This document shows positions 1 to 64,000 of a DNA stretch of 64,000 nucleotides, piece after piece. The DNA comes from Natrarchaeobius halalkaliphilus. GTDB lineage: Archaea; Halobacteriota; Halobacteria; Halobacteriales; Natrialbaceae. The notes under the pieces were generated by a model that did no database searches, had not been told where the DNA came from, and was given only the letters and a program-made list of their open reading frames with translations. The stretch covers positions 558,001 to 622,000 of the forward strand of contig NZ_REFY01000003.1 of assembly GCF_003841485.1 (NCBI RefSeq), given 5' to 3'. Position 1 is the stretch's first letter. Each line of letters begins with the position of its first letter. A program made the translations under genes and the position numbers.

Positions 1-118
1 CGTTTTCGGCGGGCTCGAGCGGATCGAGGTCGTGGCGGTCCATCACGGCGGCAAGTACGGGGTCCGATCCGAGCACGGACGCTCCGTCCTGACTCGTCTC
101 GGTGTCGGGTTCGACCAT
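1..118 (-). CDS. N-terminal fragment of a divergent gene, possibly a DNA-3-methyladenine glycosylase
   Basis: An ATG on the minus strand at 116-118 opens a frame that runs off the left edge after 39 codons. The visible protein starts MVEPDTETSQDG and continues with SDPVLAAVMDRHDLDPLEP. In haloarchaea an N-terminus of this form (short acidic leader, then 'D-P-V-L-x-x-x-x-x-R-H') is familiar from AlkA/HhH-type DNA glycosylases, and such a gene often lies divergent to proC. The catalytic helix-hairpin-helix region is outside the window, so the function is inferred. The frame itself is well supported because it is divergent to proC with a 155-base promoter region between them. Confidence 0.4.
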   Translation of the reverse strand, partial: MVEPDTETSQDGASVLGSDPVLAAVMDRHDLDPLEPAEN

Positions 119-273
119 CGTTCGAACGGAAGTACGGGCGACGGACCAAAAGGATCGTGGTCGACCGAGACGGAGATCCGATTCGATCGCGAGCGAGTCG
201 CCGTCGAGGACGCTGGCGGTCGCTTCGAAATCAAAGTTGCTATGTGCCCCTCGCCCCGTCGAATGGACATAGA

Positions 274-1050
274 ATGGTACGTGCCAGCGTCATCGGATGT
301 GGAAACATGGGGAGTGCCCTCGTTCGAGGGCTTTCGCGGACCGGCAAACACACGATTACGGCGTACGATATCGATCCGGACGCGCTCGCGGCGGTCGAGG
401 ATCACTGCGCGGAGACGACGACCGATATCGAGCGTGCGACCGAACCCGATCTCGTCATCGTCGCCGTCAAACCCGATCTCGTCGCCGTCGTTCTCGAGGA
501 TCTCGACCTCTCGTCGGACCAGACGCTCGTCTCTATCGCCGCCGGCGTTCCGACGGAGTTCATAGAGGACCGAACGGACGCGACGGTCGTTCGAATCATG
601 CCGAACCTGGCCGCCGAGACCGGCGACATGGCGGCCGCGGTGACCGGATCGGAGATCCCCGACGAGGTCAGGGCGCTCCTCGACGACGTGGGCGAGTACG
701 TCGAGATCGACGAGGCCCGGATGGACATCGCGACGGCGGTCAACGGCAGCGGTCCGGCGTTCGTGTTCTATCTCATCGGCGCGATGAAAGGTGCCGGGGT
801 CGACGCCGGACTCGAGGCCGATCAGGCCGAAACGCTCGCGGCACAGACGTTCAAGGGCGCAGCGGAGACGATTCTCCGGTCGGAAGAGTCGATCGAGGAT
901 CTGATCGACGCCGTCTGCTCGCCCAAGGGGACGACGATCGAGGGCATGGAGGTCCTCTGGGACAGCGCCGTCGAAGCGGAGGTCGGAGACGCGGTCGCCG
1001 CGGCCGAACGTCGCTCGAGAGAACTCGCGACGGAGTTTACGGATGAGTAA
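274..1050 (+). CDS. proC: Pyrroline-5-carboxylate reductase
   Basis: This enzyme catalyses the last step of proline synthesis, NAD(P)H-dependent reduction of 1-pyrroline-5-carboxylate, in the cytoplasm. The 258-residue product has the expected length. It opens with the Rossmann fingerprint [15 protein letters not shown] near residues 5-19, continues with [10 protein letters not shown], and holds the family motif around [12 protein letters not shown] that contributes to the substrate site. The start is set at the ATG at 274, which places the nucleotide-binding strand at the N-terminus as in all ProC proteins; an in-frame upstream ATG would add 39 arginine-rich residues with no family match. 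Its stop overlaps the proB start by 8 bases, so proC, proB and proA form one translationally coupled operon. Confidence 0.95.
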
Positions 1051-1876
1051 TACGGCCGAACCCGGTGCCGTCGAGGCGGCGAGACGGCTCGCGATGGACG
1101 CCGAGCGGGTCGTCGTCAAGGCTGGAACGAACTCGCTGACCGACGAGGAGTCGAACCTCGACAACGAGAAGCTGGATAAGCTCGTCGACGACGTCGTCTC
1201 CCTGCTCGACCAGGACAGGGACGTTCTGTTCGTCTCCTCGGGCGCGGTCGGAGCCGGGACGGGTCGGGTCGGCTACACCGACGATACGGTCGAAGCCTCA
1301 CAGGCGCTGTCGACCGTCGGCCAGTCCCACCTCATGCACCGGTATACGGAGAGTTTCGGGCGATACGACCGGAAAGTCGCCCAGATACTGCTGACGCAAA
1401 ACGATCTGGACAACCCGGATCGGTTCACCAACTTCAAAAACACGGTCGAGACGCTGCTCGAGTGGGGTATCGTTCCGATCATCAACGAAAACGACGCCGT
1501 CGCCACCGAGGAGATCCGCATTGGCGACAACGACATGCTCTCGTCGTCCGTCGCGATCGGCGTCGACAGCGATCTGCTCGTGACGCTGACCGACGTCGGC
1601 GGCGTCTATACGAGCAATCCGAAAGAGGACCCCGACGCGGAGCGAATCGAGGCCGTCGGACGCAACTACGCGGACGTCCAGACGCTGGTCGATCGGAGCT
1701 CGTCGGCCAGTTTCGGCGGCATCCAGACGAAGGTGTCCGGCGCGCGAACCGTAAGCGAACACGGAATTCCGGCCGTCATCGCGAAGTCGACCGAAGCGGA
1801 CGTCCTCGAGAAGATCGTTGCTGGCAAGGCAGTCGGGACACTATTCGTACCACCCAACGGATCAACCGATGACTGA
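1043..1876 (+). CDS. proB: Glutamate 5-kinase, short form without PUA domain
   Basis: This kinase phosphorylates L-glutamate to glutamyl-5-phosphate, the first and usually feedback-controlled step of proline synthesis. The 277-residue protein is a single amino-acid-kinase domain: [12 protein letters not shown] near residue 23 binds [11 protein letters not shown] near 66 is the glycine-rich loop, and NENDAV near 149 and [13 protein letters not shown] near 186 are typical of ProB. Many bacterial ProB proteins add a C-terminal PUA RNA-binding domain; it is absent here, in keeping with the shorter archaeal form. The start overlaps the proC stop, and the 3' end overlaps proA by 8 bases, which supports coupled translation. 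Confidence 0.95.
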
Positions 1877-3197
1877 GAAATCCACCGAATCCAAGGTCGA
1901 AGAGGCACAGACCGCCGCCCTGGAGCTTGCGAAGTACTCCAACGACGAGCGTTCGCGCGCGATCCGCTCGATCGCCGATGCGATCGACGCCCGCCGCGAC
2001 GAGATCATCGCGGCGAACGCGACGGACGTCGAGGAGGCGGAGCGACTCCTCGAGGCCGGCGAGTACAGTCGGGCGCTCGTCGACCGGCTGAAGCTCTCGC
2101 CGTCGAAACTCGAGAGTATCACGGACATGGTCCGAAGCGTGGCCGGTCAGGACGACCCCCTGGGGAAGACCCAGACCGCGCGACGGCTCGACGATGATCT
2201 CGAACTCTACAAACAGACGGTTCCGATCGGCGTCATCGGAACGATCTTCGAGTCGCGTCCGGACGCGCTCGTCCAGATCGCAGCTCTCGCGCTCAAGTCG
2301 GGCAACGCGGTCATCTTAAAAGGGGGGAGCGAGGCGAGCGAGTCGAACAGGGTCCTGTTCGAGATCATCCGGGAGGCGACGAGCGAAGCGCCGGCGGGCT
2401 GGGCCCAGCTCGTCGAGGCCCGAGCGGACGTCGACGCGTTGCTCGAGATGGACGACTCGATCGATCTGGTCATGCCGCGCGGTAGCTCCGCGTTCGTCAG
2501 CTACATTCAGGACAACACGAGCATCCCCGTCCTCGGCCACACGGAGGGAGTCTGTCACGTCTACGTCGACAGCGAGGCGGATCTCGAGATGGCGACGGAG
2601 ATCGCCTACGACGCGAAGGTGCAGTATCCCGCGGTGTGTAATGCGGTCGAGACTCTGCTGGTCCACGAGGAGGTCGCGGAAGCGTTCCTCCCTGCGACGA
2701 TCGACCGGTACGCTGAGGCGGGCGTCGAACTCCGGGGCGACGACGCCTCGCGGACGATCGTCGACATCGACGCGGCGACCGAGGAGGACTGGGCGACCGA
2801 GTACGGCGATCTGATCCTCTCGATAACCGTCGTCGACTCGCTCGAGGCGGCGCTCTCTCACGTCAACGCCTACGGCTCGAAGCACACGGAGTCGATCGTC
2901 ACGGAGGATTCGGATCGGGCGGCGACGTTCATGCGGAGTCTCGACTCCGCGAGCGTCTTTCACAACGCCTCGACCCGGTTCAGCGACGGCTACCGCTTCG
3001 GTCTCGGTGCGGAGGTCGGCATCAGCACCGGCAAAATCCACGCCCGCGGCCCCGTCGGTCTCGAGGGGCTGACGACCTACCAGTACTACCTCGAGGGCGA
3101 CGGGCAGGTCGTCGGAACGTATGCGGGCGCGGACGCCAAGGAATTCGTTCACGAGGACTTCGACGGCTCGTGGACGCCCGGCTCGCGCTCTCGGTGA
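1869..3197 (+). CDS. proA: Glutamate-5-semialdehyde dehydrogenase (gamma-glutamyl phosphate reductase)
   Basis: This NADPH-dependent enzyme reduces glutamyl-5-phosphate to glutamate-5-semialdehyde, which cyclises to the substrate of ProC. The 442-residue protein belongs to the aldehyde dehydrogenase superfamily. ProA hallmarks are visible: [44 protein letters not shown], the catalytic cysteine in [14 protein letters not shown], and the C-terminal [19 protein letters not shown]. The ATG at 1869 overlaps the proB stop and gives the hydrophilic family N-terminus. All three proline genes are present without gaps, so the pathway from glutamate is complete in this operon. Confidence 0.96.
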
Positions 3198-3221
3198 ACC
3201 GTCTTCGAAAATCGAGTTTCG

Positions 3222-4565
3222 TTACTCCTCTTCTTCCGGCGTGTCGGACGCGTCGCGGTCGGTTCGTCGGCTGACGTCGACCCGGTAGTTTTCGAGGATG
3301 TCCCGACCGAGCAGGACGGGGTAGTCCATGTGACCGCGGTCCTCGACGCTCGCGGTGACGGTGTGTTGGTTTCCGCCGACGCCGACGACGACGTCGACCA
3401 CGGGGCGACTCTTTGCGGTCTTCGAGCTGCCGGATCTGATCCGGGTGATCGACTTGATCGGACCGGCCCCGATGTCGGCGGCGAGGGCGGTGTCGATGCT
3501 CGTTCGGGTCGCGCCAGTGTCGGACTTCGCGAGGACGGATTTCGAGCCGCTCGTTCCCGAGAGGACGACGTCTTCGGTGTAGCCGATGACGGCCGTTTCC
3601 TCGGTTCCCGCGCTCGTCTGAACCGGCTGTGCCGTCGGCTGGGAATCGTCGAGGACGTTCGAGAGTTCCGCGACGCGCTCCTCGTCGACCTCGCCGCCGC
3701 CGCGTTCGATCGCGAGCTTTGCGATGTGTGGTGCGGGGCTGATGTGGGTCGCCTCGTACAGTCCCTTGAAGCCGGCCGTCGGATTGACCTCGAGGACGAA
3801 CCAGCCGTCGTTGCTCTCGACGAGGTCGACGCCCGCGTAGTCGAGGTCGACGGCGTCGGCCGCGCGTCGTGCGAGGTCACGAACCTCCTCGGGAAGGTCC
3901 TCGGTCGCGTCCTCGACGCTGCCGCCGAGTGCGACGTTCGTGCGCCAGTCGTTGTCCGGCGCATAGCGGTACATCGCGGCGATGATCTCGCCGCCGACGA
4001 CGTAGACGCGAACGTCGCGGTGGCGGGAGTCGTCCCGGTCGATGAGTTCCTGGAGGAACGCATACCGGTTCCCGACTTTCGCGTTGACCGGCTCGTTCGG
4101 GCCGACCTTCCACGTTCCGCCGCCGTGGGTTCCGATCGCCGTCTTGTAGACCGCCTCCTCGCCGTATCGGTCGCGGACGGCGTTCAATCGTTCGCTGTTG
4201 AGCGAAAGCGTGACGTCCGGCGTCCGAACGTCGTTCGCAGAGAGCGTCGTCGCCGTCGAGAGTTTGTGGATCGCCGTCAGCACCGAGGCGGGCTCGTTGA
4301 GCATCGGAACGAGCTGTTTGAACGTGTTCGCGAGGCCGAGTTCCTCGGCGGGCTGTTCGGTGTTCGAGAGCAACATCCGATTCGCGATCACGTCGACTGA
4401 CGGCTCGAGGGAGACGGTTCCGTCCTCGACGCTGACGGACGTGTTCTCGTTGCGAAGCCACTCGGTGTCGTGGCCGAGGGATTCGACTGCGTTGAGGATC
4501 GCTTTCGTCTCTTTGCTCGTATGCAAACTTAATACGCCCACAGTAACTGGATCGACGCCGGTCAT
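3222..4565 (-). CDS. Fused RimK-type ATP-grasp ligase and retropepsin-like (RimB / PF05618-type) protein
   Basis: The 447-residue product has two parts. Residues about 1-300 are a RimK/LysX-type ATP-grasp ligase: THGGGTWKVG is the ATP-binding loop, VRVYVVGGEIIAAMYR is typical of the RimK subdomain, and LDYAGVDLVE...FVLEVNPTAG holds the metal-binding E-x-N site. Residues about 330-440 resemble the RimK-associated 'ATP-dependent zinc protease' family, with the aspartic-protease-like AKSDTGATRTS and the closing HMDYPVLLGRDIL. In bacteria RimK adds glutamates to ribosomal protein S6 and the second domain is a separate protein (RimB). In archaea related ligases act on coenzyme F420 or methanopterin, so the substrate is open. 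A TATA-like element 26-33 nt upstream supports a leaderless start at 4565. Confidence 0.8.
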   Translation of the reverse strand: MTGVDPVTVGVLSLHTSKETKAILNAVESLGHDTEWLRNENTSVSVEDGTVSLEPSVDVIANRMLLSNTEQPAEELGLANTFKQLVPMLNEPASVLTAIHKLSTATTLSANDVRTPDVTLSLNSERLNAVRDRYGEEAVYKTAIGTHGGGTWKVGPNEPVNAKVGNRYAFLQELIDRDDSRHRDVRVYVVGGEIIAAMYRYAPDNDWRTNVALGGSVEDATEDLPEEVRDLARRAADAVDLDYAGVDLVESNDGWFVLEVNPTAGFKGLYEATHISPAPHIAKLAIERGGGEVDEERVAELSNVLDDSQPTAQPVQTSAGTEETAVIGYTEDVVLSGTSGSKSVLAKSDTGATRTSIDTALAADIGAGPIKSITRIRSGSSKTAKSRPVVDVVVGVGGNQHTVTASVEDRGHMDYPVLLGRDILENYRVDVSRRTDRDASDTPEEEE

Positions 4566-4590
4566 AGCGGATACACACAAACCAGTCGGA

Positions 4591-4598
4591 TAAGTATT
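4591..4598 (-). promoter_or_regulatory. TATA box of the RimK-like gene
   Basis: On the minus strand the sequence reads AATACTTATCC, centred about 29 nt before the ATG at 4565. That spacing puts transcription initiation at or next to the start codon, the usual arrangement of leaderless haloarchaeal transcripts. Confidence 0.55.
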
Positions 4599-4648
4599 CC
4601 CAGTTGTCCGTACGTAGGGACGCTCTTACCCACGTTTGTCTTTCACAA

Positions 4649-6118
4649 TCATCCGATGATCGAGCGAACCTCCCGCGGGTCGACGAATCCGCTCGCGATC
4701 ACGAGCGCGGCCCAGGTGCAAGCGCCGAGCCCGATCGCGATCAGGAGCATCACCACGTTCGAGATCAGCGGCGTCACGAGCGAGACGGCGACGGCCATCG
4801 CGGCCGTGATCGTACAGATCAGCGCGATCGACCGCGCGAGTCGACCCACGCGCAACGAGAGCTCGAGGTGGACGATGTAGAGATTGACGACGACGTACAC
4901 CGAGTGCGTGAGCACGGTCGCAATCGCAGCACCCACGACGCCCATCGTCGGGATGAGTAGAATATTCAGGCCGAAATTGGCCGCCGCGGTTCCGCCTTTC
5001 GCGACCGCTCGCGCCCGCGCTCGTCCGAGATAATCCAGGCTGTCGCTCGTCAGGTTCGTGATCGCCTGGAGGACGATAAAGCCCGCGAGAATCTGGAGGA
5101 CCGGAACGGCACCCGCGTAGTCGGCCCCGAACACCATCGTGATGAACGGCTCAGCGACGATCACGAGACCGGTCGCTGCCGGGATGTACACCAGCATCGT
5201 GTGCGTTAGCGACGTCTCGTAGATCTCTCTGGCCTGCTCGAGCTTTCCCGTGGCCTTCTGTTCACCGAAGTTCGGAGAGATGGTAAATCCGAGCGACTCC
5301 GCGGGGGCGAGAACGAAGTCCGTGATCTGTTTGCCGAGCGTGTAGAACGCCACCGCGGCGGGCGTCAGGAAGACTCCGACGAGAACCGTATCGATCTGTT
5401 TGTCGACCACGTTCGCACTCCGGGTCGCGGTCAGAGGAACGCTGTACTCCGCGAGCCGTCGCGAGAGCCCCTCCTCGTACGTCTCGGCGGGCTCGTACGT
5501 TCGGTAGAACTGGAAGTAGAGGACGGTCAGGCCGAACGTGGCGGCGATCGCGTAGCCGACGACGTATCCGAGCAGTGCGCCGAGGGCGCCCAGTCCCAAC
5601 AGCACGAACGCGACCGCAAAGAGCAATCGCGTCGCGCCGCCGATCGCCTGGACTGCCGCGCTGTAGCCGAGCCGATTGAACCCCTGGAACGCGATCTGGC
5701 TGAACACGTTAAACGAGTTGACGATCACGTAGAGAACGCCGGCAGCGAGAAACGGCGCGGCGTTCGGATCGCCAAGGAACACGGCGATTTGTTCGTAGAA
5801 CAACAACAACGCCCCACAGACCACGCCGAGGGCGGCGAGCTTGTAGGAGACGACAGTCCGCAGCAGGTGCGGGATCTGTCCGGGATCGCTCTCGTTGTAT
5901 TCCGAGACGTACCGAGCGAGGGACTTCCCGAACCCGAGGTCGGCACACAGCTGGACGACGGCGAGGATTCCGATCGTCCAGTACAGCGCGCCGTAGCCGT
6001 CGGGATCGAGCAGGTACCGCGCGAGGACGAACATCAACAGCGCGCTCGAGAGCATGTAGATCGCTCGAGCGACCAGCGTCGCCTTGAAGCCTCGAACGAT
6101 GTGTTCCCGTGTGTTCAT
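4649..6118 (-). CDS. Polysaccharide flippase / lipid-linked oligosaccharide exporter (MOP superfamily, Wzx-like)
   Basis: This 489-residue protein is almost entirely membrane-embedded, with about 14 hydrophobic segments. The first, MLSSALLMFVLARYLLDPDG, and the following GYGALYWT pattern are typical of Wzx/RfbX flippases, as is the mid-protein motif PLTATRSANVVDKQID. Such proteins move lipid-linked glycans across the cytoplasmic membrane, in haloarchaea most likely for S-layer glycosylation or exopolysaccharide. The ATG at 6118 is chosen because the 56 codons before it encode a charged, non-membrane stretch. No glycosyltransferase genes lie nearby, so the glycan cannot be named. Confidence 0.85.
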   Translation of the reverse strand: MNTREHIVRGFKATLVARAIYMLSSALLMFVLARYLLDPDGYGALYWTIGILAVVQLCADLGFGKSLARYVSEYNESDPGQIPHLLRTVVSYKLAALGVVCGALLLFYEQIAVFLGDPNAAPFLAAGVLYVIVNSFNVFSQIAFQGFNRLGYSAAVQAIGGATRLLFAVAFVLLGLGALGALLGYVVGYAIAATFGLTVLYFQFYRTYEPAETYEEGLSRRLAEYSVPLTATRSANVVDKQIDTVLVGVFLTPAAVAFYTLGKQITDFVLAPAESLGFTISPNFGEQKATGKLEQAREIYETSLTHTMLVYIPAATGLVIVAEPFITMVFGADYAGAVPVLQILAGFIVLQAITNLTSDSLDYLGRARARAVAKGGTAAANFGLNILLIPTMGVVGAAIATVLTHSVYVVVNLYIVHLELSLRVGRLARSIALICTITAAMAVAVSLVTPLISNVVMLLIAIGLGACTWAALVIASGFVDPREVRSIIG

Positions 6119-6499
6119 AGCATCATCAGTGGGTTCAAATGGACTCGAGACCGGCCGTGGTCCAATACTTCGATTATCAAAGTGGTGGATTGTAATGCGG
6201 ATCCAACAGCGCCGCCCGACCGGCCGCCGACGATCGTTCGCGGGCGATATTCGGAGCCCCCATTCGACCGACCCGTCCCCACCCACTTCGTTAGGGCGAG
6301 CCGACCGCCGGGAACTCGAGCAGCGACATCGGTCGAACGAACGGTACAGCGTGGCTACTGACGGTAAGTGATGGGTATTCGATCAGTTCGACCCGGACCG
6401 GTGGACACCCGGCAGGGATATCGGATCTCGGTGTGACTTCCCCTGAATCTCGAGCGCGTCGGGTGAAAGCCGAACGTTATCCGGACGTCGGCGGGATCG
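6119..6499. other. Intergenic region upstream of the flippase gene
   Basis: These 381 bases lie between the 3' end of the GNAT gene and the flippase start, both on the minus strand. No convincing gene is visible; frames that cross it have no family resemblance. A weak AT-rich element near 6135-6142 may serve as the flippase promoter. At 6173-6179 there is a single ATTATCA, half of the palindrome seen upstream of the pilus and che operons, without its partner. Confidence 0.5.
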
Positions 6500-7249
6500 C
6501 TAGAGGTACGACGAGTCCCAGCGGGTCGCTTTCCGCCGGTTTCCACAGACGTTGCACTCGATGCGCCCCATCGAGTCCATCGCGTTGTCGAGCGAGTCGC
6601 AGTTTCCACAGAGCCAGGCGTAGCGCTCCGCGCGGTCTGGACTGCCGTAGGCGGTGTAAAAGGGCGCTTTCGAGCCGCGGGCGGCCTCGCCGTAGCTGAC
6701 GTAGACGACCTCGCCGTCGACCTCGAGTTCGTCGACCGCACCCCAGCCGTCGTCCTCGAGTTCGCCTTCGGCGTAGACGTTCTCGGTGAACGTCTCCGCG
6801 CCGATCTCGACCTCGCGCTGGCCCGCGCGCTCGAAGCCGTTGCTCCGGTAGAACTCGTTGCCGCCCTCGTTGTCCTCGAGGACGAAACACTGGATCCCTT
6901 CGGCACCCTCCCCGAGGAGGCGCTCTCTCGTTCGAACGAGCAGACGGACTCCGATTCCACCGCCTCGCGTCTCGGGGTCGATGTGAAGCCACAGGAGCCG
7001 TCCGGTCCTGTGTTGCTGGCCGATCAGGTCACTCTGTGAGAAGCCGACGATGTCGCCATCGCGTTCGACGACCAGAACGAGCGAGCCGTCGTCTTCGAGC
7101 TCGCTCGCGAAGGAGTCACCGTACCACTCCTCGATGGCGTCGTCGACGGTTTCTTCGTCCAGAAAGTCGGTGTACGTCGAGCCGAGCGAACGGTGAGCGA
7201 GCGAGCGGATCGTGTCGACGTCGGAGTCTGTGGCCTCTCGAATCTCCAT
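6500..7249 (-). CDS. GNAT family N-acetyltransferase with C-terminal zinc ribbon
   Basis: The 249-residue protein joins a GNAT acetyltransferase domain (residues about 1-150) to a small C-terminal domain. The acetyl-CoA pyrophosphate loop is RGGGIGVRLL, followed by the typical NEGGNEFYRSNGFE of the family's last strands. Near the C-terminus CGNCDSLDNAMDSMGRIECNVC gives two Cys pairs, consistent with a zinc ribbon; I recall this tail as a haloarchaeal domain of unknown function (DUF5816). The acetylated substrate is unknown. The ATG at 7249 is preferred because it starts directly at the family strand MEIREAT; an upstream ATG would add nine residues. Confidence 0.8.
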   Translation of the reverse strand: MEIREATDSDVDTIRSLAHRSLGSTYTDFLDEETVDDAIEEWYGDSFASELEDDGSLVLVVERDGDIVGFSQSDLIGQQHRTGRLLWLHIDPETRGGGIGVRLLVRTRERLLGEGAEGIQCFVLEDNEGGNEFYRSNGFERAGQREVEIGAETFTENVYAEGELEDDGWGAVDELEVDGEVVYVSYGEAARGSKAPFYTAYGSPDRAERYAWLCGNCDSLDNAMDSMGRIECNVCGNRRKATRWDSSYL

Positions 7250-7429
7250 GTCTGGTGGTAACACATCGATATACAAAACCTATGCCCACGTCGAGCCTCG
7301 GTCGACCGCCTCCGCCCGCGGGTCACGACGGCGGATTCCCCCTCGAGATTACACGGCGCTCCGGGGGGACGCGTTCTGTCCGTCCACCGAGAAGACAAGG
7401 TTCACGTCGCTTCCCGACCAGGCGTCCGT

Positions 7430-8524
7430 ATGAACGACGAGGCCTCGAGCGGCGAGGCGCCCGACGGGCGATCCGACTCGGATTCGATCGAGGGTGTGTT
7501 CACCTACAACGGCGGTCGAGTCGATCCCGGCGAGTCGACGAACATCCGGTACAGCATCAGCGAGACGTATCTCGGTGATCCCGTCAAGATCCCCGTCACG
7601 GTGATCAACGGCAGACACCCCGGACCGACGGTCTTCCTCTCGGCGGCGGCACACGGCGACGAACTCAACGGGATCGAAGTCGTCCGCGAGGTGGCCCACG
7701 ACTGGGACCACTCCGAACTCTACGGAACGCTGATCTGTCTGCCGGTGATGAACGTGCCGGGATTTCTCGCACAGGAACGATATCTCCCGATATACGACCG
7801 GGACCTGAACCGATCGTTCCCCGGTCGGGAAGGATCGACCAGCGCCCGGCGCATGGCACACGAGATCTTCACCAACTTCATCGAGCCGTGCGATCTCGGA
7901 ATCGACTTTCACACGTCGACTCGCGGCCGAACGAACATGCTTCACGTCCGTGCGGACATGAGCGATTCGATCGTCTCCCGGCTCGCCAACGCCTACAGCT
8001 CCAACGTCATCATCGCCGGCGACGGTGCGTCGGGAACCCTCCGACGGGAGGCGACCGAGGCCGGCATCCCGACGATCACCGTCGAGATGGGAGAGGCCCA
8101 TCGGTTCCAGCGCCGCCTGATCGACCGCGCGCTGACCGGCGTCGCGAGCGTCCTCGCCGAGTTCGGCCTCCATCGGGACTCGTCGGTCCACTGGCCGGGC
8201 TGGCGGACGATCATCGACGACGACGACGAAAAGACCTGGCTGCGCGCCGACGCGGGCGGCATCGTCGACATGAAGCAGGGACGCGGCGCCCTCGTCGAGG
8301 AAGACGACGTGATCTGTACCATCACGAATCCGTTCAAAGAAGAGGACGAGGTCGTCACCGTCGACGCTCCGTTCACCGGCCTCATCGTCGGCGTTCTCGA
8401 GAACCCCGTCGTCTATCCGGGCAATCCGCTCTGCCACCTCGTCGGGCTCTCGCCCGATACGCGCATCGCCCTCGAGCGAGAACGGACGGCCGAGCGGTCT
8501 CGAGCGGACCTTCGGTCGAGCTAA
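7430..8524 (+). CDS. Succinylglutamate desuccinylase/aspartoacylase-family (M14-like) zinc hydrolase
   Basis: The 364-residue protein has the fold of AstE/AspA zinc-dependent deacylases. The metal ligands are visible as HGDELNG (His and Glu) and the later histidine in IDFHTSTRGR, and the catalytic glutamate as TVEMGEAH. Such enzymes cleave N-acyl amino acids such as N-succinylglutamate or N-acetylaspartate; the substrate here is not known. After residue 250 the protein has a barrel-like C-terminal domain ending in biotinyl-like turns. In haloarchaea this family is often found close to RimK-type ligase genes, as it is here, which hints at a linked amidation/hydrolysis role. The first 25 residues are acidic and probably disordered. 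Confidence 0.82.
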   Translation: MNDEASSGEAPDGRSDSDSIEGVFTYNGGRVDPGESTNIRYSISETYLGDPVKIPVTVINGRHPGPTVFLSAAAHGDELNGIEVVREVAHDWDHSELYGTLICLPVMNVPGFLAQERYLPIYDRDLNRSFPGREGSTSARRMAHEIFTNFIEPCDLGIDFHTSTRGRTNMLHVRADMSDSIVSRLANAYSSNVIIAGDGASGTLRREATEAGIPTITVEMGEAHRFQRRLIDRALTGVASVLAEFGLHRDSSVHWPGWRTIIDDDDEKTWLRADAGGIVDMKQGRGALVEEDDVICTITNPFKEEDEVVTVDAPFTGLIVGVLENPVVYPGNPLCHLVGLSPDTRIALERERTAERSRADLRSS

Positions 8525-8620
8525 CCTGATTCTCAGCTGAACGAAACGGTTTCCACGAAACGCTCGAGTGAACCGTCTCGGAGTCGAGCCTCGAGGTTTC
8601 CCGTAGAAGCCGCAAAAGTA

Positions 8621-8630
8621 ACTTCTATAC
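8621..8630 (+). promoter_or_regulatory. Probable TATA box of the sdhCDBA operon
   Basis: The sequence ACTTCTATAC, preceded by the A-rich CAAAAGTA, lies 30-39 nt before the sdhC ATG. It is the only AT-rich element in the 135-base gap between the hydrolase gene and sdhC. Confidence 0.4.
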
Positions 8631-8659
8631 CTCCACGGTCTAACCGTCCACGTGAGCGT

Positions 8660-9088
8660 ATGAGTCAGTCTTACAATCGCGGTCTCGTCGAGGACTTCGG
8701 TCGCTGGAAGGAGTTCTCGGCCGGCATGTGGGCGTGGATCTTCCACAAGTTTACCGGGTGGATACTGATCGGCTACCTGTTCACCCACATCGCCGTGTTG
8801 AGTACAGCAATCGGTGCAGCGAGCGGTGATCCATCACTTATTCAACAGGAGACGGACGTCTACACGACGACGATTCAGGGACTCGAGAGTCTCTTCATCG
8901 TCCGCGTGATGGAAGTCGGTCTGCTCGCGGTCGCCGTCTTCCACATCCTGAACGGGCTTCGACTGCTGATGGTCGACCTCGGTATCGGACTCGAGGCACA
9001 GGACAAGAGTTTCTACGCCTCGCTGATACTGACGGGAGTTATCACCGTCGCGAGCGTTCCGACGTTCATGAGAGGGGTGGGTTTCTAA
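8660..9088 (+). CDS. sdhC: Succinate dehydrogenase cytochrome b subunit
   Basis: This is one of two small membrane anchors of respiratory complex II, which passes electrons from succinate to menaquinone. The 142-residue protein has three hydrophobic helices. The first is preceded by [20 protein letters not shown], where two histidines can ligate haem b as in the SdhC family; a further histidine lies in [13 protein letters not shown]. The gene starts the operon sdhC-sdhD-sdhB-sdhA; its stop overlaps the sdhD start by one base (TAATG). Confidence 0.93.
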
Positions 9089-9453
9089 TGGCGGAGCGAT
9101 ACTCGTCGTTCGCCCCCGGCGGGACCGCGTGGCTCCTCCAGCGTGTCACGGCGGCGTTTCTCGTCGTCGTCCTCGCCTTCCACTTCTTCCAGTTGCACTT
9201 CGTCAATCACGCCGCTGACGTCACGTTCCTCGGAACGCAAGCGCGCATGGAGAACGTCGGCTACTTCCTCACGATGGTATTGTTCCTCATCGCGGGGACG
9301 TTCCACGGCGTCAACGGCGTCTACAACGCACTCGTCAACCAGGGCCTCGAGGGCACCCAGAAGAAGATCGTACTCGCCGTGCTGACGATCGCAAGTGTCG
9401 CACTGATCGTCCAGGGTATCTGGGTTGCACTCGCCATGGCGGGGATGATCTAA
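9088..9453 (+). CDS. sdhD: Succinate dehydrogenase membrane anchor subunit
   Basis: The 121-residue protein is the second hydrophobic anchor of complex II. It holds three predicted transmembrane helices, with histidines in VLAFHFFQLHFVNH and in GTFHGVNGVYNAL that are candidate haem or quinone-site residues. Its position between sdhC and sdhB, the TAATG junction with sdhC and the size fit SdhD. On its own, SdhC and SdhD are hard to tell apart; the order in the operon decides. Confidence 0.9.
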   Translation: MAERYSSFAPGGTAWLLQRVTAAFLVVVLAFHFFQLHFVNHAADVTFLGTQARMENVGYFLTMVLFLIAGTFHGVNGVYNALVNQGLEGTQKKIVLAVLTIASVALIVQGIWVALAMAGMI

Positions 9454-9454
9454 C

Positions 9455-10339
9455 ATGAGTACACAACAAGAACAACCACGCGAACCCGAATCGCAAGAGG
9501 CACCGAAAGACCCGGAGATGAAGGGGTCCAAGTCGCCACAGCAAGAGCGACTCCGGAAGAAAGAAGCGGGACTGGCCGACGAGCGATCGGAAGCCGAAGC
9601 CGAAGCGACGGGCGAGACGGTCCACATCAAAGTGTTCCGTTACGATCCCGAGGTCGAAGCCAAACAGGAACCGCGCTTCGACGACTTCCACGTCCCCTTC
9701 GAGAAGGGGATGACCGTCCTCGACGCGGTCATGTACGCCCGCGACGAGTTCGACTCCTCGCTGACGTTCCGACACTCCTGTCGACAGGCGGTCTGTGGCT
9801 CCGACGCGTTCTTCGTCAACGGCACCCAGAAACTCGGCTGCAAAACGCAGATTTCCGATCTGGAACAGCCGGTTCGTATCGAACCGCTCCCCCACCAGGA
9901 GGTCGTCAAGGACCTGGTCGTCGACATGGATCACTTCTACGACCAGATGCACGCCGTCGAGCCCTACTTCCAGCAGGAAGACCTTCCCGAGGGCGAACTC
10001 GAAGAGCAGCGCCAGTCGCGTGAAAACCGCGAGAAAGTCAAGATGTCCACGCGATGTATCTGGTGTGGTGCGTGTATGTCCTCGTGTAACATCGCGGCGG
10101 GTGACAACGAGTATCTCGGCCCGGCGGCGATCAACAAAGCCTACCGCTTTGCGATGGACGAACGCGAGGACGAGGAGATCAAAGAGCACCGACTCCGCAT
10201 TCTCGAGCAGGAACACGGCGTCTGGCGGTGCCAGACTCAGTTCTCCTGTACGGAAGTGTGTCCGAAAGACATCCCGCTGACCGAGCACATTCAGGAGCTC
10301 AAGCGGGAGGCCGTGAAGAAAAACCTGAAGTTCTGGTAA
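9455..10339 (+). CDS. sdhB: Succinate dehydrogenase iron-sulfur subunit
   Basis: The 294-residue subunit carries the three Fe-S clusters that wire the flavin to the quinone site. The plant-type [2Fe-2S] ligands are in CRQAVCGSDAF and the cysteine of QKLGCKT; the C-terminal ferredoxin-like part has CIWCGACMSSC and CTEVCPKDIP, which supply the [4Fe-4S] and [3Fe-4S] ligands. The first 50 residues are a charged Q/E/K-rich extension absent from bacterial SdhB. It sits one base after sdhD and one base before sdhA. Confidence 0.95.
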   Translation: MSTQQEQPREPESQEAPKDPEMKGSKSPQQERLRKKEAGLADERSEAEAEATGETVHIKVFRYDPEVEAKQEPRFDDFHVPFEKGMTVLDAVMYARDEFDSSLTFRHSCRQAVCGSDAFFVNGTQKLGCKTQISDLEQPVRIEPLPHQEVVKDLVVDMDHFYDQMHAVEPYFQQEDLPEGELEEQRQSRENREKVKMSTRCIWCGACMSSCNIAAGDNEYLGPAAINKAYRFAMDEREDEEIKEHRLRILEQEHGVWRCQTQFSCTEVCPKDIPLTEHIQELKREAVKKNLKFW

Positions 10340-10340
10340 T

Positions 10341-12176
10341 ATGTACGAACACGACGTTATCGTGGTCGGCGCGGGCGGTGCCGGCCTCCGAGCCGCGATC
10401 GCAGCGAACGAGGCGGGAGCCGACACGGCGATCGTCTCGAAACTTCACCCGGTCCGCAGTCACACCGGCGCAGCGGAGGGCGGAATCAACGCCGCACTCA
10501 GAGAGGGGGACGACTGGGAACTCCACGCCTACGACACGATGAAAGGGTCGGACTACCTGGGCGACGCGCCGGCCGTCGAGACCCTCGCACAGAACGCACC
10601 AGACGAGACGGTCAACTTAGAACACTGGGGAATGCCGTTCTCTCGCGAGGACGACGGCCGCGTCTCCCAGCGCCCGTTCGGCGGTCTCTCGTTCCCGCGG
10701 ACGACGTACGCCGGCGCGGAAACCGGCCACCACCTGTTACACGTGATGTACGAACAGGTCGTCAAACGCGGCATCCAGGTCTACGACGAGTGGTACGTGA
10801 TGAACCTCGCGACGACCGACGAGGAGGATCCGAACGACCGCCAGTGTGAGGGTATCGTCGCCTACGATGTCCAGTCCGGAAACGTGGAGGGCTTCAAGGC
10901 CAACCGGGGTGTCATCCTCGCGACCGGCGGTCCCGGACAGGCGTTCGACCACACCACCAACGCCGTCTCCTGTACCGGCGACGGCCACGCGATGGCTTAC
11001 CGTGCCGGTGCGCCGCTCGAGGACATGGAGTTCATCCAGTTCCATCCGACCTCGCTACCGTCGACGGGCGTCCTCATTTCGGAGGGCGTCCGCGGCGAGG
11101 GTGGAATCCTCTACAACGAGGGCGGCGAGCGGTTCATGTTCGAGTACGGCTACGCGAACAACGACGGCGAACTCGCGAGCCGCGACGTCGTCGCCCGAGC
11201 CGAACTCACCGAGGTCGGAGAGGGCCGCGGCGTCAACGACGAGTACGTCCACCTCGACATGCGCCACCTCGGTGAGGAGCGCATCACCGACCGCCTCGAG
11301 AACATCCTCCATCTCGCGGAGGACTTCGAGGGCGTCGACGGCCTCGTCGAACCGATGCCGGTCAAACCCGGCCAGCACTACGCGATGGGCGGCATCGACG
11401 TCGACGAACACGGCCAGACCTGTATCGACGGACTCTACGCCGCCGGCGAGTGTGCGTGTGTCTCCGTCCACGGAGCCAACCGCCTCGGCGGAAACGCGCT
11501 GCCCGAACTGATCGTCTTCGGCAAGCGCGCCGGTCGCCACGCCGCGGGCGAGGACCTCGGGGAGCCGGAGATCCGGACCGGATACGGTGACGACGTCGAG
11601 GACGAAACCGACACCGAACTGCCGGTCCAGCCCGGGTCGGCCGGCCTGGGGACGGGCGACGACGTCGCCGCAGACGGCGGCGTTACCGCCGAGGTCGACG
11701 TCCTCGAGCACGCCGTCGAACGCGAGCGCGAGCGCGTCGAACACCTGATGAACAAAGACACCGGCGTCCAGCACGCCGAGATCCGCTCGAAGCTCCAGAG
11801 CGCGATGACCGACTACGTCAACGTCTTCCGGACCGGCGACGGCATCAAGAACGCGCTGAAGATCATCCGCGAGTGCCGCAAGGAGTACCAGGACGTCTAC
11901 GTCGACGATCCGTCGAGGACGTTCAACACGGACCTCCAGCAGACCTACGAGACGCGAAACCTGATCGACGTCGCGGAGACGATCGCGCTGGGCGCGCTCG
12001 TCCGCAACGAGTTCCGCGGAGCCCACTGGCGACAGGAGAACCAGATCCGCGACGACGAGAACTGGCTCAAGCACACGCTCGTCTCCTGGGACGACGGCGA
12101 ACCCGCAATCTTCTATCGACCAGTCATCCTCGAGGGCGGAGACAAGACCTACGAGCCGAAAGAACGCAGCTACTGA
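10341..12176 (+). CDS. sdhA: Succinate dehydrogenase flavoprotein subunit
   Basis: This catalytic subunit oxidises succinate to fumarate with a covalently bound FAD. The 611-residue protein begins with the dinucleotide-binding loop VVGAGGAGLRAAIAANEAG. RSHTGAAEGG contains the histidine that links FAD in this family, and FHPTSLPSTGVLISEGVRGE holds the conserved active-site segment. HGANRLGGNALPELIVFG is the second FAD-contact motif. The C-terminal helical domain (about 460-611) is complete. Succinate oxidation ties this operon to the TCA cycle and to the acetate activation genes later in the window. Confidence 0.96.
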   Translation: MYEHDVIVVGAGGAGLRAAIAANEAGADTAIVSKLHPVRSHTGAAEGGINAALREGDDWELHAYDTMKGSDYLGDAPAVETLAQNAPDETVNLEHWGMPFSREDDGRVSQRPFGGLSFPRTTYAGAETGHHLLHVMYEQVVKRGIQVYDEWYVMNLATTDEEDPNDRQCEGIVAYDVQSGNVEGFKANRGVILATGGPGQAFDHTTNAVSCTGDGHAMAYRAGAPLEDMEFIQFHPTSLPSTGVLISEGVRGEGGILYNEGGERFMFEYGYANNDGELASRDVVARAELTEVGEGRGVNDEYVHLDMRHLGEERITDRLENILHLAEDFEGVDGLVEPMPVKPGQHYAMGGIDVDEHGQTCIDGLYAAGECACVSVHGANRLGGNALPELIVFGKRAGRHAAGEDLGEPEIRTGYGDDVEDETDTELPVQPGSAGLGTGDDVAADGGVTAEVDVLEHAVERERERVEHLMNKDTGVQHAEIRSKLQSAMTDYVNVFRTGDGIKNALKIIRECRKEYQDVYVDDPSRTFNTDLQQTYETRNLIDVAETIALGALVRNEFRGAHWRQENQIRDDENWLKHTLVSWDDGEPAIFYRPVILEGGDKTYEPKERSY

Positions 12177-12198
12177 GACGGGCTCCCGTCAGTATTTT
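12177..12198 (+). terminator. Hairpin plus T-run terminator after sdhA
   Basis: Directly after the sdhA stop, GACGGG and CCCGTC form a perfect six-pair stem with a CT loop (12177-12190), followed by AGTATTTT. This is the expected place for sdh operon termination. In archaea a T-run alone can suffice, so the hairpin may be incidental. Confidence 0.55.
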
Positions 12199-12253
12199 CG
12201 GTCTTATCGTGATCGTCGGGCGGCTATCCGGTACTGACTTACAGCAGACCGTA

Positions 12254-12448
12254 TCAGGCACCGAGCGCCTCGAGGAGGTCGACGCCCACGTCGAAGTGAT
12301 CGATCAGCCTGTACCCGACGTAGATTCCGACGATGCCCATCAAGCCGGGTAGTTCCGGCGGAGCGGGAATCGGGATGTTCAGGAACCGAAACAATGCGCC
12401 GGTGAGCAAGCCGGTCAACAGCGCCAGAACGGTGATCTGCGTCGTCAT
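12254..12448 (-). CDS. XapX domain small membrane protein
   Basis: The 64-residue protein has two hydrophobic segments, TVLALLTGLLTGALFRFL and LPGLMGIVGIYVGYRLI, joined by the turn NIPIPAPPELPG. The P-x-P-A-P-P-x-L-x-G-x-x-G-I-x-G pattern is the XapX signature, a family of short bacterial and archaeal membrane proteins without known function. The gene is convergent with sdhA and stands alone. Confidence 0.8.
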   Translation of the reverse strand: MTTQITVLALLTGLLTGALFRFLNIPIPAPPELPGLMGIVGIYVGYRLIDHFDVGVDLLEALGA

Positions 12449-12701
12449 CGTATGTACCGACGGACGCCAGTCGTTGAAGCGTTTTCGACGGCACCAACAG
12501 GGGAACGCGACCGTATCAGCCCGCGACCGCTGGCGGTTCGTTCGCGAGGTGATTTCCGGTACGACGATCGTACAATCACCGATTCAGACGGAAACGACCG
12601 TCAAAAGGTGTTTCGCTCGGATTCGGGACGAACAGCTCGAGTTCGAGTCCCCGCATTCGGCCGGATCGAAGCAGGGATATCGACGATCGTTGTAACACAA
12701 C

Positions 12702-12709
12702 TTTATTAT
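12702..12709 (+). promoter_or_regulatory. TATA box for the small winged-helix gene
   Basis: TTTATTAT is centred 27 nt before the ATG at 12733, so the transcript is probably leaderless. The upstream 250 bases hold no gene. Confidence 0.6.
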
Positions 12710-12732
12710 CGTCGAAACCCAGGGATTCGAGT

Positions 12733-12957
12733 ATGAACTCGAGCGTGGCCGCGGAAATCGAGATCTCGATTCCGCAGGAGATCAGTTCCGCGCAGGCGAA
12801 ACTGGTCTACTATTATCTGGCGACGAACGGCGGCGGAACGGTCGACGATCTTCACGACGAACTCGATATCAGCAAGGGAACCGCACTCTCGATCACCGGA
12901 ACGCTTCGTGACCAGGGACACGTAGAGCGGATTGACGGCCGGTACGAGCTCGTCTGA
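12733..12957 (+). CDS. Small winged helix-turn-helix protein
   Basis: The 74-residue protein is a single DNA-binding domain. SSAQAKLVYYYLATNGGGTVDDL and LDISKGTALSITGTLRDQGHVERIDGRYEL match the helix, recognition helix and beta-wing of MarR/TrmB-like domains found in haloarchaeal regulators. There is no effector domain, so it may act with a partner or as a simple repressor. It stands alone with a leaderless promoter. The target genes are not known. Confidence 0.75.
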   Translation: MNSSVAAEIEISIPQEISSAQAKLVYYYLATNGGGTVDDLHDELDISKGTALSITGTLRDQGHVERIDGRYELV

Positions 12958-12986
12958 TCGGTCGACCGGAGACGGCGAGCGAACGA

Positions 12987-13802
12987 CTACAGCTCGATTC
13001 GTTCGACCAGCTGTTCGTGCGTTTCGTTCGTGTTGACCGCCACGATTCGGATACTGTCCTCGAGTCCCGAGCCCCGGAGTTTCGCCTTCAACAGGTTATC
13101 GACCTGATACACGCCGGCGGCGTTCGTCATCGCGATTTCGACGAGCACCGGACTCGTTTCGCCTTCGTGTAACGAGACGCGCTTGATCGCCTGACTCGAA
13201 AGCGTGTTGATTCCCCGACCGCCGTGTTCGTAGGGAATACGCGATCGGCCGCTTTCCATGTCGAGCGCGTCGGAGACGCGGATAACGCCTGCTTCAGTCG
13301 TCAGCGGCGTTTCTGCCGTGTGATGACAGAGGATCGCGTGCAACACTTCGCCCTTCACTCGAACGGTATCTGCAACGTCGTAGAACTCCGCGAGCACCCG
13401 GTCGAGGACGTTGGCTGCCAGCGGGATCGAGTAGTAGACGTGCTCGTCCCGGTGGACGACGTGGCCGATGTCGTGTAGCGTCGCCGCGAGGGCGATGATG
13501 ACCGACTCGTCTTCTTCCTCCAGTCCCTGCTGGCGAGCGCCGTTGAAATCCACGTCGCTCGCTTTGAGCAGATCGTACAGACACAGGGCGCGATTGCGGA
13601 CGATCTCGATGTGTTTTTGCCCGTGATCGTTGTACTGCATCCGATCGACCGCGTTGACGTTCTGTGCCTCGAGATAGGTCTGGATCTCCTCGTCGTCGTC
13701 GACGTACTCGAGGATCGCGTTCAGTTTTTCGTCCGGGAAGTTGTGATCGGCCCCGGGGGAGTAAACACGGTAGGACTCCGTTTCTGCGTCGGGATCGCTC
13801 AT
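12987..13802 (-). CDS. HD domain metal-dependent phosphohydrolase
   Basis: The 271-residue protein has the metal ligands of the HD superfamily: His in NDHGQKHIEIVRNRA, the HD pair in LAATLHDIGHVVHRDEH, and a later histidine/aspartate in RVSDALDMESGRSR. Such proteins hydrolyse phosphate esters of nucleotides or cyclic nucleotides. The ligand set is complete, so activity is likely, but the substrate is unknown. It is convergent with the winged-helix gene (29-base gap) and followed on the same strand, in the upstream direction, by the peroxiredoxin gene. Confidence 0.82.
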   Translation of the reverse strand: MSDPDAETESYRVYSPGADHNFPDEKLNAILEYVDDDEEIQTYLEAQNVNAVDRMQYNDHGQKHIEIVRNRALCLYDLLKASDVDFNGARQQGLEEEDESVIIALAATLHDIGHVVHRDEHVYYSIPLAANVLDRVLAEFYDVADTVRVKGEVLHAILCHHTAETPLTTEAGVIRVSDALDMESGRSRIPYEHGGRGINTLSSQAIKRVSLHEGETSPVLVEIAMTNAAGVYQVDNLLKAKLRGSGLEDSIRIVAVNTNETHEQLVERIEL

Positions 13803-13860
13803 ACGTCCCCGTCGGCAGCCGGCTAAAAAAGCTCTCCGACGAGAACTCGATCGGACGGAT

Positions 13861-14340
13861 TCAGGCTGCCTCTTCGACCGCCGCTTCGACTTCGGCGTAC
13901 TCGGGTTCGATGCCGGGATCGTCGCTCACCCACGAGTAGACGATCTCGCCGTCGGCGTCGACGACGAACACCGACCGCTTTGCGACGCCGTACACTCCGA
14001 GATCGTCGAAGTCCATCTCGATTCCGTACTCTCCGATAACCTCGCCGTTGAAATCGCTCAGCAGGCCGAACTCGAGGTCGTTTTGCTCGCGGAACTCGTT
14101 GAGCGAGAACGGCGAGTCACGGCTGATACCGTAGACGGAGGCGTCGACGGCCTCGAACGCCGAGAGTCGTCCCTGAAACGTACACATCTCGTCCGTACAG
14201 ACGCCCGTGAACGCGCCGGGAAAGAACGCGAGAACGACCGGCGCTTCCTCCTCGAGCGCCGCCGAGAGGGTGAACGAATCGACGTCGCCGTTTGCAAGCG
14301 GTACCGTGAAATCGGGTGCAGTGTCGCCAGTTTCTGGCAT
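13861..14340 (-). CDS. Peroxiredoxin (AhpC/TSA, BCP-like)
   Basis: The 159-residue thioredoxin-fold protein reduces peroxides through the peroxidatic cysteine in FFPGAFTGVCTDEMC; a second cysteine five residues later could act as a close resolving residue. The FPGAFT-x-x-C motif and ISRDSPFSLNEF are typical of haloarchaeal peroxiredoxins. The ATG at 14340 starts with the family N-terminus MPETGDTAPDF and has a GGAG Shine-Dalgarno site seven bases upstream; an upstream in-frame ATG would add 23 unrelated residues. Confidence 0.88.
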   Translation of the reverse strand: MPETGDTAPDFTVPLANGDVDSFTLSAALEEEAPVVLAFFPGAFTGVCTDEMCTFQGRLSAFEAVDASVYGISRDSPFSLNEFREQNDLEFGLLSDFNGEVIGEYGIEMDFDDLGVYGVAKRSVFVVDADGEIVYSWVSDDPGIEPEYAEVEAAVEEAA

Positions 14341-14411
14341 CGGTTGCTCCTTACATTCTGGACGGAAAGACAGTTTCGTTCGCGGAACGGAGTCGACCGG
14401 GACTGGCACGT

Positions 14412-14440
14412 CGAGTTCGGAATGACTTCGAGTTCGGAAT
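14412..14440. repeat. Two direct 12-bp repeats 17 bp apart upstream of the peroxiredoxin gene
   Basis: CGAGTTCGGAAT occurs at 14412-14423 and again at 14429-14440; in both cases it is preceded by T. The pair lies 72-100 bp upstream of the peroxiredoxin start on the same side as its promoter, so it may be a tandem operator. The spacing is less than two helical turns. Confidence 0.5.
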
Positions 14441-14748
14441 AAGGTCGTTCACGCGAAATTCGACGCGCCGAGATTTCACGATCGTACCACCAGCGTTTTG
14501 ACGGCGTAAGCGGCGTTTCACTGCACCGCGAACGCGTTATTGCACACGTGGCCCCTCCACGAAACGGACGTGTTCCGAACGCCGATCTCAGTCCGAATCG
14601 GACACAACGCAGCGAACACTGAACGCGGCTCGAGACGTGAGCCACGGCGGTCGGTGGAGCTGGCCACTCACCGACCGCACTCGAGTGGGGATGTATTGAC
14701 GTTCGACGAGCGCTATCGCCTCTCGCTTACCTGTTCGGTCCAAAAAGG

Positions 14749-14756
14749 TTATAATT
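14749..14756 (+). promoter_or_regulatory. TATA box of tatA
   Basis: TTATAATT lies 26-33 nt before the ATG at 14782, preceded by the purine-rich CAAAAAGG that fits a B-recognition element. The transcript should be leaderless. Confidence 0.7.
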
Positions 14757-14781
14757 GCCAGCCGGTAAGCCACGCATAGAG

Positions 14782-15099
14782 ATGGTAGCCGAAATCGCAC
14801 CGCTGTTCATCCCTGGAGCACCCGGGGGTCCGGAACTACTGATCATCCTTTTCATCGCCATTTTGCTCTTCGGGGCAAACAAGATCCCGAAGCTGGCTCG
14901 ATCGACCGGGGAGGCTATGGGCGAATTCCAGAAGGGACGTGAAAAGGTCGAAACTGAACTCGAGGATATGCGTGACGGAGACTTCGAGGAACTCGACGAG
15001 GACGAGGACACCGAGTTCGTCGACACGGAGCCGGTCACGACCGAGGAAGCCGAGACCGATGCTGAAATCGAGACCGATACTGAAACCGAAACGAACTGA
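14782..15099 (+). CDS. tatA: Sec-independent (twin-arginine) translocase subunit TatA
   Basis: TatA forms the channel-like oligomer of the Tat pathway, which exports folded proteins and carries most secreted proteins in haloarchaea. The 105-residue protein has one hydrophobic helix, GGPELLIILFIAILLFGANK, the hinge IPKLARSTGEAMGEFQKG, an amphipathic helix, and then a very acidic D/E/T-rich tail. The F-G-x-x-K-x-P-x-L-x-R pattern identifies the family. The ATG at 14782 is set by the leaderless promoter; an earlier in-frame ATG would add nine residues. Confidence 0.92.
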   Translation: MVAEIAPLFIPGAPGGPELLIILFIAILLFGANKIPKLARSTGEAMGEFQKGREKVETELEDMRDGDFEELDEDEDTEFVDTEPVTTEEAETDAEIETDTETETN

Positions 15100-15111
15100 G
15101 CCGTTTTCCTG

Positions 15112-15184
15112 GGGCGTGTGGCCTAGCGGAGAGGGCAGAAGGTTCCTAACCTTCTGATCGCGGGTTCGAATCCCGCCACGCCCG
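15112..15184 (+). tRNA. tRNA-Arg (anticodon CCT)
   Basis: A complete cloverleaf can be drawn. The acceptor stem GGGCGTG pairs with CACGCCC, with discriminator G at 15184. The anticodon arm is GAAGG-TTCCTAA-CCTTC, giving anticodon CCT for the AGG codon. The T arm is GCGGG-TTCGAAT-CCCGC. The variable region is short and there is no intron. The gene starts 12 bases after tatA on the same strand, so it may be co-transcribed with it. Confidence 0.96.
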
Positions 15185-15531
15185 TGCAGCGAGCCACACA
15201 GCGGCGAGCGAACCGGCATGGCGAGATTCGTGAACCCTGCCAGTCGCAGCGCGAACGTAGCGAGTGATCGTTCGGCGGGAATCGATCCACAGACGACGCA
15301 GGTCGAGTGCCTCGGGAGCGTGACCACAAGGCTGTTCACCGAAAACTCACGTTGAAATATCGGTGGTAGCGCCGATCATTATTTTGTTTCTGAAAATACG
15401 GAGCCCGATACGGGTTTGGTCCGTGGCTATTTATGGAAAAACAATGGCTTTTTCGCTGGTAATACGTCTCACTGCTGGGATTATCAGGGGTGATAATGTG
15501 CACATGAATTTTTTGAGGGGTGACCGATTGA
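15185..15531. other. Regulatory region between tRNA-Arg and the pilus operon
   Basis: No gene is visible in these 347 bases. The right half becomes clearly A+T-rich from about 15360. It contains a TATA-like CTATTTATGG (15428-15437), the 18-bp palindrome at 15480-15497 and a Shine-Dalgarno-like GAGGGGTGA at 15515-15523. The promoter could lie at CTATTTATGG, with the palindrome in the leader, or just after the palindrome in the T-rich stretch 15506-15515. Confidence 0.5.
15480..15497. promoter_or_regulatory. 18-bp palindrome upstream of pilB (putative operator)
   Basis: The sequence is ATTATCA-GGGG-TGATAAT, a perfect seven-base inverted repeat with a four-base spacer. The same arms, with a different spacer, occur at 33193-33210 upstream of cheY. 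A dimeric regulator site is the simplest reading. Both copies are preceded and followed by G. Confidence 0.7.
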
Positions 15532-18500
15532 ATGGTACCAATGGCTATTGACGACGCCGATCGGTCGGATGCCGGGGATTTTGCCGAGGGCACGGCATCC
15601 GACGACGTATCGGAAGGGCAATCGGGACCCACCGACGGAACCGATTCCCGTTCTGTCGCTCGAGTTGGCGAGTACACCTGGGCAGCGTTCATGCGGGAGT
15701 ATGGACACGGAGAAGAAGTGTCTACACTCTACCCGTACGAACCGGGATCGAACGCGCCGGGCGAACAGCTCGGCCTCGACACCGACGAAGACGAGTCGTG
15801 GGTACCATCGGGCGAAGACTGGGACGACGTCGAGTTCGACCCGGAGGCGTATCTCGGCTTTCCTCCCGACTTACTTTCCGATCGAATCCTTCCGGTCGCC
15901 GGGGACAACGCCGAGTTCGTAGAGCAAACGTTCCTCGAGTACGTCGATCCGGAGACGACGCCGGTCGTCAAGGACGTCTGGTCCTGGGAGCACTACAAGT
16001 GGGAGTACTACTACGACGAGAACGGTGATCGACCACGGGACGAAGCGGGTGAGATCGTTCCACACGACGAACACGCGGCGCTCGGGTTCGATCCGGGCGC
16101 CATCGAGGACGAACTCTCACGCGGAGACGACATCGCGATGGCCCTCGAGGAGATCGTCGACGAGCGAACCGTAAACGTCCAAGAAGACGTAGACGAAGAC
16201 GAGTTCTTTTCGACCGTCGACGGAGCCACGACCGTCACTAATCGCTACGACCTCGAGAAGGCGGTCCCGTTCGAGAAAAAAACGCACTTTCGGGAGATCG
16301 AACGGTACTGGGTGAACAAACCCTACGCCTGCGTCGTTATCTTCCACTCGGAAAAGGAAAACGAGAAGAAATACTACGTCATCGAACCGTACCTCAACGA
16401 GATCGAAAGCGATCTTCAGGAGTTCCTCTCCGGAAAGCTCAGACGAGCGATCAAGTACTCCGAGGACGGGATCAAAGAGAAAGCAAGCGAGGACGGAAGA
16501 CGATCCGTCATCGAAGCGGAAACGAGACGCCTGTTGAAACGGTACGATCTCTTCGAGAAGACGGCCGGGAGCACGAAGGCCGGACTCCTCGAGTCGGTTC
16601 GGACGATTCTCGCTGACGACGACGGCGAAGAATCGGAGGAACCAGCCGAACTCGACGGGATCGAGGTTCGACCGGAGCCGATTATTCTGGCCGAAGATCC
16701 GGATACGCTGAACGAATACCAGGTCGAAAAGCTCCTCTACCAGCTCAAACGAAATTTTATCGGCTACGAGCGGATCGACGGCATCAAACACGACATCAAC
16801 GTCGAGGACGTCTCGTGTGATGGATACAACTCGCCCGTATTCGTCTATCACTCGGAGTACGAACAGATCATCAGTAACATCTATCACGGCGAAGACGAAC
16901 TCGACGACTTCGTCGTAAAGCTGGCACAGCGATCCGGAAAGGGGATCAGCAAACGCCTCCCGCAGGTCGACGCGACGCTACCGGACGGCTCACGCGCACA
17001 GTTGACCCTCGGAAAGGAGGTGTCCGACCACGGGACGAACTACACCATCCGACAGTTCAAGGACGTGCCGTTCACTCCGATCGACCTCATCAACTGGAAC
17101 ACCTTCTCGCTCGACGAGATGGCGTTTCTCTGGCTGGCGATCGAAAACCACAAGAGCCTGATCTTCGCGGGCGGGACCGCGTCCGGAAAGACGACCTCGC
17201 TGAATGCGGTGTCGCTGTTTATTCCGAGCAACGCAAAGATCGTCTCCATCGAGGACACGCGCGAGGTCGAACTTCCACAGCGAAACTGGATCGCGAGCGT
17301 CACTCGCCCGTCGTTCAACGACGACGCGGCGGGCGACGTCGACGAGTTCGATCTGCTCGAGGCCGCACTTCGACAACGTCCGGACTACATCGTGATGGGT
17401 GAGATCCGGGGCGAAGAGGGTCGGACGCTGTTTCAGGTCATGTCGACAGGTCACACGACGTACACCACGTTCCACGCGGACTCCGTCGACGAGGTTCTCA
17501 AGCGGTTTACGACCGATCCGATCAACGTCTCGAAGACGATGTTCACCGCGCTGGATCTGGTCTCGATTCAGACCCAGACGCGGGTTCACGGCTCGAAGGT
17601 CCGCCGAAACAAGTCCCTCACCGAGATCAATCACTACGAGGCGGAACACGACGAGATCAACGTCCAGGACGTCTACCAGTGGCAAGCAGAAACCGACGAG
17701 TTCCTCAAGATGGGTGATTCGAACACCCTGGGAGAGATCCAGTTCGACCGCGGCTGGAGCAGAGAGAAACTCGAAGAGGAGCTGTTCAAACGCGAAGTCA
17801 TCCTCGCCTACCTCATCAAAAACGGGTTGAACACCTACGCCGAGGTCGCAGCGACCGTCCAGGCGTTTATCAACGATCCCGACACGATACTCACCCTCAT
17901 CGCGAACGGACAACTCGAGGAGAGTCTCACGGATCTTCGGGAGATGGAAAGCGTTCTGATCGACGTCGACAAGGAAAAAGAAGAACTCGTCCCACGTCCC
18001 TCCTCGACGACCGAAACGTACAACCTCTCGATGGATTTGCTCGAGCGGGCCGAGGAATCGCTGTTCGAGGAGTACCGTGGGCAGGTTCCGGGCGGCCTCG
18101 CGAGCGCACTCGGAGATATCACGGACGATGGACCGACCGAGGTCGAACCGGAGGACGAGTTCGACTTTTCTGGCGGTCTCGACGACGAATGGGGGTTCGA
18201 CGACGCGACATCGTTCGAGTCCGGGGCCGACACCGGTGGCGACGATCCGTCGTGGGCGGACAACGACGCCGGTTTCGCGACGACCGCCTCGAGCGCAGAC
18301 GGTCAGCTCGAGCCGGCGGACGCCAGCGTGAGAGAATCGGCTGCCGACCCGGACGAGACGAGCCGAACGGAGGCTGCGGGTATCGAAGACGAGCCGGCTG
18401 ACGACGACGAACAGCTGGATGGTCTGTTCGACGATATGGACGCCACGCTAGATACGATCGAGCGGGACGAATCCGACCAGCGGACCGCGTCCAGTGGGCC

Positions 18501-18915
18501 GTCCGCGGGTCGCAGTCCGGAGCCGATGTTCCCCGAAGGCGAGTTGGAGATCGTCTTCGATCCGGACTCCGACGGCGACTCCTCGAGCGAATCTCGCGAC
18601 GACGCGTCAGTCGCGGACGATCCGGAGGAATCACCGGATCGGAATTCGAGCGGGGATGACGAGCGGATCGACGATGTGACGTCAATCTTCGGAGCTCATC
18701 CAAACTCGCCGTTTGGCGGCGAAGCCGAGACGAAAGCCGGCAGCGGAGAGACCGAGCAGAATATCGACGCCGCCGGTGACATCGAGGGCGACGATCCGGG
18801 AGGGGGCGACGAACGACTGTTTGGCGGAAGCGACACGTCGCCCGGTGAGGGGTCGATCTTCGACACCGGTGGGGACACCACGGACGAATCCGACGACGAG
18901 GAGAGCGACGAATGA
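15532..18915 (+). CDS. pilB: Type II/IV secretion system ATPase (PilB/TadA-type pilus assembly ATPase)
   Basis: This cytoplasmic motor ATPase drives assembly of type IV-like pili. The 1127-residue protein has an acidic N-terminal region, a domain around 230-480 that precedes the motor, the Walker A loop FAGGTASGKTT near residue 548 and the Walker B segment YIVMGEIRGEE near 620; the aspartate-rich and histidine boxes (TGHTTYTTFHADS) follow. After about residue 860 comes a long, very acidic, Ser/Gly-rich tail that looks disordered. It is far larger than archaellum ATPases (about 550-600 residues), so a pilus role is preferred over ArlI. GAGGGGTGA lies eight bases before the ATG at 15532; the ATG at 15541 is a close alternative. 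Confidence 0.88.
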   Translation: MVPMAIDDADRSDAGDFAEGTASDDVSEGQSGPTDGTDSRSVARVGEYTWAAFMREYGHGEEVSTLYPYEPGSNAPGEQLGLDTDEDESWVPSGEDWDDVEFDPEAYLGFPPDLLSDRILPVAGDNAEFVEQTFLEYVDPETTPVVKDVWSWEHYKWEYYYDENGDRPRDEAGEIVPHDEHAALGFDPGAIEDELSRGDDIAMALEEIVDERTVNVQEDVDEDEFFSTVDGATTVTNRYDLEKAVPFEKKTHFREIERYWVNKPYACVVIFHSEKENEKKYYVIEPYLNEIESDLQEFLSGKLRRAIKYSEDGIKEKASEDGRRSVIEAETRRLLKRYDLFEKTAGSTKAGLLESVRTILADDDGEESEEPAELDGIEVRPEPIILAEDPDTLNEYQVEKLLYQLKRNFIGYERIDGIKHDINVEDVSCDGYNSPVFVYHSEYEQIISNIYHGEDELDDFVVKLAQRSGKGISKRLPQVDATLPDGSRAQLTLGKEVSDHGTNYTIRQFKDVPFTPIDLINWNTFSLDEMAFLWLAIENHKSLIFAGGTASGKTTSLNAVSLFIPSNAKIVSIEDTREVELPQRNWIASVTRPSFNDDAAGDVDEFDLLEAALRQRPDYIVMGEIRGEEGRTLFQVMSTGHTTYTTFHADSVDEVLKRFTTDPINVSKTMFTALDLVSIQTQTRVHGSKVRRNKSLTEINHYEAEHDEINVQDVYQWQAETDEFLKMGDSNTLGEIQFDRGWSREKLEEELFKREVILAYLIKNGLNTYAEVAATVQAFINDPDTILTLIANGQLEESLTDLREMESVLIDVDKEKEELVPRPSSTTETYNLSMDLLERAEESLFEEYRGQVPGGLASALGDITDDGPTEVEPEDEFDFSGGLDDEWGFDDATSFESGADTGGDDPSWADNDAGFATTASSADGQLEPADASVRESAADPDETSRTEAAGIEDEPADDDEQLDGLFDDMDATLDTIERDESDQRTASSGPSAGRSPEPMFPEGELEIVFDPDSDGDSSSESRDDASVADDPEESPDRNSSGDDERIDDVTSIFGAHPNSPFGGEAETKAGSGETEQNIDAAGDIEGDDPGGGDERLFGGSDTSPGEGSIFDTGGDTTDESDDEESDE

Positions 18916-20978
18916 GCCTCCAGACCGATGATCGGGGGGCGGGTGGCGACGGCGACGTCTCGGCGCGGTCTGACGTCCTCGGTGATGCGTTCTATCCGCT
19001 GTACAGCCGGTTGTTCGATGACGAAAGCGAGTTCGTCGCCGACGTCGAGACGAAACTCGCACAGGCTCGAATGACCGATACCGTCGAACTCTACCTCTCG
19101 AGATCGCTCGGTATCGGTGTTATTACGGGCTTTGCACTCTGGTTGCTCGGACTCATGCTCGGCTACGGACTGTTCGCTACTGGTTTCATCCACATCGAAC
19201 ACATTCTGGGCATTCCCGTCGGAAATCAGACCGTTCTCGAGATCATCGACCTCCTTCGGATTCCGGCGCTGGTCGGAGTCACCGGCGTTCTGTTCGGAAC
19301 GATCGGATTCGCGCTCGGCTTCGGTTCACTCGTTGCGATTCCGTACTCGCGCGTTTCCGCTCGGAAGCGCGAGATAAACATGCTCCTCACCGACTCCGTC
19401 TCGTTTATGTACGCGCTGTCGGTCGGCGGGCTGAACCAACTCGAGATCATCGACGCGATGGCCGAAGCCGACGACACCTACGGCGAAGTCTCGATGGAGT
19501 TTCAAAGCATCGTCAAGGAGACGGAGTACTTCGGCGTCGACTACCGGACGGCGATCCGAAAGCAAGCGATCGAGACGCCGAGCGACGAGCTGTCGCAGTT
19601 TCTGACGGACATGCTCTCGATCGTCAACAGCGGCGGGGACATGCAGAGCTTTCTCGAGGACAAGAAAGAAAAGCACATGCGGACGGCCAAACAGGAACAG
19701 GAACTCACCCTCGAGACGCTCGAACTCTTCGGGGAGATGTACATGACGCTGTCGCTGTTTCCGCTGTTGTTGATCATCATCATGGTCGTCATGCAGATGA
19801 TTCCCCAGGCGGACGTCGCAGACGAAATGCTGTATATGACCGTCTACGCTCTGATTCCGCTGATCGGGATCGCATTTCTCGTGCTGGTCTCGACGGTCAA
19901 ACACGACGAACCCGGCGACGGCTACCTCACGATGGGAAGCGACGATCGGCGTCATCACGACGTTCAGGATAGCGGCGTTCTCAACCTCGGCTTCGTCGAG
20001 CAGTTCACCGGCGACCGGAGCGTTTTCGATCGGATCAAAAACCGGGAGGGTACCTACGAGACCAAGCAGGTCCTACAACAGCCCCATCTCTTCTTCCGGG
20101 ACAATCCGCTGTATACGCTCGCACTGACCGTTCCGCTCGCGGTCGTCGTCGTTGCCACCGCCATGGTTCGTGGATCGACACCGCTTTCGTGGAACGGACT
20201 CCTTGCGAATCCGATCTGGGGAACGTTCATCTACGTCTACGTTCCGCTGTATCTCGTTGCGATTCCGCTCGCGATCTTCCGAGAGTGGAACGTCCGATAC
20301 AGAACCGCTGTCGTCAGCCAACTCTCAGAAGATCTTCGGAAACTCTCGAGTGCGAACGACACCGGCCTCACCTTACTCGAATCGCTCAAATCCGTTTCGG
20401 ACACCACCTCCGGAAAGCTGGCGCGGGAGTTCGAAATGATGCACACCAAAGTCAACTACGGAATGAGCCTCAAAGAGGCGTTGATCGAGTTCAACAACAC
20501 CTACCACATTCCTCGACTTGCACGGACGACGCGACTGATCACCGAAGCACAGGAGGCGTCCAACCAGATTTCGGACGTCCTCCGGACCGCGGCACAGGCG
20601 AGCGAAAACCACGACGATATCGAGCGTGAACGCAAGTCTCGAACCCGGATGCAGGTCGTGATCATCATCATGACGTTCATGACGGTGCTCGCCGTGATCG
20701 CGATCCTCAAGACACAGTTCATCGACACGATGGCGGGACTTGAAGCGGGCGGCGGTGACACTGCAGCCGATTCGGACGGGGAGTTAGCGCAGGCGGATCT
20801 AAGCGAGAACGTCGATATCGACATGTTGTCGGTGCTGTTCTTTCACGCGATTACGCTTCAGGGGATTATTTCGGGTTTCATCTGCGGGTATATCCGCGAT
20901 GCCGACATCTTGAGCGGAATGAAATACGTGATCGTGCTGGCGACGATCGCACTCTTCGGATGGACGATGGTGGCCTGA
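18912..20978 (+). CDS. pilC: Type II secretion system F family protein (PilC-type membrane platform)
   Basis: This polytopic membrane protein is the platform on which the PilB ATPase acts. The 688-residue protein contains two T2SSF-type cytoplasmic domains, one around 150-260 (LLTDSVSFMYALSVGGLNQLEI) and one around 460-570 (LRKLSSANDTGLTLLESLKS), each followed by paired hydrophobic helices, as in double-domain archaeal PilC/TadB-C proteins. The start overlaps the pilB stop by four bases (ATGA), so the two are translationally coupled. Pairing with a single ATPase gene is the hallmark of one pilus system. Confidence 0.88.
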   Translation: MSLQTDDRGAGGDGDVSARSDVLGDAFYPLYSRLFDDESEFVADVETKLAQARMTDTVELYLSRSLGIGVITGFALWLLGLMLGYGLFATGFIHIEHILGIPVGNQTVLEIIDLLRIPALVGVTGVLFGTIGFALGFGSLVAIPYSRVSARKREINMLLTDSVSFMYALSVGGLNQLEIIDAMAEADDTYGEVSMEFQSIVKETEYFGVDYRTAIRKQAIETPSDELSQFLTDMLSIVNSGGDMQSFLEDKKEKHMRTAKQEQELTLETLELFGEMYMTLSLFPLLLIIIMVVMQMIPQADVADEMLYMTVYALIPLIGIAFLVLVSTVKHDEPGDGYLTMGSDDRRHHDVQDSGVLNLGFVEQFTGDRSVFDRIKNREGTYETKQVLQQPHLFFRDNPLYTLALTVPLAVVVVATAMVRGSTPLSWNGLLANPIWGTFIYVYVPLYLVAIPLAIFREWNVRYRTAVVSQLSEDLRKLSSANDTGLTLLESLKSVSDTTSGKLAREFEMMHTKVNYGMSLKEALIEFNNTYHIPRLARTTRLITEAQEASNQISDVLRTAAQASENHDDIERERKSRTRMQVVIIIMTFMTVLAVIAILKTQFIDTMAGLEAGGGDTAADSDGELAQADLSENVDIDMLSVLFFHAITLQGIISGFICGYIRDADILSGMKYVIVLATIALFGWTMVA

Positions 20979-20979
20979 G

Positions 20980-21534
20980 ATGACTCGAGAACGACCCGAT
21001 CCATCCCGGAGTGCAGCGATCGATCGCGAACGACGGGGGCAGACGACCCAGGATTTCGTGGTCGGTATCGGCATATTCGTTCTGGCCGTGGCGTTCGTCT
21101 TTACGACGGTCCCGAGCTTCGTCGCCACGCCGACGGGGTCGATCGATGGCGGTGATACCGCACAGATCGACCGGGTCGCCGCGACGATCGTCTCCGATCT
21201 CGAGACGGAAACGCCGAACGAACTCGACGGTGAGGCGTTCAACCGGACCTACAGTCACCACTGGAACGACGAAAACGCGACGGAGTGGCTGGGGTTACGA
21301 ACGAACGCGGACGGTGATCGGTTCGACAGGGTGAACGTCACGGTTCGGAATCTCGCTCTAAGTGGGGCCGACGAACCGGTCGAACTCGAGAGCGGGGTCT
21401 CGCTCGCGGCCGGCGACACGTATCGTAACCAGACGGACGTTCGCGTGACGCGAATCGTGACGGTAACGGATATCAACGAGAGCGGCGACCTCGAGCAGGG
21501 TGACCCGCTTCGACTCGAGGTGCGGATGTGGTAA
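20980..21534 (+). CDS. Prepilin-like protein 1 of the pilus operon
   Basis: The 184-residue protein starts with a charged leader ending in RERRG, followed by QTTQDFVVGIGIFVLAVAF, a hydrophobic helix directly after Gly20. This is the layout of class III (type IV prepilin) signals cut by PibD after Gly, here with Gln at +1 and Asp at +5. The remaining 140 residues are soluble, acidic and rich in N-x-T sequons (NVTVRN). It begins one base after the pilC stop. I recall conserved haloarchaeal families of unknown function at this operon position, but cannot assign a number safely. Confidence 0.7.
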   Translation: MTRERPDPSRSAAIDRERRGQTTQDFVVGIGIFVLAVAFVFTTVPSFVATPTGSIDGGDTAQIDRVAATIVSDLETETPNELDGEAFNRTYSHHWNDENATEWLGLRTNADGDRFDRVNVTVRNLALSGADEPVELESGVSLAAGDTYRNQTDVRVTRIVTVTDINESGDLEQGDPLRLEVRMW

Positions 21535-21535
21535 G

Positions 21536-22174
21536 ATGAGGACAGGTCGAACCAGAACTCCGGAGGCGACGGCCCAACGGGGCCAGGTCTACACGCTCGA
21601 GGGGTTGACTGCCGCGGCGGTCGTCCTGTTTGCCCTGTTGTTCGCGATGCAGGCGGTGGTGATCACGCCGGGGACCGGCGGTGCGGTGGATCGAACCGCC
21701 CAGGCACAGAACCAACAGGAGCTACAGGACGCACTGATCGTCGCAGCCCACGCGGACGACGGCGAGGGAACGCTGTCGGAACTGGTCCGCTACTGGGCGA
21801 GCGAATCTGAGTTTACCGCTCGCACGTTCGACGAGGATTTCGCGGATCAGTTCGTTCTCGGAGAGATTCTCGACTCACACCTCGCCGGTTCGGGTGCCGG
21901 CGATCGGTACGGACTCGAGTTCGTCTATCTCAACGAGAGCGAGCCAGAACGAACGGGGGTTGCAGGATCGACGACTACGGATCCGAGTGCGGTTACGGCG
22001 AGCTATACGGTGACGATCTACGAGGGACAAAACATGACGACACTCGAGAACGGTGCGGTCGAGCCGATAGCAGAAAACGGAGCGATAGACGAAGAAGACA
22101 GCAGGCTCCCGCCGTCCGAATCGAGTTCGGGACCCGTCTACAACGTCGTGGAGGTTCGAGTGACCACATGGTAG
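21536..22174 (+). CDS. Prepilin-like protein 2 of the pilus operon
   Basis: The 212-residue protein has the leader MRTGRTRTPEATAQRG, then QVYTLEGLTAAAVVLFALLF, a hydrophobic segment that starts right after Gly16. R-G-Q with an acidic residue five to six positions later fits a prepilin peptidase site. The rest is an extracellular-type domain with N-x-T and N-x-S sites. The ATG at 21536 lies just after the previous stop (TAAGATG) and is preferred to an ATG 36 bases upstream inside the preceding gene. Confidence 0.68.
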   Translation: MRTGRTRTPEATAQRGQVYTLEGLTAAAVVLFALLFAMQAVVITPGTGGAVDRTAQAQNQQELQDALIVAAHADDGEGTLSELVRYWASESEFTARTFDEDFADQFVLGEILDSHLAGSGAGDRYGLEFVYLNESEPERTGVAGSTTTDPSAVTASYTVTIYEGQNMTTLENGAVEPIAENGAIDEEDSRLPPSESSSGPVYNVVEVRVTTW

Positions 22175-23073
22175 CTCCGACTCGAGACCGCGGTCAGGTA
22201 ATTCTCATCGGTGCGATCGTCATTGCGTTCGTTATTCTTGGCACCGTCGTCGCGTTCAACGGGCTCGTTCAGACCGAAGAGGCGTCCTCGAGCGCGACGA
22301 GCCAGAGTGTAACCCACGCAACAGTGGCCGAATCCGAACTACAACAGGGACTCCAGAATCTCGCAGCCCACGACGTTCAACGCGCCGGCGGATGGGAAGC
22401 TATCATCGACGACGAGAGGGTGTCGACTGCGCTCAGAGACGACTCGGAGTGGGAAGACGCCGGTCGCTCTCTGGGCGAACTCCACGGGAACCTCACTCGA
22501 AGCGAGCGGGTCGCGGTTACCGATATCCGTGTACACCATGCCGGCGGTGATGAACGCCTCGAGGCGATTTATGGAGAGCGAAATCCCCCCGGCCACGAGG
22601 ATATTCTGGAACGATCAGCAACTGACGGGTCACGGGTTCTCTCCCTCAATCTCACCGGGTGGACACCGAACATGGACGGTGAGTTGGTGATCCGAGAGAC
22701 GAACGGACAGACGACGCACGTCGAGATCGAAAGCGGATCGGATCCGACTCCGGTCACCATCAACTCGACGAGTGACCGATTCGCTGGAGAGCGTTCGTGC
22801 GAGGCTGACGCGGTCGACCTCGTCACCGGTACCATCGAAAACGCGGCCGGGAGCTGTGACGAGATGGCGATCGTCGATAGCTCCCGTGAGTACGAGTACA
22901 TCGAATCGCGAGAGGGCAACGGACAGTTTACGTACGATCTGGTCGCGATCGGTGACGTCGTTGGCGAAGACGACGGTGTGTCCGCGTCGGTAACCGTTAC
23001 GTATACCTACCACTCGAACGATCTGCGCGCGGAACGAACGACGACGGTCGATCTCTACGGTGATCTCGAATGA
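22168..23073 (+). CDS. Prepilin-like protein 3 of the pilus operon
   Basis: The 301-residue protein begins MVAPTRDRG and continues QVILIGAIVIAFVILGTVVA, giving an R-G-Q junction at Gly9 and an immediate hydrophobic helix. It is the largest of the five small operon proteins. The C-terminal 250 residues form a soluble domain with beta-type sequence and two cysteines (ERSCEADAV and GSCDEMAI) that could form a disulfide outside the cell. The start overlaps the upstream gene by seven bases. Confidence 0.68.
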   Translation: MVAPTRDRGQVILIGAIVIAFVILGTVVAFNGLVQTEEASSSATSQSVTHATVAESELQQGLQNLAAHDVQRAGGWEAIIDDERVSTALRDDSEWEDAGRSLGELHGNLTRSERVAVTDIRVHHAGGDERLEAIYGERNPPGHEDILERSATDGSRVLSLNLTGWTPNMDGELVIRETNGQTTHVEIESGSDPTPVTINSTSDRFAGERSCEADAVDLVTGTIENAAGSCDEMAIVDSSREYEYIESREGNGQFTYDLVAIGDVVGEDDGVSASVTVTYTYHSNDLRAERTTTVDLYGDLE

Positions 23074-23552
23074 GGGACACCCTCACTCGAGACGAACGCG
23101 GCCTCTCAACCGCAGTTACGCACGTCCTGACGATGGGGATCACGACGGTTCTCGTCGCCGGATTGCTCGTGAGTTCGGGAACGCTCATCGACCATCAGAC
23201 AGATCGAAGCGCCGAGCAATCGCTCGAGACGATCGGTGAACGGCTGGCAGGAGAGATCACGCACGTCGACCGACTGGCAAGCGACGGTGACAGCGTAACC
23301 GTGATCGCCACTCATCCACGGACGATCGCGGGCTCGACGTATCGAGTCGGGATCGAAGACAGCCGGACCTGCGCCGGGGAACCACTCCTGGACGGGAGTA
23401 CGGTGTGTCTTCGGTTGAGTTCGACCGACGCAGACGCCGAGGTCTTCGTCCCCATCTCGAACGAGAGCGAGCTGAACTCAGAAAGCCTCGTCACCGGCGG
23501 AACGATCGAGATCGAACACAACGGAACGACGAACGAGATCGAACTCCAATGA
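23070..23552 (+). CDS. Prepilin-like protein 4 of the pilus operon
   Basis: The 160-residue protein has leader MRDTLTRDERG and then LSTAVTHVLTMGITTVLVAG, so the putative cleavage site is R-G before Leu. A central region is followed by two cysteines, RTCAGEPLLDGSTVCLRL, about 14 residues apart, probably a disulfide. The start overlaps the previous gene by four bases (ATGA). Its place in the operon and the shared N-terminal layout are the main evidence for a pilus role. Confidence 0.66.
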   Translation: MRDTLTRDERGLSTAVTHVLTMGITTVLVAGLLVSSGTLIDHQTDRSAEQSLETIGERLAGEITHVDRLASDGDSVTVIATHPRTIAGSTYRVGIEDSRTCAGEPLLDGSTVCLRLSSTDADAEVFVPISNESELNSESLVTGGTIEIEHNGTTNEIELQ

Positions 23553-24337
23553 TCGGATCACGACCCACTCGAGCGAGATGGTCGGACCGCCGCGGAATCA
23601 CGGAAGTTCTGAGTTTCGTCCTCGTCTTCGCCATCGTCTTTCTCTCCGTGCTCCTGGTCGGCGTGGGTGGCTTCGGAGCGATCAGTGAGTACCAAGAACA
23701 CGAGCGACTCGCGAGCGCACAACTGGCGATCGAAACGTTTGCAGAAAACGGAAACGATCTCGCTCGAAGCGACGGCGTGACCGACCGGACGGGGGCGCTT
23801 GGACTCCAGACGGGGACCGTCTCGCCGGGCGAACGCGGGACGACACTGAACGTGACGGTGTTCGACGACGATGGAGACGCCTGGAACTGGAGCGAGGACT
23901 ATCCCGATGAGGACCTCGGTGCGTTCGCCTACCGGACCGGTTCGGAGGCGATCGTCTACGAAGGCGGTGGTGTCTTTCGGACCGGGGGAGACGGCTCGAG
24001 CGCCGTCGTCTCGGATCCGATGATCACCTGCCGTGAGAACGTTGCGGTGATCACGCTCGTAAAACTCACCCACGACGACCGAACGATCCAGAGCGACCAG
24101 CGTCTCACATTCGCGCTCGAACAGGACCGAGCCAACACCACGAGAGCGTACTACGACGAGGCGGAGAACGTGACGATCGAGATCGAAGGCGGGCCGTCTT
24201 CGGGTGGCTGGGAGATGTTCTTCGAAAACGAAGAGCGCTGGACGTTCGACGAAGACGACGAGCGTTGGGCGTGTGCCAGTGATCGAGTCTCGATCGACGT
24301 GGTCGAAATCGGGATCGACTATTCGGAACTCGAGTAA
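23549..24337 (+). CDS. Prepilin-like protein 5 of the pilus operon
   Basis: The 262-residue protein has a basic leader ending RWSDRRG and then ITEVLSFVLVFAIVFLSVLL, with the putative cut after Gly16 and Glu at +3. The extracellular part is acidic and tryptophan-rich near its end (WTFDEDDERW). Two cysteines, MITCRENV and RWACASD, may pair. It overlaps the upstream gene by four bases (ATGA at 23549) and is the last gene of the operon; the next gene is convergent, with only 14 bases between. Confidence 0.66.
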   Translation: MIGSRPTRARWSDRRGITEVLSFVLVFAIVFLSVLLVGVGGFGAISEYQEHERLASAQLAIETFAENGNDLARSDGVTDRTGALGLQTGTVSPGERGTTLNVTVFDDDGDAWNWSEDYPDEDLGAFAYRTGSEAIVYEGGGVFRTGGDGSSAVVSDPMITCRENVAVITLVKLTHDDRTIQSDQRLTFALEQDRANTTRAYYDEAENVTIEIEGGPSSGGWEMFFENEERWTFDEDDERWACASDRVSIDVVEIGIDYSELE

Positions 24338-24351
24338 TCGACGGGACGCGG

Positions 24352-25617
24352 TTACGACGACTCCCAGTCGCCGGTCAACATCGCCCGCAATCCGGCTCGA
24401 GCAGCGAGTGTTCGTACCCGTTCCGCGTGATCTTCGATATTACCGCCGGTCTCGATCGAGAGACCGTTCGAAAGCTGGCGTGGTGCGATCATCGACGAAC
24501 CGTCGTCACGGGTCGGCCCGTCGTTCAGAACGGTCGGTTGGCCGTCGGCCGGACTCCAGGGAACGGTAAGCTCGGACAATCCGCGTTCGAAAAGGTACTC
24601 GGCGGCGTGGACGAGCGCCTGCTCGGAACTCGAGTGACCGATCGCCCCGATCGAACCACCGTCGCCGAAGAACCGAACGACGTACTCGCCGGTTCGTCCC
24701 TCGGACCGATCGCGGTCGGACCCCTCGTTCGACGCTGACCCATCGTCTACCGGCGATTCGCCGCCGGAGCGGTCAGCGGTGGCCGATCGATCGTCGGGTG
24801 TATCGTCGAATTCTCTCGAGGCGGTCGATTCTGCGAACTGCAGGGAAACGTCTCCAGGGTCCGTTTTCGAGTCGCGATCGGTCTGGTTCTTCGAATCACG
24901 ATCCGACTGTTTCGGCGGCTGGCGTTTCGCGTTCGATCCGCCATCTTCTCCGTCACCATCCTCCACACACTCTCGCTCGAGTCGATCGTATTCGTCGTCC
25001 GAGAACGCGACGATGAGTCGATCGAGGAATCGATCGGTCGCCGCTTCGAACTCCTCGAGGTGCTGGGTATCGCCACCGGCCGCCCCGTTCAACTGTTCGA
25101 CGATCGACTCGAGGACCGTCGAGTGCTCGAGTGCGAGTCGTCTCGCGACGACGGCGGTTCCCAGTTCGTCGACGCGTCGGTCGATCGCCCCTCGAGAGAA
25201 GTGTTCGATCGACGATTCGTGATCCGTGAGGGAGGGTAACCGACAGACGAGGCGCTCGACGTTCGTCGTTCCGGCGAGCAAGGCGTAGTCGCGGCCGTTG
25301 GTGTAGATCGCTCGATCGACCCCCGTCCAGGACATGGCCTCGAGAAGCGCCGTTGCGCGTGATTCCTCGAGAGAATCCTCGTACGCCTCGACGGCGACGA
25401 ACAGGGCTGGTATCGACTCCACGGCGAGAACGTACTCGAGGTGGACGCCCTCGACGGTATCGTCGACGGCTTCGGTGTCGGCGTGGACGTCCCAGCCTAG
25501 CGACTCGAGGAAGGGCTCGACGAGCCAGCGTCGGGTTTCGCGTGCGGTCGTCGGCGGTTCGGAGTCGACCAGCGTCCGCGAACGGGAAACGAACGGGCGG
25601 AGGTCGGTGCCGGTCAT
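24352..25617 (-). CDS. Protein with N-terminal HsdR_N-like nuclease-fold domain (probably inactive)
   Basis: The 421-residue protein has an N-terminal domain that resembles the HsdR_N module of type I restriction enzymes: ETRRWLVEPFLESLGWDVHA matches the usual 'E-x-x-T-x-x-x-x-I-x-P-x-L-x-x-L-G-W-D', and LEYVLAVESIPALFVAVEAY sits where the D-x(n)-E-x-K nuclease motif belongs. The lysine is replaced by Tyr80, so cleavage activity is doubtful. A charged linker (about 220-310) leads to a small C-terminal domain (VVRFFGDGGSIGAIGHSSS). It lies between the pilus and chemotaxis genes, reading with the latter. The ATG at 25617 is chosen over one 21 bases upstream. Confidence 0.55.
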   Translation of the reverse strand: MTGTDLRPFVSRSRTLVDSEPPTTARETRRWLVEPFLESLGWDVHADTEAVDDTVEGVHLEYVLAVESIPALFVAVEAYEDSLEESRATALLEAMSWTGVDRAIYTNGRDYALLAGTTNVERLVCRLPSLTDHESSIEHFSRGAIDRRVDELGTAVVARRLALEHSTVLESIVEQLNGAAGGDTQHLEEFEAATDRFLDRLIVAFSDDEYDRLERECVEDGDGEDGGSNAKRQPPKQSDRDSKNQTDRDSKTDPGDVSLQFAESTASREFDDTPDDRSATADRSGGESPVDDGSASNEGSDRDRSEGRTGEYVVRFFGDGGSIGAIGHSSSEQALVHAAEYLFERGLSELTVPWSPADGQPTVLNDGPTRDDGSSMIAPRQLSNGLSIETGGNIEDHAERVRTLAARAGLRAMLTGDWESS

Positions 25618-25794
25618 CGTACGGGAGTATTCCGCCAACCATCATGTAGTCGATGGTTGGGTCACAGCGCGAGAGGACGCTCGAGTCGCACCGCCCGTCA
25701 GCATCCGACTCCGGTCCGGGTTCGGACGGGTGGGGTCTGACGAAGCCCGGATCGGTCTCGATAAACGAAAACGGTGACGAAACGCCGCCGCCGG

Positions 25795-26313
25795 TCACAG
25801 CTCGTTCACTCCGGACTCGTTCCCGTCTGACGTCGTCACGACGAGTGTCCCCGTACTGGGGGTAAACTCCACCGTTCGACCGTGATCACCACCCGTATCC
25901 GTGGCGACGATCGGAACGCCGAGTTTCTCGAGTTCCGATCCGGCGGCGGCGACGTTTCGCTGACCCACACCCTCACCGAAGCTCTCGAAGTCGAACATAT
26001 CGCTGCCGCCCGCGATCTTCGCTTCGACCGATGCATAACTCGCACCCCGGTCGACCATGCGCCGCAAGAGCGCCCTGATCGCGGTGTCTGCATACTTTCC
26101 GGGTTTTCGGTCGCTGTTGTCCGACGTATCGCCGTCAGGTAACATGGCGTGTGCCAGACCGCCGATTCCGCTCTCGGGATCGTAGAGGGCGATCGCGAGA
26201 CACGATCCGAGCCCGTAGGACTTGAGCGTGTCGTCGCCGTCGCTGACGGCCAGTTCTGAGATACCGACCTGGACCGGCGACGGTGCACCCGGTTCGCTTC
26301 CGTACGTTTTCAT
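25795..26313 (-). CDS. cheD: Chemoreceptor glutamine deamidase CheD
   Basis: CheD deamidates glutamines on chemotaxis receptors and interacts with CheC during adaptation. The 172-residue protein carries the family motif LGSCLAIALYDPESGIGGLAHAMLP with catalytic Cys38 and His55, and GKYADTAIRALL and AKIAGGSDMF further on. The start overlaps the upstream double cheC by four bases. It ends the che operon in this orientation; the next gene upstream on the opposite side is the HsdR_N-like protein. Confidence 0.93.
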   Translation of the reverse strand: MKTYGSEPGAPSPVQVGISELAVSDGDDTLKSYGLGSCLAIALYDPESGIGGLAHAMLPDGDTSDNSDRKPGKYADTAIRALLRRMVDRGASYASVEAKIAGGSDMFDFESFGEGVGQRNVAAAGSELEKLGVPIVATDTGGDHGRTVEFTPSTGTLVVTTSDGNESGVNEL

Positions 26314-27569
26314 ACCGTATCGACTTCCTGAAACTCCGCCGTCGTGGGCGTCCCTTCGATCCGATCGACGTCGAGATCGTTCAGCGCACGCTCTAGGTCG
26401 GACTCGTCTGCGATCGCATACACCTCACAGCCGAACTCGCGTCCGTCCGCGACGACGGCGGTATCGAAGACGAACGCGAACTCCTGATCGGCACCGAGTT
26501 TGACGATGACGGGATCGACGGCTGCGGCCCCGAAGTCGTGGATAAACTCCGGGGGCGAGTGGTCGATCGTCGTGTCCAGAACGTTCGCCCAACCGTCGAG
26601 GAATCCACTCGCCATGATGTTGCCGAGTTCCGTGATCGCGCTCGTTCCCATCTCGCCAAAGCCGTCCTCGTCGATGGATGCAGGAACCATCGCGTCGACG
26701 ATTTCCCGGGCCGACTCTTCGTCGAACAAAAAGAGCAGGTAGCCACTGGGAACGCCCTCGAACTCGAAGGCGACGCTGACCAGCTTCTCGGGTGGCACCT
26801 GCTCGGGTATCGTCTCGAGTGAAACGAAGTTGAGCCGACGGATCTCGACGCTCGTCTCGATACCTGTGAGTGTCGTGGCAGTCTTTGCGATCTCCTCTGC
26901 ACCGCGTTCTGCCATTCGATCGAACCCATCGAGTTTGTCGTACTCGATTCCGTCGCTCGTTCGCAACCGCTCGAGTAGCCGTGCCATCGACGATCGTTTC
27001 GGAAAGAGGTAGTGACTGAAGCTGATTTCGGTGTCGACGGCCTCGATCGTGCTCTGAAAGAGCAACGCGAGGTCGTCGTCGGTGGGAGCCTCCGCAACGT
27101 CGTCGAAGAGGAGTGCAGCCGACTCCCCCTCGACGAACTCGGGCGTCGAAACGTCGATAACCGTCTCGAGGACGTCGGCCCAGCCGTCGATAAAGCCGCT
27201 GTTCATGATGTGGCCGACTTCGGTGGTTGCGCTCTTTTCCATGCGGGAAAACTCCCCGGGATCGATGTCGAGGTCCGAATCGGGCTCTGCCTCCTCGAGG
27301 AGGGTTTCGACGATTCGGATCACGTTATCGCGATCGAAGACGATCAGTGAATAGCCCTCGATCGCCCCGGAGAGTTCGACTCGAACGCCGACGTTCGTCT
27401 CCGACTCCGCGAAGTCCCGACGGATTTCGCGTCTGCGCATGAAGTTGAGCTTCGTCACGCCGACTCGAGTCTCGACGCCGGTCATGTGAGTCAGCCGGCC
27501 CGCAGCGAGTCCCGCGCCTTCTCGTGCCATTCGGTGGAACGTGCCGAGGGCGTTTACGTCGAGTCTCAT
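26310..27569 (-). CDS. cheC: Two-domain CheC-type phosphatase with one degenerate site
   Basis: The 419-residue protein is a tandem CheC. CheC-family phosphatases dephosphorylate CheY-P with the motif [D/S]-x3-E-x2-N-x22-P. In the second half (about residues 305-335) the motif is intact: SAITELGN, then 22 residues to Pro. In the first half (about 110-140) it reads SATTEVGH, so the catalytic Asn is replaced by His. One active and one altered half suggests a scaffold or regulatory role for the first. The gene overlaps cheD and the single-domain cheC by four bases on each side. Confidence 0.88.
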   Translation of the reverse strand: MRLDVNALGTFHRMAREGAGLAAGRLTHMTGVETRVGVTKLNFMRRREIRRDFAESETNVGVRVELSGAIEGYSLIVFDRDNVIRIVETLLEEAEPDSDLDIDPGEFSRMEKSATTEVGHIMNSGFIDGWADVLETVIDVSTPEFVEGESAALLFDDVAEAPTDDDLALLFQSTIEAVDTEISFSHYLFPKRSSMARLLERLRTSDGIEYDKLDGFDRMAERGAEEIAKTATTLTGIETSVEIRRLNFVSLETIPEQVPPEKLVSVAFEFEGVPSGYLLFLFDEESAREIVDAMVPASIDEDGFGEMGTSAITELGNIMASGFLDGWANVLDTTIDHSPPEFIHDFGAAAVDPVIVKLGADQEFAFVFDTAVVADGREFGCEVYAIADESDLERALNDLDVDRIEGTPTTAEFQEVDTV

Positions 27570-28171
27570 GCGGTTTGAACGTCGATTCCGTTGACCATTT
27601 CGACGAACTCCTCGAGGTCGGGAAACGCATATATTTCGGCTTCGATCTGATAGCTCGGGACCGTGAGATCCGAATCGAAAAGGAGGGCGAGATCGTCGCC
27701 GCCGAGTGCAGCGGTTCGGGTGACGATATCACCCCCTGGCGCGTAGACGAGTTGAGGGGCTGCGATATCGATTACCCGCCCCAGCACGTCGGCCCAGCCG
27801 TCGATGAAACCGCTCGCCATCATGTTCCCCATCTCTTCGACGGCACTTCTGGCCATTTTTCCGGAGACGTCGGACATGTCGTCGACGACATCGCTCAGCA
27901 TGATCGCCGTGATTTTCTTGGCGCTTGCCTCGGGAAACAGGACGAGGATGTGACCGTGTGGCGGGTCGAGTAACCGAACCCGGACGCCGACTCGCTTGCC
28001 GGGCTCGAGTTGGGTCTCGATATCGTCGATATCGATGAAGTTGGTCTTGGTCACGTCCATCTGGGCGTTTTCGCCAGTCAGTTTGCCCATGTTTTCAGCG
28101 ACGCCGTTCGTCCCGACTTTCGCCATCTCGTTGATGAAACTCAGCTTCCGAATGTCGACCATCAACGTCAT
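27566..28171 (-). CDS. cheC: CheC-type CheY-P phosphatase, single domain
   Basis: The 201-residue protein has one CheC domain with an intact catalytic motif: SAVEEMGN followed by exactly 22 residues and Pro (residues about 110-140). It should remove phosphate from CheY and interact with CheD. Start choice: GGAGGT lies five bases before the ATG at 28171, a strong Shine-Dalgarno site, so the first methionine is used and not the one three codons later. It follows cheA after an 88-base gap, and its own Shine-Dalgarno site may reset translation there. Confidence 0.9.
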   Translation of the reverse strand: MTLMVDIRKLSFINEMAKVGTNGVAENMGKLTGENAQMDVTKTNFIDIDDIETQLEPGKRVGVRVRLLDPPHGHILVLFPEASAKKITAIMLSDVVDDMSDVSGKMARSAVEEMGNMMASGFIDGWADVLGRVIDIAAPQLVYAPGGDIVTRTAALGGDDLALLFDSDLTVPSYQIEAEIYAFPDLEEFVEMVNGIDVQTA

Positions 28172-28259
28172 TGGAACCTCCGCGTTCCGCTTCGTCGATG
28201 CTCGTGACGTCGTGTGCAGTTACCGTCGTGACCGTCTTCGTGCTGATATTCGTATTCAA

Positions 28260-31200
28260 TCATAGCGTTGTTACGTCGATAATGTTGACTACTTTTCCTC
28301 GACCCCGAACTGTTGCCCCGCTGAGACCGGGAATGTCGCTCATGAACCCATCGAACGGTTTGACGACGACTTCCTGTTGGCCGTGGACGCGATCACAGCG
28401 AACGGCGATCGGCCGAACGCTATCGCGAATGCGAACGGCGACTCCGTCTTTCGCGACGGTTTCGATCCGACCGTCCTCGGCATCGCCGCTACGCCCGCTC
28501 TCGCCGCCAGATCCTCGTTCCGACACACCCAGTGCGTCGACGAGATCGACGACGGGGTACGTCTGATCGTCGACGGGGAGAATCGATCCGTCGGCTCCCG
28601 TCTCGATCGGTCGTGCCGACTCGACGGCGTGGACGGCATCGGTCGGAATACCGAACTCCTCGTCGCCACACTGGATGAACAGGACGTCGTCGATCGCGAT
28701 CGACACGGGAAGGGTCATCGTAACCGTCGTTCCCTCGTCCGGTGAACTCGCGATCGAGACGGTTCCGTCCATCTCTTCGATCGTTCGCTTGACGACGTCC
28801 ATTCCGACGCCGCGGCCGCTCACATCGGTCACCTCCGTTGCCGTCGAAAATCCCGGCTCGAAGATGAGCTGTGCAACCTCGTCGTCGTCGAGCGCCGTGG
28901 CTTCGTCCTCCGTGAGGACGGACGCATCGATCGCTTCCGATCGCAGTCGATCGAGATCGAGTCCACTTCCGTCGTCGGAGACCTCGATTTTCACTTGATT
29001 TCGTGAACGCGTCGCGGAAACCTCGACCGAGCCGTCCGCCTGCTTCTCGATCGCCTCCCGTTCCGATGGCGCCTCGATTCCGTGATCGACGGCGTTACGG
29101 ACGAGATGGATCAACGGATCTCGAATTCTGCCGAGGACGCTGCGATCGAGTTCGACGTCGGTTCCGTTCGTCTCGAAGTCGACCTCCTTGCCCTGATCGC
29201 GAGCGATGTCGCGGACGACCCGTGGCAACCGATTTACGACGGTCTCGAGTGGGACGAGACGGACGTCCATCACCGTCTCCTGAAGCTCGGTCGTCAACGC
29301 CTCGAGGTCGTCGAGTTCGTCCTCGATCGCCTGAAAACCTCGGTCGGACTCGACTTCGTGTCGAAGCCGAACGCGACTCGTGACGAGGCCTTCGACGAGC
29401 GTCGACAGCTGCTCGACCCGGTCGGTATCGACCCGAACGGACTGGATCTCCTCGTCGTCGTCAGTTTCCGGTCGACCCGATCGTTCCGGAACCGTGATGT
29501 CGGGGATCTCGAGGTCGGGTTCGTTGTACACCCGCTCGACGTGTTCGTCGTCGACGTCCGCCGACTCGCTGTCGTCCGTCTCGGCGGTCGATCCCTGATT
29601 TCCTGCCGTACGGAACGCCTCGTCGATCCCGACGCCGAAATCGCTGTCGTCGAACGCGTCGTCCCCGAACGCCTCCTCGAACGAGTCCGATTCGTCGTCG
29701 ACGAGATCGCTCGGATCTACCGACTCCGTGCCGTCATCGACGTCAGACACGAATTCGTCGGGCTCGCTCGAGTCCGACTCCTCGTCGGTTCCGACCGTCG
29801 AAGTTGATTCGAGCTCGTCGTTCGATGGGGCGGAAAATCCGTCGTCGGATACGCTCTCTCCAAACTCGGCGTCTTCGCTCTGGGTCCAGTCGGCCGTTTC
29901 ATCGTCGAACCCGCTTTCCTGGGGATCGTCGACCGGTGAAACGGTCGTCTCGGAGTCCCGCTCGAACTCGTCGAAAGAGATCTCGGTCGCAGGATCGGGC
30001 TCGGACGCGGCGGACGCTGTTGGTTCATCCGATTCGTCGTGGCCCTCCTCGAGACGATCGTCCGCCGAATCGGCCAACGGATCGTCATCGGATCCGGCGT
30101 CGGTCGCTTCGTCGTCGAAAAACGAGTTGTCCTCGTCGATGTCGACACTGCCGAAGCCGTCGTCGGTTGTGCCATCGTCAGCGGTCACCCGATCGTCGGC
30201 ACCGGCGTCGTCGACTACTGGTTTGTCGTCATCGCCGTCGTCGACTACTGCTCCGTCTGTGCCGTCCTGTACATCCTCACCGACGGCCTCGAGGCCTCCG
30301 TCGGCTTCGTCGGCCGCATCGTCCTCCCCGAACTCATCACCGAGGAGTTCGTCCATGCTGACTTCCTCTTCGTCGTCGAACTCGTCGAACTCGAGTTCAT
30401 CCAGTTCCGCTTGAAGTTCGTCGAACCCGACGGTCTCGACTTCGTCTTTGAGTTCTTCGAAGACCGAACCGGCGTCCTCGACGTCGTCATCGGTCGAGAC
30501 GCCATCGTCCGTGGCGTCGGTGGCTGTTCCGGCGGCGTTCGTCTCACTTCCGCCGGCGGACGCGACATCCGATTCGGTTCCCGGTTCAGGTGACTCGACC
30601 GGGACCTGTTCCGACGGCTCGTCGGCCACAGTCGCCTCGAAAAGGTCGTCGAAGGAACCAGCGTCACCCATCTCGTCGAAGACGTCGAGATCGTCGTCAG
30701 CTTCGACCTCCGTTACTTTCTCGTCGAGGTCGTCGAACTCGTCGAACTCCTCGAGGAGGTCATCGATCTCGAGCGCTCTGGCTTCGTCGGCGGAAATCGA
30801 GGCAGCGTCGACGTCTTCTGCGAGGGTTCCCGCTTCGATCGGGGAACCGGAGACGTCCGTGTCGACGTCGGAGTCGAACCGTCCCGTCACCTCGACGATC
30901 TCGACGTCCGAAACTCGTTCGATCGGTTCCAGTCCGGATACGATGGCGGTTTCGTCCACCGCACAGCCGAAGACGGCATCGAACGTCCGATTTGCGGGAC
31001 CGTCATCGATCCGCTCGCGAGACGGTACCGTTCCGATCAGATCGAACGCGTCGGTCAGTGCGTCGACGACCAGCCCTCCGCTCGAGCAGTCGCCGTCGTC
31101 GTTCAGTTCCGTGACCGCGATCCGTGCGAGATAGGCGTCGTGGCTGTCGTCTGCCGGTGGGTCGAATCGAGACAGTATGGACTCGATCTCGTCGTCCGAC

Positions 31201-31595
31201 GGCTTCTCGACTGACGTGATCGATTCGGCCTCGAGGTACGTTCGAAGCGCGGAGATCGTGGGGGACGGATCCGTCTCGACCGCGTCGTCGGCCTCGAGTT
31301 CGTCGACGATCGTCTCGAGTTCGTCGACGGCGTCGAAAACGTCGTCCATCAGCTCGGCCGTGACGTCGATTCGGTTCGATCGGACTCCCTCGAGGACGTC
31401 TTCGATCGCGTGAGCGAGGTCGCTCGCCGCCTCGAGTCCCGCCGCCCCACAGTTGCCTTTCAGCGTGTGGGCGATCCGAAAGATCTCCTCGACCGTCTCG
31501 TCGTCGGGCGCTCGCTCGAGCGTCAACAGGGCGTTGTTGAGCTCCGTAATCCGTTCGCGACTCTCTCGAACGAAGTCAGACGGATACTCAGTCAC
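28260..31595 (-). CDS. cheA: Chemotaxis histidine kinase CheA with very long acidic linker
   Basis: CheA autophosphorylates in response to receptors and passes phosphate to CheY and CheB. The 1111-residue protein has a P1 Hpt domain (phosphoacceptor His43 in FRIAHTLKGNCG), a P2-like segment around 150-235, then about 480 residues (240-720) of Asp/Glu-rich, low-complexity linker, a dimerisation region, the ATPase domain (HLVRNAVDHGIEAPSER, DDGSGLDLDRLR, GRGVGMDVV) and a C-terminal CheW-like domain from about 965. The start is the GTG at 31595, which overlaps the cheB stop (GTGACTGA); the P1 helix starts within ten residues of it. Confidence 0.93.
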   Translation of the reverse strand: MTEYPSDFVRESRERITELNNALLTLERAPDDETVEEIFRIAHTLKGNCGAAGLEAASDLAHAIEDVLEGVRSNRIDVTAELMDDVFDAVDELETIVDELEADDAVETDPSPTISALRTYLEAESITSVEKPSDDEIESILSRFDPPADDSHDAYLARIAVTELNDDGDCSSGGLVVDALTDAFDLIGTVPSRERIDDGPANRTFDAVFGCAVDETAIVSGLEPIERVSDVEIVEVTGRFDSDVDTDVSGSPIEAGTLAEDVDAASISADEARALEIDDLLEEFDEFDDLDEKVTEVEADDDLDVFDEMGDAGSFDDLFEATVADEPSEQVPVESPEPGTESDVASAGGSETNAAGTATDATDDGVSTDDDVEDAGSVFEELKDEVETVGFDELQAELDELEFDEFDDEEEVSMDELLGDEFGEDDAADEADGGLEAVGEDVQDGTDGAVVDDGDDDKPVVDDAGADDRVTADDGTTDDGFGSVDIDEDNSFFDDEATDAGSDDDPLADSADDRLEEGHDESDEPTASAASEPDPATEISFDEFERDSETTVSPVDDPQESGFDDETADWTQSEDAEFGESVSDDGFSAPSNDELESTSTVGTDEESDSSEPDEFVSDVDDGTESVDPSDLVDDESDSFEEAFGDDAFDDSDFGVGIDEAFRTAGNQGSTAETDDSESADVDDEHVERVYNEPDLEIPDITVPERSGRPETDDDEEIQSVRVDTDRVEQLSTLVEGLVTSRVRLRHEVESDRGFQAIEDELDDLEALTTELQETVMDVRLVPLETVVNRLPRVVRDIARDQGKEVDFETNGTDVELDRSVLGRIRDPLIHLVRNAVDHGIEAPSEREAIEKQADGSVEVSATRSRNQVKIEVSDDGSGLDLDRLRSEAIDASVLTEDEATALDDDEVAQLIFEPGFSTATEVTDVSGRGVGMDVVKRTIEEMDGTVSIASSPDEGTTVTMTLPVSIAIDDVLFIQCGDEEFGIPTDAVHAVESARPIETGADGSILPVDDQTYPVVDLVDALGVSERGSGGESGRSGDAEDGRIETVAKDGVAVRIRDSVRPIAVRCDRVHGQQEVVVKPFDGFMSDIPGLSGATVRGRGKVVNIIDVTTL

Positions 31596-32778
31596 GATGC
31601 TCACCCGTACAGGTCTCGACGATCTCATCAGCGATGTCGGGTTCGGCCGCGACCCGATCGACGCATCCGGTCTGGATCGCCCGTGCGGGGATACCGAAGA
31701 CGGGACTCGTCGCCTCGTCCTGTGCGATCGTCGCCCCGCCGGCGTCGCTGATCGCCTCGATACCGGCCGCACCGTCGCTTCCCATTCCGGTCAGAACGAC
31801 GCCGCAGATGGGGTCGGTGACGTGCTCTGCGACGCTTTCCATCGTGACGTCGATCGACGGGCGAACGCCGTTGACGGGATCGCCGTCATCGAGTCGGACC
31901 CGGAGAGAACCGCCGACGTTGGCCGTCACCACCAGGTGTTCTCCTCCGGGTGCGACCACGATCTCTCCAGGGTCGATCCGCTCGTCGTGACCGGCCTCGC
32001 GGACGTCGTATGCGGTTCGCCCATCGAGGCGCTCTGCGAACCGCCTGGTGAACTCGGCCGGCATGTGCTGAACCACGAGACCGGTCGCCTCGAGCGACCT
32101 CGGGAGCCGTTCGAGCAGGCGTTCGACGATCTTCGGACCGCCGGTCGACGCACCGATCACGATGGTCGGATCCGCGAGGCAGTCATCGAATTCGACGCGA
32201 CTCGAGTGCGGATCAGCCAACCGATCGGGTCCCGGTTTGCCGGCGGCCGGGGTGGCCGATCGCAGCTTCGCGGACGATCCGAGAGCCGGTCCCGAAGACG
32301 ACGAGGGCTCAAAGGAAGGTTGTGAGGCTCGGACCGCTCGAACCGACCGAGCGGCCGAGGCCGTGTGGGCGACTGCGAGCGACGAGACGTCGGCATCAGC
32401 GAGGCTGTCGACGGTTTCGATGAGGTCTTCGATCAGGTGGGCGACGTTCCGCGAGCTCGATCCGTCGGGTTTCGTGAGGAAGTCGACGGCCCCGCTATCG
32501 AGCGCCTCGAGGGTTGCGTCGGTTCCCTCGTCCGTGTACGCGCTGAGCATGAGAATCGGGATCGGGTCGGTCGTCATAATCCGTTCGACGGCTTCGATGC
32601 CGTCCATAACAGGCATCTGGACGTCCATCGTTACGACATCCGGTTCGAACGCCTGGACCGCCTCGAGAGAATCAGCGCCGTTTTCGGCCGTTTCGACCTC
32701 GTATCCGGCGCGAGAGAGTGCGTTGCCGATAACCGTCCGCATGAACCGTGAATCATCGACAACGAGTACTCGCGTCAT
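31588..32778 (-). CDS. cheB: Chemotaxis response regulator protein-glutamate methylesterase CheB
   Basis: CheB removes receptor methyl groups once phosphorylated by CheA. The 396-residue protein has an N-terminal receiver domain with phosphoacceptor Asp52 (VTMDVQMPVMDG) and a C-terminal methylesterase domain with the catalytic Ser in VIGASTGGPK, His in VVQHMPAEFT and Asp in GMGSDGAAG. The linker (about 145-210) is Ser/Ala-rich. The ATG at 32778 overlaps the cheY stop by four bases. The partner methyltransferase CheR is not in this window. Confidence 0.95.
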   Translation of the reverse strand: MTRVLVVDDSRFMRTVIGNALSRAGYEVETAENGADSLEAVQAFEPDVVTMDVQMPVMDGIEAVERIMTTDPIPILMLSAYTDEGTDATLEALDSGAVDFLTKPDGSSSRNVAHLIEDLIETVDSLADADVSSLAVAHTASAARSVRAVRASQPSFEPSSSSGPALGSSAKLRSATPAAGKPGPDRLADPHSSRVEFDDCLADPTIVIGASTGGPKIVERLLERLPRSLEATGLVVQHMPAEFTRRFAERLDGRTAYDVREAGHDERIDPGEIVVAPGGEHLVVTANVGGSLRVRLDDGDPVNGVRPSIDVTMESVAEHVTDPICGVVLTGMGSDGAAGIEAISDAGGATIAQDEATSPVFGIPARAIQTGCVDRVAAEPDIADEIVETCTGEHRD

Positions 32779-33137
32779 GCCGCGGCGACGTCCGTGAGTG
32801 CCTTTTTTACGCTCGGTTCTTCGAAGGGTTTCGTGACGTAGCCGTCGGCACCGGCTTTGACGGCGAGTTTCATCTTCTCTCGCTGACCGACGCTCGTACA
32901 CATAATCACGCGAGCGCTCGGGTCGATCTTCTTGATCGCGGCTGTCGCTTTAATTCCGTTACACTTCGGCATCACGATGTCCATCATGACGATATCGGGA
33001 TCGTGTTCTTTGTACAGTTTGACCGCCTCGGCACCGTTCGTCGCCTCTCCGATGATGCGGTAATCCTGCTCTAAGATTTGCTCGAGCAGATTTCTCATAA
33101 AATGAGAGTCGTCTACGATAAGGACCCCTGTCGACAT
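32775..33137 (-). CDS. cheY: Chemotaxis response regulator CheY
   Basis: CheY carries the signal from CheA to the motor. The 120-residue protein is a single receiver domain with the acidic pocket Asp9/Asp10, phosphoacceptor Asp53 (MMDIVMPKCNG), Thr86-region TSVG and Lys in VTKPFEE. It is the first gene of the operon cheY-cheB-cheA-cheC-cheC-cheD. A TATA box at 33175-33181 and a GGTGA Shine-Dalgarno site eight bases before the ATG give a short leader. The 18-bp palindrome shared with pilB sits immediately upstream of this TATA box. Confidence 0.95.
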   Translation of the reverse strand: MSTGVLIVDDSHFMRNLLEQILEQDYRIIGEATNGAEAVKLYKEHDPDIVMMDIVMPKCNGIKATAAIKKIDPSARVIMCTSVGQREKMKLAVKAGADGYVTKPFEEPSVKKALTDVAAA

Positions 33138-33174
33138 TTACTAGTTCACCAAATGATTGTAGAAATAGAACTAC

Positions 33175-33181
33175 TATAAAT
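33175..33181 (-). promoter_or_regulatory. TATA box of the cheYBA operon
   Basis: On the minus strand the sequence is ATTTATAG, centred 41 nt before the cheY ATG, which predicts a leader of about 15 nt with a GGTGA ribosome-binding site. It starts 11 bases after the palindrome at 33193-33210. Confidence 0.65.
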
Positions 33182-33192
33182 GCTGTCTCTCG

Positions 33193-33210
33193 ATTATCAA
33201 CCGTGATAAT
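33193..33210. promoter_or_regulatory. 18-bp palindrome upstream of cheY (putative operator)
   Basis: The sequence is ATTATCA-ACCG-TGATAAT, with the same perfect seven-base arms and four-base spacing as at 15480-15497. It ends 11 bases from the cheY TATA box, where an archaeal activator would sit next to the B-recognition element, or a repressor could block TFB. Confidence 0.72.
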
Positions 33211-33317
33211 GCATGGATATCGGCGGTTCCTCGGCTCCGCTGGATTCCGTGACGAGTCGACGAGCGCATCCGGTCGTGACGGATTTAAACGCGATCCCAC
33301 GCGATTTTCCCGTCGGC

Positions 33318-34094
33318 TTAATCGGCAGAGATGGGATGGCCGGACGCCAGTAGAACGTCTTCGACGCTGACGAGCGGAACGACGTCGACGACGACGCGCC
33401 GCTGTGACCGTTCGCCACTCCCCGTCGAAATTCGCTTATCGCCGTTGGACTCGACGAGCTCGGAGTCCGACGCGGCGTCACTCGAGGTCGGACGGTCGAG
33501 CGCGGTCGAACCGCGTTCCGATCGGTTCGTTCCGTCGGCCGCCTCGAGGGTGACCTCGGTCGGAGAACGCTTGCCTTCCTGGGGTATCGATTGGCGCTCG
33601 CGTTCGATGAGCGCCTCGACGAGTGGATGCTCGAGGGCGTCACCGGAGTACTCGAGCACGTCGGTGTCGGCAGCGTCGGTGATGTCGTCGTCGGATACCG
33701 TGTCGATACCGAGGACTTCGCTGACCCGGATCGCGGCGGGCTGCTCGTCGGCTGGCGGGTCGAATACGAGTAGCTGATTCGCGTCGGGATGGCCGTCGTC
33801 ACTCGGGAAATATGCCGTCAAATCAATCACCGCGGTCACCTCCCCCCGAAGATCAGTCAGCCCCTCGATCGCTTTCGGTGCCCGCGGTACTCGCGTGAAA
33901 TCGGACGGAACGTCCGCGATCGTTCTGACGACATCGACTGGCACGGCGAGCTGGTGGGTGCCGATTTCGAACCGGACGACGCGGAGGGCCGCTTCGGATT
34001 CGTCCAGAGACTCTCGACGACGGTCGTCGTCCGCCTCGTCGATATCGATTCCAGGCAGCTTTTCGGGGAGATCCGGGGCCATCTTCGTACGCAT
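33318..34094 (-). CDS. cheW: Chemotaxis coupling protein CheW with disordered insert
   Basis: CheW couples receptors to CheA. The 258-residue protein begins the CheW fold at about residue 36 (LRVVRFEIGTHQLAVPVDVVRTI), with RAPKAIEGLTDLRGEVTAVIDL as the signature segment. Between about 165 and 235 there is a long acidic, Ser/Thr-rich insert before the closing VVVDVVPLVSVEDVLLASG. Typical CheW has about 150 residues, so the insert is unusual. It is 180 bases upstream of cheY on the same strand and divergent from a second cheW. ATG 34082, four codons later, is an alternative start that fits the TATA distance better. Confidence 0.86.
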   Translation of the reverse strand: MRTKMAPDLPEKLPGIDIDEADDDRRRESLDESEAALRVVRFEIGTHQLAVPVDVVRTIADVPSDFTRVPRAPKAIEGLTDLRGEVTAVIDLTAYFPSDDGHPDANQLLVFDPPADEQPAAIRVSEVLGIDTVSDDDITDAADTDVLEYSGDALEHPLVEALIERERQSIPQEGKRSPTEVTLEAADGTNRSERGSTALDRPTSSDAASDSELVESNGDKRISTGSGERSQRRVVVDVVPLVSVEDVLLASGHPISAD

Positions 34095-34097
34095 CTA

Positions 34098-34116
34098 TTT
34101 TATTCCACAAATAAAA
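34098..34116. promoter_or_regulatory. AT-rich inverted repeat in the divergent cheW promoter
   Basis: TTTTATT and AATAAAA form a perfect seven-base inverted repeat around CCACA. On the minus strand this supplies the TATA element of the large cheW gene (start 34094 or 34082). It may be just two overlapping TATA-like elements rather than a protein site. Confidence 0.45.
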
Positions 34117-34168
34117 CATTGACTGCTGGCTGGATCTCGCGAATTCCGAACCGTCGGACACCACAATA

Positions 34169-34176
34169 GATATAAG
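34169..34176 (+). promoter_or_regulatory. TATA box of the second cheW gene
   Basis: GATATAAG is centred 30 nt before the ATG at 34203, which fits a leaderless or nearly leaderless transcript on the plus strand. Confidence 0.55.
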
Positions 34177-34202
34177 AGGATGACTTATTTCCACTGGAAA
34201 CG

Positions 34203-34655
34203 ATGTCGTCGCCCTCCAGTCGTGACGAGCGAGCCGCCGAATCCGATCGGATAACCGTCCTTCCGTTCTCACTCGGTGGAACGCGGTACTGTGTCCGGGT
34301 TGACGCGATCGAATCAGTCGTCGGCGTCGCCAAAGCGGGATTGCTCGAGAACGCAGCGGACCCGTGGGCTGCGGGCTCGACCGCCGTCGACGGGACGCGG
34401 GTTCGCGTCGTCGACCTCCTGCGGGTGATCGAACCCGCGCGTTCACGAACTGACGATCCGACGCTCCTGGTCTGTCGAGAAACGGATGAACGCGGAGCCC
34501 ACTACGGGTGGGTCGTCGGCACCGTCGACAGCACGGAAACCGTCCGTACTGACGACGTGGTGACCGCGAGCGCGAGCGCACAGTTCATCGAGGGTCGGAT
34601 CGAACGTCCGGACGGAGCGGTGATCTGGCTCAACGACCGGGAGATAAACGGCTAA
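34203..34655 (+). CDS. cheW: CheW-like chemotaxis coupling protein, short
   Basis: The 150-residue protein is a single CheW domain: ITVLPFSLGGTRYCVRVDAIESVVGV at the N-terminus, then the shortened SIG of TAVDGTRVRVVDLLRV and VVGTVDSTETVRTDDV. It is more divergent than the neighbouring CheW; the canonical 'R-G-x-x-I-P-V-x-D-L' is reduced to D-G-T-R-V-R-V-V-D-L. Two CheW proteins may serve different receptor sets. It is divergent from the large cheW with a 108-base shared promoter region. Confidence 0.8.
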   Translation: MSSPSSRDERAAESDRITVLPFSLGGTRYCVRVDAIESVVGVAKAGLLENAADPWAAGSTAVDGTRVRVVDLLRVIEPARSRTDDPTLLVCRETDERGAHYGWVVGTVDSTETVRTDDVVTASASAQFIEGRIERPDGAVIWLNDREING

Positions 34656-34737
34656 CGAGTCCCCTGTGGCGGGTCAGCTCCGTTATTCCGTCGGCGGAGC
34701 CGAACATTTACCACGTCGTATCCTGTGTGATAACCGT

Positions 34738-35238
34738 ATGACACTGCTCGTTCCGTTCGACGCCTCGACGCTGGCGACGAACGCACTGGCGAAGGCGGCG
34801 ACGTTCGGAGAACTCCTCGAGGAACCGGTCGTCGTTCTGACGGTCCTTCCGGACGATGCCGAATACGCGCGGAGCCGAGGCTGGATCACGGAGGGTGAAC
34901 CGTTCGATCGAGAAGCGATCGAACGCGGGCTTCGGGGCCGCGCAGAAGACGTCGCACCGAACGCGACGTTCCGGACCGAGCGAGTCAGCTCCGACGAACC
35001 GACGGCAACGGCCACGACCGAGGTCGTTCGAGAGATTCGACGCGTTGCCGGCGACGTGGAGGCGAGCGTCGTCTTTATCGGATCCGAAAACGCCGGTTCG
35101 GTGATCGCACCCCAGTCGAGCATCGGCAGCCCCGTCGCGAACGACCAGCGCTACGACGTCTACGTCGTCCGCCAACCCGACGCTGAGGATCGTCCTGAGA
35201 CGACCGGCTCGATCCGAGACGACGGATACGGTCTGTGA
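34738..35238 (+). CDS. Universal stress protein (UspA family)
   Basis: The 166-residue protein has the Usp alpha/beta fold: MTLLVPFDASTLATNALAKA at the N-terminus and VVFIGSENAGSVIAPQSSIGS near 105, which is a reduced form of the ATP-binding G-2x-G-9x-G[S/T] motif. It lies just upstream of acs on the same strand. A similar Usp gene closes the acetate block at 42228-42680, so the stress proteins bracket the two acetyl-CoA synthetases. Its exact role is unknown. The ATG at 34738 is used because the 24 upstream codons do not match the family. Confidence 0.8.
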   Translation: MTLLVPFDASTLATNALAKAATFGELLEEPVVVLTVLPDDAEYARSRGWITEGEPFDREAIERGLRGRAEDVAPNATFRTERVSSDEPTATATTEVVREIRRVAGDVEASVVFIGSENAGSVIAPQSSIGSPVANDQRYDVYVVRQPDAEDRPETTGSIRDDGYGL

Positions 35239-35345
35239 CGACGGACGATCACCTGCTATCGCGATTGACGACGATGGGAGTGGACGAGCTGCCGTCGGAA
35301 TTTTCCCGGCCCGTTCAGGCGGTTGATCGGCGCGGGTGGAGGAAC

Positions 35346-35353
35346 GTTTATTC
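35346..35353 (+). promoter_or_regulatory. Probable TATA box of the first acs gene
   Basis: GTTTATTC lies 29-36 nt before the ATG at 35382 and is the only AT-rich element in the 143-base gap. Confidence 0.5.
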
Positions 35354-35381
35354 GCCTGACTGACTTCGGTCCGAACGAGAC

Positions 35382-37352
35382 ATGGACGATCGGAACGGAT
35401 GGGGCCGCGACCGACCGGTTCCCGCCGGATCGCCCCATCAGCCCCCCGAATCGTTCGTCGAACAGGCGAACGTGACGGACGAGGCGATCGACGAGAAGTT
35501 CGAAGAGAACTGGCCCGAGTGCTGGGAGCGAGCCGCCGGATCGCTCTCGTGGGACGAACCGTTCGACACCGTCCTCGAGGACGGGGACGCACCCCTGTAT
35601 CGGTGGTTCGCGGGCGGGAAGCTCAACGCTTCGTTCAACTGCGTCGACCGGCATCTCGAGGCCGACCGAAAGACCCACGCCGCGATCCGCTGGGAGGGAA
35701 AACACGGCGAGCGCGAGACGTACACCTACCGGGACCTGTACGTGGCGGTCAACGAGTTGGCGGCTGCGCTCCGTGAACTCGACGTCGAAGAGGACGACGT
35801 CGTGACGATCTACCTGCCGATGATCCCGGAGTTGCCGATCGCGATGCTCGCCTGCGCTCGCATCGGCGCGCCACACAACGTCGTCTTCGCCGGACTCTCG
35901 GCCGATGCGCTCGCGGCGCGGATGGACGCCGCTGACAGCGAATTTCTCATCACCTGCGACGGCTACTACCGTCGCGGAGACGCGTTCAATCAGAAAGGAA
36001 AGGCCGACAACGCCCGGCTCTCGCTCGAGGCCGACGTTCGAACCGTCGTCGTCGATCACCTCGGTGCGGACCTTCCCCACGTTCTGGGGGACGACGAGTA
36101 CGATTATCACGATCTCCGCGAGGAGTTTGCCGGCCGGACCGTCGATCCCGTCCCGCGAGATGCCGAGGACATGCTGTTTCTGATGTACACCTCGGGAACG
36201 ACGGGAGAGCCCAAGGGAGTCGTTCACACGACCGGAGGCTACCTCGCACACGTCGCCTGGACGAGTCACGCGGTCCTCGACGTCAAGCCCGAGGACACCT
36301 ACTGGTGTGCGGCCGACATCGGCTGGATCACGGGCCACTCCTACATCGTCTACGGCCCGCTCGCGCTGGGGACGACGACCGTCATGTACGAGGGCACTCC
36401 CGACTACCCGGACCGCGACCGCCTCTGGGAGATCGTCGACCGCAACGCGGTGGACGTCTTCTATACGGCACCGACGGCGATCCGCGCGTTCATGAAGTGG
36501 GGCGAACAGTACCCGGCAAGCCACGACCTCTCGAGTCTCCGATTGCTCGGCACCGTCGGCGAGCCGATCAGCCCGCGGCCCTGGAACTGGTACCGCGAAC
36601 GCGTCGGCGGCGGCTGTCCGGTCGTCGACACCTGGTGGCAGACCGAAACCGGCGCGATGATGCTCTCGACGCTTCCCGGTATCGACGAGATGAAACCGGG
36701 TGCTGCGGGGCCGGCGCTTCCGGGAATCGAGGCTCGCGTCGTCGACGAGACCGGAGCCGACGTCGCAGCCGGCGAGGCGGGCTATCTCACCATCACTCGC
36801 CCGTGGCCCGGAATGGCTCGAACGCTGTACGACGGCGACGATCGCTACCGCGCGGAGTACTGGGAACCGTTCTCCGATCCCGAAACCGGCGATTGGCGAT
36901 ACTTCAGCGGCGACACCGCCTCGATCGACGAGGACGGCTACGTCACCGTTCTCGGCCGCGTCGACGACGTGATCACCGTCTCCGGCCGGCGACTGAGTAC
37001 GATGGAGATCGAGAGCGCGATCACCGACGTCGCCGGCGTCGCTGAGTCCGCCGTCGTCGGCCGCTCGAGCGACCGTGAAGGAACCGAGATCTACGCCTAC
37101 GTGAGCACCGAAGGTGGGTTCGAACCCACCGACGACATCCGCGACGCGATCGTCGACAGCGTCGGCGGCGCGATCGGACCGGTCGCGACGCCCCACGAGA
37201 TCGTGTTCACGCCCGAACTCCCGAAGACGCGCTCCGGGAAGATCATGCGCCGCCTGCTCGAGGACATCGTAAACGGCGAGGAACTCGAGGACACGAGTGC
37301 GCTTCGAAACCCCGAGATCGTCGGAGAGATCCAGACCGGACGCGAGGAGTGA
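35382..37352 (+). CDS. acs: Acetyl-CoA synthetase (acetate--CoA ligase), paralog 1
   Basis: This AMP-forming enzyme activates acetate to acetyl-CoA. The 656-residue protein has MYTSGTTGEPKGVVHTTGG (ATP-binding A3), the DTWWQTETG acetyl-AMP segment, RVDDVITVSG at the hinge and the C-terminal KTRSGKIMRRLLEDI with the regulatory lysine. It is closely similar to the second copy 4.7 kb downstream, with stretches of near identity. In this copy the usual VSGHRLGT motif reads VSGRRLST, a change that could affect substrate choice. The short N-terminal extension before PPESFVEQANV differs between the two copies. Confidence 0.92.
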   Translation: MDDRNGWGRDRPVPAGSPHQPPESFVEQANVTDEAIDEKFEENWPECWERAAGSLSWDEPFDTVLEDGDAPLYRWFAGGKLNASFNCVDRHLEADRKTHAAIRWEGKHGERETYTYRDLYVAVNELAAALRELDVEEDDVVTIYLPMIPELPIAMLACARIGAPHNVVFAGLSADALAARMDAADSEFLITCDGYYRRGDAFNQKGKADNARLSLEADVRTVVVDHLGADLPHVLGDDEYDYHDLREEFAGRTVDPVPRDAEDMLFLMYTSGTTGEPKGVVHTTGGYLAHVAWTSHAVLDVKPEDTYWCAADIGWITGHSYIVYGPLALGTTTVMYEGTPDYPDRDRLWEIVDRNAVDVFYTAPTAIRAFMKWGEQYPASHDLSSLRLLGTVGEPISPRPWNWYRERVGGGCPVVDTWWQTETGAMMLSTLPGIDEMKPGAAGPALPGIEARVVDETGADVAAGEAGYLTITRPWPGMARTLYDGDDRYRAEYWEPFSDPETGDWRYFSGDTASIDEDGYVTVLGRVDDVITVSGRRLSTMEIESAITDVAGVAESAVVGRSSDREGTEIYAYVSTEGGFEPTDDIRDAIVDSVGGAIGPVATPHEIVFTPELPKTRSGKIMRRLLEDIVNGEELEDTSALRNPEIVGEIQTGREE

Positions 37353-37434
37353 ACAATATTTCGCAGTTCCAAGAGTGACGAAACATTTCGGAACACCGTC
37401 TACAAACGCTCTAGAACCCAGAATTCGGGATTAT

Positions 37435-37467
37435 CGTGACGTCTCCGTAACTCGACGTGACGTCTCC
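37435..37467. repeat. Two direct 12-bp repeats 21 bp apart upstream of the Bat-type regulator
   Basis: CGTGACGTCTCC occurs at 37435-37446 and at 37456-37467, two helical turns apart on the same DNA face. Each copy contains the palindrome GACGTC. They lie 60-92 bp upstream of the regulator start and 83 bp after the acs stop, so they may be tandem sites for the regulator itself. Confidence 0.6.
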
Positions 37468-37526
37468 CGCTGGTTCAACGCGGCGTAACCGGCAGATCTA
37501 TTTCGTTTCTCTTGGAACTTCGAAAT

Positions 37527-39770
37527 ATGAGTCTCGAGACGGCCGACGAGTCGACGATCTCGAGGCGGCAGTACGAAGTGCTGGTCGGCGTTGCCGAAAC
37601 GTATCGAGAGGCACTCGTGATCCGTCTCTGTGGCCAGGTCGGGCTTCGCCCGGCGGAACTCGTTCGGCTGTCGGTCGACGACGTCGAGCAGGTTCGAATC
37701 GATCCGCCCCGGTATCTCGTTCGGGTTCCCGACGGGGACGACCGTCACGAAGACGGCCGCCACGGCGTTCGAACCGCCTACCTCCCCGTCGACGTCGAAC
37801 GCGAACTCCGCCGATACGCGCGAAGCGAGGGGCTGTCGGCGGACGACCGAATATTCACCGTGACGCCCAGACGACTCCAGATGCTCGTCTCCGACGTCGG
37901 AGACCGCGCGAGCGAGGCGTTCGACGACCCCGCTCTGGCCGAGGTCTCGACGGCGGATCTTCGCCGGTACTTCGCGCATCGCGCACTCGTCGACCACGAC
38001 GTGAATCCTCGCGCGGTCAAAGCCGCCGGCGGCTGGCAGAGCTTCGAAGCCCTCGAGTTCTTCTTTCGCGAGCCGACGGACGACGAACTCGTCGACGCCT
38101 TCGACGCCGTCGAACGCCCGTCGAGACCGGGCTGGGGCCACGACGGTCGACAGCCCGACGAGCCGGTGAGCGACGACAGCGTCGTTCGCCTCTTGCTCGC
38201 CGCGAGCGACCGGTACGCGCTCGTTCGACTGGACGCGGACGGCTACGTCGATCGGTGGAACCGCAGCGCCGCCGCGCTGTTTGGCTATCGGGCCGGCGAG
38301 ATCGTCGGAACTCACGCCTCGACCTTTTATACCGACGACGCTATCGAAGACGGTGCTCCCGAGCGAACGCTCGCTGTGGCCCTCGAGTCGGGGGGACACG
38401 AGGTCGAGGGCTGGCGCGTTCACCAGGACGGATCGCGGTTTCGCGTGACTGAGGTCGTCTCGGCGCTCCGTGACGACCGGGGCCGCCACCGTGGCTTCGC
38501 CGTCTTCGTTCGCGACGTTTCCGCCCATCACGACGCACTCGAGTCGGCCCGCGCTCGTGGGGACGAACTCGAGCGGCGACGCGCCGTCGTCGGACGACAC
38601 CGCGCCGTGACTCGCTCGCTGCTCGCGTCGACCGATCACGCCGAGATCGAAACGAACGCCTGCGCGTCGCTCGTCGACGGCTCCGCCTACGAGTTCGCGT
38701 GGATCGACCGGGCGACGCTCTCCGATGGTCGCCGGGAGTGGCGAACCGCGAGCGGTCTCGAACCGTCCGCCATCGACCGGATCGTCCCGGACGGCTGGGG
38801 AAGAAACGCGTTCGAAGACGGCCCGAGCGACCGCGCGGACGGCTCCGGCGAGGCCACCGAATCGGCGGTGTCGGTCGCGCGGGACGTCACGGCGGGCGTC
38901 GAGGAACGCCGCTTCGAAGGAGCGCTCGCGTGCGTTCCCGTCGAGTACGGCGAAACCCGGTACGGAACGCTCTCTGTCGGAACCGCCCGAGCGGCCGCGT
39001 TCGACGAGGAGGAACGGCGAGGGCTCGAGACGACGGGCCGCGAGATCGGAGCCGCGATCAGCGCGGCCCGTCGACGAACGCTCCTCTCGTCGGACCGGGT
39101 GGTCGAACTCGAGATCCGCTGTCGGGACACGGGATCGTTCTTCGTCGACGCCTCGCGGACGCTCTCGTGTCGCTTCGAACTCGACTCGCTCGTCCCCGTC
39201 TCGGAGTCGACGCAGCTCTACTACCTCCGCCTCGAGGGTGCGTCCCCTGCCGAGGTCTTCGAACTCGCAGACGTCGAAGAGGAGATCGAAGACTGTCGGG
39301 TGATCGAAACCGACGAACGAGGGTCGCGTCTCGAGGTCGTCGTCGACGGATCATCCCCGGCGCTAACGCTGACCGAGTACGGTGCGACCGTCCGCGAGGC
39401 GAACTTCGAGGATGGGCGAGCGACGATCACGGCCGACTGCAGCGCCGACGCGGACCTCAGGACGATCGTCGACGGACTGCGCGCCGCCTTTCCGGAAACC
39501 GATCTGATCGGCAAGCGAGAGACCGACCGGTCCGTCCGGACGACAGCCGAGTTCAGGGCGGGACTCGAGGACCGACTGACGGATCGTCAGGAGGCGACGC
39601 TCCGTGCGGCGTACGTCGGCGGCTACTACGACTGGCCGCGCGAGAGCACTGCCGAAGAAGTGGCAGACGCCATGGGAATTACCTCTCCGACGCTGCACAA
39701 CCACCTCCGAAAAGCCCAGCACGAGCTGTTGCGGACGTTTTTCGAGGGGGATCGGACCGATCACGACTGA
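37527..39770 (+). CDS. Bat-type (HTH-10) regulator with N-terminal tyrosine-recombinase-like domain, PAS and GAF
   Basis: The 747-residue protein has four parts. Residues about 12-185 resemble the catalytic domain of tyrosine recombinases: GLRPAELVRLSVDDV contains Arg41, and STADLRRYFAHRALVDHDVNPRAVKAAGGW matches the 'H-x-L-R-H-T-F-A' region. The first catalytic His is Ala143 and the Tyr position is Phe (178-180), so it should not cut DNA. Then come a PAS domain (about 220-330), a GAF-like domain (about 360-515), a Bat domain (about 525-680) and the HTH-10 motif (LTDRQEATLRAAYVGGYYDW, SPTLHNHLRKAQHELL). It lies between two acs genes, so it is a good candidate for acetate control. Confidence 0.85.
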   Translation: MSLETADESTISRRQYEVLVGVAETYREALVIRLCGQVGLRPAELVRLSVDDVEQVRIDPPRYLVRVPDGDDRHEDGRHGVRTAYLPVDVERELRRYARSEGLSADDRIFTVTPRRLQMLVSDVGDRASEAFDDPALAEVSTADLRRYFAHRALVDHDVNPRAVKAAGGWQSFEALEFFFREPTDDELVDAFDAVERPSRPGWGHDGRQPDEPVSDDSVVRLLLAASDRYALVRLDADGYVDRWNRSAAALFGYRAGEIVGTHASTFYTDDAIEDGAPERTLAVALESGGHEVEGWRVHQDGSRFRVTEVVSALRDDRGRHRGFAVFVRDVSAHHDALESARARGDELERRRAVVGRHRAVTRSLLASTDHAEIETNACASLVDGSAYEFAWIDRATLSDGRREWRTASGLEPSAIDRIVPDGWGRNAFEDGPSDRADGSGEATESAVSVARDVTAGVEERRFEGALACVPVEYGETRYGTLSVGTARAAAFDEEERRGLETTGREIGAAISAARRRTLLSSDRVVELEIRCRDTGSFFVDASRTLSCRFELDSLVPVSESTQLYYLRLEGASPAEVFELADVEEEIEDCRVIETDERGSRLEVVVDGSSPALTLTEYGATVREANFEDGRATITADCSADADLRTIVDGLRAAFPETDLIGKRETDRSVRTTAEFRAGLEDRLTDRQEATLRAAYVGGYYDWPRESTAEEVADAMGITSPTLHNHLRKAQHELLRTFFEGDRTDHD

Positions 39771-39792
39771 GCCGATGAGCCGTCGTCGGTAT

Positions 39793-39926
39793 CGTGGACC
39801 CTCGTCGTTCTCACGAGCTATTGTCGTTCTCGTGGACCCTCGTCGTTCTCACGAGCTATTGTCGTTCTCGTGGACCCTCGTCGTTCTCACGAGCTATTGT
39901 CGTTCTCGTGGACCCTCGTCGTTCTC
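39793..39926. repeat. Tandem 38-bp repeat, about 3.5 copies, between the Bat-type gene and acs paralog 2
   Basis: A 38-bp unit that starts CGTGGACCCTCGTCGTTCTC is repeated perfectly at 39793, 39831 and 39869, with a half copy at 39907-39926. Each full unit contains CACGAG and, 11 bases later across the unit junction, CTCGTG, so each junction can form a six-pair hairpin. The array starts 22 bases after the regulator stop and ends 150 bp before acs2. Confidence 0.9.
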
Positions 39927-40042
39927 GAGCGGCTGCCCACACGCGTCGCCACTGGATTCTAGACAGGGTGGGGCGACTGATTTCTGGACCGGCGGGCCGA
40001 ACCGGCCGTGGAGCGCTAGATTTTGCACAACTAGAGGCCAGC

Positions 40043-40051
40043 TTTACTATC
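40043..40051 (+). promoter_or_regulatory. TATA box of the second acs gene
   Basis: TTTACTATC lies 27-35 nt before the ATG at 40078, giving a leaderless transcript and deciding this start over much longer upstream extensions of the frame. Confidence 0.6.
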
Positions 40052-40077
40052 ATCGTTGTGTATTGTTCGAACGTATC

Positions 40078-42102
<2,025 letters not shown>

Positions 42103-42227
42103 ACCGGGCGAGTTCTCGTTTTCCTACCGGCGAGCGGGGCGGAGCGAATCGGAGAGAGGCGCTCGGTGCGCCGTCGGAACTCGAGCCCACACGGACCGAC
42201 CATCGACCGGTCGTCCGCCGTCCGGAT

Positions 42228-42680
42228 TCACTCCGTTTCGACCGGCGTTTTGACGATCGTGACCGGACGATCGGACATGTTCGCCACCCGTTCCGCGACG
42301 CTGCCGAGGAGGCGGCGATACTCGCCCGATCGGTTCTTCGAGCCGACGACGGTGAGTCCGATGTCCTCTCTGGACACGTACTCGAGGATGGCCCCGTGTG
42401 GAACGCCGTGTTCGATGCTCGTTTTCACGTCGATCCCTTCGTCGGCAGCGGTCTCGCTGATCTCTTCGACGGCGTCGCGACCGGCCTGCTCGAGGGCACT
42501 CTCGAGTCCTTCTAGCTCGTGGACGTACTCGTCGCCCGGATACGAGCCGTAGGTTTCGGTATCGACGACGTATAGGACGTGGAGTTCGGCGTCGTATCGC
42601 GAAGCCGCGTCGATCGCGTGATCGATGGCTCGGTCGACGCCCGTGCCGATATCCGTCGGCAAGAGGAGGCGATCGTACAT
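42228..42680 (-). CDS. Universal stress protein (UspA family)
   Basis: The 150-residue protein begins MYDRLLLPTDIGTGVDRAIDHAIDAA and carries the nucleotide-binding pattern VVGSKNRSGEYRRLLGSVAERV, a good match to the G-2x-G-9x-G[S] motif of ATP-binding Usp proteins, more complete than in the Usp gene at 34738. It is convergent with acs paralog 2. The ATG at 42680 is set by the family N-terminus; 26 upstream codons do not match it. Confidence 0.87.
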   Translation of the reverse strand: MYDRLLLPTDIGTGVDRAIDHAIDAASRYDAELHVLYVVDTETYGSYPGDEYVHELEGLESALEQAGRDAVEEISETAADEGIDVKTSIEHGVPHGAILEYVSREDIGLTVVGSKNRSGEYRRLLGSVAERVANMSDRPVTIVKTPVETE

Positions 42681-42836
42681 TGCCCACGACAGTACGAGGT
42701 CGGCGGGAAAATAACTGTCCGTCAGTTGCGGCGACCGACCTCCGGATCGCGATATCACGCGGTTTGCTATCCCGACGTCATGGCGCAGCCGCTGGACGGT
42801 CGCGACCCCACCGGAACCGACTGACAGCGCTCCACG

Positions 42837-44981
42837 TCAGGAATCGAACTCCGGTCGAAGCTCCTCGGACCAGTAGACGTCACCGTCGTAGATGACGGAT
42901 GCTTCCGTCTCGTCGAGCAACGCTGCGAGCTCCGACCGCGAGAGGGTGAAGTTCGATTCGGTCCCGCAGAGATACGCGTATTCGTTTCCGGCCGTGTGCG
43001 GGAAGTAGTACGACCCCGTCGCCCGGGTCGAATAGCAGTCGAACGTGACGAGAAACTGCTCATCGGCATCGTCGCCGGTCGGGCCGTCCGCTGTCCGTCC
43101 GTCGAGTGGCTCGACGATCACCGTCGTCGGCAGCCGGTGTTCGCCCTGCGTGAGCGAGTGAGTGCCGTCACCGACGACGGCGTAATCTTTCCCCATCATG
43201 ATTCGACGGCGCGCGAGGCGCATCGCGCGTTCGATGCTGAACCCGTGAACGAGGAGTTTGGCGAACGCCGAACCGACTTTGACGGCGTGATCGTTCAACA
43301 CCTTGGTGAACGTCACAGCACCGGCAACGCTTCCTTTCTCGATCAGCGCCGTTCCTTCGTAGAACGAACCGCAGGCGTTGAGGAAAAACGTCTGGACGTT
43401 CGATCGATCGAGGCTCGAGGTCGAGAGATAGCCGTCGGCACAGCGGAGTCCGTCGGTTTCACAGTGACCGATGTAGTGGACGAAGTCGTGGTCGTCCTCG
43501 AAGAGTCTGGCGAGTTCCACAACGCTCAACGAGTCTTCGACGGTGACCTGGATCGGGAGCTCTTCGGAACGACGACGATAAATCTCGGCAACGCTGTCGT
43601 GCTCGCCGCTCATTTCGGGATCGTTCAGGATGACGCGAATCGACGTCGTATCGCTCGCTCGGTCGACGTAATCGAGCCGGTTGTAGTAGGCTTCGGGTGC
43701 GGATTTGAAAACGTCGATCGGCACGCCGTCGGCAAGCCAGCCGTGTATTCGTCCGTTTTTGAGTTCGGGCTTGACGATATCGACCGATGCGACCCGGCCG
43801 ACGCTGGCTCGTCCGCCGACGGTCGCGGAACTCCGGTCCCCGCCACGGTAGAAATCCGCAAGCGAGCGCTCGACGAGTTCCTGTCCGTCGAGTTCGGACG
43901 TCCGGGGGGGATAGATCATACTCAGACGATCGAGCAAGAACGGAACCATCTCGACGTGGTCGTAGCTGGGCGTGACGTACGTGGAGAGGTGCCAGTCGGG
44001 AAGCCGGTGTTCGATCGCAGCGTACGGGACGTCGAGATACGTCTCGAGGCGACGTTCCGAAGACAGTTCGTACAACCGCGTTGGGTCCAAACCGAGCGCA
44101 GAGAGGAGGTTCGTCGAGGCGAGGTTCGTTCCGCACGGACCCGCGTTCCGAACCAGACAGTCCATAAAAAACGTTTTTCGGAGTACGCGCTCGACGTCGC
44201 ACTCGAGGGTCGGCATCGGAGAGAGCCGTTCGTCGACGTCTATATCCGGGATTCGAATCCGGGGGTGCTCCGGATCGCGACGGACCCCCTCGGCCTCGAG
44301 CGTCCGGATCGTCGCCTGCAGATAGTACGCGAGGGGCGCGACGGTGAACATCGTCTCGTACTCCGACGGGACGAGCAGTTCGATGCCGGTATCGGGCGTT
44401 TCGTTTCGAATCTCCGGAGGGATCTCGAGGGAATCACCGGCTTCGAGAAACGGTGGGTGACCGCGGAGCGTCGGGTACGTCCTGTCGGGCTTCGTGGTTT
44501 TGTGTGACGAGGAGAGGTGCGTTATCGCCGTGGCGACCTCCTCGGGCGAGTCGGGAACGGTTATCGTTCCGCTCGGACGTTCGTGTCGGCTTCGAAAGCC
44601 GGCGACGACCGTCGTCCGCTCCGAGAAGGTAACGACGAGCGACTCGAATCCGTCCGATCGGTTGATCGTCGCTGGGCCGCTGATCCGAAGATAGGTTTTG
44701 ATGTCGGTATCGATATCGATCACGAACTCACCCGACGGAAGCGAAAGCGAGCCACGACGCGGGTCGAGTTCGTACTGGTCGTTCGAATCCAGCGAGAACG
44801 CATAGACGACCGCGTGGGGGAATCGAAGCTCCCGTGCGGTGACCGCGACCGTTTCGTCGACCGGGCGTGGAACGTCGGAACTCGTCTCCTCGACACCGAT
44901 GTCGTCGCCGTGGACGATCAACTCGGTGTTATCCGCGTCCGTGACGCGGAGTGCATGGGCCCCAACCTCCCACTCTATCAT
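42837..44981 (-). CDS. CHAT-domain (caspase-like) protein
   Basis: The 714-residue protein has a C-terminal CHAT-type protease domain: FVHYIGHCETDGL contains the putative catalytic His506, and VQTFFLNACGSFYEG the putative catalytic Cys537, with GSVAGAVTFTKVLNDH and MGKDYAVVGDGTHSL following as in CHAT proteins. The N-terminal 480 residues are not recognised; they have no TPR repeats and include a mainly beta-type start (about 1-200). No signal peptide or membrane helix is visible, so it is cytoplasmic. CHAT proteins are often linked to programmed cleavage in defence or stress. It is divergent from psmA with a 300-base gap. Confidence 0.75.
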   Translation of the reverse strand: MIEWEVGAHALRVTDADNTELIVHGDDIGVEETSSDVPRPVDETVAVTARELRFPHAVVYAFSLDSNDQYELDPRRGSLSLPSGEFVIDIDTDIKTYLRISGPATINRSDGFESLVVTFSERTTVVAGFRSRHERPSGTITVPDSPEEVATAITHLSSSHKTTKPDRTYPTLRGHPPFLEAGDSLEIPPEIRNETPDTGIELLVPSEYETMFTVAPLAYYLQATIRTLEAEGVRRDPEHPRIRIPDIDVDERLSPMPTLECDVERVLRKTFFMDCLVRNAGPCGTNLASTNLLSALGLDPTRLYELSSERRLETYLDVPYAAIEHRLPDWHLSTYVTPSYDHVEMVPFLLDRLSMIYPPRTSELDGQELVERSLADFYRGGDRSSATVGGRASVGRVASVDIVKPELKNGRIHGWLADGVPIDVFKSAPEAYYNRLDYVDRASDTTSIRVILNDPEMSGEHDSVAEIYRRRSEELPIQVTVEDSLSVVELARLFEDDHDFVHYIGHCETDGLRCADGYLSTSSLDRSNVQTFFLNACGSFYEGTALIEKGSVAGAVTFTKVLNDHAVKVGSAFAKLLVHGFSIERAMRLARRRIMMGKDYAVVGDGTHSLTQGEHRLPTTVIVEPLDGRTADGPTGDDADEQFLVTFDCYSTRATGSYYFPHTAGNEYAYLCGTESNFTLSRSELAALLDETEASVIYDGDVYWSEELRPEFDS

Positions 44982-45281
44982 TCGGTACGCTGAATGTGTC
45001 CCCGCGAAGTTAGTTGTATCGGAATGTCACCTTTGAGTCGTGCGGTTTGTTTCGGCCTGTGAAACTCCGCACCCCTCGTCGGCCTTGAGTCTTTGTCTGG
45101 CGGAGAGTGCGGGTCGGGTAAGTAAACTATTTAGGACGCCGTGGGCAAGTCACGGAAGAGAGAAACGTCGTGTTCTGGAACGAAGAGCGAGTCGCCGTCG
45201 GACGCAATGGATCTACTGACGCGGGACTCGAGGAGCCGTTCTCGAATGCGACAGACCTCGATTACGATTTAGCGTGATACT
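44982..45281. other. Divergent regulatory region between the CHAT gene and psmA, with a possible leader ORF
   Basis: The region holds a TATA-like AACTATTTAGG (45125-45134) for psmA, which would leave a leader of about 125 nt. In that leader GTG at 45170 opens a 35-codon frame ending at 45277, five bases before the psmA ATG. It is acidic (FWNEERVAVGRNG...) and may be a leader peptide or chance. GTGCGG and CCGCAC near 45040 and 45067 can form a six-pair stem. Confidence 0.35.
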
Positions 45282-46043
45282 ATGCAGGGACAAGCTCAAC
45301 AGCAGGCATACGACCGAGGCATCACGATCTTCTCGCCAGACGGCCGACTCTACCAGGTCGAGTACGCACGCGAGGCGGTCAAACGCGGAACGGCGAGCAT
45401 CGGCGTCCGAACGTCGGACGGCGTCGTTCTCGCCGTCGATAAACGCGTTCCGTCACCGCTGCTCGAGGACTCGAGCGTCGAGAAGATTCACAAAGCAGAC
45501 GACCACATCGGGATCGCCAGCGCGGGCCACGTCGCGGACGCGCGCCAGCTGATCGACTTCGCACGCCGACAGACGCAGGTCAATCAGCTTCGCTACGGCG
45601 AACCGATCGGCGTCGAGACGTTGACCAAAGAGGTTACCGATCACATCCAACAGTACACCCAGGTCGGCGGTGCCCGTCCGTTCGGCGTCGCACTGATCGT
45701 CGGCGGCATCGACAACGGCGAGCCGCGCCTGTTCGAGACGGACCCCTCGGGGACGCCCTACGAGTGGAAGGCGCTTGCCGTCGGTGCCGACCGCGGTGAA
45801 CTCCAGGAGTTCTTGGAGGAGAACTACGACGGCGACGCCGACCTCGAGGGCGGAATCGCGCTGGCGCTCGACGCGCTCGCATCCGTCAACGATGGATCGT
45901 TGCTCCCGAGCGAAGTCGGGCTCGCGACTGTCGACGTCGAAAGTGAGTCCTTCGAGCAGTTCGAGCAGGACCGTATCGGTGACCATCTCGAGGAAAACGG
46001 CCTCCTCGACGACGGTGAAGAAGAGGACGAAGGCGACGAATAA
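45282..46043 (+). CDS. psmA: Proteasome subunit alpha
   Basis: PsmA forms the outer rings of the 20S proteasome and gates substrate entry. The 253-residue protein starts with the gate segment YDRGITIFSPDGRLYQVEYAREAVKRG, the alpha-subunit signature, followed by GTASIGVRTSDGVVLAVDKR. The acidic tail (GEEEDEGDE) is a haloarchaeal adaptation. Its usual partners here are SBDS downstream (107-base gap) and, divergently, the CHAT protein. The beta subunit is not in the window. Confidence 0.96.
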   Translation: MQGQAQQQAYDRGITIFSPDGRLYQVEYAREAVKRGTASIGVRTSDGVVLAVDKRVPSPLLEDSSVEKIHKADDHIGIASAGHVADARQLIDFARRQTQVNQLRYGEPIGVETLTKEVTDHIQQYTQVGGARPFGVALIVGGIDNGEPRLFETDPSGTPYEWKALAVGADRGELQEFLEENYDGDADLEGGIALALDALASVNDGSLLPSEVGLATVDVESESFEQFEQDRIGDHLEENGLLDDGEEEDEGDE

Positions 46044-46150
46044 GTACGGTAATCGAGCGTCCGGAACCGGAACCGAGCCGACGATCCTTTTTGGCGTCGA
46101 AATCCTCGGTCAGGAAAAGCTCTTTTACCCGCCCGTGGCTACTCATCGAT

Positions 46151-46876
46151 ATGATATCGCTCGACGAGGCGGTGACGGCGCGGCTCGAGTCACACGGGGC
46201 CCGTTTCGAGGTACTGATCGACCCGGACGCCGCACTCGCGATCAAGCGCGACGAGTTCGAAGGGGACCTAGAAGAGGTCATCGCCGCCGAAGACGTCTTC
46301 GAAGACGCCTCTCGTGGCGATCGACCCGCCGAAACCGATCTCGAGACGGTCTTCGAGACCACCGATCCGATCGAGATCATCCCCGAAGTAATCAAGGAAG
46401 GCGAAATTCAGATCACGGCCGACCAGCGCCGTGAGATGCAAGAACAAAAGCGCAAGCAGTTGATCGACACGATCGCACGCAACGCGATCAACCCTCAGAT
46501 GGACGATGCACCCCACCCACCGGAGCGAATCGAAAACGCTCTCGAGGAGGCCGGCTTTACCGTCGATGCGATGGAGCCGGTTCAGTCACAGGTCGACGAC
46601 GCACTCGACGCGCTTCGACCGGTTATTCCGATCCGGTTCGAGGAGGTGACGATCGCCGTCCAGATCCCCGCAGAGTACGCAGGCAGCGCACAGGCCAATG
46701 TCCGACAGTTCGGTGATCTCGAGCGCGAGGAGTGGCAACCCGACGGGTCCTGGATCGGCGCGGTTACCTTCCCGGCCGGCATGCAAAACGACTTCTACGA
46801 CGTCGTCAACGAACACTCGAGCGGCGAAGCCGAAACGCAGATGGTCAAGGACAAAGACGATCTGCGGACCCGGTAA
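46151..46876 (+). CDS. Ribosome maturation protein SBDS (Sdo1)
   Basis: SBDS helps release an anti-association factor from the new large ribosomal subunit. The 241-residue protein shows the three-domain pattern: the FYSH-like first domain (ARFEVLIDPDAALAIKRDE), the helical middle (QITADQRREMQEQKRKQLIDTIARNAINPQ, a very conserved SBDS segment) and a ferredoxin-like C-terminal domain. The ATG at 46151 starts at the family N-terminus and has a TTTTAC element about 25 nt upstream. It is next to psmA, as in many archaea. Confidence 0.93.
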   Translation: MISLDEAVTARLESHGARFEVLIDPDAALAIKRDEFEGDLEEVIAAEDVFEDASRGDRPAETDLETVFETTDPIEIIPEVIKEGEIQITADQRREMQEQKRKQLIDTIARNAINPQMDDAPHPPERIENALEEAGFTVDAMEPVQSQVDDALDALRPVIPIRFEEVTIAVQIPAEYAGSAQANVRQFGDLEREEWQPDGSWIGAVTFPAGMQNDFYDVVNEHSSGEAETQMVKDKDDLRTR

Positions 46877-47121
46877 CGACCCGCTGACTCCGCCCGTCTC
46901 TCGACGCGAGCCGACAGCGACCGACCGGAAAGCACCGCGGCGGAGAGCGCTCATCGGGCACTGGATTCAAGTCGGTCGACCGCGTACCGTCGACTATGTC
47001 CGACCGTCGTTTAACGGGGGTGTTCGACCGGCATCACTAGCACGCCGAACGGTATCTCGCGCGCGAATCACCGATCCGAGTTGGTCACGTGTTCGCAGAC
47101 GAGTGGCGGTCCGGTGTCCGC

Positions 47122-48423
47122 ATGAGCGCTATCGTCGCAAAACGGGTCGATTCCGGGACCGCCGATACGACGGAAATCCGTGATCTCGCGGCGGCGGCTG
47201 GCTATACGATCAGCGGCGAGGTGACACAGTCACGGCGAGCGGATCCGGCGCTCCAGTTCGGTGAAGGGAAAGCCGAGGAACTCGCAGCCAGAGTCGATGA
47301 GACCGACGCGAAGACGGTCGTCTTCGACAACCGGCTCGGACCGTATCAGATGTACAATCTGGGACAGCTACTCCCGGACGGTACCGAGGTCATCGACCGG
47401 TTCACGCTGATCCTCGAAATATTCGGTCAACGTGCCCAGACCCGGAAGGCACAGCTACAGGTCGAACTGGCCGAACTTCGGTACGAGCTGCCCCGAGCGG
47501 AGGCGAAATCGAGTCTTGCAAAGCGCGACGAACATCCCGGATTCATGGGCCTCGGTGAGTACGACGAGAGCCGCGAGCGAGACATCAAGGCCCAGATCAG
47601 CCGGATCACGGACGAGCTCGAGCAGATCGAACGAACCGAAGAACACCGCCGAGAGCGTCGACGCGACTCCGGGTTCGATCTGGTTGCACTGGCGGGCTAT
47701 ACGAACGCCGGCAAGTCGACGCTTCTTCGACAGCTCGCAGCGGACCTCGAAATCGACGAAAACGAGGACCTCCACCCGGACCTAGAGTCGACGGCGGAGT
47801 CCCAGGACAGGCTGTTTACGACCCTGGGGACGACGACCAGACGCGCTGCTATCCAGCCTCGTGACGTGTTGGTCACCGATACCGTTGGGTTCATAAGCGA
47901 TCTGCCACACTGGCTGGTCGAATCCTTCAAGTCGACGCTCGACTCCGTCTATCGGGCGGATCTGGTGTTGCTCGTCGTCGACGTCAGCGAACCGGTCGAC
48001 GAGATTCACGAGAAGGTCGTCACCTGTCACGACACGCTCTACGAGCGAAACGAGGCACCGATCGTGACGGTTCTGAACAAAATCGACCGCGTCGACGACG
48101 AGGAGCTCACGGAAAAGCGCGAGGCCCTCTCGGGGCTTGCACCCGGTCCGGTGTCGGTCAGCGCACGAACGGGGACGAACGTTGAGGAGTTGTTAGAGCG
48201 GATCGACGACGAGCTTCCCGACTGGCTGGAAGAGCGCCTCGTCTTACCGATGACCGACGACACGATGAGCCTGGTCTCGTGGATCCACGACAACGCGAAC
48301 GTCAACGACGTGACCTACGGCGACGAAGACGTTCACGTCTCGTTCGAAGCACGACCCGCGGTGGTCTCGAGGGCGCGCTCTCGCGCGGGCGAACTGGAGA
48401 GAACGTCCGTCGAATCCGCCTGA
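47122..48423 (+). CDS. hflX: GTPase HflX
   Basis: HflX binds the large ribosomal subunit and can split stalled ribosomes. The 433-residue protein has the HflX N-terminal domain (VVFDNRLGPYQMYNLGQLL), a helical linker (RKAQLQVELAELRYELPR) and the GTPase domain with G1 GYTNAGKST near residue 191, G3 DTVGF and G4 LNKIDRV. The C-terminal domain is short. The ATG at 47122 gives the usual start MSAIVAKRVDSG; an in-frame start 33 bases upstream is less like the family. With SBDS and PsmA it forms a translation/protein quality neighbourhood. Confidence 0.94.
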   Translation: MSAIVAKRVDSGTADTTEIRDLAAAAGYTISGEVTQSRRADPALQFGEGKAEELAARVDETDAKTVVFDNRLGPYQMYNLGQLLPDGTEVIDRFTLILEIFGQRAQTRKAQLQVELAELRYELPRAEAKSSLAKRDEHPGFMGLGEYDESRERDIKAQISRITDELEQIERTEEHRRERRRDSGFDLVALAGYTNAGKSTLLRQLAADLEIDENEDLHPDLESTAESQDRLFTTLGTTTRRAAIQPRDVLVTDTVGFISDLPHWLVESFKSTLDSVYRADLVLLVVDVSEPVDEIHEKVVTCHDTLYERNEAPIVTVLNKIDRVDDEELTEKREALSGLAPGPVSVSARTGTNVEELLERIDDELPDWLEERLVLPMTDDTMSLVSWIHDNANVNDVTYGDEDVHVSFEARPAVVSRARSRAGELERTSVESA

Positions 48424-48490
48424 TCGATCACCGATAGCGGGGTCGATTCGGTTCCCCGGTCCCTCCCTCGTCTTCGGGTCGGACCCTCAC

Positions 48491-48498
48491 ATATAAAT
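48491..48498 (+). promoter_or_regulatory. TATA box of the thiolase gene
   Basis: ATATAAAT is centred 27 nt before the ATG at 48522, a textbook leaderless haloarchaeal promoter. Confidence 0.7.
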
Positions 48499-48521
48499 CG
48501 TAGACTCGAGTCCCGTAGGAT

Positions 48522-49676
48522 ATGGAACGTGTTGCGATCATCGGTGCGTCCATGACCCAGTTCGGACAGCGGGACGACTGGATTCTGGATCTCCTCGCGG
48601 AGGCGGGAATCGAGTGTCTCGAGGATGCAGGCGTTTCGGCGGCGGACGTCGATCACCTGTACGTCTCGAACATGGCCAGTGGCGAGTTCGAAGGACAGAC
48701 GGGGGTCGTGAACGCGCTGGCACACGACCTCGACGCGGTACCGGCGTACACACAGCGCGTCGACCAGACGAGTTCGAGCGGCGGCGCGGGAATCTACGCC
48801 GCCTGGCAGTCGGTGGCAAGCGGTGCAAGCGACATGACGTTGCTCGTCGGCGGCGAGAAGATGACCCACCGGACTACCGGCGAGTCGACCGACGTCATCG
48901 CCTCACTGACCCACCCTGTCGAGTACAAACAGGGAGTGACGCTCCCCTCGTTCGCCGGGCTGACGGCGCGGCACTATCTCGAGCGCTTCGATGCGCCTCG
49001 CGAGAGCCTCGCGAAAGTCGCCGTCAAAAACCACGCTAACGGGGTCGACAACCCACACGCACAGTTTCAAAAGGAAGTGGACGTCGAAACCGTCCTCGAG
49101 TCCCCGATCGTCGCGGATCCGCTTCGGCTGTACGATTTCTGTCCGATCACGGACGGCTCCGCGGCGCTGTTGATCTGTCCCGAGTCCGTGGCCAGCGAGT
49201 ACACCGACGAGTACGCAGTCATTTCTGGAATCGCTGGCGCAACTGACACCCACGTCGTCCACGAGCGGATGGATCCGACGGTGATGGGTGGCGTCGTCGA
49301 AAGCGGCGAGAACGCCTACGAGATGAGCGGCTACGGGCCCGACGAGATCGACGTGGCCGAACTCCACGACATGTTCACGATTCTCGAGTTCCTCCAGATG
49401 GAGGGGCTCGGATTCGCCGCGCAGGGCGAGGCCTGGACTCTCGTCGAGGAGGGATACACGGAGAAAGACGGCGAGTTACCGATCAACACCTCCGGCGGGC
49501 TGAAATCGAAGGGACACCCGCTGGGTGCCAGCGGTGTCGCCCAGGGCGTCGAGGTGTACGAACAACTCGTTGGCGAAGCCGGATCGCGACAGGTCGACGC
49601 CGACGTCGGCCTTTCCTGTAACGTCGGCGGATTTGGCAACTGCGTTATTACGACAATCATGGAGGCAGCACGATGA
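48522..49676 (+). CDS. Thiolase domain-containing acetyl-CoA acetyltransferase (SCP2-thiolase type)
   Basis: The 384-residue protein is a thiolase-fold enzyme. Family marks are QTSSSGGAGIYAAWQSVASG around the nucleophile region (the usual Cys is a Ser-rich stretch, as in SCP2-type thiolases), EVAELHDMFTILE-like VAELHDMFTILEFLQ, INTSGGLKSKGHPLGASGVAQ with the catalytic histidine, and the final NVGGFGNCVITTI with the second cysteine. It may act in acyl-CoA condensation or cleavage, for example in the mevalonate pathway. It overlaps the next gene by four bases, and the pair of thiolase with an OB-fold DUF35 protein is common in archaea. Confidence 0.87.
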   Translation: MERVAIIGASMTQFGQRDDWILDLLAEAGIECLEDAGVSAADVDHLYVSNMASGEFEGQTGVVNALAHDLDAVPAYTQRVDQTSSSGGAGIYAAWQSVASGASDMTLLVGGEKMTHRTTGESTDVIASLTHPVEYKQGVTLPSFAGLTARHYLERFDAPRESLAKVAVKNHANGVDNPHAQFQKEVDVETVLESPIVADPLRLYDFCPITDGSAALLICPESVASEYTDEYAVISGIAGATDTHVVHERMDPTVMGGVVESGENAYEMSGYGPDEIDVAELHDMFTILEFLQMEGLGFAAQGEAWTLVEEGYTEKDGELPINTSGGLKSKGHPLGASGVAQGVEVYEQLVGEAGSRQVDADVGLSCNVGGFGNCVITTIMEAAR

Positions 49677-50035
49677 CGATGGAGGCGACTCGGTACGACG
49701 ACGGCTCGATCAGTTATCCGGGTCATCCGCGTGGACCCGGCGAGACGCAACCGGTCGAAACGATCGACCTGAGCGAGTACACCGCCACAGTCGTCACCTG
49801 GACGGTCAGCACCGCAACGCCGCCCGGTGTTCGCGAACCAAACACGCTCGCGATCGTCGAGTTCGACGTCGACGGCCAGCCCGTTCGCGCTCTCGGTCAG
49901 GTGACGACGCAAGACGTCGAGACCGGTGACGTGGTCAGGCCCGTTCACGTCGACGAACTCCGCGAGCCGGGTGCGGGTATCCGCGAACCGAACAGTCAGG
50001 ACTGGGACGGCTACCGGTTCGAACCGGTGTCGTAG
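49673..50035 (+). CDS. DUF35-type OB-fold protein lacking the zinc ribbon
   Basis: The 120-residue protein is made of beta strands (ATVVTWTVSTATPPGVREPNTLAIVEFDVDGQPVRALGQV) typical of the DUF35 OB-fold. In archaea such proteins bridge acetoacetyl-CoA thiolase and HMG-CoA synthase and pass the intermediate between them. Most have a rubredoxin-like zinc ribbon of four cysteines; this one has no cysteine at all. The start overlaps the thiolase stop (ATGA), so the two should form a complex. No HMG-CoA synthase gene is in the window. Confidence 0.8.
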   Translation: MTMEATRYDDGSISYPGHPRGPGETQPVETIDLSEYTATVVTWTVSTATPPGVREPNTLAIVEFDVDGQPVRALGQVTTQDVETGDVVRPVHVDELREPGAGIREPNSQDWDGYRFEPVS

Positions 50036-50058
50036 TCCCGCCACTCGCCAGTCGAATC

Positions 50059-50829
50059 CTACTCGTCTTCGTCGGAATGCTCCCCCGCGTTCTCGCCACC
50101 GGAGTCGTCACTGCCACCGTGATCGGCGCTCCGGTCCCCCTGTTCGGCACTGTTTCCCGCGTCGTCACCGGAAACGTCGTCTCCGACGCTCGAGGAATCC
50201 GGGTCGTCATCCGGACCGTACTGGTCTTTCAACGTCTCGAGTTCGGCGTCGACGTCGACGTTCGACTCGGCGTCGCCGTCGACACTCCGCTGGTCGGCTC
50301 CTGAACTACCCTCGTCGATATCGATCTCGACCGACTCCGACGACGGCGATCCGTCGCGTTCGTCGGGATCGAGACCACCCGCCGCGTCTTCGAGTCGGTC
50401 GTCGACGTCGTCGCGGAGACGGCGGGCGTCGGTGAGCAACTCGCGAGCCCGTTCGTCGGCGGGCAACGTCCCTTCGGAGGCCGCCCGCTGGAGTTCCGCG
50501 AGGACGGTATCGAGCCGGGAGAGCGTCGTCTTTCGGAGGTCGTTCGCTCGTTCGCTCGAGACGACCTCGCCGGTCCGTTCTCTGACCTCTCGTTCGGTTC
50601 TGACCAGTTCGAGGCCGCGCTGGAACGTCTCGAGCGTTCGAACGCTCGAGTTGAGTACCGCGAGCATCGCGGGGAGGGCCACCTCGTCAGTAAATGCGAG
50701 CAGTTCACGCGGCGTCGGAGGGCGTAACGGCGGACGGCGAGGCTGTGGCTCGAACTCTCGAGAGAGATCGTCGATCGTTCGCGTGAGCTCTCGAATGGCC
50801 TCGGTGAGCTCGTCGTTCTCGTCGACCAT
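50059..50829 (-). CDS. Conserved haloarchaeal coiled-coil protein with acidic tail
   Basis: The 256-residue protein starts MVDENDELTEAIRELTRTIDDL, then a proline-rich RRPPLRPPTPRELLAFTDEVALPAMLAVL and helical segments up to about residue 150; the last 100 residues are acidic and low in complexity. I recognise the P-P-x-R-P-P-T-P-R-E-x-L-x-F-T-D-E-V-A pattern as widespread in haloarchaea, but without a known function. The ATG at 50829 is used; the frame stays open upstream for 131 codons but those residues look non-coding. It is convergent with the DUF35 gene. Confidence 0.72.
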   Translation of the reverse strand: MVDENDELTEAIRELTRTIDDLSREFEPQPRRPPLRPPTPRELLAFTDEVALPAMLAVLNSSVRTLETFQRGLELVRTEREVRERTGEVVSSERANDLRKTTLSRLDTVLAELQRAASEGTLPADERARELLTDARRLRDDVDDRLEDAAGGLDPDERDGSPSSESVEIDIDEGSSGADQRSVDGDAESNVDVDAELETLKDQYGPDDDPDSSSVGDDVSGDDAGNSAEQGDRSADHGGSDDSGGENAGEHSDEDE

Positions 50830-51048
50830 ACCCGTCCTACGAGGTCCTGTATGAAAAGAGAGACGATTGGTGACACGGCCGTGAACGGACATCCCGACGG
50901 AGGTGTGTGTTTCTGATTGCAGTCCGATACGACGGGGGGACTCAATCACAAAACCAAATATGATGAAATAATAAATAAATACATTACTGTTTCTAATTGG
51001 ACATCGATGGGTATAACAGTACGTCAACCCGAGATTGAGGCCAGAGGA

Positions 51049-51056
51049 TTTATAAG
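51049..51056 (+). promoter_or_regulatory. TATA box of the HalOD1 gene
   Basis: TTTATAAG is centred 27 nt before the ATG at 51080 and sits in a locally A+T-rich part of the intergenic region 50830-51079, which otherwise holds no gene. Confidence 0.7.
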
Positions 51057-51079
51057 CAGGCGCGGAAAGAGTCCGGCCA

Positions 51080-51373
51080 ATGCTACTCTCAGTTGATCGT
51101 TCAGAGAAGGATTCCGTTCGCTCTCTCAGTTTCGAAGTCATCGAAGCGGTTGCCGAACGAGAAGGCGTCGATCCGACGGATATCGAACCACCAGCGTACG
51201 ACGCATTATATGACGCGATCAATCCGGAGGCGCTGGACGCGCTGTTTGCTCCTCGAGCGGACGGAACCGAACGGACGACGGGCCACGTCGAGTTTACGTT
51301 CTGTAACTACCGAGTGACCGTCTCGAGCGAGGGTGACGTCGTCGTCCACGGCGACGAATCCGATCCGGTATAG
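51080..51373 (+). CDS. HalOD1 output domain protein
   Basis: The 97-residue protein is a single HalOD1 domain, a haloarchaeal output module usually attached to receiver domains. SLSFEVIEAVAEREGVDPTDIEPPAYDALYDAINPEALDALF and the closing VEFTFCNYRVTVSSEGDVVVH match the family. As a stand-alone protein it may act as a regulator by protein contact; the function is not known. Its stop is directly next to the end of the convergent thioesterase gene. A second, more divergent HalOD1 protein lies at 58977-59318. Confidence 0.85.
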   Translation: MLLSVDRSEKDSVRSLSFEVIEAVAEREGVDPTDIEPPAYDALYDAINPEALDALFAPRADGTERTTGHVEFTFCNYRVTVSSEGDVVVHGDESDPV

Positions 51374-51769
51374 TCAGCCCGTCCGGTCGATTCGTCGTCG
51401 CCACTCTGTGGGTAAGGTTCGCGATTCACCAGTCTCGGGATCGACGACGACCTGGACGGTTCTGGCCGTCGCCGCTCTGTCACCGTCCGCGCGAATTTCG
51501 TACTCGATCGGCAAACTGGATTCTCCGAGCTCCGGGACGCCCAGTGCGACGGTTACCTCGGCGTCCGCGTCGATCGAGTGAACGTAGTCGACCTCTAGAT
51601 TGACGAGTACGGTTCCCACGTCGACGAGCGAAACGCCGAGGACGTCCCTGAAGTACGCCTCTCGAGCCTGCTCGAGGTACGTCGCGTAGACGGCGTTGTT
51701 TACGTGCCCCATGAAATCGATATCGCGAAGTCGAACCTCGAGGCGACTCTCGTAGTCGTATTCGTTCAT
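51374..51769 (-). CDS. Acyl-CoA thioesterase (4-hydroxybenzoyl-CoA thioesterase fold)
   Basis: The 131-residue hot-dog-fold protein has the characteristic VRLRDIDFMGHVNNAVYATYLEQAREAYF, in which Asp and His near the start of the central helix form the active site of YbgC/FcbC-like thioesterases. It probably hydrolyses short acyl-CoA esters. It ends next to the HalOD1 gene and is divergent from nothing close, with the RNase H-like gene 85 bases upstream on the same strand. Confidence 0.88.
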   Translation of the reverse strand: MNEYDYESRLEVRLRDIDFMGHVNNAVYATYLEQAREAYFRDVLGVSLVDVGTVLVNLEVDYVHSIDADAEVTVALGVPELGESSLPIEYEIRADGDRAATARTVQVVVDPETGESRTLPTEWRRRIDRTG

Positions 51770-51854
51770 GTTTCAGAACATGTGATCCATCACCGTATGG
51801 TTGCCGTTCTCATTCACGTCAGCGGTGGTGACGGGCGGACAACTTCGAGGTCAA

Positions 51855-52607
51855 TTACCGCGTGGCACAGGCGGCCTCGAAAACGCGGTCGTGGAGGCGA
51901 TTCGTAACGGTTTCGAGTAACGGCTTCATGTTCTTCGTGTCCGCACGGTTGTAACTGATTAGCGTCTCGAGGGCGGCATCGTCGCCGCGTTCGTACTGGT
52001 GCCAGAGACGCACCGCTTCGCGACCGTCGATGTCCGGCAGGTCGCGCTCGATTCCGAGTTGACCTTCGATCGCTTTGAGGCCGCCGTCCAGTCCGATCTG
52101 CTTGCAGGGATACATGAGATCGAGATGCGGAACGGAGACGTCCAGATCGTAACACGTCTCGAGAAACGGAACGTCGAACCGCTGGCCGTTGAACGTGACC
52201 AGTAACGCCGCGTCCTCGAGTTCCGTCGCGAGGCGCTCACCAGTGAGGTCACGACCGTTGACGAGCGTTTTCGTCTCGCCGGCGCGATGGAGGCTGACCG
52301 TCGTTACGTCGTTTCGCGTCGCGTCGAGTCCCGTCGTCTCGATATCCAGAAAACACGTATCGGCGCGGACGTTCTCGTAGAGTCGCCACCGACTGGCGGC
52401 CGGGAGTCGGTCCGCGAAGACGGAGACGTCGCCGCGATCCAGGTGGTCCCATCCCTCGTCGATGAACGACTCGATCCGCCCGGCCAGCGTCTCCCCGACG
52501 ACACTGCCGTCGAACTCGTCCCAGTGAGTAATACCGTGTTCCCAGAGCCGCCGCTCGGTCGTTTCTCCGACGCCGCGGACGGGAATAAAGCTGTTCTCGA
52601 TTCGCAC
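51855..52607 (-). CDS. Ribonuclease H-like 3'-5' exonuclease with N-terminal helix-hairpin-helix
   Basis: The 250-residue protein has a short helix-hairpin-helix start (IPVRGVGETTERRLWEHGITHWDEF), then a DEDD-type exonuclease core: FLDIETTGL (first Asp and Glu), LVTFNGQRFDVPFLE (second Asp) and SYNRADTKNM (last Asp). This layout is that of YprB-like nucleases of the RNase H superfamily. All four acidic positions appear to be present, so the enzyme should be active on DNA or RNA ends. The precise substrate is unknown. Confidence 0.83.
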   Translation of the reverse strand: MRIENSFIPVRGVGETTERRLWEHGITHWDEFDGSVVGETLAGRIESFIDEGWDHLDRGDVSVFADRLPAASRWRLYENVRADTCFLDIETTGLDATRNDVTTVSLHRAGETKTLVNGRDLTGERLATELEDAALLVTFNGQRFDVPFLETCYDLDVSVPHLDLMYPCKQIGLDGGLKAIEGQLGIERDLPDIDGREAVRLWHQYERGDDAALETLISYNRADTKNMKPLLETVTNRLHDRVFEAACATR

Positions 52608-52720
52608 ACCAGTTCAGGGGAGGGGAACGGTCAAAAACGCTTGGGTCGGAACCGTCCGAGGTCGGAGCCCGTATCGAACGGTAGTGCTTTCGACCGTTCT
52701 GTGAGCGTCCCGGCGGCGAC

Positions 52721-53353
52721 TCACTCGAGTCGGATCCAATCGGTCGGCGCTTCTCGGTCACGGAGATGCCACCGTTGTTCGTGGACGCCGTCGTCTGTCC
52801 GGAGTTCGACGACCGCATCGAACATCGGTTCGAAAAGGGAGACGGCGTCGTGGTCGCGGGAGACCGGTAAATGGTAATGCCCCATTCCACGCGCCCGTTC
52901 GGTCCGGGACATCACGACGTGAAGCAATCGGAACACGGCTTCGGTCTCACACTCCTGTAAGAGCGAGACGAGCGAGTCGACGCAGACCCGGAGTTCGGAC
53001 GGCTCGAGTCCGTCCGCAGCAGCCTCGAACTCGTCGATAGCATCGATAACCTCGAGACCGAGATTGCCGAGTGCGGTGCCGTCGGGATTCGATTCCGCGG
53101 TGGCGTACTCGATGGTGGTCGTCTCGGTTGGCCGTGTCAGACCGTGACGATGCGTGGTCGAATCCGCGGTGACGAGCAGCCGGTACCGCGGCTCCTGGCT
53201 GGACAGAGCGCTGAGACGACGACAGACTAGCTCGTGGCCCTTGCTCGTCCGACTCCCGACGAGTAACAGGTTACACCCCTGGCGCTTGAGCGAGTCGAGC
53301 GTCTGTGCAAATCCTGATCGATCTCCCCCCATGCACCCCGACGTACTTTCCAT
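52721..53353 (-). CDS. Haloarchaeal P-loop-like (RecA/KaiC-related) protein with degenerate Walker A
   Basis: The 210-residue protein shows a RecA-like pattern: CNLLLVGSRTSKGHELVCRRL in the place of the Walker A loop, GLEPSELRVCVDSLVSLLQE in the place of the Walker B strand, and FRLLHVVMSRTERARGMGHYHLPV after it. The loop lacks the G-K-[S/T] needed to bind phosphates, so ATPase activity is unlikely. Such reduced KaiC-like proteins are common in haloarchaea and are of unknown function. A TATA element at 53380-53390 (minus strand ATATTTATC) gives a leaderless start at 53353. Confidence 0.65.
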   Translation of the reverse strand: MESTSGCMGGDRSGFAQTLDSLKRQGCNLLLVGSRTSKGHELVCRRLSALSSQEPRYRLLVTADSTTHRHGLTRPTETTTIEYATAESNPDGTALGNLGLEVIDAIDEFEAAADGLEPSELRVCVDSLVSLLQECETEAVFRLLHVVMSRTERARGMGHYHLPVSRDHDAVSLFEPMFDAVVELRTDDGVHEQRWHLRDREAPTDWIRLE

Positions 53354-53943
53354 TCGTCAGCCAAAACGGGAAAGAATGCGATAAATATTGCGGCCAAATA
53401 TTTTCTAAAAGTCGAGTCCTGAGTTGTAGTAACGACTGGAACGGGCGACATACGGATCGGACAGTGATCGGAAATGAGACTGACCGTCGGTGCCGACAGT
53501 ACGGTTCGTAACCTGAGTGATCGCGGTGGGCCTCAGGTAGTCGTCTGTCACGGATCTCAATAGCTGATAGCGGTAGTTAATTGCTCGTGGTTGTGACAGC
53601 GAGTGCCGGCTTCACCCCGTTCCACGGTGGGACGAGGAACCCCCCTTGATACCCAGATTGAAGCCGAGGATTCAAGCCAGTACTTCGGCTTTTAGATGAG
53701 GAGGAGGTTGTTGATGGGTGAATTACCTGTACTTACCGCCAGGTCAGTAGTCCGCTAATAGGGAGATCCGGGACAGTGAGCGTACACTCCACGTGCTTAC
53801 TGATCACCGAGATTTCTACCAGTACAAAGAGATGTTTCGACAGCCGTACGAGATACTTCGCGCGTATCTCGCATAGAGAGCAGTCGGATCGGAGTTAGCA
53901 GGTCGACCACGTACATCCAATGACAGGGGTTTACCAGCGGCGC
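53354..53943. other. Gene-poor region with decayed sequences, left end of the accessory stretch
   Basis: These 590 bases hold the promoter of the leftward P-loop-like gene, then sequence without an intact gene. At 53626-53695 a frame ending QIEAEDSSQYFGF and a stop looks like the last codons of a lost gene. A small decayed ORF with a strong Shine-Dalgarno site follows at 53714-53876. From here on base composition becomes noticeably richer in A+T. Confidence 0.45.
53714..53876 (+). pseudogene. Frameshifted small ORF, copy A of a repeated gene fragment
   Basis: GGAGGAGGT lies five bases before the ATG at 53714, which starts MGELPVLTARSVVR and then hits TAA at 53756. In the +1 frame the sequence continues REIRDSERTLHVLTDHRDFYQ and ends QPYEILRAYLA at TAG 53874-53876. 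A second copy with PVLTGRSVVR and PTLHVRSE lies at 55408. The parent protein of about 54 residues is unknown to me. One indel explains the loss. Confidence 0.5.
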
Positions 53944-55200
53944 TTACAATAGGACTGCTTGGGCCAATCCAAGGAAGACGAAAAAGCCAAGCACATCGGT
54001 CGCCGTGGTGATGAAGATCGTCGCAGACGTGGCTGGATCGTACCCGATTCGGTCGAGCAACAGTGGCGTAATAGCACCGAAAAAGCCCGCGATGACGAGA
54101 TTTGCTACCATCGAGATACCGATGACGGCCCCGAGTAAGAGGCCAAACTCGCCGAACGAAAAGGCAATAGCGATCACGGCGACGAGCACACCAGTAATCA
54201 TCCCATTGACGGCACCGGCAGCAACTTCGTTGAAGATGACACGCTTGCCGGTGTTGAGTGACACCTCACCGAGTGAAATCCCACGAACCGTGACTGCCAT
54301 CGCCTGTGTACCAGCATTTCCACCCATTCCAGCGACAACAGGCATATATGCTGCCAAAATGGCAACAGCAGCAATAGTTGACTCGAACAACCCAACCACC
54401 GCTGCAGCCATAAACGCCGTTCCGAGGTTGAGGATCAACCACTTATACCGTCGTCGTACCTTCGTTCCCGGGCCGTCAAGAACGCTCTCTTCTTCAGCGA
54501 CGCCAGTGAACTCGTAGAGCGTTTCACCCCGCGCCTCTTCGAGCATCCGAAACAAGTCCTCGGCGTGGATCACTCCGAGGATGTCTTCGTCTTCATCGAG
54601 TACGGCAACGGAACGCTCGCGGTTTTGCTTGAACACCTCAAGAACTTCTTCATCATCGCGGTCGTACCGGATATGCGGCGTCTCTTGGACGTAGTCATTG
54701 ATCGTCTCGGCTTCCTCATCAGCCACGGACAGCGCTGCGCCGGGGAGTTCGCCTTGTAATTCCTCATCGTCAGTGACGAAGATCGTCGGAACCTGTCCCA
54801 TTCTATCCTCGAACCGACGAACGCGTTCGATCACTTCGGGGAAGCCCCGCGCTTCATCGACGGTGACGTAGTCGAGGCTCATCACCCCAGCTGCACTTTC
54901 AGGATTAAACGAGAGCAGAAAATCAATTTTTTCGCGGCGCTCGCTATCGAGCGTTGTGAGCAGTGCCTCTCGCGTCTCTTCGTCAGTGAACCAGAGAACC
55001 GCAGTCACTTCGTCCGGATCGAGCCGGTCGATAAACGTCTCCAATTCAGACCGACTCATGTCCACGATGAGGTGTTCTTGCACCTCTTCCGGAAGTGAGA
55101 AGAACACGTCTCGCCACTCGTTCAGTGGCAAGTCTGTGAACGGGTTCGACGGTTCCGAAGCCATCGCAACCGTCTCATGTATGTCTGTCTGCCGAGCCAT
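53944..55200 (-). CDS. mgtE: Magnesium transporter MgtE
   Basis: MgtE is a magnesium channel gated by cytoplasmic magnesium. The 418-residue protein has the N domain (FFSLPEEVQEHLIVDMSRSELETFIDRL), a CBS pair around 120-245 (ESAAGVMSLDYVTVDEARG and SVAVLDEDEDILGVIHAEDLFRML) and five transmembrane helices from about 275, with the pore signature PVVAGMGGNAGTQAMAVTVRG. The ATG at 55200 is preferred; 29 upstream codons in the frame look non-coding. Codon use is less G+C-rich than in the flanking core genes, and copies of a decayed small ORF lie on both sides, which suggests acquisition. Confidence 0.93.
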   Translation of the reverse strand: MARQTDIHETVAMASEPSNPFTDLPLNEWRDVFFSLPEEVQEHLIVDMSRSELETFIDRLDPDEVTAVLWFTDEETREALLTTLDSERREKIDFLLSFNPESAAGVMSLDYVTVDEARGFPEVIERVRRFEDRMGQVPTIFVTDDEELQGELPGAALSVADEEAETINDYVQETPHIRYDRDDEEVLEVFKQNRERSVAVLDEDEDILGVIHAEDLFRMLEEARGETLYEFTGVAEEESVLDGPGTKVRRRYKWLILNLGTAFMAAAVVGLFESTIAAVAILAAYMPVVAGMGGNAGTQAMAVTVRGISLGEVSLNTGKRVIFNEVAAGAVNGMITGVLVAVIAIAFSFGEFGLLLGAVIGISMVANLVIAGFFGAITPLLLDRIGYDPATSATIFITTATDVLGFFVFLGLAQAVLL

Positions 55201-55549
55201 ATACGGAGTATATAAGCCGAACACTAAATCATGACCGATGGCGCTATCATAAAAATACGCTATCGGTAGTGGCCGCTCCAACGACACTGACCAGCCAAAT
55301 CATTTCGATAAACAGGCAAAGAAGGGATTTTCGCTGCTGAATTTATGCTCTGTATCTCGCACGGCGTTCTTGACAGGAATCAAGTAATTAAACGAACCGA
55401 TCGGGACGTGAGTCCCCCTGTACTTACTGGCAGATCAGTAGTCCGCGAACACCGGAATCTTGGACCTACACTACACGTACGATCTGAACGATTGGGACAT
55501 GGGATAGTAAAAGACAATACATTTGATTTCATATAGTTTCCTAGAACGT
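55201..55549. other. A+T-rich intergenic region between mgtE and the DedA gene
   Basis: The 349 bases contain promoters for the divergent mgtE and DedA genes and a decayed small ORF at 55408-55536. A T/A-rich stretch at 55519-55535 could hold the DedA TATA box. No other gene is visible. Confidence 0.45.
55408..55536 (+). pseudogene. Truncated small ORF, copy B of the repeated gene fragment
   Basis: GTG at 55408 opens a 42-codon frame, MSPPVLTGRSVVREHRNLG then PTLHVRSERLGHG. Its first half matches copy A at 53714 at both DNA and protein level (PVLT-x-RSVVR, TLHV), while the C-terminal half differs, so it is probably a truncated relative. The two copies flank mgtE in the same orientation. Confidence 0.45.
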
Positions 55550-56068
55550 ATGCCCGTATCCGGCCAGTTAATTGATTTGGCCTTTTCGCTTTTGTTGGTT
55601 TTCGACGAGCCAGCGTTATTTCTGTTGTTCGTCCTAAAAGGGGCGATAATCGGAAAGGTATTTCCAACATCACTCTTTTTGCCGGGCTATCTTCTTGCTA
55701 TCAAAGCGTCTTCGGAGCAGATCGCTGTCGGGATTGTTGTAGCCTCATTTGGATATGTTACAGGACAGTTACTAATCTACTGGATATCGAATAATTATGG
55801 AACGACCGCCGTTGGCTCGCTTCCCGCTGTTTCTGTTTCGGATGAACAGGTGACACGGGCTGAAGAGCTGTTTCAGCGGTACAGCGGTATGGGTATCTTC
55901 ATTACGAATCTCGTCCCGTTCGTCGGGTCCTTCATCATGATTCCTGCCGGGATGACCTCATATTCGATTCCCCTGACAATTTTGTACGCGCTCTCATCAA
56001 CGGTTCTGAATTATATACTTATCGTTTTGATAGCTTTTGAGTCACTCGAATTCCTTAGCCTGCTATAA
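55550..56068 (+). CDS. DedA family membrane protein
   Basis: The 172-residue protein has about five hydrophobic segments. FVLKGAIIGKVFPTSLFLPGYLLA and RYSGMGIFITNLVPFVGSFIMIPAGMTS fit the DedA (SNARE-associated / undecaprenyl or phospholipid flippase) pattern, where G-x-[F/V]-x-P and R-x(n)-P-x-x-[R/G] segments form re-entrant loops. Typical DedA proteins have about 200 residues, so this is on the short side; the usual arginine in 'R-F-I-P-x-x-R' is not seen, so function may differ. Its codon use is A+T-rich like that of mgtE. Confidence 0.65.
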   Translation: MPVSGQLIDLAFSLLLVFDEPALFLLFVLKGAIIGKVFPTSLFLPGYLLAIKASSEQIAVGIVVASFGYVTGQLLIYWISNNYGTTAVGSLPAVSVSDEQVTRAEELFQRYSGMGIFITNLVPFVGSFIMIPAGMTSYSIPLTILYALSSTVLNYILIVLIAFESLEFLSLL

Positions 56069-56272
56069 TTTTTCACCCGATTCATCCTTCACCTGCACTG
56101 AGCAACCACGCTTCTTCGCAGATTTCCTCTCAATCTGTGCCGCATTTGCGCTGTGTATTCACCAAGCCTCCTGTCTCAACCCTGGAGGGGAATAAAACAA
56201 AACTATAGGTGGGGTGGTAATCCCTATCAGTGGTTCGAAAGACATATCAAATTACAATTTAATCATGCTGAT

Positions 56273-57049
56273 ATGAATCGCAGACAGCTCCTCCTCGCAA
56301 GTGGCGTAACGCTGACGAGTGCGGTCGCTGGATGTGCTGGTGAAACCGACGACGAAAACGGAAATGGAAACGGAAACGGGAACGGTGATGACAGTGATCC
56401 CGAGCCCGAGCCTGACGATGCCGGGGAGTCCCCCGAAGAAGACTCCCCCGAGCCGGACGACGACCCGGAACCCGATGACGATGGTTCTGACGGGGACGAA
56501 GACGACGTCGACGAGCCCGACCCGCAGTCGTTCTCAGGCAGCGGTGCAGCTGTCGAGGACGGAGTCCGAATCATTGGTAACCTGACAGTGGTCGAGGCCG
56601 AACACGACGGTGAGTCAAACTTCGCTGTTCACCTTGTCGACGACAGCGACCACGATGATATGTTCGTCAACGAGATCGGCACGTACGACGGCGAGACGGC
56701 CGAACTCGTCGAACAGGGCGAGTACATGCTCGACGTCGAAGCTGACGGGGACTGGTCGGTCGACGTTCGCCAGCCTCGAGCGGCCAGCGGTGATGAACTC
56801 CCACAGTCGCTCTCCGGTGACGGAAACCAGGTCTTCGGCCCGTTCGAATTCGACGGAACGCACGTCGCGGAGGGGGAGCACAGCGGTGAGTCGAACTTCA
56901 GCACCCACGTCTACCCCGCCGAAGGGTCGTTCGGAGAGCTGGTGTTCAACGAAATTGGTGAATACGAGGGCGAGACAACGTTCAACTTCGACGGTATTGG
57001 GTGGGTGGCCGTCCAAGCCGACGGTGACTGGTCCATCGAATTGGAATAA
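56273..57049 (+). CDS. Secreted lipoprotein with two related beta domains
   Basis: The 258-residue precursor has a twin-arginine-type signal, MNRRQLLLASGVTLTSAVAG, ending in a lipobox with Cys21, so it is probably exported by Tat and lipid-anchored. Next come an Asn-Gly repeat and a long acidic D/E/P linker (about 30-95). Two related modules follow (about 105-180 and 185-258), each with H-x-G-E-S-N-F, F-N-E-I-G-x-Y-x-G-E-T and A-D-G-D-W-S. The modules look like ligand-binding beta sandwiches, of unknown function. Export signals and an internal duplication are directly visible. Confidence 0.75.
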   Translation: MNRRQLLLASGVTLTSAVAGCAGETDDENGNGNGNGNGDDSDPEPEPDDAGESPEEDSPEPDDDPEPDDDGSDGDEDDVDEPDPQSFSGSGAAVEDGVRIIGNLTVVEAEHDGESNFAVHLVDDSDHDDMFVNEIGTYDGETAELVEQGEYMLDVEADGDWSVDVRQPRAASGDELPQSLSGDGNQVFGPFEFDGTHVAEGEHSGESNFSTHVYPAEGSFGELVFNEIGEYEGETTFNFDGIGWVAVQADGDWSIELE

Positions 57050-57073
57050 TCGCACTGTCTCGAAACCGCAGAA

Positions 57074-57343
57074 CTACCATCCGCGACGAACCTCTTTTCG
57101 CACACCGGAGACAGACGTCGAGACCTCGTCGACGAACTCGAGGCTGCAACTGGGTTCCATCCCATCCTCGAAGGTCCGTCGCTCGAGGACGACCTCTTCG
57201 TTGCTGAACGCCTCGACTTCGTAGGCGTAGCCGACTCTGGCGAGCTGTGGGACGATCCCGAGCGACCTGCCGAGGCGGTCGACGAACCATTCGACGAAAG
57301 AACGTAGTATCCCAGAAGGCGAGAGTTGTAACCTACCTAGCAC
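57074..57343 (-). CDS. Possible small hypothetical protein
   Basis: An 89-codon frame on the minus strand, starting MLGRLQLSPSGILRSFVEWFVDRLG. The middle part, YAYEVEAFSNEEVVLERRTFEDG, reads like real protein, with third-position G/C as in neighbours. No family is recognised; it may be the remnant of a larger gene. It is convergent with the lipoprotein gene. Confidence 0.3.
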   Translation of the reverse strand: MLGRLQLSPSGILRSFVEWFVDRLGRSLGIVPQLARVGYAYEVEAFSNEEVVLERRTFEDGMEPSCSLEFVDEVSTSVSGVRKEVRRGW

Positions 57344-57387
57344 GGCATCAATATCTCCCGCAATGATCGGGTGGGGTCTTTTAGCCG

Positions 57388-57957
57388 TTAGGTGAGGTCG
57401 ACTTCGAACGAAGAGTGAATCGTCTCGTTTTGTTCAGGGCGTAGCCGACTCCGTTCTACTGCATGATCGAGATATTCGGTCGCCCATAAGAACTCAGACA
57501 CACTCTCGACATCGAAGTGAAATCGCCACGGACGATGTTCCCGGTGTGTCGAATAGACGTCGACGTCGATATCCTGGTGCAACATATATGCCGACTCAAT
57601 CGTCTCTGAGTCCACCTGTTCGGGATTCTCGATCGTCGCATCGAGCACTACACCACCCTCCGACCACCAGATCACGCCGTTCAGGAAGACGTTTTCAACG
57701 CGCCGTTTGATTCGTTCCCTCCGAGACTCAGGGAATCCTTCCTCGAGGACAATCGTGGAGAGACGGCCCCGAGCGAAGCGTTCGACCTTCGATGGTGGTG
57801 TAGCGATCCTGGGCTGGATGCTTCGCTTCCAGACTGCGTCAGCCAATTCGTCTCGACCCCGATCGACGAGTGGTTTGATCAAATAGCCGGCGGCCATTCC
57901 GAGGACGAAGACGGCGCCGGGGAGGGTTTCGAGCATAACTACTGATAGATCGTTCAC
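57388..57957 (-). CDS. Hypothetical membrane-anchored protein
   Basis: The 189-residue protein has one N-terminal hydrophobic segment, LPGAVFVLGMAAGYLIKPLVD, followed by a soluble alpha/beta region (ENVFLNGVIWWSEGGVVLDATIENPEQV and RPWRFHFDVESVSEFLWATEYLD). I do not recognise the family. The composition and codon use look coding. It stands alone in the accessory stretch, upstream of a decayed gene on the same strand. Confidence 0.55.
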   Translation of the reverse strand: MNDLSVVMLETLPGAVFVLGMAAGYLIKPLVDRGRDELADAVWKRSIQPRIATPPSKVERFARGRLSTIVLEEGFPESRRERIKRRVENVFLNGVIWWSEGGVVLDATIENPEQVDSETIESAYMLHQDIDVDVYSTHREHRPWRFHFDVESVSEFLWATEYLDHAVERSRLRPEQNETIHSSFEVDLT

Positions 57958-58053
57958 AAATATATATCATCGGACGAATCAGAGTGCTTTCTACGCTACT
58001 GTAGCTGCGACACTTCCAGTTCCGCCGCGCACGGCGCACGATAAAGTCTCTCG

Positions 58054-58384
58054 CTACAGAACCTTCGAGGTCTGCCATCCAATCAATTCGCTCGCGACGG
58101 CTTTCCCGGCCCTGACGAACTCGAGGACTTCGAGGGCGATCGTCTCTTCCGTGCGCTCCAGCAACTATTAGGCGGGCCGCTGGCCAGCCACGGCAGCCTC
58201 CCAGTGGGACGATCGGTTCGCGGACCCCTGGATCAGGCAGGGTCACACGCGGGTCCGCCTCCTCGATCTCCTTGATCCGTTCAAAACAACCGTTACAGTA
58301 CCTCGGGTTGTGCCAGACGAGCCGGTCGAACGCCCGTTGTGGTGAGACGTGGTTGTCTGTGGATTGAGTTCCCGTTGTTGACAT
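58054..58384 (-). pseudogene. Frameshifted gene of a Cys-containing haloarchaeal protein
   Basis: The ATG at 58384 starts MSTTGTQSTDNHVSPQRAFD, followed by VWHNPRYCNGCFERIKEIEE with a C-x-x-C that fits half a zinc site. The reading stays plausible until REPIVPLGG and then PAARLIV near 58165. After that the coding signal moves to another frame, LERTEETIALEVLEFVRAGK, which ends SKVL at TAG 58054-58056. One indel near 58160-58180 explains this. The N-terminal pattern resembles small haloarchaeal proteins of unknown role. Confidence 0.55.
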
Positions 58385-58620
58385 GGTTAGAGAAAAGCGT
58401 CGCTGCAGGGCAGACGCGTTCATCGCCGGCGACGACCGCGGCCGCCGACTCGACGCCCCTTTGCATGACGTGTGTTTTCCTTATTGCGATGAACGTATAA
58501 CAAACAAATAGAGAGACTCGAATTTCGAGTTGATTCTATAGCGAACCGAACGAGTAAGTGTTTGTAGGCTGATTGGTATTCACCAACAATTAACATGCAC
58601 CGCGTTGAATTCCAAAGGCC

Positions 58621-58992
58621 ATGGGATCCCCCAGTACATCAGATGGATCTAAGGAATGCATCACGCTCGAGACCAACGAAGACTGTCTGAGTCCATCAGC
58701 AGCATTTGAACTACTGGCTGATCAGCACCGTCGTTATTTTCTACATTACTTCCGAGTTGAAACCACTCGCACAGCAGAGACCGAGGAGGTTTGTGAGTTT
58801 ATTGTAAATGGATTACCCGATTCGGACACTGACAAGGATTCATTGCAAATCGAACTACGGCATCAACATCTTCCAAGGCTCACCCAATGTAATATCATCG
58901 AATACGATAACAGGCACGAGACAGTCCGATACTACAGCGATCCAGTAGTTGAACAGTGCTTAGAGTTCGTTTCCTCTCACGATCTTGGATGA
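58621..58992 (+). CDS. Small haloarchaeal winged-helix-like regulatory protein (DUF7344-type)
   Basis: The 123-residue protein has LSPSAAFELLADQHRRYFLHYF at its start, the pattern typical of a widespread haloarchaeal helix-turn-helix-like domain, then LRHQHLPRLTQCNIIEYDNRHETVRYYSDPVVEQCLEF, the recognition helix and wing. It is likely a DNA-binding regulator. It overlaps the 3' end of the convergent HalOD1 gene by 16 bases. The A+T content is high compared with core genes. Confidence 0.7.
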   Translation: MGSPSTSDGSKECITLETNEDCLSPSAAFELLADQHRRYFLHYFRVETTRTAETEEVCEFIVNGLPDSDTDKDSLQIELRHQHLPRLTQCNIIEYDNRHETVRYYSDPVVEQCLEFVSSHDLG

Positions 58993-59318
58993 TCTAACTC
59001 AATATCTGCATTTGAGATGTCGATACAAACAACATCGGATGCATAGACTGTAATTTCGAAATTATAGTACTCGAAAGAGACTTTCCCCAGGGTACGGTCA
59101 TTTTCTTCGGATGACGGTCCAAATAGCGAATCAAGTGCGTCTGGATCGACAACCGAATACAGTGAAGGAATTTCTTCGACTTGTTTGCCAGTTATAGCTG
59201 CAACACCCCGGGCAATGACTACTGGTAGTGAGGAGTCTTTTCCACGGTCATACTCTATATAAACTTCGTCGGTTGACGGATCGTATCCAATGTGGTCTGA
59301 TTGACAAACTCCCTTCAT
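58977..59318 (-). CDS. HalOD1 output domain protein, divergent
   Basis: The 113-residue protein is a single HalOD1-type domain: SLPVVIARGVAAITGKQVEEIPSLYSVVDPDALDSLF and KVSFEYYNFEITVYASDVVCI match the domain core and last strands. It is convergent with and overlaps the winged-helix-like gene. The pair of these two small regulators in tail-to-tail order is common in haloarchaeal accessory regions. Codon use is A+T-rich. Confidence 0.78.
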   Translation of the reverse strand: MKGVCQSDHIGYDPSTDEVYIEYDRGKDSSLPVVIARGVAAITGKQVEEIPSLYSVVDPDALDSLFGPSSEENDRTLGKVSFEYYNFEITVYASDVVCIDISNADIELDHPRS

Positions 59319-59352
59319 GCGAATGTTAACAAATAACTTCCCTAATACGCCG

Positions 59353-59547
59353 TCAGTATCCAGATATATAACTCATGGGGATCCAGGGGAAATCTGGAAA
59401 TACCATCAGTAATAATATTTGGCCGGTATCCCGACGTCCTCGAGATCTCCGTCGTCGAGGTGGACGTTTCGCGAGCTCCGGGCGCTCGGTGATGTATTGG
59501 ACACACCCGTCGAGTGCGCCGCCGCGGGCTTCGCGACGACCGATCAT
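59353..59547 (-). CDS. Possible small Arg-rich protein
   Basis: A 64-codon frame, starting MIGRREARGGALDGCVQYIT, then a basic RRPRRRRSRG-like stretch and a hydrophobic end (ILLLMVFPDFPWIPMSY). The N-terminal half looks helical and may be real. A TATA-like element is not obvious, and opposing frames in the same place make the call weak. Confidence 0.25.
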   Translation of the reverse strand: MIGRREARGGALDGCVQYITERPELAKRPPRRRRSRGRRDTGQILLLMVFPDFPWIPMSYISGY

Positions 59548-59679
59548 GCCGCGACACCTCCGTCTGCCGTCGGTATCGTGGTATGTGATCGACTGGTATC
59601 ACTATCGAAGGTGTCCGGTACTCCCAAGCAGGGTGGTTCTACACTCCTTTTTACCTGGGATAATTCAGAAATTTGACAG

Positions 59680-59753
59680 AGCCAGGAGTGGGATTTGAAC
59701 CCACGAAGTCCCGATTACAAGTCGAGTGCATGCACCACCCATGCTCTCCTGGC
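59680..59753 (-). tRNA. tRNA-Thr (anticodon TGT)
   Basis: On the minus strand the acceptor stem GCCAGGA pairs with TCCTGGC, with discriminator T at 59680. The anticodon arm is CTCGA-CTTGTAA-TCGGG, giving anticodon TGT for Thr ACA. The T arm is GTGGG-TTCAAAT-CCCAC. There is no intron. Its 3' end points toward the A+T-rich accessory stretch, a layout often seen where elements have integrated, although I see no second copy of the tRNA end. Confidence 0.95.
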
Positions 59754-59765
59754 GCGGTCCGTTGG

Positions 59766-60272
59766 TTAGCGGTCCTCCTTTGAGTGTGTGTCGTTTTCCG
59801 GTCGGTCGTCCAGCGAGCGATCCATCGCGACTCGAAACGTCTCGTAACCTCGCTGTCGGTAAAATCGCCTGGCGTCTTCGTTCGTTGCCATCACCTCGAG
59901 CGTGAGGACCTCGACACCGTTCGCGGCGAGGGTCTCTTCGGCGGTGTGAAGTAGCGCCGATCCGACGCCCCGGTCGCGATATTCGGGTTCGACGTAGAGG
60001 TTCGAGAGCGTTCCCCGGGTGGCGTCGAGTTCGAGACTGCCGCGCTCGATCGAAAAGGAGGCGAACCCAGCCAGATCAGGGCCGACGCGGGCGACCAAGA
60101 GCCCATCAGTGGCGCGGTGAGCGGCGAGTGTCTCACGCATCGTCGAGCGGTTCGCCTCGGGACGAACGTACGAATCGTAGGCCCGCTGACCGCGAGCGAG
60201 TCGGACCCAGAGCTCGGTGATCCCGTCGATATCGTCCGCTTCGGCTGGTTCGATCGTCAGTTCGGGAGCCAT
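59766..60272 (-). CDS. GNAT family N-acetyltransferase
   Basis: The 168-residue protein is a complete GNAT domain. The acetyl-CoA loop is VEPEYRDRGVGSALLHTAEE and the last strand region is VMATNEDARRFYRQRGYE. Its substrate is unknown; the pattern is close to RimI-like acetyltransferases. The ATG at 60272 starts MAPELTIEPAEADDID, as the fold requires, and 43 upstream codons are rejected. It is 13 bases downstream-adjacent to tRNA-Thr on the same strand. Confidence 0.87.
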   Translation of the reverse strand: MAPELTIEPAEADDIDGITELWVRLARGQRAYDSYVRPEANRSTMRETLAAHRATDGLLVARVGPDLAGFASFSIERGSLELDATRGTLSNLYVEPEYRDRGVGSALLHTAEETLAANGVEVLTLEVMATNEDARRFYRQRGYETFRVAMDRSLDDRPENDTHSKEDR

Positions 60273-60352
60273 TCGAATCGATCGATGCCGTTCACTCGAG
60301 TACGGATTCTGAAAGCGTTTTCCATCGGTTTGGTCGAGCCGTTCACCCCGCC

Positions 60353-60973
60353 TCAGACGGACCGGCAGTCCGAACAGACCAGCCGTCCGTTGGCGTCCCA
60401 CAGCGCGTCCGAAAGCGAGCCACAGGCTTCACAGACGCCTTGCGTGGAAAACTCGTCGCCGCCGTTGGGAAGCGCGCGTTCGTCGGCCGCCTCGCTAACC
60501 GACCGTGTGACCGACTCCTCGGTGTCGACCTCGTTCGCCGTCGAGACGCTGCCCGTGCTCGCACTCGAGCGGGTAGGGGTCATCGTGGCCTGGAACGATC
60601 CAGCCGCGGTGATGACGTCTCGCTGCGTGACGAGTCCGAATACCTCATCGCCGGCCTCGACGACGACGTTTCGGATGTTTTCACGCCCCATCATCGTCGC
60701 CGCGTCAGCGAGCGACCGGTCCGGACCGAGCGAGATGACGGGCGCGGTCATCGCGTCACCGACCGTCGTCTCCGTGGGGTCGTCTTCATCAGCCATGATG
60801 CCGAGGACGTCCCACTCGGTCATGATACCAACCGGCTCCGAGCCGCGAACGACGAGAACACAACTTGCACGCTCTTCGCGCATTAGCTGTACCGCCGCGA
60901 GGACGGTGTCTGACTCGCTGACACCGACGTATTCGGTCGTCAGGACGTCCCTGACCGACAGTTCCGATTCCAT
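60353..60973 (-). CDS. CBS domain pair protein with C-terminal zinc ribbon
   Basis: The 206-residue protein has two CBS motifs: VRDVLTTEYVGVSESDTVLAAVQLMREER with VVRGSEPVGIMTEWDV, and VGDAMTAPVISLGPDRSLADAATMM with VVVEAGDEVFGLVTQRDVI. Such pairs bind adenosine nucleotides and sense energy state. The C-terminus has CEACGSLSDALWDANGRLVCSDC, two C-x-x-C pairs that can bind zinc. The fusion suggests a regulator that contacts nucleic acid or protein; the target is not known. Confidence 0.87.
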   Translation of the reverse strand: MESELSVRDVLTTEYVGVSESDTVLAAVQLMREERASCVLVVRGSEPVGIMTEWDVLGIMADEDDPTETTVGDAMTAPVISLGPDRSLADAATMMGRENIRNVVVEAGDEVFGLVTQRDVITAAGSFQATMTPTRSSASTGSVSTANEVDTEESVTRSVSEAADERALPNGGDEFSTQGVCEACGSLSDALWDANGRLVCSDCRSV

Positions 60974-61065
60974 GTGTGAACAATACCCACGGACCGGCTA
61001 AAAGCTACTCCCGCTACACTTAAGCACGCATCCCCCGAATGTAGGTGGTTAGCCGGTTCGAGCCG

Positions 61066-61827
61066 CTACCACTCGAGTTCGACGCGCGTTCCGTCGGCAC
61101 GACAGGTCTCGAGGGCGTGTTTCGCCGCGAACCCCGCATCGTGAGCGCTGATACCGCGGCCGACGCCGACCTGAAGTTCGACGTCGACGGCCGCTTCGAC
61201 GTGCTGGATTGCCGTTTCGTACTCCGATCGCTCGAGATCGGGACAGACGACGATGATGTTGTCGCCGCCGACGAAAAACGAGAGGCTCTCGTGGTCGGAA
61301 CGCATGTGGCGCATGAGTTCCGCATAGCCCTGTTCGATATGGATGAAGCTGTCGAACGCGTTGAGTTCGTCCGTGTACTGCCCCGTCGCGTCCACGACGT
61401 CGAAGTGGGCGATCTGGACGTCGTCGTCGGTTCTGTGGGCGTCGTCGATGACGCGGCCCTCGAGGCACTCTCGTCGGCTCTTGTCCTGTGCACTGCCGGC
61501 GTCCTGGACGAGCGACGTGGCATCCGAGAGCGCCTGTACCGGTGAGGTGCCAGTCGCAACGCCGAGACTGAGGGTGACCGGATAGCGATTCCCCATCGTT
61601 TCCTGCAGGAGCCGGTGGTCCGACATCGAGAGACCGTTCGTGACCGCGATCATGTTGTCAAAACGGGTGAAGAAGACGTACCCGTCGCGGTTGCCCACGA
61701 ACTGCGAGATGTCGGCGTACAGGCGAGATTGGAGCGTCTGGAGGTCGGCTTCCCGCCTCGGTTCGGGCGTTACGGTCCACGGCCCGTAGTTGTCGATCTG
61801 AACGAGCGTAACCTGCGTATTAGTCAC
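61066..61827 (-). CDS. arfA: GTP cyclohydrolase III
   Basis: This archaeal enzyme hydrolyses GTP to a formylamino-pyrimidine nucleotide, the first step towards riboflavin and the deazaflavin F420. The 253-residue protein begins MTNTQVTLVQIDNYGPWTVTPEPRREADLQTLQ, the family signature, and shows two related halves, with FFTRFDNMIAVTNG in the first and FFVGGDNIIVVCPDL in the second, like duplicated cyclase-type folds. QVGVGRGISAHDAGFAAKHALE is the conserved C-terminal segment. It stands alone, with other pathway genes outside the window. Confidence 0.93.
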   Translation of the reverse strand: MTNTQVTLVQIDNYGPWTVTPEPRREADLQTLQSRLYADISQFVGNRDGYVFFTRFDNMIAVTNGLSMSDHRLLQETMGNRYPVTLSLGVATGTSPVQALSDATSLVQDAGSAQDKSRRECLEGRVIDDAHRTDDDVQIAHFDVVDATGQYTDELNAFDSFIHIEQGYAELMRHMRSDHESLSFFVGGDNIIVVCPDLERSEYETAIQHVEAAVDVELQVGVGRGISAHDAGFAAKHALETCRADGTRVELEW

Positions 61828-61953
61828 GGTAGCGGTCTCTTTCGAACCCCGTCGTATAAGTGATACGTAATCCAGATTCGTGATGGATGCGCGTGGTCCG
61901 CGACGCCTCCGACTTCGTCCGAGATCGTACGACGGTGTACCAGCGTTTCGGTC

Positions 61954-63105
61954 CTAGAAGCCTTTTCCGAGCATCTCGCGAGCGATGATGTTCTTCTGAA
62001 TTTCGGTCGTTCCCTCGTAGATCTGGGTGATCTTGGCGTCGCGGTAGAGGCGTTCGACGGGGAAGTCGTTGACGTACCCCGCGCCACCGTGGATCTGGAC
62101 CGCCTCGTCCGCGACGTCGACGGCGACGCGGGAGGCGTGCTCTTTGGCCATCGACGCCAGCTTCGTGATGTCTTCGCCCTGATCGACCTTCCAGGCGGCC
62201 TTGTAGGTCAGGTTGCGGGCCGCTTCGGTGTCCGTCGCCATCTCCGCGAGTTTGTGCTGGATCGCCTGGAACTCCGAGATCGATTTCCCGAACTGTTCGC
62301 GATCCGTGGCGTACTCGAGGGCTGCCCGGATCGCACCTTTGGCGATCCCGACGCCCTGTGCGGCGACGGCGGTACGGGTCTCATCGAAGAACTGCATCTG
62401 TTGCATGAACGCGGCATCGCGCGTTCCGATGAGGTTCTCTTCCGGGACACGAACGTCGTCGAAGACGAGTTCGGCGGTGTCGGAGGCGCGGATACCGAGT
62501 TTCCCGGTGATCTTTTCGGCCGAAAAACCCTCGCGATCGGACTCGACGACGATCTGACTGAAGCCGTTGTACCGTCCCTGTGCGTCGGGATCGGTCTCAC
62601 AGAGGACGACGAAGAAGTCACCGACCGAGCCGTTGGTGATCCACATCTTGGTCCCGTTGATCACCCACTCGTCGCCGTCTTTCTCCGCCCGCGTCGAAAC
62701 CGAGGAGACGTCCGATCCGGTGTCGGGTTCCGAAATCGCAGCGCCGGAGATTTTCTCTCCGAGTGCGACGGGCTCTAGGAATCGTTCTTTCTGGTCTTCG
62801 GTCCCGAAGTTCATGATCGCTTCACAGCCGAACGAAGTCGAGACGATCGAGAGCGCGATCCCGGGATCGTACGAAAATAGCTCTTCGGTGATGATCGCGG
62901 TATCGAGGATCGAGTAGCCCGCACCGCCGTAGTCGATCGGAATGTACGCCCCGGTCAACCCCATCTCGGCGGCGCTCTCGACGACATCGTACGGATACGT
63001 TTCGTTTTCGTCGTGGTCCGCCGCGACGGGAACAATTTCGTTCTCTGCGAATCGCGTTACTTCGTCGCGGATTTGCCGTTGTTCGTCGCTGAGACCGAAC
63101 TCCAT
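61954..63105 (-). CDS. Acyl-CoA dehydrogenase
   Basis: This FAD enzyme introduces the 2,3 double bond in acyl-CoA during beta-oxidation. The 383-residue protein has the ACAD signatures [22 protein letters not shown] (FAD/substrate), the middle beta domain [15 protein letters not shown] and the C-terminal helical domain with [23 protein letters not shown], with the catalytic glutamate region YEGTTEIQ. Start at 63105 gives the usual [16 protein letters not shown]; 65 further codons upstream are not coding. It is divergent from a 3-hydroxyacyl-CoA dehydrogenase gene. Confidence 0.95.
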
Positions 63106-63127
63106 GAGACGCCCTACCGGAGCGACC

Positions 63128-63137
63128 GATAAAGACC
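63128..63137 (-). promoter_or_regulatory. TATA box of the acyl-CoA dehydrogenase gene
   Basis: On the minus strand GTCTTTATCG lies 23-32 nt before the ATG at 63105. The rest of the divergent region (63140-63220) is A+T-rich and contains AAACT and AGTTT arms around 63155-63170 that could be an operator for both genes. Confidence 0.55.
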
Positions 63138-63220
63138 TTTGTAACCAGATATAAACTAAATTGTAGTTTTCTTTACTGGATAGGGAAACGTTCAAACGGG
63201 AGCAAATTGCATGTTCACAC

Positions 63221-64000
63221 ATGGATCTGGAAGAGATCAACACCATCGCAGTTCTCGGAGCGGGCAATATGGGCCACGGTATCACGGAGGTCGCTGCCAT
63301 GGCTGGCTACGACGTGAACATGCGCGATATCAAAGCGGAGTTCGTCGAAGACGGCTACGACCAGATCGAGTGGTCGCTGAACAAACTTGCCGAAAAGGAC
63401 CGACTCTCACGGGAGGACGCCGACGCTGCTCTCGAACGGGTTACGCCGCTCGTGGACATGGAGGCGGCCGTCGCCGACGCCGACGTCGTCATCGAGGCCG
63501 TGCCGGAGCAGATGGAGATCAAAGAGGAGGTCTATCGCGAACTCGAGGCGTGTGCTGGGGACGACGCGCTCTTCGTGACGAACACGTCCAGCCTCTCGAT
63601 TACGGACCTCGCGGAGTTCACCGACCGCCCCGAGCGATTCTGTGGAATGCACTTTTTCAATCCGCCCGTCCGGATGCAACTCGTCGAGGTCATCTCGGGA
63701 GCGGAGACGGCCGAGGAAACGCTCGATGTCGTCGAAGAGCTCGCCGAGGAGTTCGGAAAGACGCCCGTTCGCGTTCACAGGGATTCGCCGGGATTCATCG
63801 TCAACCGTATTCTCGTCCCGCTGATGAACGAAGCGAGCTGGCTCGTCAGCGACGGTGAGGCGACCATCGCAGAAGTCGATTCGACCACGAAATACGAGCT
63901 GGGGCTGCCGATGGGCACGTTCGAACTCGGGGATCAGGTCGGCAACGACATCAGCTACCACGTCCTCGAGTACATGCACGATGTTCTCGGTGACGCCTAC
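63221..64000 (+). CDS. 3-hydroxyacyl-CoA dehydrogenase, N-terminal 260 codons (runs off the right edge)
   Basis: This NAD enzyme oxidises 3-hydroxyacyl-CoA in beta-oxidation. The visible part begins [29 protein letters not shown], with the Rossmann loop GAGNMG, then [13 protein letters not shown], the catalytic region [19 protein letters not shown] and [16 protein letters not shown], which are HADH signatures. The frame stays open to base 64000. It is divergent from the acyl-CoA dehydrogenase by 115 bases, so two consecutive beta-oxidation steps share one control region. Confidence 0.94.

Follow-up and report, generated by a model that had tools for sequence, protein, structure and literature searches.

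In the genome of Natrarchaeobius halalkaliphilus, a gene with caspase-like motifs lies head to head with psmA, the gene for the proteasome alpha subunit, which raises the question of whether its product belongs to stress proteolysis, to defence or to another process. In the window (the whole stretch of 64,000 nucleotides analysed here), the open reading frame occupies 42837-44981 on the minus strand, starts with ATG and encodes 714 residues; His506 lies inside HYIGHCETDG (codon 43464-43466) and Cys537 inside FFLNACGSF (codon 43371-43373). psmA starts at 45282 on the plus strand (253 residues), leaving 300 bp between the two genes. All this agrees with what a sequence-only reading of the window had observed. 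Family members were found in 36 of 41 genomes, with full-length open orthologs in most relatives, and His506 and Cys537 were invariant in all 53 aligned orthologs (relatives 42-76% identical), as were the adjoining GH and NAC motifs, down to 42% identity. Because the orthologs are open over their full length in most relatives and His and Cys do not vary among the 53 sequences, neither the reading frame nor its motifs can be put down to chance. The gene and the parts of its product are as follows:

42837-44981, minus strand: CHAT-domain protein gene, 714 residues, ortholog of a glyA-tbsP-linked haloarchaeal family
44556-44981, minus strand: N-terminal beta-sandwich, residues 1-142, in the AlphaFold models; weakly similar to one half of a mutarotase/YidC-type supersandwich (Z 8.4, 121-123 residues aligned)
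44004-44546, minus strand: alpha/beta module, residues 146-326, candidate sensor or regulatory part (AlphaFold, PDB comparison)
43662-43994, minus strand: accessory half of the caspase-like fold, residues 330-440, including a poorly ordered linker at 373-399 (gingipain and separase alignment)
43149-43655, minus strand: predicted CHAT peptidase domain, residues 443-611 (8tl0; PF12770 in relatives)
43464-43466, minus strand: codon of His506, predicted catalytic His, invariant in 53 orthologs, just past strand 498-504
43371-43373, minus strand: codon of Cys537, predicted catalytic Cys, invariant in 53 orthologs, just past strand 529-535
42840-43127, minus strand: C-terminal beta domain, residues 619-714 (AlphaFold model)

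The AlphaFold model of the window protein, built on the 53-sequence ortholog alignment, reached a pLDDT of 83 and a pTM of 0.84. Foldseek placed the SAVED-CHAT filament 8tl0 on top (E 2e-8), with gingipain, separase and caspases next, and the best PDB matches after 8tl0 were gingipain, separase and TPR-CHAT/Csx29. When residues 443-611 were superimposed on 8tl0 using VIA-align, 168 residues were aligned with Z 19.1, an rmsd of 2.3 A and 17% identity. In the model, His506 comes just past strand 498-504 and Cys537 just past strand 529-535, which is the clan-CD order; the window protein thus has both a caspase-like alpha/beta catalytic fold and a conserved His-Cys pair placed behind successive central strands. 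Profile searches for CHAT gave a mixed outcome: the window protein alone had no match to PF12770, not even at E = 1, whereas 14 of the 53 orthologs matched weakly (best 3.8e-4), one paralog exceeded the cut-off (37 bits against 24) and 4 of 17 sequences in a mostly paralogous set matched below it. In addition, one ortholog touched Peptidase_C25 in Pfam (0.025), and a viral structure library yielded one match, an uncharacterised myovirus protein (E 4.5e-5). Neither NCBIfam searches with the window protein and family members nor searches of PDB sequences, run with single sequences and with profiles, yielded a useful match. Judged by sequence, the family appears to be a divergent CHAT branch outside the coverage of the PF12770 model. 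The call of a CHAT or caspase-like peptidase domain made in the sequence-only reading is upheld by the superposition on 8tl0, the invariant dyad and the PF12770 matches in relatives, and the dyad's position is that of clan-CD enzymes. On these results we place the family in clan CD as CHAT-type, with catalysis as a predicted property.

Residues 1-326 modelled alone reached a pLDDT of 91.8. The fold search with the N-terminal part gave a best Z of 8.4, to glycosidase and mutarotase beta-sandwiches over residues 1-132, a likeness that may be a mere common arrangement and supports no function; residues 146-326 had no clear match in the PDB fold comparison. The Pfam scan found neither TPR nor any other domain in residues 1-480, and the model opens with the beta-sandwich, so the reported absence of recognised sensor repeats holds. 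The idea of a sensor half of 480 residues survives in part: residues 1-326 could serve as a sensor, but residues 330-440 align with the extra fold half of gingipain and separase, so the possible sensor shrinks to about residues 1-326.

The gene neighbourhood was compared at 80 orthologous loci, all in named genomes. The one-carbon metabolism gene glyA was present in 78 of them (divergent from the CHAT gene in 76), and tbsP, which codes for a carbon-metabolism regulator and was assigned through Pfam PF19138 and PF23336, in 73, always downstream and on the same strand as the CHAT gene. psmA occurred in 40, always codirectional with the CHAT gene, and this is the usual neighbourhood in Natrialbaceae; tbsP, rpp30, a methyltransferase gene and pop5 lay in between in 39 of these 40. 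In the remaining half psmA was not nearby, while glyA and tbsP were mostly kept. A head-to-head arrangement with psmA was found at none of the 80 loci. The proposed link to psmA therefore falls away: what is conserved beside the CHAT gene is glyA and tbsP, and among relatives there is no conserved divergent pairing. The gap between the CHAT gene and tbsP has a median of 413 bp, so the two are not clearly one transcript. In a close relative, Natrialba swarupiae (L041:6353-7648), the locus shows a further rearrangement, with glyA inverted relative to the CHAT gene.

In the window genome, tbsP, rpp30, the methyltransferase gene and pop5 lie at 523.8-526.4 kb of contig C3, 74 kb from the CHAT gene, and glyA is on contig C2. 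The surroundings of the CHAT gene in the window are as follows:

42228-42680, minus strand: universal stress protein gene (Pfam Usp, 7.8e-28), downstream of the CHAT gene in the usual place of tbsP
45007-45031, minus strand: conserved element upstream of the CHAT gene (GGTGACATTCCGATACAACTAACTT), probably its promoter, kept in Natrialbaceae orthologs
45032-45123, no strand: about 90 bp unlike either gene's flank in relatives, which would hold the rearrangement junction (upstream-region comparison)
45124-45281, plus strand: conserved psmA upstream region or leader (AAACTATTTAGGACGCC...; upstream-region comparison)
45282-46043, plus strand: psmA, proteasome alpha subunit, a neighbour apparently only via the rearrangement

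From gene order, the proximity of the CHAT gene and psmA appears to be a rearrangement peculiar to the window genome, and two nested inversions would be a simple account of it. The junctions, one between the Usp and CHAT genes at about 42.7-42.8 kb and one between CHAT and psmA at about 45.03-45.12 kb, may instead be misassembled, in which case the verdict on the family would be the same. Against the shared promoter region that had been supposed, each of the two genes keeps its own conserved upstream element. Elsewhere in the window, two acetyl-CoA-synthetase-like genes on the plus strand (35382-37352, recognised only through its similar N-terminus, and 40078-42102) flank a PAS/GAF/BAT/HTH_10 regulator gene (37527-39770), and a DUF7504 gene (E 2.7e-51) stands alone at 52721-53332 on the minus strand, 8 kb from the CHAT gene.

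The CHAT family is nearly universal in the sampled haloarchaea. Among the genomes listed from the phylum sample, it occurred in 28 of Halobacteriales and in 4 of one other family, and in Haloferacaceae members were found in 143 of 170 genomes. Matches per genome ranged from 0 to 13; tandem arrays and megaplasmid copies exist, and the plasmid records found label the family mostly as 'hypothetical protein'. The four relatives from the other archaeal family (L170-L173) come from genomes two of which may be those of Methanocella paludicola and M. arvoryzae; three carry the GH and Cys motifs, and L172 is degenerate. In the tree, the glyA-tbsP-linked group stands apart from a paralog group, and one ortholog-group member (L158) has neither glyA nor tbsP as a neighbour. 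A DUF7504 gene was found within two genes of 15 paralogs, upstream and on the same strand in 14 of the 15; some of these genes are HalOD1-DUF7504 fusions, and a histidine kinase also occurs beside paralogs. The window genome has a second CHAT copy at 482.3-484.0 kb of contig C4, which adjoins a gene for a Cdc6-like AAA ATPase, with glycerol-metabolism-like genes further on. This ATPase gene (L126:10299-11462, minus strand) lies directly upstream of the copy and may encode a C-terminal HTH. His, Cys or both are lost in 7 of 21 inspected paralogs, five of the seven in tandem sets, so some members of the family are not catalytic. Four regions with such paralogs (L128:7601-14540, L130:5268-9637, L131:8191-10320 and L132:8582-10657) belong to one genome, G014, which has 13 family matches; several of its dyad-less copies are in tandem, and from their sequences they are possibly pseudo-peptidases.

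Eight of the sampled genomes look like Haloferax; in one of them, G146, long stretches of plasmid DNA match named Haloferax plasmids at 80-82% identity. In these eight, glyA and tbsP adjoin each other in divergent orientation, with about 330-390 bp between them and no CHAT ortholog, so TbsP does not need the CHAT protein. Each of the eight has exactly one family member, a DUF7504-linked paralog with His and Cys intact in every case. Around this sole member (L150-L157), the DUF7504 gene is accompanied, in most of the eight, by a Usp-like, a response-regulator-like and an IMP-dehydrogenase-like gene.

Several explanations compete for the function of the window protein. Membership in a proteasome or stress-proteolysis regulon, in which one promoter region would drive the joint expression of this gene and psmA, would fit the head-to-head genes 300 bp apart in the window genome, and the two genes do share a 6-kb neighbourhood at half of the loci, as is usual in Natrialbaceae. 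However, psmA is codirectional in all 40 of these, with four genes between in 39; the other half mostly has glyA and tbsP with no psmA nearby, and in the window the separate upstream elements are held apart by about 90 bp that resemble neither. We therefore regard this regulon as highly improbable. An antiviral or cell-death effector with an unrecognised partner, like other prokaryotic CHAT proteases, is a better candidate, though still an unlikely one. Bacterial CHAT proteases act in CRISPR-linked systems (Craspase, SAVED-CHAT), and the variable copy number, the tandem arrays and the megaplasmid copies would suit such a role. Against it, the ortholog keeps the same chromosomal position, surrounded by housekeeping genes, throughout the class, PADLOC gave no match for the window protein, and its single hit on 17 family members was weak and unrelated (JAB, 0.011). 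The neighbouring genes belong to metabolism, translation and signalling: between 37.5 and 51 kb, Pfam named a BAT-type regulator, an AMP-binding enzyme, Usp, SBDS, an HflX-type GTPase, a thiolase and DUF7547, and psmA was identified by homology. As the sequence-only reading had stated, no gasdermin- or CRISPR-type defence gene is nearby among these Pfam-named neighbours; the tie to defence or cell death that it had drawn from other CHAT proteases finds no backing in the PADLOC result or in the fixed locus.

Slightly less probable again is a protein with the caspase-like fold but no catalysis, acting as a scaffold or as a ligand-binding regulator. Such a loss of activity has precedents in the seven dyad-less paralogs and in the Methanocella-like copy that looks degenerate, but in the ortholog group both residues and the GH and NAC motifs stay invariant even in the most distant of the 53 sequences, at 42% identity. 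Three things favour a regulatory or housekeeping role: a locus that stays fixed among metabolic genes, paralogs with signalling-type partners, and the lack of defence markers. Taken together, these results make it fairly probable that the window protein is a haloarchaea-wide clan-CD peptidase of the CHAT type, normally encoded between glyA and tbsP and brought close to psmA by rearrangement, and that it is a regulated chromosomal protease of signalling or housekeeping.

For this regulated protease, the following mechanism can be proposed. The beta-sandwich and the alpha/beta module (residues 1-326) would hold the caspase-like half (residues 330-611) inactive until a bound stress or metabolic signal, or the formation of oligomers, releases it, and the released His506-Cys537 dyad would then cut one or a few target proteins. 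The computations establish the fold, the invariant dyad, the fixed locus and the loss of the dyad in some paralogs; cleavage of proteins and sensing by the N-terminal part are predictions. The target may belong to the control of carbon or one-carbon metabolism, with TbsP as the first candidate. In a published study, tbsP mutations are reported to suppress the lethal effect that deleting trmB has under gluconeogenic conditions (PMC11834397). TbsP is proposed as the target from synteny alone, and the proposal is limited by the 413-bp median gap and by the genomes that have tbsP with no CHAT ortholog.

Previous work showed that extracts of Haloferax volcanii have high LEVDase and IETDase activity that is blocked by zVAD-FMK and has no gene assigned to it; the haloarchaeal activity is described as strong, caspase-4-like, zVAD-sensitive and connected with salt stress, and those authors called for the responsible protein (PMC3615174). 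Members of the CHAT family could be the source of this activity in H. volcanii and other haloarchaea, a suggestion that we make with low confidence. It would agree with the inhibitor profile and the missing gene assignment, with the one intact member beside DUF7504 in each of the eight Haloferax-like genomes and with the near-universal occurrence of the family in Haloferacaceae. However, such activity has also been published for Pyrococcus furiosus and Sulfolobus solfataricus, and the matches to the family listed in the sampled phylum are confined to Halobacteriales plus a single further family; Pyrococcus and Sulfolobus are outside the genomes searched and outside the groups where the family was found. 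Furthermore, substrate preference cannot be read from a sequence. The family nevertheless offers a candidate gene for the haloarchaeal caspase-like activity. A literature search for CHAT and haloarchaea found no paper. A wider proposal, in which haloarchaeal caspase-like signalling proteases with their own N-terminal sensor and DUF7504 as partner supply the orphan activity and the glyA-tbsP branch cleaves TbsP or a co-regulator and so governs central carbon metabolism, is a long shot.

Among known systems, SAVED-CHAT (8tl0) has the closest solved CHAT domain to residues 443-611. Unlike SAVED-CHAT, the window protein has a different N-terminal half and no CRISPR gene among its scanned neighbours; SAVED itself had no Pfam match and no entry in the N-terminal fold lists, where a missing match excludes nothing. 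TPR-CHAT/Csx29 of Craspase (8eex, 7y85) shares the combination of a clan-CD CHAT fold with an accessory half (Z about 13), but the window protein has no TPR repeats by Pfam and no Cas7-11 among the scanned neighbours. Gingipain (C25) and separase (C50) show the same two-part caspase-like arrangement, in alignments that begin near residue 330 and end at 612-658 (Z 15-16); however, identity is 10-16%, their N-terminal parts are others, and the window protein is neither a secreted gingipain nor linked to cohesin. The fixed, metabolic setting of this family differs from the defence loci in which CHAT proteases usually occur, and the window protein adds a distinct N-terminal architecture to them.
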